Program-made: the position numbers and the translations under genes
Shown here: in pieces, positions 1 through 43,341 of the stretch
Layout: the number at the start of each line of letters is the position of its first letter
Position numbering within the stretch: the first letter of the stretch is position 1
Source: an uncultured Oscillospiraceae bacterium
Lineage (GTDB): Bacteria > Bacillota > Clostridia > Oscillospirales > Oscillospiraceae
Direction of reading: 5' to 3'
Length of the DNA: 43,341 bases
Assembly: GCA_947629955.1 (NCBI GenBank)
Contig: CANRFT010000016.1
Coordinates: 1 to 43,341, forward strand
Notes under the pieces: model-generated
Told to the model about the DNA's origin: nothing
The model's input: the letters and a program-made list of their open reading frames with translations, nothing else
The model's database searches: none

Positions 1-701
1 ACAAGGTCTCCGGCTTCTGCCCCGGCTGTATGCACTCCACCGTCATCAAGCTGATCGGCGAGGCGCTGGACGAACTGAACCTGGTGGACAAGGCCGTCTG
101 CGTCCAGGGCATCGGCTGCTGCGGCCTCCACATGGACTACATCGCCTACGACGACATCACCGCCCCCCATGGCCGCGCCTGCGCCGTGGCCACCGGCATC
201 AAGCGCACCAGCCCCGGCTCTCTGGTGTTCACCTATCAGGGCGACGGCGACTTCGCCTCCATCGGCCTGGCAGAGTCCGTCTCCGCCGCCAACCGGGGCG
301 AGAACTTCACCGTCATCTTCATCAACAACGGCATCTACGGCATGACCGGCGGCCAGATGGCCCCCACCACCCTGCTGGGCATGAAGGCCACCACCGCCCC
401 CAAGGGCCGCATCGCCGAGGAGCACGGCTATCCCATGCACGTGTGCGAACTGCTCAACCAACTCACCGCCCCCCACTATCTGGAGCGGGTGAGCTGCAAC
501 ACCCCCCAGAACGTCATCAAGACCAAGAACGCCATCAAGAAGGCGTTCCAGTACCAGATGGAGGGCAAGGGCTTCTCCCTGGTGGAGATCGTCACCAGCT
601 GCCCCACCAACTGGGGCCTGGACCCCCTGGACGCGCTGGACTTCATCGAGCAGAAGATGCTGCCCGAGTATCCCCTGGGCGTCGTCCGGGACAAGAAGTG
701 A
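1..701 (+). CDS. 2-oxoacid:ferredoxin oxidoreductase, beta (TPP-binding) subunit, 5'-truncated by window edge
   Basis: Thiamine-pyrophosphate subunit of a 2-oxoacid:acceptor oxidoreductase, which oxidatively decarboxylates a 2-oxoacid to acyl-CoA and reduces ferredoxin. The reading frame is open from base 3 (KVSGFCPGC...), so the N-terminus lies outside the window. Visible marks are the CPGC cysteines, the GIGCCG segment, the TPP/Mg motif GDGD followed by an NNGIYGMTGGQ segment, and a C-terminus typical of the short beta subunits of four-subunit VOR/KOR enzymes. The gamma subunit follows after 12 bases, so the two form the end of an operon whose alpha and ferredoxin-like delta subunits should lie upstream. 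Substrate cannot be read from sequence. Branched-chain 2-oxoacid (VorA-like) or 2-oxoglutarate are both possible; the ptb-buk genes in this window would suit an acyl-CoA product. Confidence 0.9.
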   Translation, partial: KVSGFCPGCMHSTVIKLIGEALDELNLVDKAVCVQGIGCCGLHMDYIAYDDITAPHGRACAVATGIKRTSPGSLVFTYQGDGDFASIGLAESVSAANRGENFTVIFINNGIYGMTGGQMAPTTLLGMKATTAPKGRIAEEHGYPMHVCELLNQLTAPHYLERVSCNTPQNVIKTKNAIKKAFQYQMEGKGFSLVEIVTSCPTNWGLDPLDALDFIEQKMLPEYPLGVVRDKK

Positions 702-713
702 GGAGGGCTGGAT

Positions 714-1262
714 ATGGAAACCAATCTGTGCGTAGCCGGCTTCGGCGGGCAGGGCGTCATGTCCTTGGGCAAGTTCCTGGCCCAGGCCACCTGTGACTCC
801 ACCGACAAGAACGTGACCTTCTTCCCCTCTTACGGCGCGGAGCAGCGGGGCGGCACCGCCAACTGCTTCGTGGTCATCTCCGACGGGCTCATCGGCGCCC
901 CCCTGGGGGACGTGATGGACGATTTGATCGTGATGAACGGCCCCTCTCTGGCCAAGTTCCTGCCCACCCTGAAGCAGGGCGGCACCCTGTTCATCAACAG
1001 TTCCATCGTGGACGAGAAGGACGTGGACCGCTCCGACGTGAAGCTGGTCAAGGCCCCCGTCACCGAGATGGCGCTGGAGATGGGCAACGCCAAGGTGCTG
1101 AACGTGATCATGCTGGGCGTGTACGTGGGCTATACCGAGGTGGTCCCCCCCGACGTGGTGTGGAGCACCATCGAGCACAAGCTGGGCTCCAAGCCCAAGC
1201 TGCTCCCCCTGAACAAGCAGGCTTTCGAGAAGGGCCTGGAGATTGGGCGGAGCCAGAAGTAA
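714..1262 (+). CDS. 2-oxoacid:ferredoxin oxidoreductase, gamma subunit
   Basis: A 182-residue gamma subunit (POR/KOR gamma domain) of the same complex as the upstream beta subunit. The N-terminus has the characteristic nucleotide-binding-like GFGGQGVMSLGK segment (about residues 9-20), followed by FFPSYGAEQRGGTANC, a signature of the KorC/VorC type, and a DVMDDLIVMN segment. Length is normal for a free gamma subunit. It is the last gene of the operon: a strong GC-rich hairpin with a following T-run sits 15 bases after the stop. The start ATG is preceded by AGGAGGGCTGGAT. Cytoplasmic. Confidence 0.9.
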   Translation: METNLCVAGFGGQGVMSLGKFLAQATCDSTDKNVTFFPSYGAEQRGGTANCFVVISDGLIGAPLGDVMDDLIVMNGPSLAKFLPTLKQGGTLFINSSIVDEKDVDRSDVKLVKAPVTEMALEMGNAKVLNVIMLGVYVGYTEVVPPDVVWSTIEHKLGSKPKLLPLNKQAFEKGLEIGRSQK

Positions 1263-1276
1263 TCATATTCTTTCGC

Positions 1277-1300
1277 AGGGGCGGCCTTTCGGCCGCCCCT
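1277..1300 (+). terminator. Rho-independent terminator after the oxidoreductase operon
   Basis: GGGGCGGCC / GGCCGCCCC nine-base-pair stem with a TTTC tetraloop, followed by CTCTTTTG, directly after the gamma-subunit stop codon. Confidence 0.9.
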
Positions 1301-1316
1301 CTCTTTTGTCCGCACC

Positions 1317-1345
1317 TTGCGCGTCCGCCTTTCCTCTGCTATAAT
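1317..1345 (+). promoter_or_regulatory. Sigma-A promoter of the membrane-anchored XRE regulator
   Basis: TTGCGC (1317-1322), 17-base spacer, TATAAT (1340-1345). The flanking CTCTGCTATAAT context recurs at two other promoters in this window (9482-9493 and 39828-39838). Implied transcript start is about 1352, leaving a leader of about 90 bases. Confidence 0.75.
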
Positions 1346-1358
1346 TTTGAAATGTAAA

Positions 1359-1390
1359 CCCCCGGTTGACGAAAAACCATCCCCCGGTTG
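1359..1390 (+). repeat. Direct repeat CCCCCGGTTG x2 in the regulator's leader (possible operator)
   Basis: Two exact copies of CCCCCGGTTG at 1359-1368 and 1381-1390, 22 bases apart (two helical turns), just downstream of the promoter and upstream of the XRE gene. The placement suits autoregulation by a dimeric HTH protein; the function is inferred. Confidence 0.4.
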
Positions 1391-1443
1391 GTGGAATTGG
1401 AGCGGGGTTTCCGATATATTAGGGCCGAAAGGAGGCGGACGCC

Positions 1444-2655
1444 ATGACCGTAGGACAGCGTATCGCGCAGAAACGGAAGGAGCTGGGCCTGTCCCAGGAG
1501 GAACTGGGAGAGCGGCTGGGCGTCTCCCGGCAGGCCATCTATAAATGGGAGGCGGATCAGACCCTCCCCGAGATCGAGAAATTAGTGAATCTGAGCAAGC
1601 TGTTCTCCGTCCCGGTGGGGTGGCTGCTGGGGGTGGAGGAGGAGCCCTCCCCGGAAAACGGCGGCGAGCTCACCGAGGAACAGCTGAAATTGGCGGAGGA
1701 GATCGCCCGGCGGTACATCGACGCCATCCCCCAGCCAGAGCCGGCCCCCGCGCCGCCCAAAAGGCGGCGAAAGTGGCCCTTTGTGGCGGCGGCGCTGGTG
1801 CTGATCGCGGTGTTCTGGCACCTGTTTGGCCGGCTGGACGGGCTGGACAACCAATATGACAACCTGCAATCCTCCATCGGCAATATATCTGACTCGGTGA
1901 ACCGGCAGATCGACGGCATCGCCAGCCGGGTGGAGTCCATCCTGGAGGCCCAGAACACTCTGGTGGCCGACTGGAACGCCGACCGCGCCCCCGACTACCG
2001 GGCTAACGAGATCACCTTCACCCTCCGGGCGGTGCCCAGGACCTATGAGGAGGGCATGACCGCCATCTTCGTGCTGGAGAGCGCCGGGGAGCGGTCCGAG
2101 ACCCCGGTGGAGCCGGGGGCGGACCACGCCTTTTCCGGAGATGTCACCTGTCCTCTCACCGACGACATCCGGCTGTCGGTGGTGTTCGTGTCCGCCGACG
2201 GCACCCGCCAGACCCAGCTGCTGGAACAGTACCCCTATCTGTACAGCGGCAGCTTTTCCGACGCATATATCGTGGGCTCTCCTCTATGGGTGGATATGCG
2301 CGGGGGCGACACGCTCCCCGCGAATGATCACATCCTCTACTCCGTTACCGCGACCAAGTGCGTCGCGGCGGACATTCGCTGCGGCCTCTTCCGGGACAAC
2401 CAGCTGGTGACGTGGTATGAACCCGCCAACAGCGGGGCGCCCGCTCAGGTGTCCGTCTTCCGCCGCCCGCAGATGACCCTGGAGCGGGGCCATCTCTACT
2501 GCGAGGCCCTGGTAGTCACCGACGAGTACGGCCGGGAGCGGGTCTACCCCAACGTCCCCCTCATCGCCTGGGACGACACTATGCAGAAGTGGGACATTTA
2601 CGCCTCCGGCGGCGTGATCTCTGTTGACAACGACCCGACCAGCTGGAGCTATTAA
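1444..2655 (+). CDS. Membrane-anchored XRE-family transcriptional regulator
   Basis: A 403-residue protein with a Cro/CI-type HTH at residues about 5-60 (QRIAQKRKELGLSQEELGER, then VSRQAIYKWE), a Pro-rich linker ending in a basic KRRRK patch, one transmembrane helix (about 112-128), a short coiled-coil-like stretch (QYDNLQSSIGNISDSVNRQI) and a C-terminal domain of about 230 residues that should lie outside the membrane. The HTH is the helix-turn-helix_3 family; the outer domain is not one I recognise. The topology (DNA-binding head inside, sensor outside) suggests a one-component membrane sensor. A BceAB-type exporter starts 145 bases downstream after a terminator and its own promoter, making that transporter the obvious candidate target. 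SD AAAGGAGG precedes the ATG. Confidence 0.85.
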   Translation: MTVGQRIAQKRKELGLSQEELGERLGVSRQAIYKWEADQTLPEIEKLVNLSKLFSVPVGWLLGVEEEPSPENGGELTEEQLKLAEEIARRYIDAIPQPEPAPAPPKRRRKWPFVAAALVLIAVFWHLFGRLDGLDNQYDNLQSSIGNISDSVNRQIDGIASRVESILEAQNTLVADWNADRAPDYRANEITFTLRAVPRTYEEGMTAIFVLESAGERSETPVEPGADHAFSGDVTCPLTDDIRLSVVFVSADGTRQTQLLEQYPYLYSGSFSDAYIVGSPLWVDMRGGDTLPANDHILYSVTATKCVAADIRCGLFRDNQLVTWYEPANSGAPAQVSVFRRPQMTLERGHLYCEALVVTDEYGRERVYPNVPLIAWDDTMQKWDIYASGGVISVDNDPTSWSY

Positions 2656-2667
2656 AATAACACCGCG

Positions 2668-2690
2668 CCCCCGGACTTTCCGTCCGGGGG
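2668..2690 (+). terminator. Rho-independent terminator of the XRE regulator
   Basis: CCCCCGGAC / GTCCGGGGG stem, five-base loop, followed by TTTTCCCTGTTTT. Confidence 0.9.
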
Positions 2691-2726
2691 TTTTCCCTGT
2701 TTTAAGAAAACTTAATATTTTCCCTC

Positions 2727-2754
2727 TTGACATTTGCGCCCTCCGTGGTATATT
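2727..2754 (+). promoter_or_regulatory. Promoter of the BceAB-like transporter
   Basis: TTGACA (2727-2732), 16-base spacer, TATATT (2749-2754). It runs directly into an inverted repeat that would cover the start of transcription. Confidence 0.75.
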
Positions 2755-2783
2755 AACTGTGTTAATACGCTTAATACAGTTGA
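2753..2783 (+). promoter_or_regulatory. Inverted repeat (probable operator) overlapping the transporter transcription start
   Basis: Thirteen-base arms TTAACTGTGTTAA (2753-2765) and TTAATACAGTTGA (2771-2783) match at 11 of 13 positions around a 5-base centre. The repeat touches the -10 box and covers the likely transcription start, the classical position for a repressor. The binding protein is unknown; TTAA-containing dyads of this general kind are bound by several repressor families (for example GntR/YtrA-like). Confidence 0.6.
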
Positions 2784-2800
2784 CCGAGGAGGACTGCGCG

Positions 2801-3568
2801 ATGCCCATTTTAAAAGTGGAACATGTGAAGAAGATCTACTCCACCCGGTTCGGCGGCCAGAAGGTCCAGGCTTTGGCCGATGTGTCCTTTGCCGTGGAGA
2901 AGGGGGAGTATGTGGCCATCATGGGGGAGTCGGGCTCCGGCAAGACCACCCTGCTGAACATCCTGGCGGCGCTGGACCGGCCCACCGCCGGCTCGGTGGT
3001 GCTGGACGGGATGGACCTGTCCAAAGTGAAGGAGGGCAGCATGGCCGCCTTCCGTCGGGACAACCTGGGCTTCGTGTTCCAGGACTTCTCCCTGCTGGAC
3101 ACCTTCTCCCTCCGGGACAACATCCTGCTGCCCCTGGTGCTGGCGGGGAAGAAGTACCCGGAGATGGAGGCGCGGCTGAAGCCCCTGGCGGCGGAACTGG
3201 AGATCGGCGGGCTGCTGGACAAGTACCCCTACGAGGTGTCCGGCGGCCAGAAGCAGCGGTGCGCGGTGGCCCGGGCCCTCATCACGGGGCCCAAGCTGGT
3301 GCTGGCCGACGAGCCCACCGGCGCGCTGGACTCCCGCTCGTCGGAGGCGCTGATGGACCTGTTCGTGCGGATCAACAAAGCCGGCCAGACCGTGCTGATG
3401 GTGACCCACTCTACGGCGGCGGCCAGCCGGGCGGGGCGGGTGCTGTTCATCCGGGACGGGCTGGTGTACCATCAGCTGTCCCGCCAGGGCCGCGCCGACG
3501 GGGAGATGTATCGCCTCATCACCGACGCGCTGACCCGCCTGTCCGCCGGAGGTGATCAGAGTGCGTAA
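2801..3568 (+). CDS. ABC transporter ATP-binding protein, BceA/MacB-type
   Basis: 255-residue ATPase of the peptide-antibiotic detoxification/sensing class. Walker A GESGSGKT is at residues 42-49, the Q-loop lies near VFQDFSLLDT, the signature is VSGGQKQR, Walker B is LVLADEPTGALD, and the switch histidine is in VTHS. Start chosen at ATG 2801 because GAGGAGG stands 7-8 bases upstream and the family begins MxILKVExVxKxY; an upstream in-frame ATG precedes the promoter. It overlaps the permease gene by a few codons, implying translational coupling. BceA-type ATPases usually neighbour a BceRS two-component system; none is present here. Confidence 0.92.
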   Translation: MPILKVEHVKKIYSTRFGGQKVQALADVSFAVEKGEYVAIMGESGSGKTTLLNILAALDRPTAGSVVLDGMDLSKVKEGSMAAFRRDNLGFVFQDFSLLDTFSLRDNILLPLVLAGKKYPEMEARLKPLAAELEIGGLLDKYPYEVSGGQKQRCAVARALITGPKLVLADEPTGALDSRSSEALMDLFVRINKAGQTVLMVTHSTAAASRAGRVLFIRDGLVYHQLSRQGRADGEMYRLITDALTRLSAGGDQSA

Positions 3569-5636
3569 ACTTTACCCCCGGCTGGCCCTGAACGGCATGA
3601 AGAGCAACCGCCGGTTCTTCGTGCCCTATCTGCTGGCGCTGACGGGGCTGTCCGCCGCGTTCTACGTGATGGCCGCCCTGGCCACCGACCCCGGCCGGAA
3701 CGAGATGCGCGGGGCGGAGTACGTCAGCATGATGATGACCATCGGCATGTTCGTGGCGGCGGTCTTTATCGCCGTGCTGGTGCTGTACATCAACAGCTTT
3801 TTGATGAAGCAGCGGAAAAAGGAACTGGGTCTCTACAACATCCTGGGCATGGGCAAGGGCAGCATCGCCGCCCTGCTGTGCTGGGAGAGCCTGTTCACCG
3901 CGATCATCGGCGTGGGCTGCGGCCTCCTGGCGGGGATGGCGCTTCATGTGCTGGCGGTGTCGGTGCTGGGGCTGCTCATCCCCCTGGGGCTGGTGTTCCA
4001 TCTGGGGCTGTCCCTGCCGGCGGCCGTCATGACCTGCGCCCTGTTCGCCGCCCTGCTCCTTCTGGCCCTGCTGCTGAACCTGGGGCGGGTGTCCCTGTCC
4101 CGGCCCGTGGAACTGCTGCGGGGCGGCAATGTGGGCGAAAAGGAGCCCAAGACCCGCTTCCTCATGGCGGCCCTGGGGGTCATCGCCCTGGGCGCGGGAT
4201 ACGGCATCGCCATCTGGGCGGCCGACCCGGTTTCCGCTCTGGCGTTTTACTTCCTGGCGGTGATTTTGGTCATCATCGGCACCTATTTCCTGTTCACCGC
4301 CGGCAGCATCGCCCTGTTGAAGCTTCTGCGGAGGAATAAGAACTTCTACTACCGGCCCGGCCCCTTCATCGGGGTGTCCGGGATGCTCTACCGCATGAAG
4401 CGCAACGCGGTGGGCCTTGCCAGCATCTGCATCCTGTCCACCATGGTGATGGTGATGGCCTCCGGCACGGTGTCCCTGTACCGGGGCATGAGCCGCATCG
4501 TGGAGGCCCAGTACCCCGCCGACGTGAGCGTCTCCGCCCAATACGACCCCGACGGCGAATCGGAGGCCGACCTGCTCAGCGCGGAGGAGGAGTTCGTCCC
4601 CTTCGACCCCGCCGCCCTGGAGGCCGTCCTCCGGGACGCGGCGGCGGAGGCGGGGCAGGAGGTGGAGGAGCTGCGCTCCTTCGGCAACGTCCATGTGGAC
4701 GCCCTGCCCACAGGTGACGGCTGGCAGATCGGGGAGGGGCTGTCCGCCTCCATGAGCAAGATGCGGACCCTCCACTTCCTGACGGCGGCGGACTACGAGG
4801 CCCTCACCGGCAAAACCGCCCCGGAACTTGGGGATGGAGAGGCCGCCCTCTGCGGGGAGGGGCCCACGGGGGAACTCACCCTGGTTGGGGTGGAGGTGGA
4901 CGAGGACCACGACGCCCACCCCACCGGCTCCGCCCTCACCCTGAACATCACCCGGCAGATCGGAGCCGTCCCCTACTTCACCGACACGAACGATCCCTAC
5001 AAGCCCGTGTGCCTCATCCTGCCGGACGAGGGCGCCCTGGCGGATGTCCGGGACTTCCTGCGGCCCCTGGAGCGGTCGGGCAGCATGTGGCGGCTCAACA
5101 CCTGGACGGTGCTGCTGGACGTGACCGGCAGCGGAGACGACGTCATCGACGCCTGGTGGAGCGGTATCGCCGGCGGCGACACGGGGTTCGGCTCCTACTA
5201 CTCCCTGTCCTACACCAGCCGGGAGGACTCCGCAGACCAGATCTACGCGGCGGCGGGCTCCTTCCTGTTCCTGGGAATCGTCCTGGGGGCCATCTTCCTG
5301 GCGGCCACCGCCCTCATCCTCTACTACAAGCAGGTGTCCGAGGGGTACGAGGACCAGGAGCGCTTCGCCATCATGCGCCGGGTGGGGCTGACCCCGGAGC
5401 AGGTCCGGGGCACCATCCGGACCCAGGTGCTTATCGTGTTCTTCCTGCCGGTGGCGGCCGCCGCCGTCCACCTGCTGTTCGACTTCAACCTGGTGGCCCA
5501 GATGCTCCAGCTGTTCCACGTGCGGGATCTGTCGGTGGCCCTCATCTCCACGGGGGCGACCCTGGCGGCCTTCCTCATCGTGTATCTGGTGATGTATCTG
5601 CTCACCGCCCGGACCTACTACAAGATCGTGAGATGA
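3561..5636 (+). CDS. FtsX/BceB-type ABC transporter permease
   Basis: 691-residue permease, partner of the upstream ATPase. BceB architecture: one N-terminal helix (FFVPYLLALTGLSAAFYV), an FtsX block of helices including the KKELGLYNILGMGKGSIA coupling segment, further helix pairs, a large extracytoplasmic domain (about 225 residues, roughly residues 320-545), and a C-terminal FtsX helix trio containing the second coupling segment RFAIMRRVGLTPEQVRGT. Family members bind bacitracin-like or lantibiotic-like compounds via this outer domain and release lipid II-cycle targets. The GTG at 3561 is chosen because GGAGGTGATC (3548-3557) is then correctly spaced; an earlier in-frame GTG at 3552 overlaps that SD. 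Substrate unknown. Confidence 0.9.
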   Translation: MRKLYPRLALNGMKSNRRFFVPYLLALTGLSAAFYVMAALATDPGRNEMRGAEYVSMMMTIGMFVAAVFIAVLVLYINSFLMKQRKKELGLYNILGMGKGSIAALLCWESLFTAIIGVGCGLLAGMALHVLAVSVLGLLIPLGLVFHLGLSLPAAVMTCALFAALLLLALLLNLGRVSLSRPVELLRGGNVGEKEPKTRFLMAALGVIALGAGYGIAIWAADPVSALAFYFLAVILVIIGTYFLFTAGSIALLKLLRRNKNFYYRPGPFIGVSGMLYRMKRNAVGLASICILSTMVMVMASGTVSLYRGMSRIVEAQYPADVSVSAQYDPDGESEADLLSAEEEFVPFDPAALEAVLRDAAAEAGQEVEELRSFGNVHVDALPTGDGWQIGEGLSASMSKMRTLHFLTAADYEALTGKTAPELGDGEAALCGEGPTGELTLVGVEVDEDHDAHPTGSALTLNITRQIGAVPYFTDTNDPYKPVCLILPDEGALADVRDFLRPLERSGSMWRLNTWTVLLDVTGSGDDVIDAWWSGIAGGDTGFGSYYSLSYTSREDSADQIYAAAGSFLFLGIVLGAIFLAATALILYYKQVSEGYEDQERFAIMRRVGLTPEQVRGTIRTQVLIVFFLPVAAAAVHLLFDFNLVAQMLQLFHVRDLSVALISTGATLAAFLIVYLVMYLLTARTYYKIVR

Positions 5637-5641
5637 CCCGG

Positions 5642-5664
5642 AGGGGCGGCGCCGCGCCGCCCCT
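5642..5664 (+). terminator. Terminator after the BceAB-like operon
   Basis: GC-only self-complementary stem (GGGGCGGC ... GCCGCCCC) followed by TTCTGTTCTT, six bases after the permease stop. Confidence 0.75.
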
Positions 5665-5671
5665 TCTGTTC

Positions 5672-5700
5672 TTGACCGGGGGCCCGGGCTGTGGTATACT
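5672..5700 (+). promoter_or_regulatory. Sigma-A promoter of the GH13 gene
   Basis: TTGACC (5672-5677), 17-base spacer, TATACT (5695-5700). Confidence 0.8.
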
Positions 5701-5765
5701 GGCGGACGTGCGAAAACAGAGCGGGCGCAGACGCGCCCTGGCCATAGAGAGGAGCGAGCCATACC

Positions 5766-7076
5766 ATGTGGGCCGATGAGAGCGTATTCTATCAGATCTA
5801 TCCCCTGGGGTTCTGCGGCGCGCCGCAGGAGAACGACGGGGTCACCGTCAACCGCATTTCAAAAATCGGCGATTGGGCGGAGCATATCTCCAGGCTGGGG
5901 GCCAACGCCGTCTACCTCTGCCCTATCTTTGACAGCGACCGCCACGGCTACGACACCCGGGACTACCGCCGCCTGGATCCCCGGCTGGGCACCAACGAGG
6001 ACTTCGCGGCGGTGTGCCGCACCCTCCATGAGCACGGCATCAAGGTGGTGCTGGACGGGGTGTTCAACCATGTGGGCCGGGGCTTCTGGGCCTTCCGGGA
6101 CGTGCAGGAGAGGAAGTGGGACTCCCCCTACAAGGACTGGTTTCACATCGACTTCGACGGCAATTCCAACTACAACGACGGCTTCTGGTACCAGGGCTGG
6201 GAGGGCCACTACGAGCTGGTGAAGCTGAACCTCCGCAACCCGGCAGTGGTGGACTATCTGCTGGACACCATTCGCTTTTGGGTGGAGCAGTTCGACATCG
6301 ACGGGCTGCGGCTGGACGTGGCCTACTGCCTGGAGCCCGACTTCCTCCGCCGGCTGCGGGACTTCGCCAACCACATCAAGCCCGAGTTCTTCCTGGTGGG
6401 CGAGACCCTCCACGGGGACTACAACCGCTGGGTGGGAGACGACCTGCTCCACAGCTGCACCAACTACGAGTGCTACAAGGGCCTGTGGTCCAGCCTCAAC
6501 AGCAACAACCTGTTCGAGATCGTCCACAGCCTGAAACGGCAGTTCAGCCCGGAGAACTGGACCCTCTACAAGGGGAAGCACCTGATGTGCTTCGCCGACA
6601 ACCACGACGTGACCCGGGCGGCCTCCGTCCTGACTGATCCCGCCCACCTGCCCCTGCTGTACGGCCTGGTGTTCGGCATGCCCGGCATCCCCTGCGTCTA
6701 CTATGGCAGCGAGTGGGGAGCGGAGGGTCACAAGTCCCAGGGGGACGCCGCCCTGCGGCCCTGCTTCGACGCCCCTCAGTGGAACTCCCTCACCGACGCC
6801 ATCGCCGCCATGGCCAAGGCCCACCGGGAGAGCGAGGCGCTGTGTTACGGCGACTTCCAGGACGTGCTCCTCACCAACCGGCAGACGGTGTTCCAGCGGC
6901 GGACGGACTCTGAGCGGGTGCTGGTGGCGATCAACGCCGACAGTCAGCCCTACACCGCCCACTTCGACGCCGGCTGCGGCCGGGCGGTGGACCTGCTCAC
7001 CGGGCAGACCCACGACTTCGGCGGCGGCAGCGAGCTGCCCCCGTACAGTGTGGCCTACTGGAAGTGCGAGCGGTAG
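5766..7076 (+). CDS. GH13 alpha-amylase-family glycosidase (cytoplasmic maltodextrin-type)
   Basis: 436-residue single-unit GH13 enzyme with no signal peptide, so it acts on imported oligosaccharides. All four GH13 motifs are present: region I DGVFNHVG (from residue 97), region II GLRLDVA with nucleophile Asp184, region III GETLHG with acid/base Glu213, and region IV NHD with Asp281. It starts directly with the (beta/alpha)8 barrel (SVFYQIYPLGF) and lacks the N-terminal domain of classical neopullulanases and cyclomaltodextrinases, like the short maltodextrin-hydrolase-type members. The C-terminus is a small beta domain. Expected activity is hydrolysis or transfer at alpha-1,4 glucosidic bonds. 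It is monocistronic, between its own promoter and a bidirectional terminator; no sugar transporter lies nearby. Confidence 0.9.
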   Translation: MWADESVFYQIYPLGFCGAPQENDGVTVNRISKIGDWAEHISRLGANAVYLCPIFDSDRHGYDTRDYRRLDPRLGTNEDFAAVCRTLHEHGIKVVLDGVFNHVGRGFWAFRDVQERKWDSPYKDWFHIDFDGNSNYNDGFWYQGWEGHYELVKLNLRNPAVVDYLLDTIRFWVEQFDIDGLRLDVAYCLEPDFLRRLRDFANHIKPEFFLVGETLHGDYNRWVGDDLLHSCTNYECYKGLWSSLNSNNLFEIVHSLKRQFSPENWTLYKGKHLMCFADNHDVTRAASVLTDPAHLPLLYGLVFGMPGIPCVYYGSEWGAEGHKSQGDAALRPCFDAPQWNSLTDAIAAMAKAHRESEALCYGDFQDVLLTNRQTVFQRRTDSERVLVAINADSQPYTAHFDAGCGRAVDLLTGQTHDFGGGSELPPYSVAYWKCER

Positions 7077-7086
7077 ACAGATATGG

Positions 7087-7119
7087 AAAATCCCGGAAAC
7101 GCCACGTTTCCGGGATTTT
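7087..7119. terminator. Bidirectional terminator between GH13 and MATE genes
   Basis: AAAATCCCGGAAACG / CGTTTCCGGGATTTT fifteen-base-pair stem with a three-base loop, A-run on one side and T-run on the other, between two convergent genes. Confidence 0.92.
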
Positions 7120-7121
7120 TC

Positions 7122-8507
7122 TTATGCGTTTTCCAGAGGGGCGTCGTCCGGCAGCCGTCCCAACGGGCGGTACACGGTGAAGTACATGGTGATGAAGCAG
7201 GCCAGCCCGCCCACCAGCTGGGACACGGCCTCCGCCGCGAACACGCCGGTGGTGCCCATCCCCCACAGGGGCAGCAGCACGGTGAGCGGGGCGTTGATGA
7301 TGGCCTTGCGCAGCAAGGAGAAGAACACCGCCTGCCGGGAGCGGCCCAGGCCGGTGAACACCCCCTGTCCCGCCAGCTGTAGGGACATGAACAGGAACAT
7401 CCCGAAGTAGATGCGCAGGGCGGGCACCCCGATGGTCAGAATATCCGGGGAGTCGTTGAACACCCGGATGAGCAGGCCGGGAAAGGCCATGGCAACGGCC
7501 CAGAACAGGGCGGAGTAGACCACCGTGATCCCCACGCTGAACCGGATGGACTCCCGGACCCGCTCATACTTGCGAGCGCCGTAGTTGTAGCCCTCCACCG
7601 GCTGGGAGCCGTTGGTGAGGCCGTGGACCGGCATGATGAACACCTCCCGCAGGGAGTTGATGATGGTCATCACGCCCACATAGGGGTCGCCGCCGTATGC
7701 CTTGAGGGTGGCGTTGCACACCACCTGCACCAGGCTGTTGGTGAGGTTCACAAAGAAGCCGGACAGGCCCAGGGCCACGATGCGCTTCACCCGCCGCAGC
7801 TCCAGACGGAGGCAGGGGAGCTTCAGCCGCAGAATGGCCTTTTTGCCGGTGAGGAAGGCCAGCACCCAGGCGGCGGACAGCCCCTGAGAGAGGATAGTGG
7901 CCAGGGCGGCCCCCTTGGCCCCCAGGCCCAGGCCAAAGTCGAAGATGAACAGCGGGTCCTGCACGATATTGGCTATCGCTCCCAGCAAAACGGTCATCAT
8001 CCCGACGCGGCCGAAGCCCTGGGCGTTGATAAAGGGGTTCATCCCCAGGCTGATCATCACAAACAGGGTGCCGCAGAGGTAGATGGTCATGTAGCCGTCG
8101 GCGTAGGGGAAGGTGGCGTCGCTCGCCCCGAACAGGTAGAGAATAGGCTCCTTCAGCGCCAGAAAAAACGCGGTGACCGCCACCCCGAAGATCAGCAGCA
8201 GGGTGAAGGAATTGCCCATGACGCGCTCGGCCTCCTGGTCGTCCCCTTCTCCCCGGCTGATGGAGCACAGGGGCGCGCCGCCGGTGCCGCACAGGTTGGC
8301 GAAGCCCATGATGATAGAGATGATGGGCATGGCCACCCCGATGCCGGTGAGGGCCAGATGGTCGCTCTCCGGCAGGTGACCTAAGTAGATGCGGTCCACC
8401 ACACTGTACAGCACGTTCACTAACTGGGCCGCCGTCATGGGCAAGGCCAGCTTCATGATGTTGCCGGGGATGCTCCCCTGTGAAAAATCGTTTTGCCGGT
8501 CTGACAA
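7122..8507 (-). CDS. MATE-family multidrug/metabolite efflux protein
   Basis: 461-residue inner-membrane transporter with twelve predicted helices in two homologous halves. N-terminal PGNIMKLALPMTAAQLVNVLYSVVDRIYLGHL is the usual first helix of NorM/DinF-type Firmicute MATE proteins, and the repeat half begins near RIVALGLSGFFVNLTNSLVQ. These proteins export cationic compounds in exchange for Na+ or H+; the substrate here is unknown. The best start is a TTG at 8507, because GGGGGGGTGAG stands 7 bases upstream and no ATG precedes the first conserved residues (SQGSIPGNIMK). A TATAAT box lies on the minus strand at 8543-8548. Confidence 0.88.
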   Translation of the reverse strand: MSDRQNDFSQGSIPGNIMKLALPMTAAQLVNVLYSVVDRIYLGHLPESDHLALTGIGVAMPIISIIMGFANLCGTGGAPLCSISRGEGDDQEAERVMGNSFTLLLIFGVAVTAFFLALKEPILYLFGASDATFPYADGYMTIYLCGTLFVMISLGMNPFINAQGFGRVGMMTVLLGAIANIVQDPLFIFDFGLGLGAKGAALATILSQGLSAAWVLAFLTGKKAILRLKLPCLRLELRRVKRIVALGLSGFFVNLTNSLVQVVCNATLKAYGGDPYVGVMTIINSLREVFIMPVHGLTNGSQPVEGYNYGARKYERVRESIRFSVGITVVYSALFWAVAMAFPGLLIRVFNDSPDILTIGVPALRIYFGMFLFMSLQLAGQGVFTGLGRSRQAVFFSLLRKAIINAPLTVLLPLWGMGTTGVFAAEAVSQLVGGLACFITMYFTVYRPLGRLPDDAPLENA

Positions 8508-8589
8508 AGGCTCACCCCCCCTTTTTTCAGCGTTCGGGGGGGATTATATCACCTTTTCACTCCAAAAGGAAGGGGCAAAGCGCACAAAA

Positions 8590-8607
8590 CGCCCGGCGCG
8601 CCGGGCG
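8590..8607 (-). terminator. Terminator of the M23 peptidase gene
   Basis: Minus-strand CGCCCGG / CCGGGCG stem with CGCG loop followed by TTTTGTG; it lies just after the stop of the M23 gene. Confidence 0.75.
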
Positions 8608-8621
8608 CCGGGCGTCTCGTT

Positions 8622-9380
8622 TCACTGGGGCAGGTAGTCTCTGGGGTCCACCGCTTTGTTGTCCTTGTACATGGCGAAGTGCAGATGGTTGGCCTGGCCG
8701 CTCTCGGCGGCGGCGGTGGTCCCCACCGAGCCGATCACATCGCCGGTCATCACGCTGTCCCCCTCCTTCACGGTGGGGACGGCCGCCAGATTGGCGTACT
8801 CACTGACAAGGCCGTTGCCGTGGTCGATGGTCAGCACCGTGCCCATAAGGTCGTCCTCCTCAATGGACTTCACCGTGCCGGCGGCGGTGGCCTTTACCTT
8901 GGTGCCCACATCCACCGCCAGGTCCAGGCCGGGATGGGTCCGCCAGTCCCCCATGGTCACGTCATAGGCCAGGGCGTCCACCGAGAAATCAGCCACCACT
9001 CTGCCGTTCACCGGCCATGTAAAGACCAGGGCGGCGGCGGTGGGAGCGGGGGTCGCGGCGGGCGGCGCTGTGGGCTTCGCCGTGGGGACCGTTGTGGGCG
9101 CCGCGGTGGCGGTGGGAGCTGTGGGCCTGGCGGTGGGCGCCGCGGACGGCTTCGCCGTGGGAGCGGCGCTGGGCCGGATGGTGGGGGCGGCGCTCTCGAC
9201 GATGTGCGCCGTGACCGACACGGGCTGGTCGTCCGTATTGCCCATGGTGCCCCGGATGCCCTGTACCAGATAGAAGCCGGACAGGGCGATGGCCGCCACA
9301 CACACCAGCACCACCAGATAGAATCCCTTGCCGGTGACAAAGTCGCTGAATCTCTCCAGCCAGCTGCGTTTCTTGTTCAT
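8622..9380 (-). CDS. Membrane-anchored M23 (LytM-fold) protein, SpoIIQ-like
   Basis: 252 residues: a basic cytoplasmic N-terminus, one transmembrane helix (about 19-42), a low-complexity Ala/Pro/Thr linker (about 60-115), and a C-terminal M23 domain. The zinc ligands of LytM endopeptidases are visible: HPGLD (His and Asp) and HLHF (second His). The helix-linker-LytM layout and the DWRTHPGLD segment resemble clostridial SpoIIQ, which pairs with SpoIIIAH across the engulfing membranes during sporulation and, unlike the Bacillus protein, keeps the metal site. A general cell-wall DD-endopeptidase is the alternative. The minus-strand start has GGAGGTGTTATT just upstream. Monocistronic. Confidence 0.75.
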   Translation of the reverse strand: MNKKRSWLERFSDFVTGKGFYLVVLVCVAAIALSGFYLVQGIRGTMGNTDDQPVSVTAHIVESAAPTIRPSAAPTAKPSAAPTARPTAPTATAAPTTVPTAKPTAPPAATPAPTAAALVFTWPVNGRVVADFSVDALAYDVTMGDWRTHPGLDLAVDVGTKVKATAAGTVKSIEEDDLMGTVLTIDHGNGLVSEYANLAAVPTVKEGDSVMTGDVIGSVGTTAAAESGQANHLHFAMYKDNKAVDPRDYLPQ

Positions 9381-9464
9381 AATAACACCTCCGGCCCTAT
9401 TGTGGACAGGCGGGAGGCAGTTTATACCATATCCAATAAAAAGCCCTCGCCGGAAAAATAAAAA

Positions 9465-9493
9465 TTGCCCTTCTCCCCTCCTTCTGCTATAAT
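9465..9493 (+). promoter_or_regulatory. Sigma-A promoter of the UvrD/PcrA helicase operon
   Basis: TTGCCC (9465-9470), 17-base spacer, TATAAT (9488-9493). Confidence 0.75.
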
Positions 9494-9522
9494 AGTGGCA
9501 CTACACACGAAGGACTGATCTC

Positions 9523-12066
9523 ATGCTGTCTCCCAGCCAACAACTGGATTTCTGCAAGGCGCGGCGGGCCGCCATCGCCCTGAACTACAAAGATCTGAAC
9601 CCCGAGCAGCGCAAGGCCGTTCTGGCCACCGAGGGCCCCCTCCTGCTGCTGGCGGGGGCGGGCTCGGGCAAGACCACGGTGCTCATCCATCGGGTGGCAA
9701 ACCTGATCCGGTACGGTCGGGGCTCTGACTGCGAGGAGGTCCCCGACTGGGTGACGGAGGACGACCTGGCCTTTCTGAAAGACTATGCCGCCCACCCGGA
9801 CAGGTCCCAGAAGGACCTGGCCGACCGGCTGTGCGCCGTGGACCCGGCACCCCCCTGGACCATCATCGCCATCACCTTCACCAACAAGGCGGCGGGGGAG
9901 CTGAAGGAGCGGCTTGGGAAGATGCTGGGCCCCTCGGCGAACGACGTGTGGGCCTCCACCTTCCACTCCGCCTGCGTGCGCATTTTGCGCCGGGACATCG
10001 AGAAGCTGGGCTTTCCCTCCTCCTTTACCATCTATGACACCGACGACTCAATCCGAGTGATGAAGGACTGTTTGAAGGAGCTGGGCGTAGACGACAAGCA
10101 GTTCCCGCCCCGCTCGGTGCTGGGAACCATCTCCAAGGCCAAGGATAAGCTCCAGCTCTCCAGGGACTTTGCCGCCGACGCGGACAAGTCCGGCGATTAC
10201 CGGCTCCAGCGCATCGCACGGCTTTACGCCGCCTATGAGAAGCGGCTGTGGGAGGCCGGGGCCCTGGATTTCGACGACATCATCCTTCACACGGTGCGGC
10301 TGCTCCAGGAACACGATGACGTGCGGGAGTATTATCAGCGAAAATTCCATTATGTATTGATCGACGAGTACCAGGACACCAACAATCTCCAGTACCTGCT
10401 GGCCTCCCTGCTGGCGGGGGGGCGGAAGAACATCTGCGTGGTGGGGGACGACGACCAGTCCATCTACCGGTTCCGGGGGGCCACCATCGAAAACATCCTG
10501 TCCTTCGAGGGGCAGTATAAAAACTGCCGCACCATCCGGCTGGAGCAGAACTACCGCTCCACAAAAAACATCCTGGCGGCGGCCAACGCGGTCATCCAGA
10601 ACAACCGGGGCCGCAAGGGCAAGGAGCTGTGGACGGCGGGCAAGGAGGGGGACAAAGTCACCCTCTATACCGCCATGAACGAAAACGACGAGGCCCGGTA
10701 TGTGGCGGGCCAAATCATGGACGGCTACCGAAACGGCCGCAGGTGGAAGGATTTCGCCATCCTCTACCGGATGAACGCCCAGTCCAACCAGCTGGAGGTG
10801 GCCCTGAAGGGGAACAACATCCCTTACCGGGTCATCGGCGGCACGAAATTCTTCGACCGGGCGGAGGTAAAGGACATGCTGTCCTACCTCTGCGTGATTC
10901 ACAACCACGCCGACGATCTGCGGCTTGGCCGGATCATCAACAACCCGCCCAGGGGCATCGGGGACACCACCGTGGAAAAGGCCCGGGCCATCGCGGCGGA
11001 GCGGGACCTGCCCCTGTGGGAGGTCATCTCCCACGCCGCCGACTGGCCGGAGCTGCAAAAGCCCGCCGCCCGGCTGGGCCAGTTCGTGAAGCTCATCGGG
11101 GAGCTGACCGCCCTGTCCCAAACCATGGACCTGCCCGCCTTTTATGACGAGGTGGTCAACCGCACCGGCTACGCGGCGATGCTCCAGATGAAGAACGACA
11201 TCGAGAGCCGCACCCGGCTGGAGAACGTGCGGGAGCTGCTGACCTCCATCAACGGCTACATGGAAAACGCCGAGGAGCCCACCCTGGCGGGCTTTCTGGA
11301 CGAAATCGCCCTCTATACCGACATCGACAGCCACGACCCCGGTGAGGACGCGGTGGTGCTGATGACCATGCACTCGGCCAAGGGGCTGGAGTTCCCGGTG
11401 GTGTTCGTGGTGGGCATGGAGGAGGGCATCTTCCCCGGCCTTCGCGCCATCGGCGAGCAGGAGGAGATGGAGGAGGAGCGCCGGCTGTGCTATGTGGCCC
11501 TGACCCGGGCCAAGGAGCGGCTGGTGCTCACCTGTGCGGCCCAGCGGATGCTCTTCGGCCACACCAACAACAACCGGCCCTCCCGGTTTACCGGGGAGAT
11601 CCCGGCGGAGCTCATCGAGGCCTCCGGGCGCTCCTACTTAGACCCCTATGCGTCCCGTAGCCGGGACTGGGACGACTTCGACCAGATCCCCCGCCCCTCC
11701 TATCGGAGCCCCTATGGGCGCGAGGGCCGCGCAGCCGGTGGCTGGCCTGTCCGGGAGCGGAGCACGGGGAGCTATACCGGCGGCTATCCCCGGCGGCCCG
11801 AGGCGGCCTCCGCCCATCCCAGACCGGGGACCGTGCCGTCCAAGTCCCCCCGGCCCTCCGCTGCGGGGAGTGGGGCGGCAAAGCCCCCTGTCTCCCTGCC
11901 CAGCATCCAGCCGGGAGACGCGGTGGAGCACAAGGCCTTTGGCCGGGGGATGGTGACCTCCGCCCAGAAGATCGGCGGCGACGTGCTGCTGGAGATCGCC
12001 TTCGACGGGGTGGGCACCAAGCGGTTGATGCTCAAGTCCGCCGCCCAATACCTGAAAAAACTGTAG
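9523..12066 (+). CDS. pcrA: UvrD/PcrA-type superfamily 1A DNA helicase
   Basis: 847-residue 3'-5' DNA helicase for nucleotide excision repair, replication-fork and transcription-conflict processing. Motif I GAGSGKT (45-51), motif Ia TFTNKAA (118-124), motif II DEYQDT (from 281), motif III GDDDQSIYRFRGA, motif V MTMHSAKGLEFPVVF and motif VI ALTRAKERL are all present. The C-terminal about 50 residues (AVEHKAFGRGMV...) match the Tudor-like domain by which PcrA/UvrD contacts RNA polymerase. Motifs I and Ia are about 66 residues apart instead of roughly 25, because an acidic segment of about 43 residues (about 65-108) is inserted in domain 1A. A Pro/Arg/Gly-rich linker (about 710-790) precedes the Tudor-like end. 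Confidence 0.93.
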   Translation: MLSPSQQLDFCKARRAAIALNYKDLNPEQRKAVLATEGPLLLLAGAGSGKTTVLIHRVANLIRYGRGSDCEEVPDWVTEDDLAFLKDYAAHPDRSQKDLADRLCAVDPAPPWTIIAITFTNKAAGELKERLGKMLGPSANDVWASTFHSACVRILRRDIEKLGFPSSFTIYDTDDSIRVMKDCLKELGVDDKQFPPRSVLGTISKAKDKLQLSRDFAADADKSGDYRLQRIARLYAAYEKRLWEAGALDFDDIILHTVRLLQEHDDVREYYQRKFHYVLIDEYQDTNNLQYLLASLLAGGRKNICVVGDDDQSIYRFRGATIENILSFEGQYKNCRTIRLEQNYRSTKNILAAANAVIQNNRGRKGKELWTAGKEGDKVTLYTAMNENDEARYVAGQIMDGYRNGRRWKDFAILYRMNAQSNQLEVALKGNNIPYRVIGGTKFFDRAEVKDMLSYLCVIHNHADDLRLGRIINNPPRGIGDTTVEKARAIAAERDLPLWEVISHAADWPELQKPAARLGQFVKLIGELTALSQTMDLPAFYDEVVNRTGYAAMLQMKNDIESRTRLENVRELLTSINGYMENAEEPTLAGFLDEIALYTDIDSHDPGEDAVVLMTMHSAKGLEFPVVFVVGMEEGIFPGLRAIGEQEEMEEERRLCYVALTRAKERLVLTCAAQRMLFGHTNNNRPSRFTGEIPAELIEASGRSYLDPYASRSRDWDDFDQIPRPSYRSPYGREGRAAGGWPVRERSTGSYTGGYPRRPEAASAHPRPGTVPSKSPRPSAAGSGAAKPPVSLPSIQPGDAVEHKAFGRGMVTSAQKIGGDVLLEIAFDGVGTKRLMLKSAAQYLKKL

Positions 12067-12067
12067 A

Positions 12068-12087
12068 GGGCGGCCTCTGCGCCGCCC
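12068..12087 (+). terminator. Possible weak terminator or attenuator after the helicase gene
   Basis: GGGCGGC / GCCGCCC stem with CTCTGC loop directly after the stop, without a T-run; termination is uncertain and the next genes may be co-transcribed. Confidence 0.4.
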
Positions 12088-12107
12088 CGCTGGAAAGGGG
12101 CTTTATT

Positions 12108-12428
12108 ATGCGCTATTTCGTCTGTATCGCCGCGATCCTGTTCGCCCTGCTGCACCTGCTGGCCGGGGCCGTGCAGTGGAAGCGGCAGCCAGAGGCCCGG
12201 GGCCGCGCCCTCGTCATGCTGTGTGGCGCGGCCGCCGCCCTCATCTCATCCGCCGTGAAGCTGGCCGGGGGCGGTCTCTCCTGTGTGCCCATCCTGTTCT
12301 GCGGCCTGCTGCTGATCTGCGCAATGGCCATCCTCAACGGCCGGGCCGCCGGAAAGATCAACCCGGCCCACCACGCCGTCCGCATCGCCGCAGCGGTCCT
12401 GCTGGTTTTGGGATTCATATTCTTCTGA
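12108..12428 (+). CDS. Small four-helix membrane protein, unknown function
   Basis: 106-residue, strongly hydrophobic protein with about four predicted transmembrane helices (ending near residues 22, 58, 78 and 106) and short basic loops (QWKRQPEARGRA). No catalytic motif is visible and I do not recognise the family. SD AAAGGGG precedes the ATG. It sits between the helicase and rqcP on the same strand, 17 bases before rqcP, so it is probably co-transcribed with it. Confidence 0.7.
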   Translation: MRYFVCIAAILFALLHLLAGAVQWKRQPEARGRALVMLCGAAAALISSAVKLAGGGLSCVPILFCGLLLICAMAILNGRAAGKINPAHHAVRIAAAVLLVLGFIFF

Positions 12429-12445
12429 GAAAGGCGGTTCCCGTT

Positions 12446-12685
12446 ATGCGATTGGACAAGTGGTTGAAGGTCTCCCGGCTCATCAAGCGCCGCACGGTGG
12501 CCAACGAAGCCTGCGACAACGGCCGTATCCTGGCGAACGGCCGGGAGGCCCGCGCCTCCTACGACGTGAAGATCGGCGACGTGCTGGAGCTGAAATTCGG
12601 CGACAAGGCCGTAAGGGTAGAAGTCCTCTCGGTGGCCGAGATCGTGGGCAAGGCCGACGCCGGGGCCATGTATAAACAATTGTAA
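12446..12685 (+). CDS. rqcP: RqcP/YabO-type S4-domain RNA-binding protein
   Basis: 79-residue protein made almost entirely of an S4 RNA-binding domain (MRLDKWLKVSRLIKRRTVA, then GRILANGREARASYDVKIGD). The sequence follows Bacillus YabO, now RqcP, which binds the 50S subunit with RqcH and drives C-terminal Ala tailing of stalled nascent chains. Start at ATG 12446 is chosen because the family begins MRLDK(F/W)LK. In Bacillus the gene follows mazG (yabN); here it is on the opposite strand, separated from mazG by an FNT gene and convergent HU, and the usual yabP/yabQ followers are absent. Confidence 0.85.
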   Translation: MRLDKWLKVSRLIKRRTVANEACDNGRILANGREARASYDVKIGDVLELKFGDKAVRVEVLSVAEIVGKADAGAMYKQL

Positions 12686-12697
12686 GGAGGGTCCTCC

Positions 12698-13336
12698 ATG
12701 AAGCGTTTGAACGATTTTGTGCTGGCGGTGCTGGCGGGAATGGCCATCTCCATCGGCGGGGCGGTGTTCCTGGCGCTGGACGACAAGGTGCTGGGGGCGG
12801 TTTTCTTCTGCGTGGGACTGTTCATGGTGTGCACCCTGGGGCTGAACCTGTTCACCGGCAAGGTGTGCGCCCTGCCCAGCCAGCCCACCCCCGCCTATCT
12901 GGGCTTTCTGGCCCTGGTGTGGCTGGGCAACCTGGCGGGGGCGGAGATGGCCGCTCTGCTCCTCCGCGCCACCCGCGCGGGGGCCGCCATGGCGGAGAAG
13001 GCCGCCGGCATGGCCGCCACGAAAACGGGGGACTCCCTCCCCTCTCTGTTCGTTTTGGGTATCTTCTGCAATATCCTGATCTATCTGGCGGTGGAGAGCT
13101 ACCAGAAGAACCCCCACCCCATAGGCAAGTACCTGGGGTTGTGCTTCGGGGTGACGGTGTTCATCCTGGCGGGGTTCGAGCACTGCGTGGCCGATATGTT
13201 CTACTTCGCCGTGGCCGGGGCCTGGAGTCCCCGAACGCTGCTGTGCCTGGTGGTCATCACCCTGGGCAACGCGGTGGGGGGCGTCCTGTTCCCCCTGTGC
13301 TTCAAATTGCGGGAAAGGGTAACGGCCGGCCCCTGA
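12698..13336 (+). CDS. Formate/nitrite transporter (FNT) family channel, short form
   Basis: 212-residue inner-membrane protein with six predicted helices. FNT hallmarks are the broken-helix segment GLNLFTGK near residue 47 and GFEHCVADMF, containing the conserved central pore histidine, near residue 155. FNT proteins form pentameric channels for formate, nitrite, hydrosulfide or other small monovalent acids. At 212 residues it is shorter than the usual 250-280 and lacks much of the N-terminus. Given the fermentative genes in the window, formate or another weak acid is plausible; the substrate cannot be told. SD GGAGGGTCCTCC precedes the ATG; it lies 12 bases after rqcP. Confidence 0.85.
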   Translation: MKRLNDFVLAVLAGMAISIGGAVFLALDDKVLGAVFFCVGLFMVCTLGLNLFTGKVCALPSQPTPAYLGFLALVWLGNLAGAEMAALLLRATRAGAAMAEKAAGMAATKTGDSLPSLFVLGIFCNILIYLAVESYQKNPHPIGKYLGLCFGVTVFILAGFEHCVADMFYFAVAGAWSPRTLLCLVVITLGNAVGGVLFPLCFKLRERVTAGP

Positions 13337-13340
13337 CAGA

Positions 13341-13373
13341 AAAAAGACGTCTCCCGACGGGAGACGTCTTTTT
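13341..13373. terminator. Bidirectional terminator between FNT and HU genes
   Basis: AAAAAGACGTCTCC / GGAGACGTCTTTTT stem with a five-base loop between two convergent genes. Confidence 0.92.
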
Positions 13374-13389
13374 CGCGCTCATTGGGGAT

Positions 13390-13665
13390 TTACTTCGCCA
13401 CGGCGTCCTTCAAAGCCTTGCCGGGCTTGAATACCGGCACCTTGCCGGCGGGAACGGGCATGGGCTCCTTGGTCCGGGGGTTGCGGCCCATACGGGCGGC
13501 GCGGTGCTTCACCTCAAAGGAACCGAAACCGACCAGCTGCACCTTCTCGCCCTGGGACAGGGCCTCGGTGACAGAGGCGACAACGGCGGCGATGGCGGTG
13601 TCAGCGTCCTTCTTGGACAGGCCGGCCTTCTCGGCAACGGCAGCGATGAGTTCGGTTTTATTCAT
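13390..13665 (-). CDS. hup: HU family DNA-binding protein
   Basis: 91-residue nucleoid protein. MNKTELIAAVAEKAGLSKKDADTA.. (helical body) and GFGSFEVKHRAARMGRNPRT (the HU signature and beta-arm with the intercalating Pro) are diagnostic; length is normal. Binds and bends duplex DNA as a homodimer. The mazG-hup order is widespread in clostridia. SD GGAGGTATCATC precedes the ATG on the minus strand. Confidence 0.95.
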   Translation of the reverse strand: MNKTELIAAVAEKAGLSKKDADTAIAAVVASVTEALSQGEKVQLVGFGSFEVKHRAARMGRNPRTKEPMPVPAGKVPVFKPGKALKDAVAK

Positions 13666-13712
13666 GATGATACCTCCAAAATATTTTCTTAGGGTGCGCG
13701 TGCGGTCCTCCC

Positions 13713-13742
13713 GCTATACTTAAAGCGCGTACACGCTGTTAA
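13713..13742 (-). promoter_or_regulatory. Probable hup promoter
   Basis: On the minus strand TTAACA (13742-13737), 18-base spacer, TATAGC (13718-13713). The -35 box overlaps the mazG stop codon. Confidence 0.45.
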
Positions 13743-14539
13743 GCCATAGTCTCCGCTTGCTTTACCTCGTTCCAGAGGGAATCCATCTCCTCCAGGGAGA
13801 GCTTGTCCAGTGTCTGCCCTCTCTGCTTCGCCAACTCCTCCACCCGGCGGAACCGGGCGGCGAATTTGTCGCTGGCGGCCTGGAGGACATCCTCCGGGTC
13901 CGCTTTCAAAAAACGGGCTGTGTTCACCGCCGCGAACAGCAGGTCGCCCAACTCCTCCGCCGGGTCGCCGTCCCCGGCGACGGCTGCCTTCAACTCCGCC
14001 GTCTCCTCCGACAGCTTGTCCAGCGCGCCGGTGATGTCAGGCCAGTCAAAGCCCACCTTGGCGGCTTTCTTCTGGACCTTCTCCGCCCGCCACAGGGCCG
14101 GAAGGGTCCTGGCAACCGCGTCCACCGCGTCGGCCTGAGAGGCCTGGCCCTTCTCCTTCTTCTTGAGCTCCTCCCAGTTGGCGAGGACCTCGCCGGTGGA
14201 GCCCACCGTCACGTCCCCGAACACATGGGGGTGGCGGTAGATGAGCTTGCGGCACTCCCCGTCGGCCACGTCGTCCAGGTCGTAACGCCCGGCGTCCTCC
14301 TCGATGGAGGCGTGGAAAACGACCTGCAGGAGAACGTCCCCCAGCTCCTCCTTCATGTGGTCGGGGGAGTTCTCGTCGATGGCCTCGGCCAGCTCGTAGG
14401 ACTCCTCCAGCAGGCCCCGCCGGATAGACTGGTGGGTCTGCTCCATATCCCAGGGGCAGCCCCCCGGAGCGCGGAGGATACGGACGATCTCGATCAGGTC
14501 ATTCAGGTCATAGTGTTCTTTCTCCAAGAAATTTATCAT
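13739..14539 (-). CDS. mazG: Nucleoside triphosphate pyrophosphohydrolase MazG
   Basis: 266 residues with two MazG domains: the first carries LLEESYELAEAID and EELGDVLLQVVFHA (metal-binding EExxE/ExxD pattern), the second ELKAA..EELGDLLFAAVNTARF. MazG hydrolyses (d)NTPs to NMP plus PPi and acts in housecleaning and stress control. Length matches single-function MazG without the YabN methylase half. Start ATG 14539 is chosen over an in-frame one 72 bases upstream because AGGAGAAGAAGT lies just before it and the family starts near DLIEIVRILRAPGGCPWD. Part of a yabM-yabN-like cluster with the flippase upstream and HU downstream. Confidence 0.92.
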   Translation of the reverse strand: MINFLEKEHYDLNDLIEIVRILRAPGGCPWDMEQTHQSIRRGLLEESYELAEAIDENSPDHMKEELGDVLLQVVFHASIEEDAGRYDLDDVADGECRKLIYRHPHVFGDVTVGSTGEVLANWEELKKKEKGQASQADAVDAVARTLPALWRAEKVQKKAAKVGFDWPDITGALDKLSEETAELKAAVAGDGDPAEELGDLLFAAVNTARFLKADPEDVLQAASDKFAARFRRVEELAKQRGQTLDKLSLEEMDSLWNEVKQAETMA

Positions 14540-14664
14540 ACTTCTTCTCCTAATGCAAGTATTTTCACGTGCAAATCGTGAAGAAACACAAAATTTTAAC
14601 ATTTCACCCAAACAGTTCCGAATATTCCCAGCCCTGGAAAAGCATTTTTCGGCTTTCTGCCCCG

Positions 14665-16302
14665 TCAGCGCAGTCGGAGCAGCCTGGCGATCTTGTCCCC
14701 CTTGGGCATCAGGGAGAGGTCGTCCTTGGAGATGGCGCGGGTCAGCAGCACCAGGGCAAAGTAGATCACCACGCCCACCCCCACGGCGATGACCACGCAG
14801 ACGGCGTTGCCCAGGCCGGAGAGGGCTCCCGCGTCCCCAAAGGGCCCGATCCCGACCAGGCAGCGGGAGGCCAGGCCGTACACCGCCCAGACGGCGAGGC
14901 CCATCACCGCGGAGTTGAGCACCGGCTTGACGAATACCCGCGCATAGCTCAGGGACTTGGGCAGGATCAGCTTGATAATGACCAGCTCCAGCAGGGCGAT
15001 GAAGCCAAAGCAGGACAGGGTGCTGAACGCGGCGCCCCAGATGTTGATGTCCGGATCGCCCACCAGTACGTAGTTGATAACGATCTTCAGCACGCAGCCC
15101 ACCAGGGTGGCGATCATGGGGATGCCGGCGTGCTTATGGGCCTGGAGAATGGCGTTGCACACCAGCATCAGGCACACAAAGATGGCCGCGTAGCCTAAGA
15201 TGGTCAGGGTCCAGCCGGCCAGCTTCACATCGGTGGCGGGATAGAGCAGCCGGATGATGGGCTCCGCCAACACAGACAAGCCCACCCCGGCGGGGATGGC
15301 CAGCAGGGCGGTGGTGCGCAGGGCGGTCTCGCTGACCAGGGCGCCCTGCCGATAGTCCTTCATGGCCTGGGCGGCGGACACCGCCGGAATGACGCTGGCG
15401 GTGAGGGGCACCATGAACTGAGTGGGCAGGTTGTAGATGGTGACCGCCTTGTCGTAGATGCCCTTCAGGGCCCGGGCCACCTCCTCGGTGAAGCCGGCGG
15501 CGTCCTGCAGCCGGCCCAGCACCAGCTTGGTGTCGATGAGGTTGGCCACCGCCATCACCGAGGAGCCCAGCGTGATGGGGATGGCCAGCGCCATCAGGGT
15601 GCGGAAGATCTCTCCGGACCGCTCCGGGGTGTCGCTGTATCCGGGAGCATGGGCCCGGAAGCCCCGGTAGACGACCAGCATATACACCGCGGCCAGGCCG
15701 CAACCGATGGTGACCCCCACGATGGCGCCGCCGGCGGCCATGGACTCATCCAGCCCCTGCCGGACCATGAGCCAGGCCAGGGACAGGCCGAACAGCAGCT
15801 TGCACATGGCCTCGATGATCTGGGAGACGGCGGTGGGCGCCATGAGGGAGTGACCCTGGAAATAGCCCCGCAGAGCGGACAGGGGGCAGATGAAAAACAG
15901 GGCCGGAGCCAGGGCCAGGATGCTGTAGTAGCTGCGGCTGTTGTTCATGAAATCGGCCAGCTGGCGGGGAAAGAAGAACATGAACGCGAAGGTGATGGTG
16001 CCCAGGATACAGAACGTCACCATAGAGATGCGGAACACTTTCTGGACCTGATTGCCCCTTTCGGTGGCGTGGGCCTCCGACACCATTTTGGACAGGGCCA
16101 CCGGCAGGCCGCCGGTCGAGATGACGATGAGCAGGGAATAGATATTATAGGCGGTGTTGAAGTCGGCAAAGGCGGCGTCGCTCAGGATCCAACCCAAGGG
16201 GATCTTGTACAGGGCGCCGATGACCTTGACGATGATGATGCCGCCAGCCAGGATGGCCGCGCCGCCGAAGAATGAGTTCTTTTTGGGTTGGGAACCAGCC
16301 AT
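14665..16302 (-). CDS. SpoVB/MurJ-like polysaccharide (lipid-linked precursor) flippase
   Basis: 545-residue MVF/MOP-superfamily membrane protein with about 14 predicted helices. The N-terminus GAAILAGGIIIVKVIGALYKIPLGWIL and the central RGYFQGHSLMAPTAVSQIIEA segment are typical of the SpoVB/YabM group. Such proteins flip undecaprenyl-linked wall precursors; SpoVB is needed for spore cortex, and YabM lies beside yabN (mazG) in Bacillus, as here. Start ATG 16302 is chosen because GTAAGGAGCG stands correctly spaced and the conserved region begins immediately. Whether it serves vegetative or cortex peptidoglycan cannot be told from sequence. Confidence 0.85.
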   Translation of the reverse strand: MAGSQPKKNSFFGGAAILAGGIIIVKVIGALYKIPLGWILSDAAFADFNTAYNIYSLLIVISTGGLPVALSKMVSEAHATERGNQVQKVFRISMVTFCILGTITFAFMFFFPRQLADFMNNSRSYYSILALAPALFFICPLSALRGYFQGHSLMAPTAVSQIIEAMCKLLFGLSLAWLMVRQGLDESMAAGGAIVGVTIGCGLAAVYMLVVYRGFRAHAPGYSDTPERSGEIFRTLMALAIPITLGSSVMAVANLIDTKLVLGRLQDAAGFTEEVARALKGIYDKAVTIYNLPTQFMVPLTASVIPAVSAAQAMKDYRQGALVSETALRTTALLAIPAGVGLSVLAEPIIRLLYPATDVKLAGWTLTILGYAAIFVCLMLVCNAILQAHKHAGIPMIATLVGCVLKIVINYVLVGDPDINIWGAAFSTLSCFGFIALLELVIIKLILPKSLSYARVFVKPVLNSAVMGLAVWAVYGLASRCLVGIGPFGDAGALSGLGNAVCVVIAVGVGVVIYFALVLLTRAISKDDLSLMPKGDKIARLLRLR

Positions 16303-16518
16303 ATTTTCAACGCTCCTTACACGTTTGACAGAATCGCGGGCGGATATACGCCCTGTCTGGGTATATGCCCGTCCTCCCCGCCGTATGCACTGCCGGGGCC
16401 TCTCAGCGCTGTCAGCCATATAGTGTATACCTGTTCCGGGAAAAAATCAATGAAAATGGTGTAAATTCCGCAATTCTCCGCGGCCGCGGGCGGTCTGCGC
16501 GCAAATGGCGGGAAACGG

Positions 16519-16547
16519 TTGAAATGGCGAAAAAAATTTGCTATAAT
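16519..16547 (+). promoter_or_regulatory. Sigma-A promoter of the recJ-relA-ligase operon
   Basis: TTGAAA (16519-16524), 17-base spacer, TATAAT (16542-16547); transcript start near 16554, giving a 5' leader of about 73 bases before recJ. Confidence 0.8.
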
Positions 16548-16566
16548 GATAAAATCTATAAATGTT

Positions 16567-16595
16567 GCCTCCGGCCCGCAAAGGGCCCCGGAGGC
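16567..16595 (+). promoter_or_regulatory. 5' leader stem-loop upstream of recJ
   Basis: GCCTCCGG (16567-16574) pairs with CCGGAGGC (16588-16595), extended internally by CCC/GGG with a two-base bulge. It begins about 13 bases after the predicted transcription start and is not followed by a T-run, so a stabilising or attenuating leader element is likelier than a terminator. No known riboswitch was recognised. Confidence 0.4.
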
Positions 16596-16626
16596 AGAGA
16601 GGACCGTTCGTTTTGAGGGATACACT

Positions 16627-18693
16627 ATGAAATACGAATACTGGACGCTGAAGCCGGCCCCCACCGCGGCCGATACGGCGGCGCTCGGCCGGATAGGGCT
16701 ATCCCCCCTGTCCGCCGCCGTGCTGTGCGCCCGGGGGCACACCCGGCCGGACGAGGCCGCCCGCTTCCTCTCCTGCGGAAAGGATCGGCTCCGTGACCCC
16801 CTTTTGATGAAGGATATGGACCGGGCCGCCGCCCGGGTGCGCGCCGCCCTGGACCAGAACGAGATCATCGCCGTCTACGGCGACTACGATGTGGACGGCA
16901 TCACCGCCACCGCCCTGCTGACCGACTTTCTCACGAAGCGGGGTGGCGCAGTCATCAGCTATATCCCCGACCGGGAGGGAGAGGGCTACGGCCTCAACCG
17001 GGACGCTATCGACCGGCTGAAGCGGCAGGGGGTATCCCTGATCGTCACGGTGGACTGCGGCATCACCGCCGCCGCCGAGGTGGACTACGCCCGCTCTCTG
17101 GGGCTGGACGTGGTCATCACCGACCATCACCACTGCACGAGCGAACTGCCCCGGGCCTCCGCCGTAGTGGACCCCCGCCGGGAGGACTGCTCCTATCCCT
17201 TCAAGGAGCTGTGCGGCGTGGGCCTGGCCCTGAAGCTGGCGCTGGCCCTCACTCCCCAGGGGGAGCGGGACGGGGTGTTCCGCCAATATGGCGAGCTGGC
17301 CGCCATCGGCACCGTGGCCGACGTGATGAGCCTCACCGACGAGAACCGCGCCATCGTCCACCAGGGGCTGGAACTGCTCCGCCGCACCAGGCGGCCCGGT
17401 CTCCGGGCCCTGCTGCGGGAGGCGGGCTGCGCCGATATGCCCCTCACCACCGTCAATGTGGGGTACGGTCTGGCCCCCCGCATCAACGCCGCCGGCCGAA
17501 TGGGCAGGGCCGCGGTGGCCCTGGAACTGCTGCTCACCGACATCCCTGCCCACGGAGAGGAGCTGGCCCAGACCCTGTGCAAAATGAACCGGGACCGGCA
17601 GACCATCGAGCAGGCCATCGACCAGGAGTGCGAGGCCTATCTGGACCAGCACCCCGATGAGACCGCCCCCGCCATCATTCTGGCAGGCGAGAGCTGGCAC
17701 CAGGGGGTGGTAGGCATCGTGGCCTCCCGCCTGGCGGAGAAGTATGCCTGCCCCGCCATCATGATCTCTCTGGACAAGGGGATCGGCAAGGGCTCCTGCC
17801 GCTCCTTCGGCGGGTTCCACCTGTTCCGGGCGCTGGAGAAGTGCGCCCCCCTGCTGGTGGAGTACGGAGGCCACCATCTGGCGGCCGGCTTCACCATCCG
17901 GGAGGAGAACATCCCCGCCCTGCGGGAGTCCATCCTCCGGCAGGTCACCGAGTACACCGGCGGAAAGCCCATGGCTGCGGAGATCGATGTGGACCTGGAG
18001 ATCGAACACTGCGGCGCACTCACCCTCCGGGAGGCGGAATCCCTGTCCGCTCTGGAGCCCTTCGGCACCGGCAATCCCAAGCCCGTGTTCCTGCTGCGCT
18101 CCGTCTCGGTGGTCTCCTGCTGCGACGTGGGGAACGGCAAGCATCTGAAAATGAAGCTCCGGCGGGACGGCGTCACCCTGGACGCCATCTTCTTCTCCGC
18201 CAACACCGCCGCCTGCGGAGTGTCCGCCGGCGACAGGCTGGACGTGATCTTCACGCTGCAGGTCAACGAATTTCGGGGGGAGCGCGCCGTCCAACTCCAG
18301 CTGTGCGACCTGCGCCCCGCCCCCGCCCGGGCCCAGTTGGAGCAGGAGCTGTACGTCCGTCTCCGGGAGGGGGAGGCCCTCTCCCGCTGGGAGGCAGGGC
18401 TGCTTCTCCCCGCCCGGGTGGACTTCGCCCGGCTGTGGCGGCTGCTGGAGCAGCTGTGCGCCTCCGGCCCCATCCAGGCCGGTCCCGCCTGGATCAGGCA
18501 GGCCGCCCGGGACCCCTCCGGCCGGTGCTGCTACGGTCGGACCCTGGTCTGCCTCCATGTGATGGACGACCGTGGGCTCATCCGCTGGGAGCGGACCGGC
18601 GGAGAGGACACGGTGACCATCTGCCGGCCGGAGCATAAGGTAGACCTGGAACAGGCCGCCCTCATGCGGCGGCTCCGGGCCCTGCTGGAGTGA
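16627..18693 (+). CDS. recJ: Single-stranded-DNA-specific 5'-3' exonuclease RecJ
   Basis: 688 residues. DHH phosphoesterase motifs: YGDYDVDGITAT (84-95), VDCGITA, TDHHH (165-169), and the DHHA1 glycine-rich GGHHLAAGF segment that binds the DNA backbone. An OB-fold region follows, and a C-terminal extension of about 120 residues is typical of Firmicute RecJ. Degrades 5' single strands in RecF-pathway recombination and base-excision/mismatch repair. Start ATG 16627 is chosen because the promoter (16519-16547) rules out earlier in-frame ATGs. First gene of the operon; relA follows after 40 bases. Bacillus has apt between recJ and relA; it is missing here. Confidence 0.95.
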   Translation: MKYEYWTLKPAPTAADTAALGRIGLSPLSAAVLCARGHTRPDEAARFLSCGKDRLRDPLLMKDMDRAAARVRAALDQNEIIAVYGDYDVDGITATALLTDFLTKRGGAVISYIPDREGEGYGLNRDAIDRLKRQGVSLIVTVDCGITAAAEVDYARSLGLDVVITDHHHCTSELPRASAVVDPRREDCSYPFKELCGVGLALKLALALTPQGERDGVFRQYGELAAIGTVADVMSLTDENRAIVHQGLELLRRTRRPGLRALLREAGCADMPLTTVNVGYGLAPRINAAGRMGRAAVALELLLTDIPAHGEELAQTLCKMNRDRQTIEQAIDQECEAYLDQHPDETAPAIILAGESWHQGVVGIVASRLAEKYACPAIMISLDKGIGKGSCRSFGGFHLFRALEKCAPLLVEYGGHHLAAGFTIREENIPALRESILRQVTEYTGGKPMAAEIDVDLEIEHCGALTLREAESLSALEPFGTGNPKPVFLLRSVSVVSCCDVGNGKHLKMKLRRDGVTLDAIFFSANTAACGVSAGDRLDVIFTLQVNEFRGERAVQLQLCDLRPAPARAQLEQELYVRLREGEALSRWEAGLLLPARVDFARLWRLLEQLCASGPIQAGPAWIRQAARDPSGRCCYGRTLVCLHVMDDRGLIRWERTGGEDTVTICRPEHKVDLEQAALMRRLRALLE

Positions 18694-18733
18694 CCCTGTT
18701 CCGCCGATCATCCTTGGAAAGTGAGGTGCCGCT

Positions 18734-20986
18734 ATGGATATCGCTCACGAGCGCTACACCCAACTGGTAAAACACATCCCGGCCTCCACCAGCATGGCCG
18801 ATATGGAGCGCATCCGCGCCGCCTTTGAATACGCCAACGCCCACCACGGCGACCAGCTCCGCAAGAGCGGCGAGCCCTATATCATCCACCCCATCGCCGT
18901 GGCCGAGATCGTCAACGAGCTGGAGCTGGACCCCGACTCCATCATCGCCGCCCTGCTCCACGACTGTCTGGAGGACACCGACGCCACCTACGACGAGATC
19001 GCCCACCTGTTTGGGCAGCAGGTGGCCAATCTGGTAGACGGAGTCTCCAAACTGACCCGCATCCAGTACACCTCCAAAGAGGACGAACAGATGGAGAACC
19101 TGCGCAAGATGTTCATGGCCATGGCCAGAGACGTGCGGGTCATCCTCATCAAGCTGTGCGACCGGCTCCACAACATGCGCACCCTCCAGTACCAGTCCAC
19201 CCCAAAGCAGAAGGAGAAGGCCCTGGAGACCATGGAGATCTACGCCCCCATCGCCCACCGGCTGGGAATGCAGAAGATCAAGTGGGAGCTGGAGGACCTG
19301 TCCCTCCAGTACCTGGACCCGGTGGCCTATGACGAGGTGGAAAAGGAGTTGGAGGAACTCACCTCCGCCCACGCGGAGTTCCTGTCCAGCATGCAGAAGC
19401 GCATCGAGAAGCGGCTGGCCGAGGAGGGCATCCAGTGTCAGGTCTACGGCCGGGTGAAGCACATCTACTCCATCTACCGGAAGATGTACGCCCAGAACAA
19501 GACCATCAAGGAGATCTTCGACCTGTACGCCTTCCGGGTCATCGTCAGCGATATCCCCACCTGCTACAACGTGCTGGGCTGCATCCACGATATGTTCAAT
19601 CCGGTCCTGGGCCGGTTCAAGGACTATATCGGCACCCCCAAGCCCAACGGCTACCAGTCCCTCCACACCACCGTCATCGGCCGGGAGGGCATCCCCTTTG
19701 AGGTGCAGATCCGCACCTGGGAGATGCACCAGACGGCGGAGTACGGCGTGGCCGCCCACTGGAAGTACAAGCAGGGCATGGCCAACAGGCAGCTGGGCAG
19801 CGAGCAGGAGTTCGAGTGGGTCCGCAAGCTGCTGGAGAGCCAGCAGGACGCCGACCCGGACGAGTTCGTCCACACTCTGCGGGTGGATATGTTCGCCGAC
19901 GAGGTGTTCGTCTTCACCCCCAACGGGGACGTGAAATCCCTCCCCGCCGGGGCCACCCCCATCGACTTCGCCTATTCCATCCACTCCGCCGTGGGCAACC
20001 ACATGACGGGAGCAAGGGTCAACGGGCGGCTGGTCACCTTCGACACCCCCCTGACCAACGGGGACATCGTGGAGATCATCACCTCCCGGTCCGCCAAAGG
20101 CCCCAGCCGGGACTGGATGAAGATCTGCAAATCCAACGAGGCCCGCAACAAGATCCGCCAGTGGTTCAAAAAGGAGCGCCGGGAGGAGAACATCGCCACC
20201 GGCCGGACCATGTTCGAGTCCGAACTGAAGCACGCCGGCCTGACTCTGGCCGCCGTCACCGCCTCCGCCGAGGTGCTGGACACCCTGCTGAAGCAGCTGC
20301 GCTTCGGCTCCCTGGATGAGCTGTATGCCGCCATCGGCTACGGCGGCATGTCCGCCCAGAAGGCCGCCGGCCGTATCAAGGAGGAGCTGACCCGCCAAGG
20401 CCGTCTGGAGCGCCAGCGGGCGGAGCAGGAGGCCCTCCAGGCCGCCGCGGCCGCCGCCGGGGAGGCCATCTTCCCCGCCTCCGCCAAGGCCCCCCAGCCC
20501 ACCGCTCAGGGCAAGACCGCCAGCGGCATCATCGTGGAGGGGCTGGACAACTGCATGGTCAAGTTCTCCAAGTGCTGCACCCCCGTCCCCGGTGACCCGG
20601 TGGTGGGGTTCATCACCAGGGGCTACGGGGTCTCCATCCACCGGCAGGACTGCCCCAACGCCGACCCCGCCCGCCGCAAGCCAGACGAGCGCGGCCGCTG
20701 GGTGAAGGTCGCCTGGGCGGACACCGCCGACACCGCCTACCGGACCTCCTTGGACATCTCCGCCAAGGACCGGGACGGCCTGGCTCTGGACATCGCCACC
20801 GTGCTGTCCGCCCAGAAGGTGAAGGTGAACAATCTGTCCGCCCGCAGCCAGCCCGACGGCTACGCCGTGGTGTTCCTGGAGCTGTCGGTGAAAGACCGGG
20901 CTGAGATCACCGCCGTGGTCAACAAGCTGTCCCAGATCCCCGGCGTGTTCCTGGTGCGGCGGGCCGGCAGCCAAACTTCAAATTGA
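18734..20986 (+). CDS. relA: Bifunctional (p)ppGpp synthetase/hydrolase Rel (RelA/SpoT homologue)
   Basis: 750 residues with full long-RSH architecture: HD hydrolase domain with HDCLEDT (76-82); synthetase domain with VYGRVKHIYSIYRKM near 235-250 and the RxxYxSLHTTV-type substrate segment; TGS domain (VFVFTPNGDVKSLPAGATPIDFAY, about 395-455); zinc-finger/CC region with KCCTPVPGD; C-terminal ACT domain (about 670-750). It makes and degrades the alarmone in response to uncharged tRNA on the ribosome. The downstream ligase begins 18 bases after its stop, linking the stringent-response gene to cell-wall-type genes in one transcription unit. Confidence 0.96.
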   Translation: MDIAHERYTQLVKHIPASTSMADMERIRAAFEYANAHHGDQLRKSGEPYIIHPIAVAEIVNELELDPDSIIAALLHDCLEDTDATYDEIAHLFGQQVANLVDGVSKLTRIQYTSKEDEQMENLRKMFMAMARDVRVILIKLCDRLHNMRTLQYQSTPKQKEKALETMEIYAPIAHRLGMQKIKWELEDLSLQYLDPVAYDEVEKELEELTSAHAEFLSSMQKRIEKRLAEEGIQCQVYGRVKHIYSIYRKMYAQNKTIKEIFDLYAFRVIVSDIPTCYNVLGCIHDMFNPVLGRFKDYIGTPKPNGYQSLHTTVIGREGIPFEVQIRTWEMHQTAEYGVAAHWKYKQGMANRQLGSEQEFEWVRKLLESQQDADPDEFVHTLRVDMFADEVFVFTPNGDVKSLPAGATPIDFAYSIHSAVGNHMTGARVNGRLVTFDTPLTNGDIVEIITSRSAKGPSRDWMKICKSNEARNKIRQWFKKERREENIATGRTMFESELKHAGLTLAAVTASAEVLDTLLKQLRFGSLDELYAAIGYGGMSAQKAAGRIKEELTRQGRLERQRAEQEALQAAAAAAGEAIFPASAKAPQPTAQGKTASGIIVEGLDNCMVKFSKCCTPVPGDPVVGFITRGYGVSIHRQDCPNADPARRKPDERGRWVKVAWADTADTAYRTSLDISAKDRDGLALDIATVLSAQKVKVNNLSARSQPDGYAVVFLELSVKDRAEITAVVNKLSQIPGVFLVRRAGSQTSN

Positions 20987-21004
20987 CAAAGGAGCCTGAT
21001 CGTC

Positions 21005-22222
21005 ATGTCCACCCCCGCGATCCAGCCGCTGCTGTTCGGCGGCGATATCAACGTATACAGCGTCGCCCGCGCCTTTCACGAGGCCTACGGGGTCAAGAGC
21101 ATCGCCTACGGCATCTTCCCCGCCCCCTTCCCCTGTGTGCCCAGCGCCATCCTGGATTACCGCTGCTGCCCGGAAAATGAGGACCCCGCCGCCTTCCTCC
21201 GCAACGTCAAGGCCGTGGCGGCAGAGCATCCGGACAAGACGGTGCTGGTGATGGGCTGCGGCGACAGCTATGTGAAGCTCGCCGCCCACCTGAAGGACCA
21301 GTTCCCCGCCAACGCCAGGTGCAATTATATCGACGCGGACATGCTGGACAGGCTCATCAACAAGGAATACTTCTATCAGTTGTGCGACAAATACGGCATC
21401 GACCACCCGGCCACCTTTATCTACGAGGGCTCCATGGGCCACGACTTCTCCCTGCCCTGGGGGGCCCCCTATGTGGCCAAGCCCGCCGACGGGGTGGCCT
21501 ACCGGGCCACCGGCCATCATGAATTGAACAAGGCCTACATCTGTCAGAGCTGGGAGGAGCTGCTCGCCGCCCTGGACCTGGTCTACGCCGCCGGCTATCC
21601 GGGCAAAATGATCCTCCAGGAGTTCATCCCCGGAGACGACACCTATATGCGGGTGCTCACCAACTACTCCGACACCCACGGAAAGGTGAAGCTCATGTGC
21701 CTGGGCCACACCCTGCTGGAGGAGCACTCCCCCCACGGCATCGGCAACCACGCGGTCATCATCACCGAGTACGACAAGGACCTGACCGACAGGATCCGGG
21801 GGATGCTGGAGGATCTCCACTATGTGGGCTTCTCCAATTTCGACATTAAGTACGATCAGCGGGACGGCAAATACAAGGTCTTCGAGATCAACTGCCGCCA
21901 GGGCCGAAGCAATTACTATGTCACCGGGTCGGGCCAAAATATCGCGAAGTATCTGGTGGGCGACCTGGTGGAGGGGAAAGACCTGCCCCTCACCGTTACG
22001 AAGAACCAGTCCCTGTGGCGGATGATCCCCCTGTTCGCGGCCTATAAATTCATCCCCAAGCGCTATCATGCCCAGATGAAGGCCCTGGCAAAGGCCGGGG
22101 CGGATCACCACTCGGTGGTCTATCCCGCTGACAACGGGTTCGACCGGACCTGGCGGGTGTGGAAGAACCACATCGGCAACTACGTCCGCTTCAGCAAATA
22201 CTGCAAAAAGCCGGAGGACTGA
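21005..22222 (+). CDS. ATP-grasp ligase, D-aspartate ligase (Asl) family
   Basis: 405-residue ATP-grasp carboxylate-amine ligase. It resembles the Enterococcus faecium D-aspartate ligase (Aslfm) along its length: the opening LLFGGDINVYSVARAFHEAYG, GCGDSYVKL, DKLINK-like RLINKEYFYQLCDKYGI, QEFIPGDDTYMRVL, MCLGHTLLEE and the metal-binding FEINCRQGRSNYYVT. Aslfm couples the beta-carboxylate of D-Asp to the Lys side chain of UDP-MurNAc-pentapeptide to make the cross-bridge. The next gene, one base downstream, is an Asp/Glu racemase, the same partner as in E. faecium, and two MurE-type ligases follow. Cytoplasmic. That D-Asp is the substrate is inferred from homology and context. Confidence 0.85.
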   Translation: MSTPAIQPLLFGGDINVYSVARAFHEAYGVKSIAYGIFPAPFPCVPSAILDYRCCPENEDPAAFLRNVKAVAAEHPDKTVLVMGCGDSYVKLAAHLKDQFPANARCNYIDADMLDRLINKEYFYQLCDKYGIDHPATFIYEGSMGHDFSLPWGAPYVAKPADGVAYRATGHHELNKAYICQSWEELLAALDLVYAAGYPGKMILQEFIPGDDTYMRVLTNYSDTHGKVKLMCLGHTLLEEHSPHGIGNHAVIITEYDKDLTDRIRGMLEDLHYVGFSNFDIKYDQRDGKYKVFEINCRQGRSNYYVTGSGQNIAKYLVGDLVEGKDLPLTVTKNQSLWRMIPLFAAYKFIPKRYHAQMKALAKAGADHHSVVYPADNGFDRTWRVWKNHIGNYVRFSKYCKKPED

Positions 22223-22223
22223 T

Positions 22224-22934
22224 ATGGAGAAGAAGAGCGCCAGGCTGGGCATCCTGGGCGGCATGGGCCCCCAGGCCTCCCAGACCTTCTACCAGTTCGT
22301 GCTGGACCGCACCGACGCGGCCAGGGACCAGGACCACGTCCCCACCCTGATCCTGTCCGACACCACCATCCCCGACCGCACCTCCGCCATCCTGTCCGGC
22401 AGGACGGAGGAGGTGGCAAAGCATCTGCTGGACGACGCCAGGCTGCTGGAAAACTGCGGCTGCACCGTCCTGGCCATCCCCTGCAACACCTCCCACTACT
22501 TCGTGGACGACCTGCAAAAGGAGATCGGCGTGCCCATCCTCCACATGATCCGGGAGGCCGCCGCCGCGGTCTATGCCCAGGGGAAGCGCCGCCCCGGCAT
22601 CCTGGGGACCGACGGCACCATCCGGACCGGCCTCTATCAGAAGGAGTTCGCCGCCCTGGGCCTGGAGGCCGTGGCCCCCGACCCGGACACCCAGAAGCTG
22701 GTCATGTCCATCATCTACGACGAGATCAAACAGGGAGAAAAGGGCAGCCGGGACAAATTCGCCCACATCGATAAGGCCATCCGCCGGGCGGGGTGCGACT
22801 GCGCTATCCTGGCCTGCACCGAGCTGTCGGTGTTCTCCACCTACCATCCCTTGCCCCCCTTCTACATCGACGCCATGATGGTGCTGGCCGAGCGGGCCGT
22901 CACCGCCTGCGGCTATCCCCTGCGCACCATCTGA
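22224..22934 (+). CDS. Aspartate/glutamate racemase family protein
   Basis: 236-residue cofactor-independent racemase. Both catalytic cysteines are present in conserved settings: Cys87 in IPCNTSH and Cys198 in LACTELS; the N-terminal LGILGGMGPQAS loop is typical of the aspartate racemase/YgeA group rather than MurI. It probably supplies D-aspartate to the adjacent D-Asp ligase homologue. Its ATG is one base after the ligase stop, and its SD (GGAGGACTG) lies inside the ligase gene, so the two are translationally coupled. Confidence 0.88.
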   Translation: MEKKSARLGILGGMGPQASQTFYQFVLDRTDAARDQDHVPTLILSDTTIPDRTSAILSGRTEEVAKHLLDDARLLENCGCTVLAIPCNTSHYFVDDLQKEIGVPILHMIREAAAAVYAQGKRRPGILGTDGTIRTGLYQKEFAALGLEAVAPDPDTQKLVMSIIYDEIKQGEKGSRDKFAHIDKAIRRAGCDCAILACTELSVFSTYHPLPPFYIDAMMVLAERAVTACGYPLRTI

Positions 22935-22965
22935 CCGGCACAAAAGACTTGCGGGAGGTCACCCT

Positions 22966-24519
22966 ATGGACTTGACCCTGTATTCTCTGAGTGAATACTG
23001 CGCCCTGCTGGAGCAAAGCGGCCTGTTGGCCGCCCCTCTGCCCGCGGAGCTGGAGCCCGGCCGCACGGTGGAGTTGGTGTCCTGCGACTCCAAGGAAGTG
23101 GTCCCCGGCGCCCTGTTCCTCTGCAAGGGGGCCCATTTCAAGCCGGAATACCTGGCTGAGGCCGCCCGGCGGGGCGCCTTCGCCTATGTGAGCGAGACAG
23201 CCTATCCCCAGGTGGAGCTGCCCTGCATCCTGGTGACCGAGATCCGCCGGGCCATGGCACTGCTGGCGGTGAATTACTACAACGACCCCGCCGGAAAGCT
23301 CAAGGTCATCGGCATTACTGGCACCAAGGGCAAATCCACCGCCGCCTACTACCTGAAGTCCATCCTGGACGGCTGGCTGGCCCCTGCGGGCGGCTCCTGC
23401 GGCCTCATCTCCTCCATCGAGACCTGGGACGGTGCGGAGCGCTTCCCCTCCCGCATGACCACCCCGGAGCCTCTGGAGCTGCAACGCCACCTGGCCAACG
23501 CCCTGGCCGCCGGCATGGAGTACGTGGTGATGGAGGCGTCCTCCCAGGCGCTGAAATACCACCGCACCCTGGGCGTCCGGTTCGCCGCCGCCGTCTTTCT
23601 CAACATCGGCCTGGATCACATCTCCCCGGCGGAGCACCCGGATTTCGCCGACTACCTCCGCTCCAAGCTGCGTATCTTCTCCCAGGCGGAGGTCTCCTTC
23701 GTGAACCTGGACAGCGACCGCGCCGGCGAGATCCTCTCCGCCGCCCGCCGGAACTGTCCGAAGGTGATCACCTTCTCCCGGAGGGACCCCTCCGCCGATG
23801 TATTCGCCGAGAGCATCCGCAAGGAGGGGAACGCCATCGCCTTCCGGGTGGATGGCCGGGAACTGCGCCTCACCATGCCGGGGCTGTTCAACGTGGAAAA
23901 CGCCCTGGCCGCCGCCGCGGTGTGCCGGGAGCTGGGCGTACCCGCCGTCTGCGTGGCCACCGGCCTGGAGCGCGCCCGCGTCCCCGGCCGGATGGAAATC
24001 TACTCCAGCGCCGACGGAAACGTGGCCGCCATCGTGGACTTCGCCCACAACAAGATGTCCTTCGAGGCGCTGTTCCGCTCGGTGCGGGAGGAATACCCCG
24101 GCCGCCGGGTGGTCACCGTGTTCGGCTGCCCCGGCGGCAAGGCCCTGGATCGCCGGCAGGAAATGGGCGCGGTGGCCGGCCGCTGGTCCGACGCCGTCCT
24201 CCTCACCGAGGACGACCCCGGCGAGGAGGATCCCGCCGCCATCTGCGCGGAGATCGCCGTCCACGTCCGCGCCCAGAACTGCCCCTATCGGGTGGAACTC
24301 AACCGGGGCGAGGCCATCCGCCAGGCCATCCTGGGGTGCGACTCCCCCTCCGTGGTGGTCATCGCCGGCAAGGGCGTGGAGCGCTACCAGAAGCGGGGCC
24401 TGGAGTACGTGGACACCCCCCTTGACGCCGACTACGCCCTGGCCTTCCTCCGGGAGTACGACGCCCGCCGCCGCGCCGGGGAGTCCGCCGGGCCGGAGCC
24501 CCTGGGCAAGATCGGCTGA
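22966..24519 (+). CDS. MurE-type Mur ligase with non-DAP selectivity motif (DDPG)
   Basis: 517-residue UDP-MurNAc-tripeptide synthetase homologue. N-terminal UDP-binding domain (VSCDSKEVVPGALFLCKG), central ATPase with P-loop GTKGKST (119-125), MEASSQALKYHR, a Lys in DYLRSKLRIF at the position of the carbamylated lysine, and C-terminal ligase domain. At the site that selects the third amino acid, where DAP enzymes read DNPR, this protein reads DDPG (416-419); Lys-adding MurE are known to carry D(D/N)P(N/A)-like motifs. It is thus unlikely to be a canonical meso-DAP ligase. It closes the racemase operon and is followed by a terminator-like hairpin, with a second MurE directly downstream. Confidence 0.85.
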   Translation: MDLTLYSLSEYCALLEQSGLLAAPLPAELEPGRTVELVSCDSKEVVPGALFLCKGAHFKPEYLAEAARRGAFAYVSETAYPQVELPCILVTEIRRAMALLAVNYYNDPAGKLKVIGITGTKGKSTAAYYLKSILDGWLAPAGGSCGLISSIETWDGAERFPSRMTTPEPLELQRHLANALAAGMEYVVMEASSQALKYHRTLGVRFAAAVFLNIGLDHISPAEHPDFADYLRSKLRIFSQAEVSFVNLDSDRAGEILSAARRNCPKVITFSRRDPSADVFAESIRKEGNAIAFRVDGRELRLTMPGLFNVENALAAAAVCRELGVPAVCVATGLERARVPGRMEIYSSADGNVAAIVDFAHNKMSFEALFRSVREEYPGRRVVTVFGCPGGKALDRRQEMGAVAGRWSDAVLLTEDDPGEEDPAAICAEIAVHVRAQNCPYRVELNRGEAIRQAILGCDSPSVVVIAGKGVERYQKRGLEYVDTPLDADYALAFLREYDARRRAGESAGPEPLGKIG

Positions 24520-24528
24520 ATCCTGAGA

Positions 24529-24563
24529 AAAACGGTCTCTCCCATCCCGGGAGGGACCGTTTT
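24529..24563 (+). terminator. Terminator between the two MurE-type genes
   Basis: AAAACGGTCTCTCCC / GGGAGGGACCGTTTT fifteen-pair stem (one G-U) with ATCCC loop; only four Ts at its end, so partial read-through into the next gene is possible. Confidence 0.7.
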
Positions 24564-24611
24564 CGCGTCCGGCTCATACGATGGGGCAGTCTGAACAAAG
24601 GGGGAACTCCC

Positions 24612-26042
24612 ATGAAGCTGTCCCAGCTGCTCTCCGCCCTCCGCCTCCCCTGCCCCGCCGATGTGGAGATCTCCTCCCTGGCCTGCGATTCCAGGGAGGT
24701 CAGCCCCGGCGCGCTGTTCGTCGCCCTCCCCGGCGCGCGGGAGGACGGCCATGCCCATATCAGGGAGGCCGTCCGGAGGGGGGCCGCCGCCGTCCTCTGC
24801 GCCCCGCCCCTGCCGGAGGGCGTCCCCGCCGCGGCCGTGGACGACCCCCGTGCCGCCCTGGGACCCCTGGCCGCCCGGTTCTACGGCTGGCCCGCCCGGC
24901 AGATGACCCTTCTCGCCGTCACCGGCACCAAGGGCAAGACCACCACCGCCCATATGCTCCGCGCCATCCTCGCCCGGGCCGGCCATACCTGCGGCATGAT
25001 CGGCACCCTGGGCGCTTTCATCGGCGATGACCTCATCGCCCCCGCCGCCAACACCACCCCGGAGCCCATCGCCCTCCACCGGACCCTCCGCCGGATGGCC
25101 GGCGCCCGCTGCTCCCACGTGGTCATGGAGGTCTCCTCCCAGGCCATGAAGCTCCGCCGGGTGGACGGCATCCGCTTCGCCGCCGGTCTGTTCCTCAACC
25201 TCTCCCCCGACCACATCGGCCCCTTCGAGCACGCCTCCTTCGCCGAGTACCGCGCCTGCAAGGCCGCCCTCTTCCGCCAGTGTGCCCGGGCCGCCGGCTG
25301 CCTGGACGACCCCTCCTGGCCCGCCATGGCCGCCCAGCTCCCCCCCGGAGCCCCCGTCCTCACCTTCGGGATGTGCCCCGGCGCCGATGTGCGCGGCGTC
25401 TCCGTCACCCCGGACGGCCTCTCCTCCCTGCTCACCCTGGCCGGCTCACCGGAGCCCTACCGGATCTCCATGCCGGGGGAGTTCAACGCCCGCAACGCCC
25501 TGGCCGCCATCGCCCTCTGCCGCGCCCTCGGCGTGGACGACGACGCCCTCCGCCGGGGTCTCGCCTCCGTCTCCGTGCCGGGACGGGCCCAGCCCTTCCC
25601 CGCCCCAGCCCCCTATTCCGTCCTCATCGACTACGCCCACAACGGCGAGAGTATGCGCGCCCTCCTCTCCGCCCTCCGCCCCCACGTCCGGGGCCGGATC
25701 ATCGCCCTGTTCGGCGCCGGAGGCGACCGGCCCCCTCTCCGCCGCGCCGATATGGCCTCCGCCGCCGCCCGGTACGCCGACTTCGCCGTCCTCACCGAGG
25801 ACAATCCCCGGTCCGAGGACCCCGCCGCCATCTGCGCCCAGATCGCCGCCGCCATCGGCGGCGCCATCCCCCACATCACCGTACCCGACCGCCGCCAGGC
25901 CATCTTCGCCGCCCTGGATATGGCCCGCCCCGGCGACCTGGTGGCCCTCCTGGGCAAGGGGCACGAGGACTACATCGAGCGGAACGGCCTCCGGCGGCAT
26001 TTCTCCGAGTGGGAGGTGCTGGAGGAGTACTTCGGGGCATAA
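24612..26042 (+). CDS. murE: UDP-N-acetylmuramoyl-tripeptide synthetase, DNPR-type (MurE)
   Basis: 476-residue Mur ligase. N-terminal SLACDSREVSPGALFVALPG binds the UDP part; P-loop GTKGKTT (105-111); MEVSSQAMKLRR; Lys in YRACKAALF for carbamylation; the DYAHNGESMRALL domain-3 segment; and selectivity motif DNPR (397-400), the consensus for meso-diaminopimelate addition. It adds the third residue to UDP-MurNAc-L-Ala-D-Glu. Distinctly richer in Ala/Pro/Cys-rich GC codons than its neighbour. The gap before it holds a hairpin but no clear promoter, so expression may depend on read-through. Its presence beside a DDPG paralogue is unusual. Confidence 0.88.
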   Translation: MKLSQLLSALRLPCPADVEISSLACDSREVSPGALFVALPGAREDGHAHIREAVRRGAAAVLCAPPLPEGVPAAAVDDPRAALGPLAARFYGWPARQMTLLAVTGTKGKTTTAHMLRAILARAGHTCGMIGTLGAFIGDDLIAPAANTTPEPIALHRTLRRMAGARCSHVVMEVSSQAMKLRRVDGIRFAAGLFLNLSPDHIGPFEHASFAEYRACKAALFRQCARAAGCLDDPSWPAMAAQLPPGAPVLTFGMCPGADVRGVSVTPDGLSSLLTLAGSPEPYRISMPGEFNARNALAAIALCRALGVDDDALRRGLASVSVPGRAQPFPAPAPYSVLIDYAHNGESMRALLSALRPHVRGRIIALFGAGGDRPPLRRADMASAAARYADFAVLTEDNPRSEDPAAICAQIAAAIGGAIPHITVPDRRQAIFAALDMARPGDLVALLGKGHEDYIERNGLRRHFSEWEVLEEYFGA

Positions 26043-26045
26043 AAA

Positions 26046-26073
26046 AGCCTTCCACCCGCAGGGGGGGAAGGCT
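26046..26073 (+). terminator. Terminator after murE
   Basis: AGCCTTCC / GGAAGGCT stem after the stop codon, preceded by an A-run and followed by CTTAG. Confidence 0.7.
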
Positions 26074-26109
26074 CTTAGAGGATGATGATTGGATCGGGGC
26101 GGGTTCAAG

Positions 26110-26226
26110 GGCAACGTTGACTTTCGGGGTTTTAAAGGGCGGAGAAAATCCCCCGCCTCGCTGCGCTCGGCACCCCCTTTTGCGAAAGGGGGCTTGGTAC
26201 CTCTGAGGCAACGTTGACTTTCGGGG
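26110..26226 (+). repeat. 20-bp direct repeats bracketing a REP-like element
   Basis: GGCAACGTTGACTTTCGGGG occurs exactly at 26110-26129 and 26207-26226. The 77 bases between contain the left REP-like repeat. The second copy supplies the -35 box of the small-ORF promoter. The arrangement looks like an insertion with duplicated target, or a slipped duplication. Confidence 0.75.
26142..26192 (+). repeat. REP-like repeat, left copy (51 bp)
   Basis: Starts GAGAAAATCCCCCGCCTCGC and ends in CCCCC-TTTTGCGAAA-GGGGG, itself a hairpin. An identical 51-base copy lies at 26672-26722 in the same orientation, and an inverted relative at 26762-26813. Intergenic repeats of this look are common in gut Firmicute genomes (general knowledge). 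Confidence 0.8.
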
Positions 26227-26242
26227 GCGAATGTGGTAGAAT
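26214..26242 (+). promoter_or_regulatory. Sigma-A promoter of the 27-codon ORF
   Basis: TTGACT (26214-26219), 17-base spacer, TAGAAT (26237-26242). The predicted transcript starts at about 26249 with GAGGGCCGCCGCGG, the same 5' sequence as that predicted for the antisense RNAs on the other strand. Confidence 0.75.
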
Positions 26243-26298
26243 ACCGTCGAGGGCCGCCGCGGAGTTACGGCGCCCCGACGCGACGGCGGTTTAGCCAC

Positions 26299-26317
26299 CA
26301 CCTTCCGAAAGGAGGTG
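26299..26317 (+). promoter_or_regulatory. SD-sequestering hairpin of the 27-codon ORF
   Basis: CACCTTCC (26299-26306) pairs, with one bulged T, to GGAGGTG (26311-26317) around a GAAA (GNRA) tetraloop. The 3' arm is the ORF's near-perfect Shine-Dalgarno sequence, six bases before its ATG, so translation would be blocked when the hairpin forms, as in many type I toxin mRNAs. Confidence 0.65.
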
Positions 26318-26322
26318 TGTGT

Positions 26323-26406
26323 ATGCCTATTACCATTACGTTTCATATCGGTATCTTTACCGTGACGATTCGGGTAAAAAGCGGAAACCGCCACCCTGCC
26401 CGGTGA
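26323..26406 (+). CDS. 27-residue peptide, candidate type I toxin
   Basis: Short ORF with its own sigma-A promoter, a structured leader of about 74 bases and the strongest SD in the region (AAAGGAGGTG). The peptide begins MPITITFHIGIFTVT and ends SGNRHPAR: an alternating hydrophobic, beta-strand-like core with a cationic tail, unlike the single helix of Fst/TxpA/Ldr toxins. The last codons are covered by convergently transcribed antisense RNA, and a second copy of those codons (with a synonymous change) lies in the neighbouring tandem unit. I do not recognise a named family. Toxicity is inferred only from genetic architecture; a secreted or regulatory peptide is an alternative. Confidence 0.6.
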   Translation: MPITITFHIGIFTVTIRVKSGNRHPAR

Positions 26407-26479
26407 CGGTTTCTATTTATAGAAATTTGATCCTAAGGGGCTAAACCGCTGTTGGGGTGTTTCCGCGGCGGCCCTCTCT
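26376..26479 (-). ncRNA. Candidate antisense (antitoxin) RNA 1
   Basis: Predicted minus-strand RNA of about 100 nt from a perfect promoter, starting near 26479 with AGAGAGGGCCGCCGCGG and ending at a hairpin (26413-26384, GAAACCGTCACC / GGTGGCGGTTTC, one mismatch) followed by CGCTTTTT. Its 3' third is complementary to the last eight codons, stop and 3' UTR of the small ORF. Its 5' end is homologous, not complementary, to the ORF's own leader (GAGGGCCGCCGCGG ... GCGGTTTAGCC). Confidence 0.6.
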
Positions 26480-26485
26480 ATTCTC

Positions 26486-26514
26486 ATTATAGCCCCGTTG
26501 AGGTCGTTTGTCAA
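26486..26514 (-). promoter_or_regulatory. Promoter of antisense RNA 1
   Basis: Minus strand TTGACA (26514-26509), 17-base spacer, TATAAT (26491-26486): consensus at both boxes. Confidence 0.85.
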
Positions 26515-26617
26515 GCGGAAACCGCCACCCTGCACGGTGACGGTTTCTGATACCTATTAGAAATCCAAACCCAAAGGGCTAAACCGCTGTTGGGGCGTTT
26601 CCACGGCGGCCCTCTTT
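26515..26617 (-). ncRNA. Candidate antisense (antitoxin) RNA 2
   Basis: Second copy of the antisense unit, predicted to start near 26617 (AAAGAGGGCCGCCGTGG). It keeps the GAAACCGTCACC / GGTGGCGGTTTC hairpin and the sequence complementary to the ORF's last codons. Its hairpin is followed by CGCTTGACA instead of a T-run, so it may read through into unit 1, giving a longer RNA. Confidence 0.5.
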
Positions 26618-26623
26618 ATGTTT

Positions 26624-26651
26624 ATTATAACACACTCGCTTCGTTTGTCAA
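26624..26651 (-). promoter_or_regulatory. Promoter of antisense RNA 2
   Basis: Minus strand TTGACA (26651-26646), 16-base spacer, TATAAT (26629-26624). Confidence 0.8.
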
Positions 26652-26671
26652 GCGCTAAAGGCTTATGTAAA

Positions 26672-26813
26672 GAGAAAATCCCCCGCCTCGCTGCGCTCGG
26701 CACCCCCTTTTGCGAAAGGGGGTTGGCACTCCTACCGCAACGTGGCAATAGGAGTACCAAGCTCCCTTCGCAAAGGGAGCTGGCACGGCGAAGCCGTGAC
26801 TGAGGGTTTTCTC
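26672..26813. repeat. Inverted pair of REP-like repeats (MITE-like)
   Basis: Right copy of the 51-base repeat (26672-26722) faces an inverted, diverged relative (26762-26813, CTCCCTTCGCAAAGGGAG ... GAGGGTTTTC). Between them is a small inverted repeat ACTCCTA / TAGGAGT. The pair makes an element of about 140 bases with inverted ends. It is followed by a short tandem duplication of GAGGGTTTTCTCT (26802-26842). Confidence 0.7.
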
Positions 26814-26850
26814 TTTAAAATAAGAGGGTTTTCTCTAAAATAACCCCCCC

Positions 26851-27225
26851 TCACCTCACCGCCAGATACCACTCCGTCTCCCCGGCCTTGTTGTGGCACA
26901 GCTCGCCTGTGCACTGGAAGCCCCGCTCCGTCAGCTTCAGCGAGCCCGACGCCCCCGAGACCCCGCTGGTGTTGTAATACAGCCGCGTCTCCGTCAGGAT
27001 AGCGATCGACGGCTTGCTGTACGACACCCCTACCAGCAGCACCAGCCGGGGCTTGAACCCCAGGTCGATCTCCTGCCCCGTGCCGTTCCCCGTGTAGGTG
27101 CCGATGACCGGCGCCTGGTCCCACAGCGCCGTCTCCAGCTTCCGGGCGTTCTCGTTGAAGGGCTCCGGGCCCAGCGGGTCCCCCGTCTCCACAATGTTCA
27201 GTTCGTACTTTTCTGTTTGTTGCAT
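26851..27225 (-). CDS. 124-residue protein with phage-tail-like features, unknown function
   Basis: Begins MQQTEKYELNIVETGDPLGP, a style of N-terminus I associate with short tail or baseplate-associated proteins of clostridial prophages, followed by a beta-rich region (IGTYTGNGTGQEIDLGFKPR) with a lectin- or tail-fibre-like look. No catalytic motif. No other phage gene is nearby, so it would be an orphan or domesticated remnant. It lies downstream of the S-layer gene on the same strand. Its SD (GGGAGGG) is buried in a perfect hairpin, so expression should be low or conditional. The identification is tentative. Confidence 0.6.
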   Translation of the reverse strand: MQQTEKYELNIVETGDPLGPEPFNENARKLETALWDQAPVIGTYTGNGTGQEIDLGFKPRLVLLVGVSYSKPSIAILTETRLYYNTSGVSGASGSLKLTERGFQCTGELCHNKAGETEWYLAVR

Positions 27226-27228
27226 AAA

Positions 27229-27256
27229 GCATCCCTCCCGTTACCGGGAGGGATGC
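27229..27256 (-). terminator. Terminator of the S-layer gene that also hides the next gene's SD
   Basis: Perfect 12-bp stem GCATCCCTCCCG / CGGGAGGGATGC with a four-base loop. On the minus strand the 3' arm carries GGGAGGG and is followed by TTT and the ATG of the 124-residue gene. It lies 42 bases after the S-layer stop. Confidence 0.75.
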
Positions 27257-27298
27257 CTTCGCTTGTTGCACCTTTCGGTGGAACTCTTGTGATTCTAA

Positions 27299-29959
27299 TT
27301 ACTCGGCCTCGGTGTGAGCCACCACGAACACGACCTTAAGGTCGAGGCTGTTAGCCGCGGTCCGCACGCCGTAGATGTCGCACTTGTCGGCCTCCAACTT
27401 GGTCACGCCGCCCACGTAAACCACGGTGGCGCCGCCGATGTTGAAGGTGCCGTCGGTGTCCACGGTGATGGTGTCGGTGCCGACCACGGCGGTGACCTTC
27501 TTGCCGCTCACCATAAGGGTGGTATCGGGCTGAGTGCCGCTCAGGGTGTTGTCCGGGTTGGTCTTATAGATGCCGGCCTTCACGTCCTTACCACCATTCA
27601 TGGTGGTCTTGGTGCCGTCCATCAGGTACACGTCGTAGGTGTAGACAGGCTCGCCGTCCACGATGCTCTGGCTGTAGGTGCCGGGCACGAAGGCCAGGTC
27701 CTCGGTGGCGGTTGGGGCACTGGTCTTGAATGCGATGTTGGCAATCACGTAGGCCGCCACGTAGACCGCGTCCTTGTCCTCACCGGCCTTGGTGGCGGTG
27801 GTGATGATGTACACGTCCTGCTTGCTGGCCGCCTGGATCGTGGTGGCGCCCAGTTCGGTACGGGTCTTCACCACGTAGCCGTCTTTGCCGTCGCTCAGGA
27901 TGAACTTGGTGTTGCCGTTGATCACGGCGGTGACTTTACTCGAATCTTCAACCACAGCCACAGAGGTGTCGCCGTTCTTGATGGCCGTGCTGGGCTTGCC
28001 GGTATCCAGCTTATTGGCGTAAGTGCCGGCTTTGTCCGTGCTCTTATCCTTGGCGTCCTTCAGAGCGGTCTCCAGGGTGATGGCGCCGTCCTTGGTGGTG
28101 TAGGGATACACGCCCGTCAGAACCTTGGTGATGGCACCCTTCACGGTATCCGTGTTACTCTCCTCGTCCGTCACGCCATCCAGCTTCGTGGCGACGCCGC
28201 CGATCATGACATAGTAGCTCCCCACACCAATCTGCACTTCGCCGACCTTTTCAGCGGTAGCCTTCGCGATGGGCAGGTTGTAGATCGCCACATCGCCGGC
28301 GGAGGTCAGGACCTTTACCTGCGCGGTGAAGCCGGTGGCGGGCCAGGTCGCCTTGGTCACGTTGGCGTCCAGGACGATCGCGTAGTCCGTAGAGGCCGCG
28401 GCGGTCTTCTCGCCCTCATAAGCCACGATGGTGTTGCCGATCACATAGAAGGTGTGCTCCTTACCGTCCAGCAGCGCCTTGACATCGTCCTGAGCATCGG
28501 CCTTCTTGGCTGCGGTGTCGTCGCCGGTGCTGCTGATGATCTGGGCGTCGGACAGGGTGTAGTCCTTGCCGCCGATGGTGTACACGGTGTCAGCGGCGGA
28601 GCTGAACTTCTCCATGGTGCCGGTCACGGCCTCGGCCTTGGCGATATCCAGGGCCACGGTCTTGCCGTTGGCAACGCCGCAGGTGTAGGTGATCACGTCG
28701 TCCTTGGCATAGGCGGTGGTCTCCACGTCGATGGTCGCCTTGCCCGGGCCGGGAATCGTGATGGTGCCCTTGTCGGCGTCGATGTCGTCCCCGGTCAGCT
28801 TGTAGGCATAGGTGGTGATGACGACCACGCTGGTGATGGTCTTGCCGTCAGCGCCGGTGTAGATCTCCACCTTGTTGTTGTTCACGCTGGTCAGGTAAGC
28901 GATGACGGTCTTGTCCCCAACCTTGTTGGTGGTCTGGATGTTCTTGGTCAGCTCCTGGTTCAGCTTGCCGTTCACATAGACCTCGGTGCCGCCGGTATAG
29001 TCGTAGTTAGGAGCCGCGCCGTAACCGCCGTCCGTGTCGATCTCATAGTTCTCCACAGCCTTGTCGGCGTCGGCCATGGGGCCGGTCAGGGTGACGGTCT
29101 CAGCGGGGGCATCGGCATAGACGGTCGTGGTGCCATTCTTCCAGACACCGGCGTTGGCGCGGCCGTACACGTCGGTGGCGTCCGCGGCGGTGATCTTACC
29201 GTCAACGCCGTCCTGGTTGCCAGTCCTGGGATCGTCCGTGGCATAGTAGGCCAGACCCTTGTAGTTGATGGTGCGGAAGATGTCGCCCTCATTCCTCACC
29301 GCGTTGACCACGATGGAGGTGCCGTCGGACAGGGTGACGTTGGTGCCGCCCTGATAGGTGACGGTGTTGGCCTTGATGGTGTTGAAGGCCATCTGGGCGG
29401 CCTCCTCACGGGTCAGCTCCTTGGACAGGTCGATGGTGGAGTCAGCGGTCAGATCGGCCTCTTTCAGGGCGATGGCGGCCACGTTGATCTCCCAGCCGGT
29501 CTTGGTGAACTGCTCGATGTCGCTCTTATAGCCCAGCACGCCCAGCATCAGCTTGGCGAACTGGTAGCCGTTCACGTTGAGGGTGGGATAGAAGTGACCC
29601 TGGCCGTCGCCGTCGATGAGGCCGGCGTTGGCGCAGTAGGCGATGGAGCCGGCGGCCCAGCTGTCGGCCTTCACATCGTCAAAGGGGTCGGTGGGAGTGC
29701 CCAGCTTGTTAGCGGCGTCCTTGCCCAGGATCATGTAGGTGACGAGCTTGGCGGCCTGCTCACGGGTCAGAGTGCCCGCGGGGTTGAACGCGCCCTTCTC
29801 ATCGCCCTCGATGACGCCGACGGCGCTCATCACGGCCACGGCCTCATCGTAGTTGATGTCGGCCTGGTCGGTGTAGTCCTTCGCGGAGACGGTGACCATC
29901 ACGGAGACGACCATCATCAGGGCCAGGACCAGCGCGAGGAACTTCTTCAAGTTTCTCAT
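27299..29959 (-). CDS. S-layer protein with N-terminal SLH domains
   Basis: 886-residue exported surface protein. Sec signal peptide (MRNLKKFLALVLALMMVVSV..., cleavage after VSA, about residue 26), then SLH repeats: YTDQADINYDEAVAVMSAVG with FNPAGTLTREQAAKLV; PFDDVKADSWAAGSIAYCAN with FYPTLNVNGYQFAKLM; and a weaker third ending ELTREEAAQMAF (to about 215). The remaining 670 residues are Thr/Ala/Asp/Lys-rich, beta-type, with almost no Cys, typical of a self-assembling lattice. SLH domains bind pyruvylated secondary wall polymer. ATG 29959 is chosen because AAGGAGGAAACACC precedes it and the signal peptide starts there; an in-frame ATG at 30031 is excluded. Codon use is more uniform than in neighbours, as expected for high expression. 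Confidence 0.92.
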   Translation of the reverse strand: MRNLKKFLALVLALMMVVSVMVTVSAKDYTDQADINYDEAVAVMSAVGVIEGDEKGAFNPAGTLTREQAAKLVTYMILGKDAANKLGTPTDPFDDVKADSWAAGSIAYCANAGLIDGDGQGHFYPTLNVNGYQFAKLMLGVLGYKSDIEQFTKTGWEINVAAIALKEADLTADSTIDLSKELTREEAAQMAFNTIKANTVTYQGGTNVTLSDGTSIVVNAVRNEGDIFRTINYKGLAYYATDDPRTGNQDGVDGKITAADATDVYGRANAGVWKNGTTTVYADAPAETVTLTGPMADADKAVENYEIDTDGGYGAAPNYDYTGGTEVYVNGKLNQELTKNIQTTNKVGDKTVIAYLTSVNNNKVEIYTGADGKTITSVVVITTYAYKLTGDDIDADKGTITIPGPGKATIDVETTAYAKDDVITYTCGVANGKTVALDIAKAEAVTGTMEKFSSAADTVYTIGGKDYTLSDAQIISSTGDDTAAKKADAQDDVKALLDGKEHTFYVIGNTIVAYEGEKTAAASTDYAIVLDANVTKATWPATGFTAQVKVLTSAGDVAIYNLPIAKATAEKVGEVQIGVGSYYVMIGGVATKLDGVTDEESNTDTVKGAITKVLTGVYPYTTKDGAITLETALKDAKDKSTDKAGTYANKLDTGKPSTAIKNGDTSVAVVEDSSKVTAVINGNTKFILSDGKDGYVVKTRTELGATTIQAASKQDVYIITTATKAGEDKDAVYVAAYVIANIAFKTSAPTATEDLAFVPGTYSQSIVDGEPVYTYDVYLMDGTKTTMNGGKDVKAGIYKTNPDNTLSGTQPDTTLMVSGKKVTAVVGTDTITVDTDGTFNIGGATVVYVGGVTKLEADKCDIYGVRTAANSLDLKVVFVVAHTEAE

Positions 29960-30190
29960 GGTAGGTGTTTCCTCCTTAACAAAATTTTCCTGACGCGAGG
30001 GGTCCCCGGGCTGACTGGGAGGATAAGCCATCCTCTCAATCGCCCGGAAAAAGTGACGGAAAACCCGTGGTTTGTGGAGGAGACGGGAAGATTTTTCGTT
30101 GTAAAAGAAAAATAGGAAACGACTATTCTCTCTTTTGGGTCAAAAAAGTTCCGAAATTTTAATTGATGCAAAAATATGATAAAAACAGCG
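29960..30190 (-). other. Long leader region of the S-layer gene
   Basis: AT-richer intergenic stretch. It contains a GAGGAT / ATCCTC stem-loop (about 30022-30038) and a strong SD next to the S-layer start. A TTGACC sits on the minus strand at 30143-30138, but no good -10 box is at the right distance, so I cannot place the promoter. Highly expressed S-layer genes often have long stabilising leaders (general knowledge). Confidence 0.5.
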
Positions 30191-30217
30191 AAAAACCGCC
30201 TAAAAAAGGCGGTTTTT
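30191..30217 (-). terminator. Terminator after buk
   Basis: AAAAACCGCC / GGCGGTTTTT stem with a seven-base A-rich loop; it has T-runs in both directions but lies downstream of buk on the minus strand. Confidence 0.88.
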
Positions 30218-30266
30218 CGACGCAAAAGTTGCACAAATTTTGGGTGGATTTTCCAATTAGAACGTA

Positions 30267-30282
30267 TGTTTCACGTGAAACA
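30267..30282. other. parS: parS centromere-like site (ParB/Spo0J binding)
   Basis: TGTTTCACGTGAAACA, a perfect 16-base palindrome identical to the consensus parS of Bacillus and most Firmicutes. It abuts the buk stop codon (30283-30285). ParB loads here and spreads, recruiting SMC and segregating origins. parS sites cluster around oriC, so this suggests an origin-proximal location. Confidence 0.88.
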
Positions 30283-31362
30283 TCAATCCCTGGGGCGGTC
30301 GGGGCTGACGTAGGTCTTGGCCTGTTCCTCGCCCCGGAGGACCCGCAGGCCGCCCAAAGCGAGGGACTGCATCTCGTCCTCGCCGGCGTAGATGACCACG
30401 GGGGCGATCCAGTCCACGTAGTCGGTGACGGCCTGGGTGAAGTACTTGGAGTAGGCGATACCGCCGGTGAGGATGATGGCGTCCACTTTGCCCTTGACGC
30501 CGGGGGCGCACTTGGCGATATTTTTGGCCACGTTGAGGGCCATAGCGTCATAGATGAGCTTGGCGTGCTCGTCGCCGGCGGCGATCATCTTCTCGACCTC
30601 GCGGCTGTCGGTGGTGCCCAGGTGGGCCATAAGGCCGCCGCGGCTCTTTACGGTCTTCATCACGTCCTTCTGGGTAGCGCCGGGGGCGAAGCACCTGGCG
30701 ATGACGTCGAACATAGGCAGGCCGCCGGCCCGCTCGGGGGAGAAGGGGCCCTCCTCGTCGTTGATGAAGTCCTCGATCTTTCCGTTGTGGTGGAGGTTGA
30801 CGGAGATACCGCCGCCCAGGTGTGCCACGATGACGGTGATGTCCTGATAGGGCTTGCCCTGTTCCCGGGCGTAGCGCATAGCGGCGGCGCGGGTATTGAG
30901 GTTGTGGCCCATGCCTTTGCGGAACATATCGGGCAGGCCGGTGATCTTATTGATGGGGGTGAGCTCCTCCACGGTGACGCCGTCGTAGATGTAGGCGGGG
31001 ATGCCCAGCTCCTTGCTGATGGCGTCGGCGATCATGGCGCCCACGTTGGAGGCGTGCTCATTGCGGGGCTTATTGCGGAGCTGCCAGACCATATCGTCGT
31101 TGACGGCGTAGGCGCCGGCCTCGATGGCGGTGAGCAGCCCGCCCCGGGAGACGATGCCGTTGAGGGACCCCAGGGGGATGTCGTGGGCGGCCAGGGTCTT
31201 GAGGACCAGCTCCTTGCGGAACTCGTACTGGTCGGCGACCTTGTCGAAGGGGGCCAGCTCCTCGGGGGAGTGGGTGACGGACTCCACGAACAGGGCCTTC
31301 TCGTCGTCGAACACGGCCAGCTTGGTAGAGGTGGAGCCGGGGTTGAGGATGAGCAGACGCAT
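30283..31362 (-). CDS. buk: Butyrate kinase
   Basis: 359-residue ASKHA-fold acyl kinase: butyryl phosphate plus ADP to butyrate plus ATP. N-terminal LLILNPGSTSTKLAVFDDE, VSRGGLLTAIEAGAYAVN, HASNVGAMIADAIS, GHNLNTRAAAMRYA, VAHLGGGISVNLHHNGKI and the C-terminal ILTGGIAYS are diagnostic for Buk rather than AckA. Length is normal. It lies 13 bases downstream of ptb in one operon, completing substrate-level phosphorylation from butyryl-, isobutyryl- or isovaleryl-CoA. SD AAGGAGGTCTGC precedes the ATG. Confidence 0.94.
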   Translation of the reverse strand: MRLLILNPGSTSTKLAVFDDEKALFVESVTHSPEELAPFDKVADQYEFRKELVLKTLAAHDIPLGSLNGIVSRGGLLTAIEAGAYAVNDDMVWQLRNKPRNEHASNVGAMIADAISKELGIPAYIYDGVTVEELTPINKITGLPDMFRKGMGHNLNTRAAAMRYAREQGKPYQDITVIVAHLGGGISVNLHHNGKIEDFINDEEGPFSPERAGGLPMFDVIARCFAPGATQKDVMKTVKSRGGLMAHLGTTDSREVEKMIAAGDEHAKLIYDAMALNVAKNIAKCAPGVKGKVDAIILTGGIAYSKYFTQAVTDYVDWIAPVVIYAGEDEMQSLALGGLRVLRGEEQAKTYVSPDRPRD

Positions 31363-31375
31363 GATGCAGACCTCC

Positions 31376-32284
31376 TTATTTCTGGGCGGCCACCGCGCTG
31401 ATGACGATGGACAGGTACTTCTCCTCGGGGGAGGAGCCGCGGCTGGTCATGACGATGGGGCACTTGGCGCCCACGATGAAGCCGGCCATCTTGGCCTTGC
31501 AGGTGACGGTGAGCATCTTGCCCATGATGTTGCCGGCGTGGATATTGGGGGCGACGAGGACATCGCAGTCGCCGGCGCAGGGGCTGTTGAAGCCCTTGAA
31601 GTCGGCGATCTCCTTGGACACGGCGCAGTCGTAGGAGATGGGGCCCTCCACGATACAGCCGGGGATCTCGCCCCGCTGGTTCATCTGCTTGAGGGCGTCG
31701 CCCTCCACGGTCTCGGGCATCTTGGGGTTGAGCTTCTCCACGCAGGCGAGGACGCCCACCTTGGGCATATCGTAGCCCATGGCGCGGAGGGTGTCCACGG
31801 TGTTCATGATGATGTCCTTCTTCTGCTCCAGGGTGGGATAGGTCACCATGCCGCCGTCCACAGGCACCAGCAGCTTGTGGTAGGTGGGGATCTCAAAGGC
31901 GGTGAAGTGGCTCATGGTGCGGCCCTGGCCCAGGCCGTTCTCCTTGTTGACCACGGCCTTGAGCAGCACGGAGGTGTCCAGCTTGCCCTTCATCAGGAAG
32001 TCGGCCTTGCCCTCCCGGACCAGGGCGACGGCTTTCCGGGCGGACTCGGCCAGGTCGGGCACGTCGTAGATGTCCTCCTCGGGGACGGTGGCGTTGAACT
32101 CAGCCAGCGCGGCGTCGATGGCGGCTTTGTCGCCCACCAGCACGGGGATGGCGATGCCCTCCTCCCGTGCCTTCAGGACGGCTTCGATGGTATGGGGGTC
32201 GCCGGCAGCGGCGACGGCCATGCGGGCGGTAGAGGGCTTGCTCTTTGCGGCGTGGATGAGTTCTTCAAACGTTTTGAAAACCAT
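31376..32284 (-). CDS. ptb: Phosphate butyryltransferase
   Basis: 302-residue phosphate acyltransferase of the Ptb/Pta superfamily: butyryl-CoA plus Pi to butyryl phosphate plus CoA. Marks: FLMKGKLDTSVLLKAVVN, an HFTAFEIPTYHKLLVPVDGG segment, GPISYDCAVS, LVAPNIHAGNIMGKML and VGAKCPIVMTSRG. Its place before buk settles Ptb over Pta; a separate true Pta lies at 37340. ATG 32284 is chosen because AAAGGGGAAG stands upstream and the family starts near FEEL. The promoter region carries TTGCAAGA motifs shared with the divergent GntR gene. Acyl-chain specificity (straight or branched) is not visible. Confidence 0.92.
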   Translation of the reverse strand: MVFKTFEELIHAAKSKPSTARMAVAAAGDPHTIEAVLKAREEGIAIPVLVGDKAAIDAALAEFNATVPEEDIYDVPDLAESARKAVALVREGKADFLMKGKLDTSVLLKAVVNKENGLGQGRTMSHFTAFEIPTYHKLLVPVDGGMVTYPTLEQKKDIIMNTVDTLRAMGYDMPKVGVLACVEKLNPKMPETVEGDALKQMNQRGEIPGCIVEGPISYDCAVSKEIADFKGFNSPCAGDCDVLVAPNIHAGNIMGKMLTVTCKAKMAGFIVGAKCPIVMTSRGSSPEEKYLSIVISAVAAQK

Positions 32285-32320
32285 GTTGGACTTCCCCTTT
32301 CCTATGTTGCAAATCATATA

Positions 32321-32330
32321 TCTTGCAAGA
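32321..32330. promoter_or_regulatory. Probable GntR operator at the ptb promoter
   Basis: TCTTGCAAGA perfect palindrome just downstream of the predicted ptb transcription start; a further TTGCAA lies at 32307-32312. The TTGCAAGA core recurs before the GntR gene. Confidence 0.55.
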
Positions 32331-32345
32331 TTTATTACACTATTT

Positions 32346-32373
32346 AGGATACTACTATTTTACCAAAAGTCAA
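32346..32373 (-). promoter_or_regulatory. ptb-buk promoter
   Basis: Minus strand TTGACT (32373-32368), 16-base spacer, TATCCT (32351-32346); transcript start near 32339. Confidence 0.6.
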
Positions 32374-32483
32374 GCGGAATTGGGGCTGGAATTTTGCACA
32401 AAAGTACAGGCCGGAATCCGTCACTTTCGACGATAATCCGGTTCCCGCTTGCATTTCCTCCGGTTATCTGTTATTTATATATA

Positions 32484-32491
32484 TTGCAAGA
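32484..32491. promoter_or_regulatory. Second TTGCAAGA motif, upstream of the GntR gene
   Basis: ATATATTGCAAGAAAT context, 25 bases before the GntR start codon; shares the core with the site at 32321-32330, suggesting autoregulation. Confidence 0.5.
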
Positions 32492-32515
32492 AATAAGATT
32501 TGAGGGGGTGTCCCC

Positions 32516-33157
32516 GTGGCCGTCATCAAAAAGCGTTCCCTGGTAGACCAGGTCTATGACCGGCTCCGCACCGACATCGTCACCCTGCGCGTCCCTCTGG
32601 GCAGCCGGGTCAACGTCAACGAGCTCCAGGACACCCTGGGCGTGTCCTGCACCCCCATCCGGGAGGCCATCAACCGCCTCCAACAGGAGGGGCTCATCGA
32701 ATACGAGAACAACATCGGCGCCCGGGTCATCGCCCTCACCCCCAAGGACGTGGAGGACATCCAGCAGCTGGCGGTGACCCTCCACTGCGCCGCGGCGGAA
32801 CTGGCTTTGGAGCGGGGCGACCGGGCCGTGATGGCGGAGCAGATCGCCCGGCGCATCGCCGAATTTGTGGCCGCCTCCACCCCCCAGGGGCAGGTGTCCG
32901 CCGTCCACCAACTGGTGGGGGTGTTCTACGCCCACTGCGGCAACAGCCGGCTGGACCGCTCCATGCTGGCCATCCAGGGCCAGCAACTGCTGCTGCGCTC
33001 CCTCTACGCCGCCGGCGGAGCCGACACGAAGCATGACCTGGCCGACTTCCGCCGCATCCTCTCCGGTGTGGAGGCCGGCGACGCCGCCGCCGTCTGCGCC
33101 GCCCTCCGGGAAAACGCGGAGCGGATCGAGCGCACGGTGTCCGCCGCGCTGAAATGA
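32516..33157 (+). CDS. GntR-family transcriptional regulator (FadR/FCD type)
   Basis: 213 residues. Winged HTH at about 8-70 (VYDRLRTDIVTLRVPLGSRVNVNELQ and CTPIREAINRLQQEGLIEYE, the GntR signature), followed by an all-helical FCD-like ligand domain with His residues (LHCAAAEL, HQLVGVFYAHCG) that often bind a metal and an organic acid. Divergent from ptb-buk with shared TTGCAAGA motifs, so it probably controls that operon in response to an acyl or carboxylate metabolite (inference). It starts with GTG at 32516, preceded by TTTGAGGGGGTG. Confidence 0.88.
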   Translation: MAVIKKRSLVDQVYDRLRTDIVTLRVPLGSRVNVNELQDTLGVSCTPIREAINRLQQEGLIEYENNIGARVIALTPKDVEDIQQLAVTLHCAAAELALERGDRAVMAEQIARRIAEFVAASTPQGQVSAVHQLVGVFYAHCGNSRLDRSMLAIQGQQLLLRSLYAAGGADTKHDLADFRRILSGVEAGDAAAVCAALRENAERIERTVSAALK

Positions 33158-33212
33158 AGTCACGATACCCCACCGCCACAAAATAACAGTGGAAGAACCA
33201 TTTCCCGTGTGT

Positions 33213-33218
33213 TATAAT
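33213..33218 (+). promoter_or_regulatory. -10 box of the DUF4160-DUF2442 operon
   Basis: TATAAT at 33213-33218, 37 bases before the DUF4160 start; no convincing -35 box was identified. Confidence 0.5.
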
Positions 33219-33254
33219 AATAATTGCAAATATCTTTGCACGGAGGGGGCCCAT

Positions 33255-33521
33255 ATGCCGGAACTATGCCGTTTTTACAATATCGTCATCAAAATGATCT
33301 ATTCTGACCAGGGTCAGCACAACAAGCCCCATTTTCACGTCTACTTTGCGGAATTTGAGGCATCGGTAGGCGTAGACGGCGAACTCTTGGCGGGCAGCCT
33401 ACCGATCAAACAGCTGAAGCTGGTCCAAGCCTGGGCGGCCATCCATGAGGAGGAACTTTACGCCGCATGGAATAAGGCCGTGCGGAACGAACCTTTTGGC
33501 AAAATTGAACCTTTGCGGTAA
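33255..33521 (+). CDS. DUF4160 domain protein, candidate toxin-antitoxin partner
   Basis: 88 residues. MPELCRFYNIVIKMIY then QHNKPHFHVYFAEFEASVGVD is the DUF4160 hallmark (the HxPHFHV motif); the rest is helical (KQLKLVQAWAAIHEEELYAAW). DUF4160 genes are usually followed by DUF2442 genes, as here, and the pair has been considered a putative type II toxin-antitoxin system because of size, coupling and patchy distribution; biochemical function is unknown. ATG 33255 is chosen because GGAGGGGGCCC precedes it. Slightly lower GC and different codon use from its neighbours fit acquisition by transfer. Confidence 0.85.
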   Translation: MPELCRFYNIVIKMIYSDQGQHNKPHFHVYFAEFEASVGVDGELLAGSLPIKQLKLVQAWAAIHEEELYAAWNKAVRNEPFGKIEPLR

Positions 33522-33533
33522 GGAGGACAGAGG

Positions 33534-33833
33534 ATGTATATTCGTGATGGTATCGCATACGCGGGGGAACCCGCGCCCGTCATCAAGGTCAGCGGCGTTC
33601 GCCCTCTGGAAAATCATCGGCTATGGGTCCGGTTCAACACCGGCGAGGTCAAAATTTTTGACTTCACTTCCCTGCTCGGCCAAACCGCTTTCGCCCCTCT
33701 TGCGGACGAGGAGATTTTCCGCCAGGTCTACATCGACTACGGCGTAACCGTCTGGCTGGACGGAAACATCGACATCGCACCGGAGGCGCTCTATGCACAG
33801 GGCAAGGCCGTCGATGAGAAGATCAGCGCGTAA
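33534..33833 (+). CDS. DUF2442 domain protein, partner of DUF4160
   Basis: 99 residues with the DUF2442 pattern: a V..LxxHRLWVRFNTGEVKIFDF beta-hairpin, then FAPLADEEIFRQVYIDYGVTVWLDGNIDIAPEALYAQG, the typical ending of this NE0471-like fold. Starts 12 bases after the DUF4160 stop with SD AAGGAGGACAG. Probably co-expressed with and functionally tied to DUF4160. No HTH, so it is not a classical DNA-binding antitoxin. Confidence 0.85.
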   Translation: MYIRDGIAYAGEPAPVIKVSGVRPLENHRLWVRFNTGEVKIFDFTSLLGQTAFAPLADEEIFRQVYIDYGVTVWLDGNIDIAPEALYAQGKAVDEKISA

Positions 33834-33871
33834 TAGGCGCCAACACGTGACAGGCTTTTTTTGCAAACTGA

Positions 33872-33895
33872 GGCCCCGGACTTTCGTCCGGGGCC
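33872..33895. terminator. Bidirectional terminator between DUF2442 and the YczE-like gene
   Basis: GGCCCCGGAC / GTCCGGGGCC stem with TTTC loop, followed by CCTCTTGTCTC. Confidence 0.85.
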
Positions 33896-33909
33896 CCTCT
33901 TGTCTCTGT

Positions 33910-34554
33910 TTACGCCGATGTCTTATCCTTGAAGACCGTAAGGCTGAAGAACCGAACGATCAACCCACAGATGACCGCGGCGATGACCGTCCCCTCCCGG
34001 ACGCCCTCCAGCCGGCCCATGAGCGCGAAGGAAAGCACCGCGGCGGCGGCCACCATCACGCAGTCCACGATGGTCTTGACCACGTCGAAGTCCCTGCCGC
34101 TCACCTGGGCGATGGCCTTGTTCATGCCGTCCAGCGGCAGGTACAGCACGTCCACATACACCTCCAGGGCGATGGAGAAGCCCTGCACCACACACCCCGC
34201 CAGCAGCATCAGCAGTTTGGCCCAGTAGGCGTCCAGCGGCACCGGCCCGAAAACAGCCAAAAACGCATCGATAAAATAACTCAGCACCACGGCGGGTACC
34301 ATCTGCAGGATCTGGACCGGCGGGAAATCCCGGCGCAGCAGAGCCGCCTGGATCAGCAGCTGCACCACGCTGATGGCAAGGGTAAAGGTCCCGATACTGG
34401 GGGCAAAGGCGATGCCCAGCACATTTGGTATGCTGGTGGCGGGAATGGTGCCCAGAGCGGTGACGGTGATCATCGCCGTGCCCAGGGCGTTGAGGATCAC
34501 GCTGACGATCAGCCAGACGAACCGGGTCACCTTGCTTTTCCGCATCCAGTCCAT
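33910..34554 (-). CDS. YczE/DUF6198-type integral membrane protein
   Basis: 214-residue protein with about five predicted helices. The N-terminal helix FVWLIVSVILNALGTAMITVTALGTIPATSIP and the central segment EVYVDVLYLPLDGMNKAIA belong to the YczE/YyaS/YitT-like group of uncharacterised membrane proteins. ATG 34554 is chosen because GAGGAGTGATCC, inside the end of lepA, is a properly spaced SD; another in-frame ATG 15 bases earlier has none. The start overlaps lepA's last codons by position, so it is co-transcribed and coupled to lepA. Function unknown. Confidence 0.8.
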   Translation of the reverse strand: MDWMRKSKVTRFVWLIVSVILNALGTAMITVTALGTIPATSIPNVLGIAFAPSIGTFTLAISVVQLLIQAALLRRDFPPVQILQMVPAVVLSYFIDAFLAVFGPVPLDAYWAKLLMLLAGCVVQGFSIALEVYVDVLYLPLDGMNKAIAQVSGRDFDVVKTIVDCVMVAAAAVLSFALMGRLEGVREGTVIAAVICGLIVRFFSLTVFKDKTSA

Positions 34555-34558
34555 CGGA

Positions 34559-36367
<1,809 letters not shown>

Positions 36368-36407
36368 GCTCTCACCTCAAATCAGGGAGCCGGCTGCGGG
36401 AGGACCC

Positions 36408-37112
36408 TCACCTGGTCCGCTCCAGGTAACTGTTCATCTCGCCGTTGAGCCGCTCGCCGCAGGAGTGGACGATCTGGAGCAGGGACTGGTAGGTGCCGGG
36501 GTATGTCTCCTTCATGGCGCTGTGGTCCATGGCGGGGAACTGGGCGTCCCTCCCCGGATTGGCCAGGGCGGCCAGATACTCGGCCTCGGTCATGATCAGG
36601 TCGGCCCGGGGCAGGCCGGCCAGGAACTGGGTCTCGGGTACGGAGAAAAAGTCCTCGTTGCTGTCGGGACTGGCCATGTGCAGATGCCGATACAGGATGT
36701 ACACGGTGGTGGTCAGGTAGTCGGTGGCCGCCTTGATGGCGTTCCTGCTGCCCAGGCGGCTGAGCAGGTCGAACAGCAGCCCCACCGAGTTGATGACCAG
36801 CTTTTTGGACAGGGTGGCCATCACCGAGCCCTTCATCACATTGTCCCGCTCGCTGGACACATCGTACAGGGTGTCGGCATCGAGGATGGTGGTGCCGTCC
36901 CGGCTGAGGGTGCGCCCCAGCAGGAAGTCGGCGGAAACGCCGTAGAAATCGCAGGCCTTGGTGACGAACATCAGGCCCGGCTCACGCACGCCGTTCTCGT
37001 AGTGTGACAGCAGCGCCTGGGAGATCCCGAGCTCTTTTGCTGCCTGCCGTTGGGAGATGCCCTTCTCCTGCCGCAGCAGGGACAGGGACCGGGAAAAATG
37101 CGGATTCATCAT
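36408..37112 (-). CDS. XRE-family transcriptional regulator
   Basis: 234 residues. HTH at about 5-60 (SRSLSLLRQEKGISQRQAAKEL, SQALLSHYENGVREPGL); the remainder is helical and unrecognised, with no membrane helix. An N-terminal Cro/CI head with a roughly 170-residue C-terminal helical domain is common in Oscillospiraceae. ATG 37112 is chosen because AGAAGGAGAG lies upstream and the next codon is also Met. It has its own promoter containing an inverted repeat, suggesting autoregulation; its targets are unknown (pta is divergent). Confidence 0.85.
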   Translation of the reverse strand: MMNPHFSRSLSLLRQEKGISQRQAAKELGISQALLSHYENGVREPGLMFVTKACDFYGVSADFLLGRTLSRDGTTILDADTLYDVSSERDNVMKGSVMATLSKKLVINSVGLLFDLLSRLGSRNAIKAATDYLTTTVYILYRHLHMASPDSNEDFFSVPETQFLAGLPRADLIMTEAEYLAALANPGRDAQFPAMDHSAMKETYPGTYQSLLQIVHSCGERLNGEMNSYLERTR

Positions 37113-37166
37113 GGGTACTTCTCTCCTTCTGCCGCCGGTCATCGCCGGCGCGTGCACAGTGGGTAT

Positions 37167-37195
37167 AGTATATCGAAAAGAATACCGATTGTAAA
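37167..37195 (-). promoter_or_regulatory. Promoter of the XRE regulator
   Basis: Minus strand TTTACA (37195-37190), 17-base spacer, TATACT (37172-37167). Confidence 0.8.
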
Positions 37196-37203
37196 GAGTA
37201 TTC
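37180..37203. promoter_or_regulatory. Inverted repeat over the XRE gene's -35 box
   Basis: GAATAC (37180-37185) and GTATTC (37198-37203) are exact inverted repeats with a 12-base spacer that brackets the -35 hexamer; probable autoregulatory operator. Confidence 0.5.
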
Positions 37204-37262
37204 CCGCCGAAAACACGCCCAAAAAAATGCCCCGATTTTTATTGATTTTTATCCCCCTCCCC

Positions 37263-37291
37263 TTGCAAATCTTCCGGAACAGTGGTAATTT
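37263..37291 (+). promoter_or_regulatory. pta promoter
   Basis: TTGCAA (37263-37268), 17-base spacer, TAATTT (37286-37291). A GTGGT / ACCAC dyad (37283-37300) covers the -10 box. Confidence 0.6.
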
Positions 37292-37339
37292 ATAACCACC
37301 GAAGTTCTCTTTAAACCATATTTTGGAGGTTCATGCATT

Positions 37340-38353
37340 ATGTTTGACAAACTTATCAACAAACTGAAGGCCGCCCCCAAGCGCATCGTGTTCACCGAGG
37401 GCACCGACGCCCGCATCCTGGAGGCCTCCGCGCGGCTGCTGTCCGACAGCTTCCTCACTCCCGTGCTGGTGGGCAATGAGGACGAGGTCCGCGCCGCAGC
37501 CGGGAAGGCCGGCTTCGACATCCAGGGCGCCGAGATCATCGACCCCGCCTCCTATCCCAAAATGGAGGAGATGGTGGCGACCATGGTCCAGCTCCGCAAG
37601 GGTAAGATGACTGAGGACGAGTGCCGCGCCGCTCTGAAAAAGGGCAACTACTTCGGCACCATGCTGGTGAAGATGGGCGTGGCCGACTGCCTGCTGGGCG
37701 GCGCCACCTACTCCACCGCCGACACCGTCCGCCCCGCCCTCCAGCTGGTCAAGACCAAACCGGGCGCCCACCTGGTGTCCTCCTGCTTCATCATGAAGCG
37801 GGACACCGGCGACGAGGCCCTGCGGACGCTCTGCATGGGCGACTGTGCCATCAACATCTCCTATGAGGACTCTCTGGACAAAGAGGGCAACGTCACCCTC
37901 CCCGCCGCCCAGAAGCTGGCCGAAGTGGCCGTGGAGTGCGCGAAGACCGCCCAGACCTTTGGCATCGACCCCAAGGTAGCCATGCTGTCCTTCTCCACCA
38001 AGGGCTCCGGCAAGGGCTCCACCGTGCCCCTCAGCGCCGCCGCCACCAAGCTCGCCCAGGAGATGGCCCCGGATCTGGCCATCGACGGCGAGATGCAGTT
38101 CGACGCAGCCGTCTCCCCCACCGTGGGCCAGCTGAAGTTCCCCGGCTCCAAGGTGGCCGGCTACGCCAACACCTTCATCTTCCCCAACATCGAGTCCGGC
38201 AACATCGGCTACAAGATCGCCCAGCGCCTGGGCGGATATGACGCCTACGGTCCCATCCTGCTGGGGCTGAACGCCCCCATCAACGACCTGTCCCGGGGCT
38301 GCAACGCCGAGGAGGTCTACTCCATGGCCATCATCACCGCCGCCCTGGCCTGA
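37340..38353 (+). CDS. pta: Phosphate acetyltransferase
   Basis: 337-residue short-form Pta: acetyl-CoA plus Pi to acetyl phosphate plus CoA. RIVFTEGTDARILEASARL, KGNYFGTMLVKMGVADCLLGG, YSTADTVRPALQLVKTKPG, FSTKGSGKGS, and the terminal FPNIESGNIGYKIAQRLGGYDAYGPILLGLNAPINDLSRG are diagnostic. It is monocistronic with its own promoter and terminator. The usual partner ackA is not adjacent; either it lies elsewhere or Buk helps. SD TTTTGGAGGTT precedes the ATG. Confidence 0.95.
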   Translation: MFDKLINKLKAAPKRIVFTEGTDARILEASARLLSDSFLTPVLVGNEDEVRAAAGKAGFDIQGAEIIDPASYPKMEEMVATMVQLRKGKMTEDECRAALKKGNYFGTMLVKMGVADCLLGGATYSTADTVRPALQLVKTKPGAHLVSSCFIMKRDTGDEALRTLCMGDCAINISYEDSLDKEGNVTLPAAQKLAEVAVECAKTAQTFGIDPKVAMLSFSTKGSGKGSTVPLSAAATKLAQEMAPDLAIDGEMQFDAAVSPTVGQLKFPGSKVAGYANTFIFPNIESGNIGYKIAQRLGGYDAYGPILLGLNAPINDLSRGCNAEEVYSMAIITAALA

Positions 38354-38368
38354 ACCAAAACCTACATC

Positions 38369-38399
38369 GGCCCCCATCCTGCCGGGATGGGGGCCTTTT
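38369..38399 (+). terminator. Terminator of pta
   Basis: GGCCCCCATCC / GGATGGGGGCC eleven-bp stem followed by TTTT. Confidence 0.92.
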
Positions 38400-38405
38400 G
38401 CGCGC

Positions 38406-38433
38406 AAAAAACCGCCTGCCTGCCGGCAGACGG
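38406..38433 (-). terminator. Terminator of rpsT
   Basis: Minus strand CCGTCTG / CAGGCGG stem (one G-U) with an eight-base loop, followed by TTTTTT. Confidence 0.8.
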
Positions 38434-38446
38434 CTCTTTTTGCGGT

Positions 38447-38710
38447 TCACGCCAGTTTGTTGAGCTTCAGGGTCATGGCGCTCTTCTTATTGGCGGCATT
38501 GTTCTTATGCAGCAGACCCTTGGCAGCGGCCTGGTCCACAGCCTTGACGGCCACCTTGTAAGCGGCATCGGCCTCGCTGCGGCTGCCACCGGCTACCGCG
38601 GCCTGGAACTTCTTCAGGTCGGTCTTCAGAGCGGACTTCTGAGCCTTGTTCTGGGCGGCCTTGGCGGCATTCACCAGAACGCGCTTCTTGGCAGACTTGA
38701 TATTGGGCAA
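38447..38710 (-). CDS. rpsT: 30S ribosomal protein S20 (TTG start)
   Basis: 87-residue S20: PNIKSAKKRVLVNAAKAAQN, TDLKKFQAAV, and LHKNNAANKKSAMTLKLN match the family. Binds 16S rRNA helices 9 and 44. The codon before PNIKSAKKR is TTG, with GAGGAGGTG six bases upstream, so TTG is the start; an ATG 39 bases further upstream would add a non-homologous extension. E. coli rpsT also starts with UUG, which matters for its feedback control. rpsT next to gpr is a conserved Firmicute neighbourhood. Confidence 0.94.
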   Translation of the reverse strand: MPNIKSAKKRVLVNAAKAAQNKAQKSALKTDLKKFQAAVAGGSRSEADAAYKVAVKAVDQAAAKGLLHKNNAANKKSAMTLKLNKLA

Positions 38711-38770
38711 ACCAAACACCTCCTCCGATTGCCTCGTTGATCTCATCACGGTTTCCCGTCGCGGATATGT

Positions 38771-38799
38771 ATTCTACCATGAAATATCGGAAATTGCAA
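38771..38799 (-). promoter_or_regulatory. rpsT promoter
   Basis: Minus strand TTGCAA (38799-38794), 17-base spacer, TAGAAT (38776-38771). Confidence 0.7.
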
Positions 38800-38900
38800 C
38801 ACTTATTTTTGATTTTTTGGATAGAAACTTTTCTGCCGCAAAAAATAGGTGTACGCCGTACATCCGGCCACAATACCTTGTGTGCAAAGGGGGAGTCCTC

Positions 38901-39794
38901 ATGGCGCAGCGCCGTACAGACCTGGCGGTGGAGGCCCATCAGCTCTGGCGGGAGGGAGCGGGCGAGGCCGCCTCCCTCCCCGGCGTCCGCTCGGAGGAGG
39001 CGGAACGGGAAGGCTTTGCCGTCACCACCGTCACTGTGACCGATGAAAAGGCCGGGGAGGCCATCGGCAAGGCCCCCGGCGTGTATATCACCCTGGAGCT
39101 GGAGGGCCTGCTCCGCCGGGAGGAGGACGCCTTCCGCCGGGCGGTCCGGGCCATCGCGGACGAGCTGTCCCCTCTGCTGCCGGATGGCCCCGCCCTGGCG
39201 GCGGGCCTGGGCAACCGGGCGGTCACCCCGGACGTGATCGGTCCCCTGGCCGTCGACCACCTGCTGGTCACCCGCCATCTGGTGGAGCGGGCGCCGGAGC
39301 ATTTCAGCCGGCTGCGGCCGGTGGCGGCCGTCTCCCCCGGCGTGCTGGCCTCCACCGGGGTGGAGAGCGCCGCAGCCGTCTCCGCCCTGGTGAAGGAGCT
39401 CCGCCCTGCCTGCGTCATCGTGATAGACGCTTTGGCCGCCCGGTCCCTGGAGCGGCTGTGCCGCACGGTGCAGCTGTCCGATACGGGCATCGTCCCCGGC
39501 TCCGGCGTGGGCAACCACCGGCAGGCCCTGGACAGGGACACCCTGGGCGTCCCCGTGTTCTCCGTTGGGGTCCCCACGGTGGTGGACGGCGCCACCCTGG
39601 CCCTGGACCTGCTGGAGGGGGCCGGCATCCGCGCCCCTGACCGGGACGCCCTGAAGGGCGGGGTGGACCTGTTCGTCACCCCTCGGGACATCGACAGCAG
39701 GGCGGCGGAGCTGTCCAAGGCTCTGGGCTACGGCCTGAGCCTGGCCCTCAATCCCTCCCTGTCGGTGGAGGACCTGACAATGCTGTTGGAATAG
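38901..39794 (+). CDS. gpr: GPR, spore germination endoprotease
   Basis: 297-residue A25-family aspartic-type protease that degrades small acid-soluble spore proteins at germination. The N-terminal RRTDLAVEAHQL contains the propeptide-type sequence; GLGNRAVTPDVIGPLAVDHLLVTRH, the PGVLASTGVESA segment, DALAARSLERLCRTVQLSDTGI and PGSGVGNHRQAL with TLGVPVFSVGVPTVVDGATL are diagnostic. Slightly shorter than Bacillus GPR. ATG 38901 is preceded by GGGGGAGTCCTC. This is direct evidence that the organism forms endospores. I could not identify a convincing sigma-F/G promoter in front of it. spoIIP, the usual follower, is absent. Confidence 0.93.
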   Translation: MAQRRTDLAVEAHQLWREGAGEAASLPGVRSEEAEREGFAVTTVTVTDEKAGEAIGKAPGVYITLELEGLLRREEDAFRRAVRAIADELSPLLPDGPALAAGLGNRAVTPDVIGPLAVDHLLVTRHLVERAPEHFSRLRPVAAVSPGVLASTGVESAAAVSALVKELRPACVIVIDALAARSLERLCRTVQLSDTGIVPGSGVGNHRQALDRDTLGVPVFSVGVPTVVDGATLALDLLEGAGIRAPDRDALKGGVDLFVTPRDIDSRAAELSKALGYGLSLALNPSLSVEDLTMLLE

Positions 39795-39809
39795 GGCGAA
39801 AAAATATGG

Positions 39810-39838
39810 TTGTCCTTTTGTCTCCCCTCTGCTATAAT
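39810..39838 (+). promoter_or_regulatory. Sigma-A promoter of the YihY-family gene
   Basis: TTGTCC (39810-39815), 17-base spacer, TATAAT (39833-39838). Confidence 0.8.
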
Positions 39839-39871
39839 TCATGAAGAATTGCTTAAGAGAGGAGGCCGCCC

Positions 39872-40726
39872 ATGAAGGGACCCATGCGCTTTGCCCCGTT
39901 CCGCTTCCTGGCGGAGATGGTGGATTTGTATTTCTCCAAGCGGGTGGCACGCTCCTCCGCCGAGCTGTCCTACTGGCTGACGCTGACCTTCTTCCCCATC
40001 ATCATCTGCGTGTCCGCCTTTCTGGATGTGCTCAACATCAACTTCGACCACCTCATCGACCAGGTGCAGGACTTCCTGCCCCAGAGCGTGCTGGTGATCT
40101 TCCGGGAATATGTGCGCTATATCTCCACCAACCAGTCCACCGCCATGTTCATCGGCGGGCTGTTCCTCACCCTGCTGTTCGCCTCCGCCGCCGTCCGCGC
40201 CCTGATGAACATCATGCAGGACATCTACGGCCGGGCCACCTTCTGGGGCCTGCGGCGCTTTTCGGCCAGCGTGGTCTTTGCCCTGCTGCTACTGGTGGTC
40301 ATCTATCTGTCCCTGGCGGTGGTGGTGTCCGGCAACTGGTTCTTCCACACGGTGGGCAATCTGCTGGGACTGGAGGACCTGCTGTCCCGGTTCGCCCTGT
40401 GGCAGTGGCTGAAATACGTCCTGCTGCTGGGGATCGTGTTTCTGTTCATCCTGCTGCTGTACCGGTTCTCCGCCCCTCTGGACCACCCACGGCCCCCGGT
40501 GGTGCTGGGGGCTCTGCTGGCCTCCCTGGCCCTGGCGGGGGCCTCTATGATCTTCTCCTTCCTGGTGGGCAGCTCCACCCAGTACTCCCTGGTGTACGGT
40601 TCCCTGGCCTCGGTGATCATCATGCTGGTGTGGCTGTACCTCTGCGGCAACGTGCTGATCCTGGGCTCGGTGTTCAACTACGTCCTCTACCGCTGGCACA
40701 AGGAGAAGCAGAACAAAGACGGCTGA
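39872..40726 (+). CDS. YihY/BrkB-family integral membrane protein
   Basis: 284 residues with about six helices. RSSAELSYWLTLTFFPIIICVSAF, RALMNIMQDIYG, and the C-terminal GSLASVIIMLVWLYLCGNVLILGSVFN are characteristic of the YihY/BrkB (formerly RNase BN) family. Despite older annotations it is not an RNase; function is unresolved. Own promoter and terminator; SD AAGAGAGGAGG precedes the ATG. Confidence 0.9.
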   Translation: MKGPMRFAPFRFLAEMVDLYFSKRVARSSAELSYWLTLTFFPIIICVSAFLDVLNINFDHLIDQVQDFLPQSVLVIFREYVRYISTNQSTAMFIGGLFLTLLFASAAVRALMNIMQDIYGRATFWGLRRFSASVVFALLLLVVIYLSLAVVVSGNWFFHTVGNLLGLEDLLSRFALWQWLKYVLLLGIVFLFILLLYRFSAPLDHPRPPVVLGALLASLALAGASMIFSFLVGSSTQYSLVYGSLASVIIMLVWLYLCGNVLILGSVFNYVLYRWHKEKQNKDG

Positions 40727-40727
40727 C

Positions 40728-40753
40728 AGCCCGCCGGACACCGGCGGGCTTTT
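40728..40753 (+). terminator. Terminator of the YihY-family gene
   Basis: AGCCCGCCGG / CCGGCGGGCT stem with a three-base loop followed by TTTT. Confidence 0.92.
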
Positions 40754-40821
40754 CCGTATAAAGGTCCCCTCCCCGCGGCAAACTAACCGGGAACTGCTTA
40801 GAAAAAGAGGGGGCGGCCGCC

Positions 40822-41289
40822 ATGTGGCAGATCGGCGTATGGGAGCGGGACGAGGGGCTGGCCCACCGGGTGAGCCGCCTGGCGGAGGGCCGGCCGGCCC
40901 TGGTGCGGGCCTGCCGCCATCCGGCCCTGCTGGCGGGGCTGCGGCTGGATCTGCTGGTGGTGTCCCCCGGCGCGGCGGGCTGGGCGGGGGCGTCGGCCCT
41001 CACATGCCGCACCGCGCTGCTCCCCGGCGGGCTGTCCGCCCTCACCCGGGACCTCCCCGCCGACACGGTGGTCAGCTACGGCGCCTCCCCCCGAAATACC
41101 CTCACCCTGTCCAGCCTGGAGGGAGAGCAGGCGGCGGTGGCCGTCCAGCGGGAGTTCATCTCCCTGGAGGGCAGGGCGGTGGAGCGGCAGGAGCTGGTGC
41201 TGCCCTACGACGGGCGGACGCCGGAGTTATTTCTGGCAGAGACGGGGGCCGCCCTGCTGCTGGGCTGTCTGCCGGCGGACGGAACATAG
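40822..41289 (+). CDS. Hypothetical protein, 155 residues
   Basis: Not recognised. Soluble, Ala/Leu/Arg-rich, with alternating beta/alpha elements (LDLLVVSPGAAGWAG, then TALLPGGLSALTRDLP and TVVSYGASPRNTLTLSS), giving a Rossmann-like impression. The ASPRNTLTLSSLEG segment looks like the Mur-ligase-type domain-3 chemistry seen in some small clostridial proteins, but this is only an impression. SD AGAGGGGGCGG precedes ATG 40822; a strong terminator follows. Codon usage in this frame matches neighbouring genes, which supports it being real. Confidence 0.65.
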   Translation: MWQIGVWERDEGLAHRVSRLAEGRPALVRACRHPALLAGLRLDLLVVSPGAAGWAGASALTCRTALLPGGLSALTRDLPADTVVSYGASPRNTLTLSSLEGEQAAVAVQREFISLEGRAVERQELVLPYDGRTPELFLAETGAALLLGCLPADGT

Positions 41290-41292
41290 ATC

Positions 41293-41318
41293 ACGGGACG
41301 CGAAAGCGTCCCGTTTTT
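41293..41318 (+). terminator. Terminator of the 155-residue gene
   Basis: ACGGGACGC / GCGTCCCGT stem with GAAA tetraloop, then TTTTT. Confidence 0.93.
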
Positions 41319-41350
41319 CACGTCAAGATACGCCGAACGCAAATCACCCC

Positions 41351-41379
41351 TTGACGCAATGAAAATCATGTGATATGAT
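41351..41379 (+). promoter_or_regulatory. Promoter of the DUF1836-degV operon
   Basis: TTGACG (41351-41356), 17-base spacer, TATGAT (41374-41379). Confidence 0.8.
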
Positions 41380-41407
41380 TTCCTAAACCAGATTTGGAGG
41401 TGGCCCT

Positions 41408-41941
41408 ATGGAGGAACTCACACAACTGAAACAGCGCCTGGCCGAGGTGCGCCCCGACTCCTTTGAGCGCCTGCCCGACATCCCGCTGTACATGGACCAG
41501 GTGGTGTCCTATCTGGCCCGTCAGTCCGTCTCCCTGGACGCGGGTGACAGCCTCACCCCGGCTATGATCAACAACTATATCAAGGACGGCCTGCTCCATC
41601 GGGCACACGGCAAAAAATATGACCAGGAGCATCTGGGACTGCTCACCGCCATCAGCGCGCTCAAGCAGGTGCTCTCCGTCCGGGAGATGAAGGTCCTCAC
41701 CGCCGTGGGGCGCGAGGGCTGGGACTCCAAGAAGCAGTACGACTACTTCTGCAAGTATTTAGACGAGTCCATGAGCTCCGTGGCCGATCAGCTGGACCCG
41801 GAGACCTCGGACTACGACCTGCCCAAGCTGGTACTGAAACTGGCCATGCAGAGCTACGCCAGCGGTCTGGCCTGCCGGCAGGTCCTGTCCATCCTGGCCA
41901 GACACACCGGCCACGAGGATATGCTGGAAAAAAATAAGTGA
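41408..41941 (+). CDS. DUF1836 domain protein
   Basis: 177 residues with the DUF1836 pattern: LPDIPLYMDQVVSYL, LTPAMINNYIKDGLLHRAHGKKYDQEHL, and LKQVLSVREMKVL. The central part resembles a MerR-like winged-helix surface, so a DNA-binding role is suspected in this uncharacterised family. It stands before a degV gene (57 bases apart), a pairing frequent in Clostridia. SD TTTGGAGGTGG precedes the ATG. Confidence 0.88.
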   Translation: MEELTQLKQRLAEVRPDSFERLPDIPLYMDQVVSYLARQSVSLDAGDSLTPAMINNYIKDGLLHRAHGKKYDQEHLGLLTAISALKQVLSVREMKVLTAVGREGWDSKKQYDYFCKYLDESMSSVADQLDPETSDYDLPKLVLKLAMQSYASGLACRQVLSILARHTGHEDMLEKNK

Positions 41942-41998
41942 TCCCGGGGCGGAGCGCCCCGCGCCGCCCCATCAACAAACTAACGGAGGTCCACTGCC

Positions 41999-42880
41999 AT
42001 GAGCGATTTTGTCATCATCACCGATTCTTCCTGCGATACCCCCAACCAATACGTTCAGGAGCTTCATCTGGGGATCCTGCCCCTCTCCTTTATCATTGAC
42101 GGGAAGACCTATCACAACTACCCGGACAACCGGGAGATGTCCCCCACTGATTTTTACGGCAAACTGAAGGCCGGCTCTCTAGCCACCACCAACGCCGTCA
42201 ACGTCCAGCAGGCGCTGGAAGAGCTGGAGGCCAATCTGAAGGCCGGACACGACGTGCTGGTGCTGGCCTTCTCCTCCGGCCTGTCTGCCACCTGCTCCTC
42301 CTTCCAGATGGCCGCCGCCGAGCTGGCCCCCCAATACCCCGACCGGAAGCTGTATGTGGTGGACACCCTGGCGGCCACCGGCGGGCAGTCCATCCTGGTG
42401 CTCACCGCCGGCAGGATGCGGGCCGAGGGCAAGTCCATCGAGGAGGTCCGGGACTGGGTGGAGGCCAATAAGTGCCGGGTGAACACCTGGTTCACCGTCA
42501 ACGACCTGTTCTTCCTCAAAAAAGGCGGCCGGGTCTCCGCCGCCACCGCTATCGTGGGCACCATGCTCCAGATCAAGCCCGTCCTGCGGATGGACGAAAA
42601 CGGAAAGCTGGCCACCATGCAGAAGGCCCGGGGCCGCAAGGCGGCTCTGGACACGCTGGTGAAGCTGGCGGAGGAGCGGGGCGAGGAACTGGACAAATTC
42701 CCCGTGTTCGTCAGTCACAGCGACTGCATGGCCGACGCGGAATGGGTTGCCGGGCAGCTCAAAGCCCGGTGCGGCGCGGCCAACGTCATCATCCACGATA
42801 TCGGCCCCGTCATCGGCGCCCACACCGGCCCCGGCGCCGTGGTGGTCAACTTCATCGGCAGGAACACCGCCCAGGTGTGA
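41999..42880 (+). CDS. DegV family fatty-acid-binding protein
   Basis: 293 residues with two DegV lobes. FVIITDSSCDTPNQ, LPLSFIIDGKTYHNY, a TNAVNVQQ segment, AFSSGLSATCSSFQMAAAEL, FFLKKGGRVSAATAIVGTML and IHDIGPVIGAHTGPGAVVV are diagnostic. DegV/FakB proteins hold a fatty acid for phosphorylation by FakA; no fakA is in the window. Which fatty acid is bound is unknown. SD AACGGAGGTCC precedes the ATG. Confidence 0.93.
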   Translation: MSDFVIITDSSCDTPNQYVQELHLGILPLSFIIDGKTYHNYPDNREMSPTDFYGKLKAGSLATTNAVNVQQALEELEANLKAGHDVLVLAFSSGLSATCSSFQMAAAELAPQYPDRKLYVVDTLAATGGQSILVLTAGRMRAEGKSIEEVRDWVEANKCRVNTWFTVNDLFFLKKGGRVSAATAIVGTMLQIKPVLRMDENGKLATMQKARGRKAALDTLVKLAEERGEELDKFPVFVSHSDCMADAEWVAGQLKARCGAANVIIHDIGPVIGAHTGPGAVVVNFIGRNTAQV

Positions 42881-42965
42881 TCTTGATCCCTCCTCTATAC
42901 GTCAGAAAACAGTCCAGAACGCACCACCCTGACCCCGCCCGGCGCGAAGCCGGCTGCATCGAACA

Positions 42966-43006
42966 CGGCAAAGGCCGGACCCTTTCGGGCCCGGCCTTTG
43001 CCGTTT
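42966..43006 (+). terminator. Terminator of the degV operon
   Basis: CGGCAAAGGCCGGACCC / GGGCCCGGCCTTTGCCG stem (one mismatch) with TTTC loop followed by TTT. Confidence 0.88.
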
Positions 43007-43066
43007 GGAAAAGTAGGAGAAACACGTGAATATCACGGTTTTAGCGGTTTTGTGCGGGAGCTCCGG

Positions 43067-43341
43067 TCAGTTGGCCTTCTTCTCCTTCATCCAGCGGCGC
43101 ACGATGGCGACCACGCCCCAGATGGTGAGGCCGCCGGCCACCACCCACAGTCCGATGAGGATGAAGTAGTAGTTGGCGAAGGGCAGCCCGCCCACGATGA
43201 TGCCGTGGGCCACGCCGTTCATGGCGTTGGAGTTCACGGTGGTGTAGAGGATGTGCTTGATGGCCTGCCGGGAGAAGTACCGGGAGGCGGGATTGTTGGC
43301 GGTGTCCAGCGGCGCGTCCACGGTGAAGCCGGTGAGCTTCA
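43067..43341 (-). CDS. C-terminal end of a membrane protein, truncated by window edge
   Basis: About 91 residues are visible; the frame stays open to the window edge (KLTGFTVDAPLDT...), so the start is outside. It has an extracytoplasmic-looking segment (NPASRYFSRQAIKHILYTT), one transmembrane helix (YYFILIGLWVVAGGLTIWGVVAIV) and a basic tail RRWMKEKKAN that should stay in the cytoplasm. The family cannot be told from this fragment. Confidence 0.7.
   Translation of the reverse strand, partial: KLTGFTVDAPLDTANNPASRYFSRQAIKHILYTTVNSNAMNGVAHGIIVGGLPFANYYFILIGLWVVAGGLTIWGVVAIVRRWMKEKKAN

What the first reader, a model, noticed from the sequence alone, without database searches (positions are those of the whole stretch)
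26214..26651. Candidate new type I toxin-antitoxin locus: 27-codon ORF with two tandem convergent antisense RNAs
Seen directly: a short ORF (26323-26406) with a consensus promoter and near-perfect SD. On the opposite strand are two consensus sigma-A promoters (26514-26486 and 26651-26624) driving roughly 100-nt units that end in a hairpin overlapping the ORF's last eight codons and stop. This is the architecture of type I modules with 3'-overlapping antisense RNA. The peptide (MPITITFHIGIFTVT...SGNRHPAR) is beta-patterned and cationic rather than a single helix, so it does not look like Fst, TxpA, BsrG or Ldr. Duplication of the antitoxin gene would be unusual.
Basis: partly seen in the sequence, partly recalled or inferred. 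Interest (0 to 1): 0.88.

Follow-up and report, generated by a model that had tools for sequence, protein, structure and literature searches.

The report
Toxin-antitoxin RNA module with swappable toxins
A tiny gene and the opposing RNAs that appear to silence it form one copy of a large family of probable toxin-antitoxin modules in gut-type Clostridia, built on one shared RNA framework that carries several unrelated small peptides, including one predicted to be hairpin-shaped.

Summary
The 27-codon ORF (26323-26406) belongs to a conserved peptide family: 237 distinct loci, 206 distinct peptides among the DNA held. A convergent consensus promoter lies at a near-fixed distance in 219 of 225 flank-complete loci. 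The reading frame is under purifying selection. The mRNA 5' end pairs with its own 3' region; this pairing covaries, and among imperfect pairs G-U far exceeds A-C (160 v 42). That is the 5'-3' lock known from hok and aapA mRNAs. Because of it, toxin mRNA and antisense RNA start with nearly the same sequence. A model of the leader alone finds the same framework before unrelated peptides, including Pfam Hol_Tox members above cut-off and a new transmembrane class; 60 of 65 such places fetched have the antisense promoter. So this is very probably a type I toxin-antitoxin module on a framework shared by several peptide classes. The peptide here is predicted to be an amphipathic beta-hairpin. The second antisense unit is real but rare, and lacks a T-tract of its own. 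Transcripts and toxicity are untested.

The parts
26214..26242 (+). sense (toxin mRNA) promoter, TTGACT-17-TAGAAT, extended -10
   Evidence: 10 of 12; in the family a promoter of 9 of 12 or better in 143 of 225 loci
26249..26322 (+). toxin mRNA leader (start predicted from the -10 box)
   Evidence: conserved leader GGGCGCTGC..GGCGGTT.GCCAC..CCCGAAAGGGGGTG
26249..26263 (+). outer 5' arm of the long-distance 5'-3' pairing
   Evidence: perfect complement of 26462-26476 (I6); helix 1 has changes on both sides at all 10 pairs across 69 relatives (one of the ten, columns 36-319, has letters in only 9 sequences)
26285..26296 (+). inner 5' arm of the long-distance pairing (GGCGGTTTAGCC)
   Evidence: pairs with 26439-26450 (I10; fold); anchored covariation 610 of 678 cells paired v 431 when partners are shuffled
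26296..26322 (+). local hairpin that holds the Shine-Dalgarno sequence
   Evidence: fold of the window copy, 26296-26321 in the truncated and 26297-26322 in the full-length RNA; column pairs, helix 3 (80.1% of cells paired)
26323..26406 (+). toxin-candidate ORF, 27 aa, beta-type peptide; last eight codons and stop lie in the terminator hairpin
   Evidence: relatives; in-frame pN 0.41 v pS 0.70; other frames about equal
26384..26413 (-). terminator hairpin of antisense unit 1, followed by CGCTTTTTAC
   Evidence: family: strict terminator scan antisense 122 of 215, sense 0 of 215; T-run of 5 or more after the hairpin antisense 171 of 217, sense 55 of 217
26374..26479 (-). antisense RNA unit 1 (about 100 nt, ends predicted)
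   Evidence: promoter 26514-26486, 12 of 12
26439..26450 (+). inner 3' arm of the long-distance pairing
26462..26476 (+). outer 3' arm of the long-distance pairing; equals the 5' end of antisense unit 1 on the other strand
26486..26514 (-). promoter of antisense unit 1
   Evidence: 12 of 12
26513..26617 (-). antisense RNA unit 2 (second copy); its hairpin 26513-26548 abuts the -35 box of unit 1 and has no T-tract
26577..26614 (+). second possible 3' arm: in a transcript that runs through unit 2 the predicted fold pairs the 5' end here instead
   Evidence: 37 long-range pairs, 26249-26614 to 26296-26577
26624..26651 (-). promoter of antisense unit 2
   Evidence: 12 of 12

Best explanation
A type I toxin-antitoxin module. 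The plus-strand RNA encodes a 27-aa cationic amphipathic beta-hairpin peptide, the presumed toxin. The minus-strand promoter, closer to consensus than the sense one, makes an antisense RNA of about 100 nt that ends in a hairpin over the last eight toxin codons. That hairpin looks like a terminator only on the minus strand, so the toxin mRNA is expected to run on through the antisense gene. Its 3' part then pairs with its own 5' leader (two helices), which closes the mRNA and leaves no single-stranded landing site beside the hairpin that already holds the Shine-Dalgarno sequence: an inert full-length mRNA, as in hok and aapA. Removal of the 3' end up to the stop-codon hairpin would open the leader and allow translation; the antisense RNA binds the 3' half and removes or blocks the mRNA. 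Shown by comparison: coding selection, antisense promoter at a near-fixed place, covarying 5'-3' pairing, one-way terminator signal, sharing of the framework with Hol_Tox peptides. Inferred: transcripts and their ends, 3' processing, translation block, toxicity. Unit 2 is a second antisense gene in tandem, which probably raises antitoxin dose and may read into unit 1.
For: Relatives: 22 of 42 genomes of the genus at E up to 1 (one of them, G014, is plainly a false match), 72 of 300 of the family, 13 of 295 of the order, 5 of 398 of the phylum, the own genome included each time. Antisense promoter of 10 of 12 or better: 131 of 133 (1.2% in shuffles) and 219 of 225 in a narrower zone. Own 5'-3' duplex -47.4 v -33.0 kcal/mol for swapped partners, 75 loci; own better than the mean of the swapped in 75 of 75, best of all in 33 of 75. 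RNAalifold finds the outer helix without being told; changes on both sides at 10 of 10 pairs of that helix. G-U 160 v A-C 42. Coding. One-way terminator. Leader model R1 finds the same framework with other peptides; 60 of 65 fetched places have the antisense promoter; own 5'-3' duplex -46.3 v -34.5 swapped, 52 loci; Hol_Tox members above Pfam cut-off.
Against: No transcript, processing or toxicity data. The predicted Shine-Dalgarno accessibility is not higher in the truncated mRNA (0.230 v 0.239) and the start codon is even less open (0.452 v 0.543); only the upstream leader opens (0.407 v 0.250), so the step from truncation to translation is inferred. The sense promoter is weaker and was not found at 9 of 12 in 82 of 225 loci. 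No general sense-strand terminator was found downstream (35 of 215 loci, 6 in shuffles), so the end of the toxin mRNA is unknown. The peptide itself has no significant match to any toxin family.
Confidence: 0.83

Rival explanations
1. The small peptide is not a toxin: the antisense-controlled ORF encodes a regulatory or structural membrane peptide, and the tight RNA control serves dosage of that peptide.
For: No toxicity test exists; the peptide has no significant match in Pfam, NCBIfam, PHROGs, PADLOC or the PDB; weak matches to the YrzI family, best E 0.046 for 3 of 14 members.
Against: The same leader, lock and antisense promoter stand in front of Hol_Tox peptides and other short hydrophobic peptides; matches vary from none to ten per genome and some copies lie in phage contigs, which is more typical of toxin-antitoxin modules than of housekeeping peptides.
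Confidence: 0.12
2. The identity of the two 5' ends is not a lock in the mRNA but a leftover of an inverted duplication, or a shared site for a protein or ribonuclease; the pairing is a by-product.
For: Sense and antisense units share the leader start in the window (I6 and I8), and unit 2 shows that units do duplicate. In class C alone own and swapped partners pair alike (-44.4 v -43.4 kcal/mol, six loci).
Against: Mere identity would leave G-U and A-C equally common among transitions; G-U is 160 and A-C 42 in the two helices. Own partners pair better than swapped ones overall. Inner-helix position 3 runs through C-G, U-A, G-U, A-U, G-C and U-G.
Confidence: 0.07
3. Chance promoter-like sites in an intergenic region with repeats; the ORF is not translated.
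For: The locus sits between repeat copies (26142-26192 and 26672-26722).
Against: Purifying selection on the frame, hundreds of relatives with the same layout, promoter excess.
Confidence: 0.01

Closest known systems
aapA/IsoA type I modules of Helicobacter (PMC6733600, abstract and passages read; PMC8309996, passages)
   Same: About 225-nt full-length toxin mRNA (aapA3) held inert by a 5'-3' long-distance pairing, plus transient hairpins that mask the Shine-Dalgarno sequence; cis-encoded antisense RNA; several copies per chromosome; 30-aa peptide (AapA1).
   Different: The IsoA3 -10 box lies at +87/+90 of the toxin transcript, inside the ORF; here the antisense starts in the 3' region and overlaps the end of the ORF. 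AapA1 is an alpha-helix (PDB 6GIG), here a beta-hairpin is predicted; a profile of our peptides finds no PDB chain up to E 10. Nothing in the passages I saw says that IsoA and aapA share a 5' end.
hok/sok (passages in PMC6733600 only, otherwise recalled)
   Same: 5'-3' lock of the full-length mRNA that needs 3' processing.
   Different: The Hok toxin sequence and the coupled mok frame (recalled) were not seen here; no match to a Hok family came up.
Firmicute modules with 3'-overlapping antisense RNA: yonT/SR6 (start of abstract of PMC5848175), txpA/RatA and bsrG/SR4 (recalled)
   Same: Antisense RNA of about 100 nt over the 3' end of the toxin gene (yonT/SR6); some family members here carry Hol_Tox peptides.
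   Different: I did not find a covarying 5'-3' lock with shared 5' ends described for them in the little I read; the beta peptides here are unrelated to the Hol_Tox type by profile comparison.
Fst/par of pAD1 (recalled)
   Same: Convergent toxin mRNA and antisense RNA, hairpin at the end of the toxin gene.
   Different: Recalled: par RNAs share direct repeats, which make them complementary, and a two-way terminator; here the repeats are inverted, so the RNAs start alike, and the terminator signal is one-way.

Membership tests
type I toxin-antitoxin module (general) | short ORF under coding selection | tested here: met
   pN 0.405 v pS 0.701 in frame, about equal in the other two frames, 199 unique sequences, 13 codons outside the hairpin
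type I toxin-antitoxin module (general) | antisense RNA gene overlapping the toxin mRNA | tested here: met
   promoter 219 of 225, terminator on that strand 122 of 215 v 1 in shuffles; transcript itself not shown
type I toxin-antitoxin module (general) | peptide is toxic and antisense RNA neutralises it | not testable with these tools
   needs expression tests
aapA/IsoA family | 5'-3' long-distance pairing of the toxin mRNA | tested here: met
aapA/IsoA family | antisense promoter inside the ORF, antisense towards the 5' side | tested here: not met
   antisense -10 lies 125-190 nt downstream of the start codon in 219 of 225; IsoA3 position
aapA/IsoA family | AapA-type alpha-helical peptide | tested here: not met
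   no PDB chain matched by profile up to E 10 although AapA1 is PDB 6GIG; strand periodicity 167 of 173; AlphaFold hairpin. Short-peptide searches have limited reach
Hol_Tox (PF16935) | profile match above curated cut-off (23.3 bits) | tested here: not met
   this peptide: none. Other peptides on the same framework: 24.2, 25.7, 34.6 and 30.8 bits above cut-off; 22.3 and 16.2 (class D) below; one class C peptide (L442) without match
YrzI family (PF09501, TIGR02413) | profile match above curated cut-off | tested here: not met
   best E 0.11 and 0.046, 3 of 14 members each
Fst family | two-way terminator shared by both RNAs | tested here: not met
   strict scan: sense strand 0 of 215, antisense 122 of 215 (the scan wants an unbroken stem, which the sense strand lacks at one pair); T-run 55 v 171 of 217. 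That this feature defines Fst is recalled
Rfam families | match to any of 4227 models | tested here: not met
   none at gathering or up to E 1 in 26180-26700

The most novel reading that the evidence does not exclude
One RNA framework in gut-type Clostridia (leader, 5'-3' lock, convergent antisense whose 5' end copies that of the toxin mRNA) is a general type I control platform that carries at least three unrelated peptide classes: the beta-hairpin class of this window, the MGNGR..LRF..ISPKA[CY] transmembrane class, and Hol_Tox with its relatives. The beta-hairpin class would be the first membrane type I toxin known to me that does not act as a single alpha-helix. Because mRNA and antisense start alike, the antisense 5' end is a copy of the lock's own 5' arm and competes with it for the same 3' arm.
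Probability: 0.6. Interest if true: 0.85.

Novelty: new variant of a known kind. Interest (0 to 1): 0.74.

Why it matters
If true, it adds a large set of type I modules to Clostridia related to the window's organism (86 of 270 family genomes have the leader at E up to 0.01). Ten searches of an open library gave no listed paper that reports it (I saw listings and a few passages, some of the searches were aimed at relatives such as AapA and YrzI, and subscription journals are mostly missing). It shows a hok/aapA style 5'-3' lock in Firmicutes, separates the RNA control part from the peptide it controls, and offers a beta-type peptide where a review says that the membrane type I toxins it tabulates all display an alpha-helical segment (PMC8309996, passages). 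The lock is a ready test case for covariation-guided mutation.

Tried and rejected
Rejected: a chance ORF; homology to AapA, which I suspected from memory by residue pattern, is not supported by the PDB profile search; a prophage setting for the window copy, as its neighbours are Mur ligases, an SLH protein, acetate kinase and phosphotransacetylase (three of the eight ORFs scanned had no match). Plasmid/phage searches gave only 2 phage records and 1 plasmid-type record. Rfam gave nothing. Shine-Dalgarno accessibility did not rise on truncation, so I do not claim direct masking by the lock. Frequent ongoing toxin exchange is not supported: leaders mostly cluster by peptide class (a class A leader was at least as close in 2 of 33 class B, 2 of 6 C, 4 of 13 D). 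In one search two class D peptides were binned as class A by a loose pattern; corrected by hand: A 2, B 38, C 6, D 13, other 1, none 5 of 65. The class profiles compared were made before that correction (D with 11 of 13).

Selection and dropped rows: alignment A4 has 69 of 118 deduplicated loci (80% identity, length 195-255), out of 140 with both promoters among 225 with full flanks. One search used 75 of 87. One search used 113 of 118; in the 11 with more than one anchor the best-pairing one was taken, the 102 others had one. Alternative-peptide loci: 52 of 65; left out were the 5 without ORF, the 2 beta ones, 1 other and 5 class B places. One search used 65 of the 80 leaders prepared. The 65 places were picked from the R1 lists because they were not already known as beta loci, so class shares among them are not frequencies; two of the five without antisense promoter (L441, L469) lie at contig ends.

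Full report
What was claimed and what is there. The ORF, the ribosome-binding site, the two consensus minus-strand promoters and the hairpin are at the stated places. The stretch 25500-27500 has 4 promoter-like sites against 0.4 expected; terminator-like sites are not in excess. The two antisense units are 83% alike over 72 nt and their hairpins 97% alike over 36 nt. The first 15 nt of the sense leader are the perfect complement of 26462-26476, and 93% complementary to 26600-26614 in unit 2, so sense and antisense RNA begin with the same letters.

Family. The peptide has relatives in 22 of 42 genomes of the genus at E up to 1 (G014 is a false match by its translation), 72 of 300 of the family (39 of 106 genera), 13 of 295 of the order and 5 of 398 of the phylum, the own genome counted each time; most searched genomes lack it. 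A scan of named genomes kept 80 of 161 confirmed places, nearly all metagenome assemblies titled Oscillospiraceae, Ruminococcaceae, Lachnospiraceae, Clostridiales, Clostridia or Bacillota, many with rumen or animal-gut names. The DNA held gives 237 distinct loci (profile score 20 or more) and 206 distinct peptides, 222 of the 237 with the RH-containing tail. In the Vescimonas fastidiosa record no feature is listed at the ORF, but that gene table is incomplete by its own description.

Antisense gene. Of 133 loci with full flanks, 131 have a convergent promoter of 10 of 12 or better; shuffles give 1.2%; it is 12 of 12 in 105 of 141. With more loci and a narrower zone it is 219 of 225. A sense promoter of 9 of 12 or better is found in 97 of 133 (5.1% in shuffles) and 143 of 225, so the antisense promoter is the stronger and more constant one. 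The hairpin at the stop codon passes a strict terminator scan on the antisense strand in 122 of 215 loci (1 in shuffles) and on the sense strand in 0 of 215 (0 in shuffles). A T-run of 5 or more follows it in 171 of 217 loci on the antisense and 55 of 217 on the sense strand. In the alignment one pair of its stem is C-A on the sense strand, which is G-U on the antisense strand (sequence of A4; my reading), and that alone breaks the stem for the strict scan. So it should stop the antisense RNA and let the sense RNA pass. Where the sense RNA ends is unknown: beyond the antisense promoter a terminator was seen in 35 of 215 loci (6 in shuffles).

Coding. On 13 codons upstream of the hairpin, 199 unique sequences, 4000 random pairs, mean pN is 0.405 and pS 0.701; read in the other two frames they are 0.505/0.478 and 0.472/0.456. 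The values are near saturation and the codons were aligned without gaps, so they are rough, but the frame is clearly the selected one.

The 5'-3' lock. For 75 deduplicated loci the duplex of each leader with its own 3' region averages -47.4 kcal/mol, with other loci's 3' regions -33.0; the own partner beats the mean of the others in 75 of 75 and is the best of all in 33 of 75, at worst rank 24. RNAalifold on 69 sequences, aligned without structure, puts a helix between columns 37-43 and 312-318, some 200 nt apart. Counting pairs on the two helices and two hairpins: 90.6% of cells paired v 82.5% in shuffles, 238 cells changed on both sides v 75, none of 500 shuffles as high, and slid versions at 35-54% paired. 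Relatedness inflates such shuffles, but slid versions keep relatedness. The inner helix, anchored without gaps, has 610 of 678 cells paired v 431 (maximum 467) when partners are shuffled; with only single-anchor loci 554 of 612 v 396. Among imperfect pairs G-U is 50 and A-C 13 in the outer helix, 110 and 29 in the inner one: pairing, not mere likeness of two 5' ends, is kept. The full-length window RNA folds with this lock (-118.3 kcal/mol, 38 long-range pairs); in a transcript that runs through unit 2 the 5' end is predicted to pair with unit 2's arm instead (26577-26614). Without the 3' part the leader is freer (mean unpaired 0.407 v 0.250 over 111 loci), but the Shine-Dalgarno stays in its own hairpin (0.230 v 0.239) and the start codon is not freer (0.452 v 0.543). 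aapA3, a known case, has a 225-nt inert full-length mRNA with such a lock, an active form lacking 35 nt, and transient Shine-Dalgarno hairpins (PMC6733600, passages).

Other peptides on the same framework. In the window's own genome, two loci on contig C12 have the same kind of promoter, leader, lock and antisense promoter but encode a 33-aa hydrophobic peptide; that peptide itself is found in only 2 of 300 family genomes. A leader pattern hits 15 of 42 genus genomes (27 places; reversed control 4 matches) and 39 of 300 family genomes (58 places; control 10). Among held loci the pattern is present in 107 distinct places, of which 22 lack the usual peptide tail: six have neither antisense promoter nor a peptide of this kind, five are beta peptides without the tail, nine carry five kinds of other peptide, and two (L057, L230) could not be read simply. 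A model of the leader alone (R1) hits 26 of 42 and 86 of 270 genomes at E up to 0.01 (rough E-values, no shuffled control). I fetched 65 places not already known as beta loci: 60 of 65 have the antisense promoter at +170 to +255, although R1 contains no such information. Corrected peptide classes: beta 2, class B (MGNGR..LRF..ISPKA[CY] and kin) 38, Hol_Tox type 6, MVTYxELF..KRK type 13, other 1, none 5. Four tested peptides pass the Pfam Hol_Tox cut-off of 23.3 bits with 24.2, 25.7, 34.6 and 30.8; two class D peptides score 22.3 and 16.2, below it, and one class C peptide has no match. The four class B peptides tested match nothing in Pfam. Profile comparison gives a probability of 0.1-0.2% for beta against the rest, 0.5-0.6% for B against C and D, and 40% for C against D. 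In 52 of these loci the own 5'-3' duplex is -46.3 v -34.5 kcal/mol swapped, the own partner best in 17 of 52; for the six class C loci alone there is hardly a difference (-44.4 v -43.4). Leaders mostly cluster by peptide class, so the classes parted long ago rather than swapping often.

The peptide. Hydrophobic moment of the core peaks at 160-170 degrees (0.51, 0.49; shuffled 0.24 at 170) against 0.19 at 100 degrees; 167 of 173 peptides favour the strand angle. AlphaFold with 49 rows gives two strands (3-9, 12-18) with confidence near 90 in the first 20 residues and a loose tail (61) (mean 80.3, pTM 0.35; a 30-aa relative, not the window copy, was modelled). The tail NRHSAK is read from the terminator hairpin; in genome G083 four matches have in-frame TGA and the three I could read stop before the tail, so it may be dispensable. 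A review says that the membrane type I toxins it tabulates all display an alpha-helical segment (PMC8309996, passages).

The second antisense unit. Two antisense promoters of 11 of 12 or better within +100 to +500 occur in 12 of 212 loci; six of these are spaced 127-143 nt (the window among them), the other six 291-317 nt as expected for tandem whole modules. In five of the six close cases a second unit with the same hairpin is visible, and its hairpin runs straight into the -35 box of the first unit, without a T-tract; the sixth (L096) has no such hairpin. So the arrangement recurs, and a long read-through antisense RNA is likely. Orphan antisense units without toxin exist in the same genome (contigs C24, C39).

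Judgement. Type I module: very likely, with transcription, processing and toxicity unshown. Not a member of aapA/IsoA, Hol_Tox or Fst by the features tested, though it works like aapA in its lock. New variant of a known kind. Literature: the ten searches listed no paper that reports this family; that library lacks most subscription journals and I read listings and passages only.

Noticed in passing
window 26110-26226, 26672-26722: A 20-nt sequence holding the sense -35 box (26110-26129, 26207-26226) is doubled around an intergenic repeat element (26142-26192, identical to 26672-26722), as if the element had landed in the toxin promoter.
   Followed up: partly
L002 (G000:C24:9770-10180): The same repeat element sits between a sense -35-like box and an antisense unit that has no toxin ORF: perhaps an orphan antitoxin left after loss of the toxin gene.
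   Followed up: partly
L279:8001-8081, L278:8001-8081: Copies of the module lie in phage contigs, one about 2 kb upstream of terminase large subunit and portal genes, one beside an anti-repressor gene.
   Followed up: partly
L165, L166 (G083:C56, C44): Three paralogues read (of four matches with in-frame TGA) whose ORF stops at TGA before the hairpin-encoded tail.
   Followed up: partly
L413-L472: A 24-31 aa transmembrane peptide class (MGNGR..LRF..ISPKA[CY] and kin) on the same RNA framework; the four tested had no Pfam match.
   Followed up: partly
L433 (G051:C11:53500-56000): Four modules with two peptide types (Hol_Tox type and MVTY type) whose leaders lie within 1.4 kb on both strands.
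   Followed up: no
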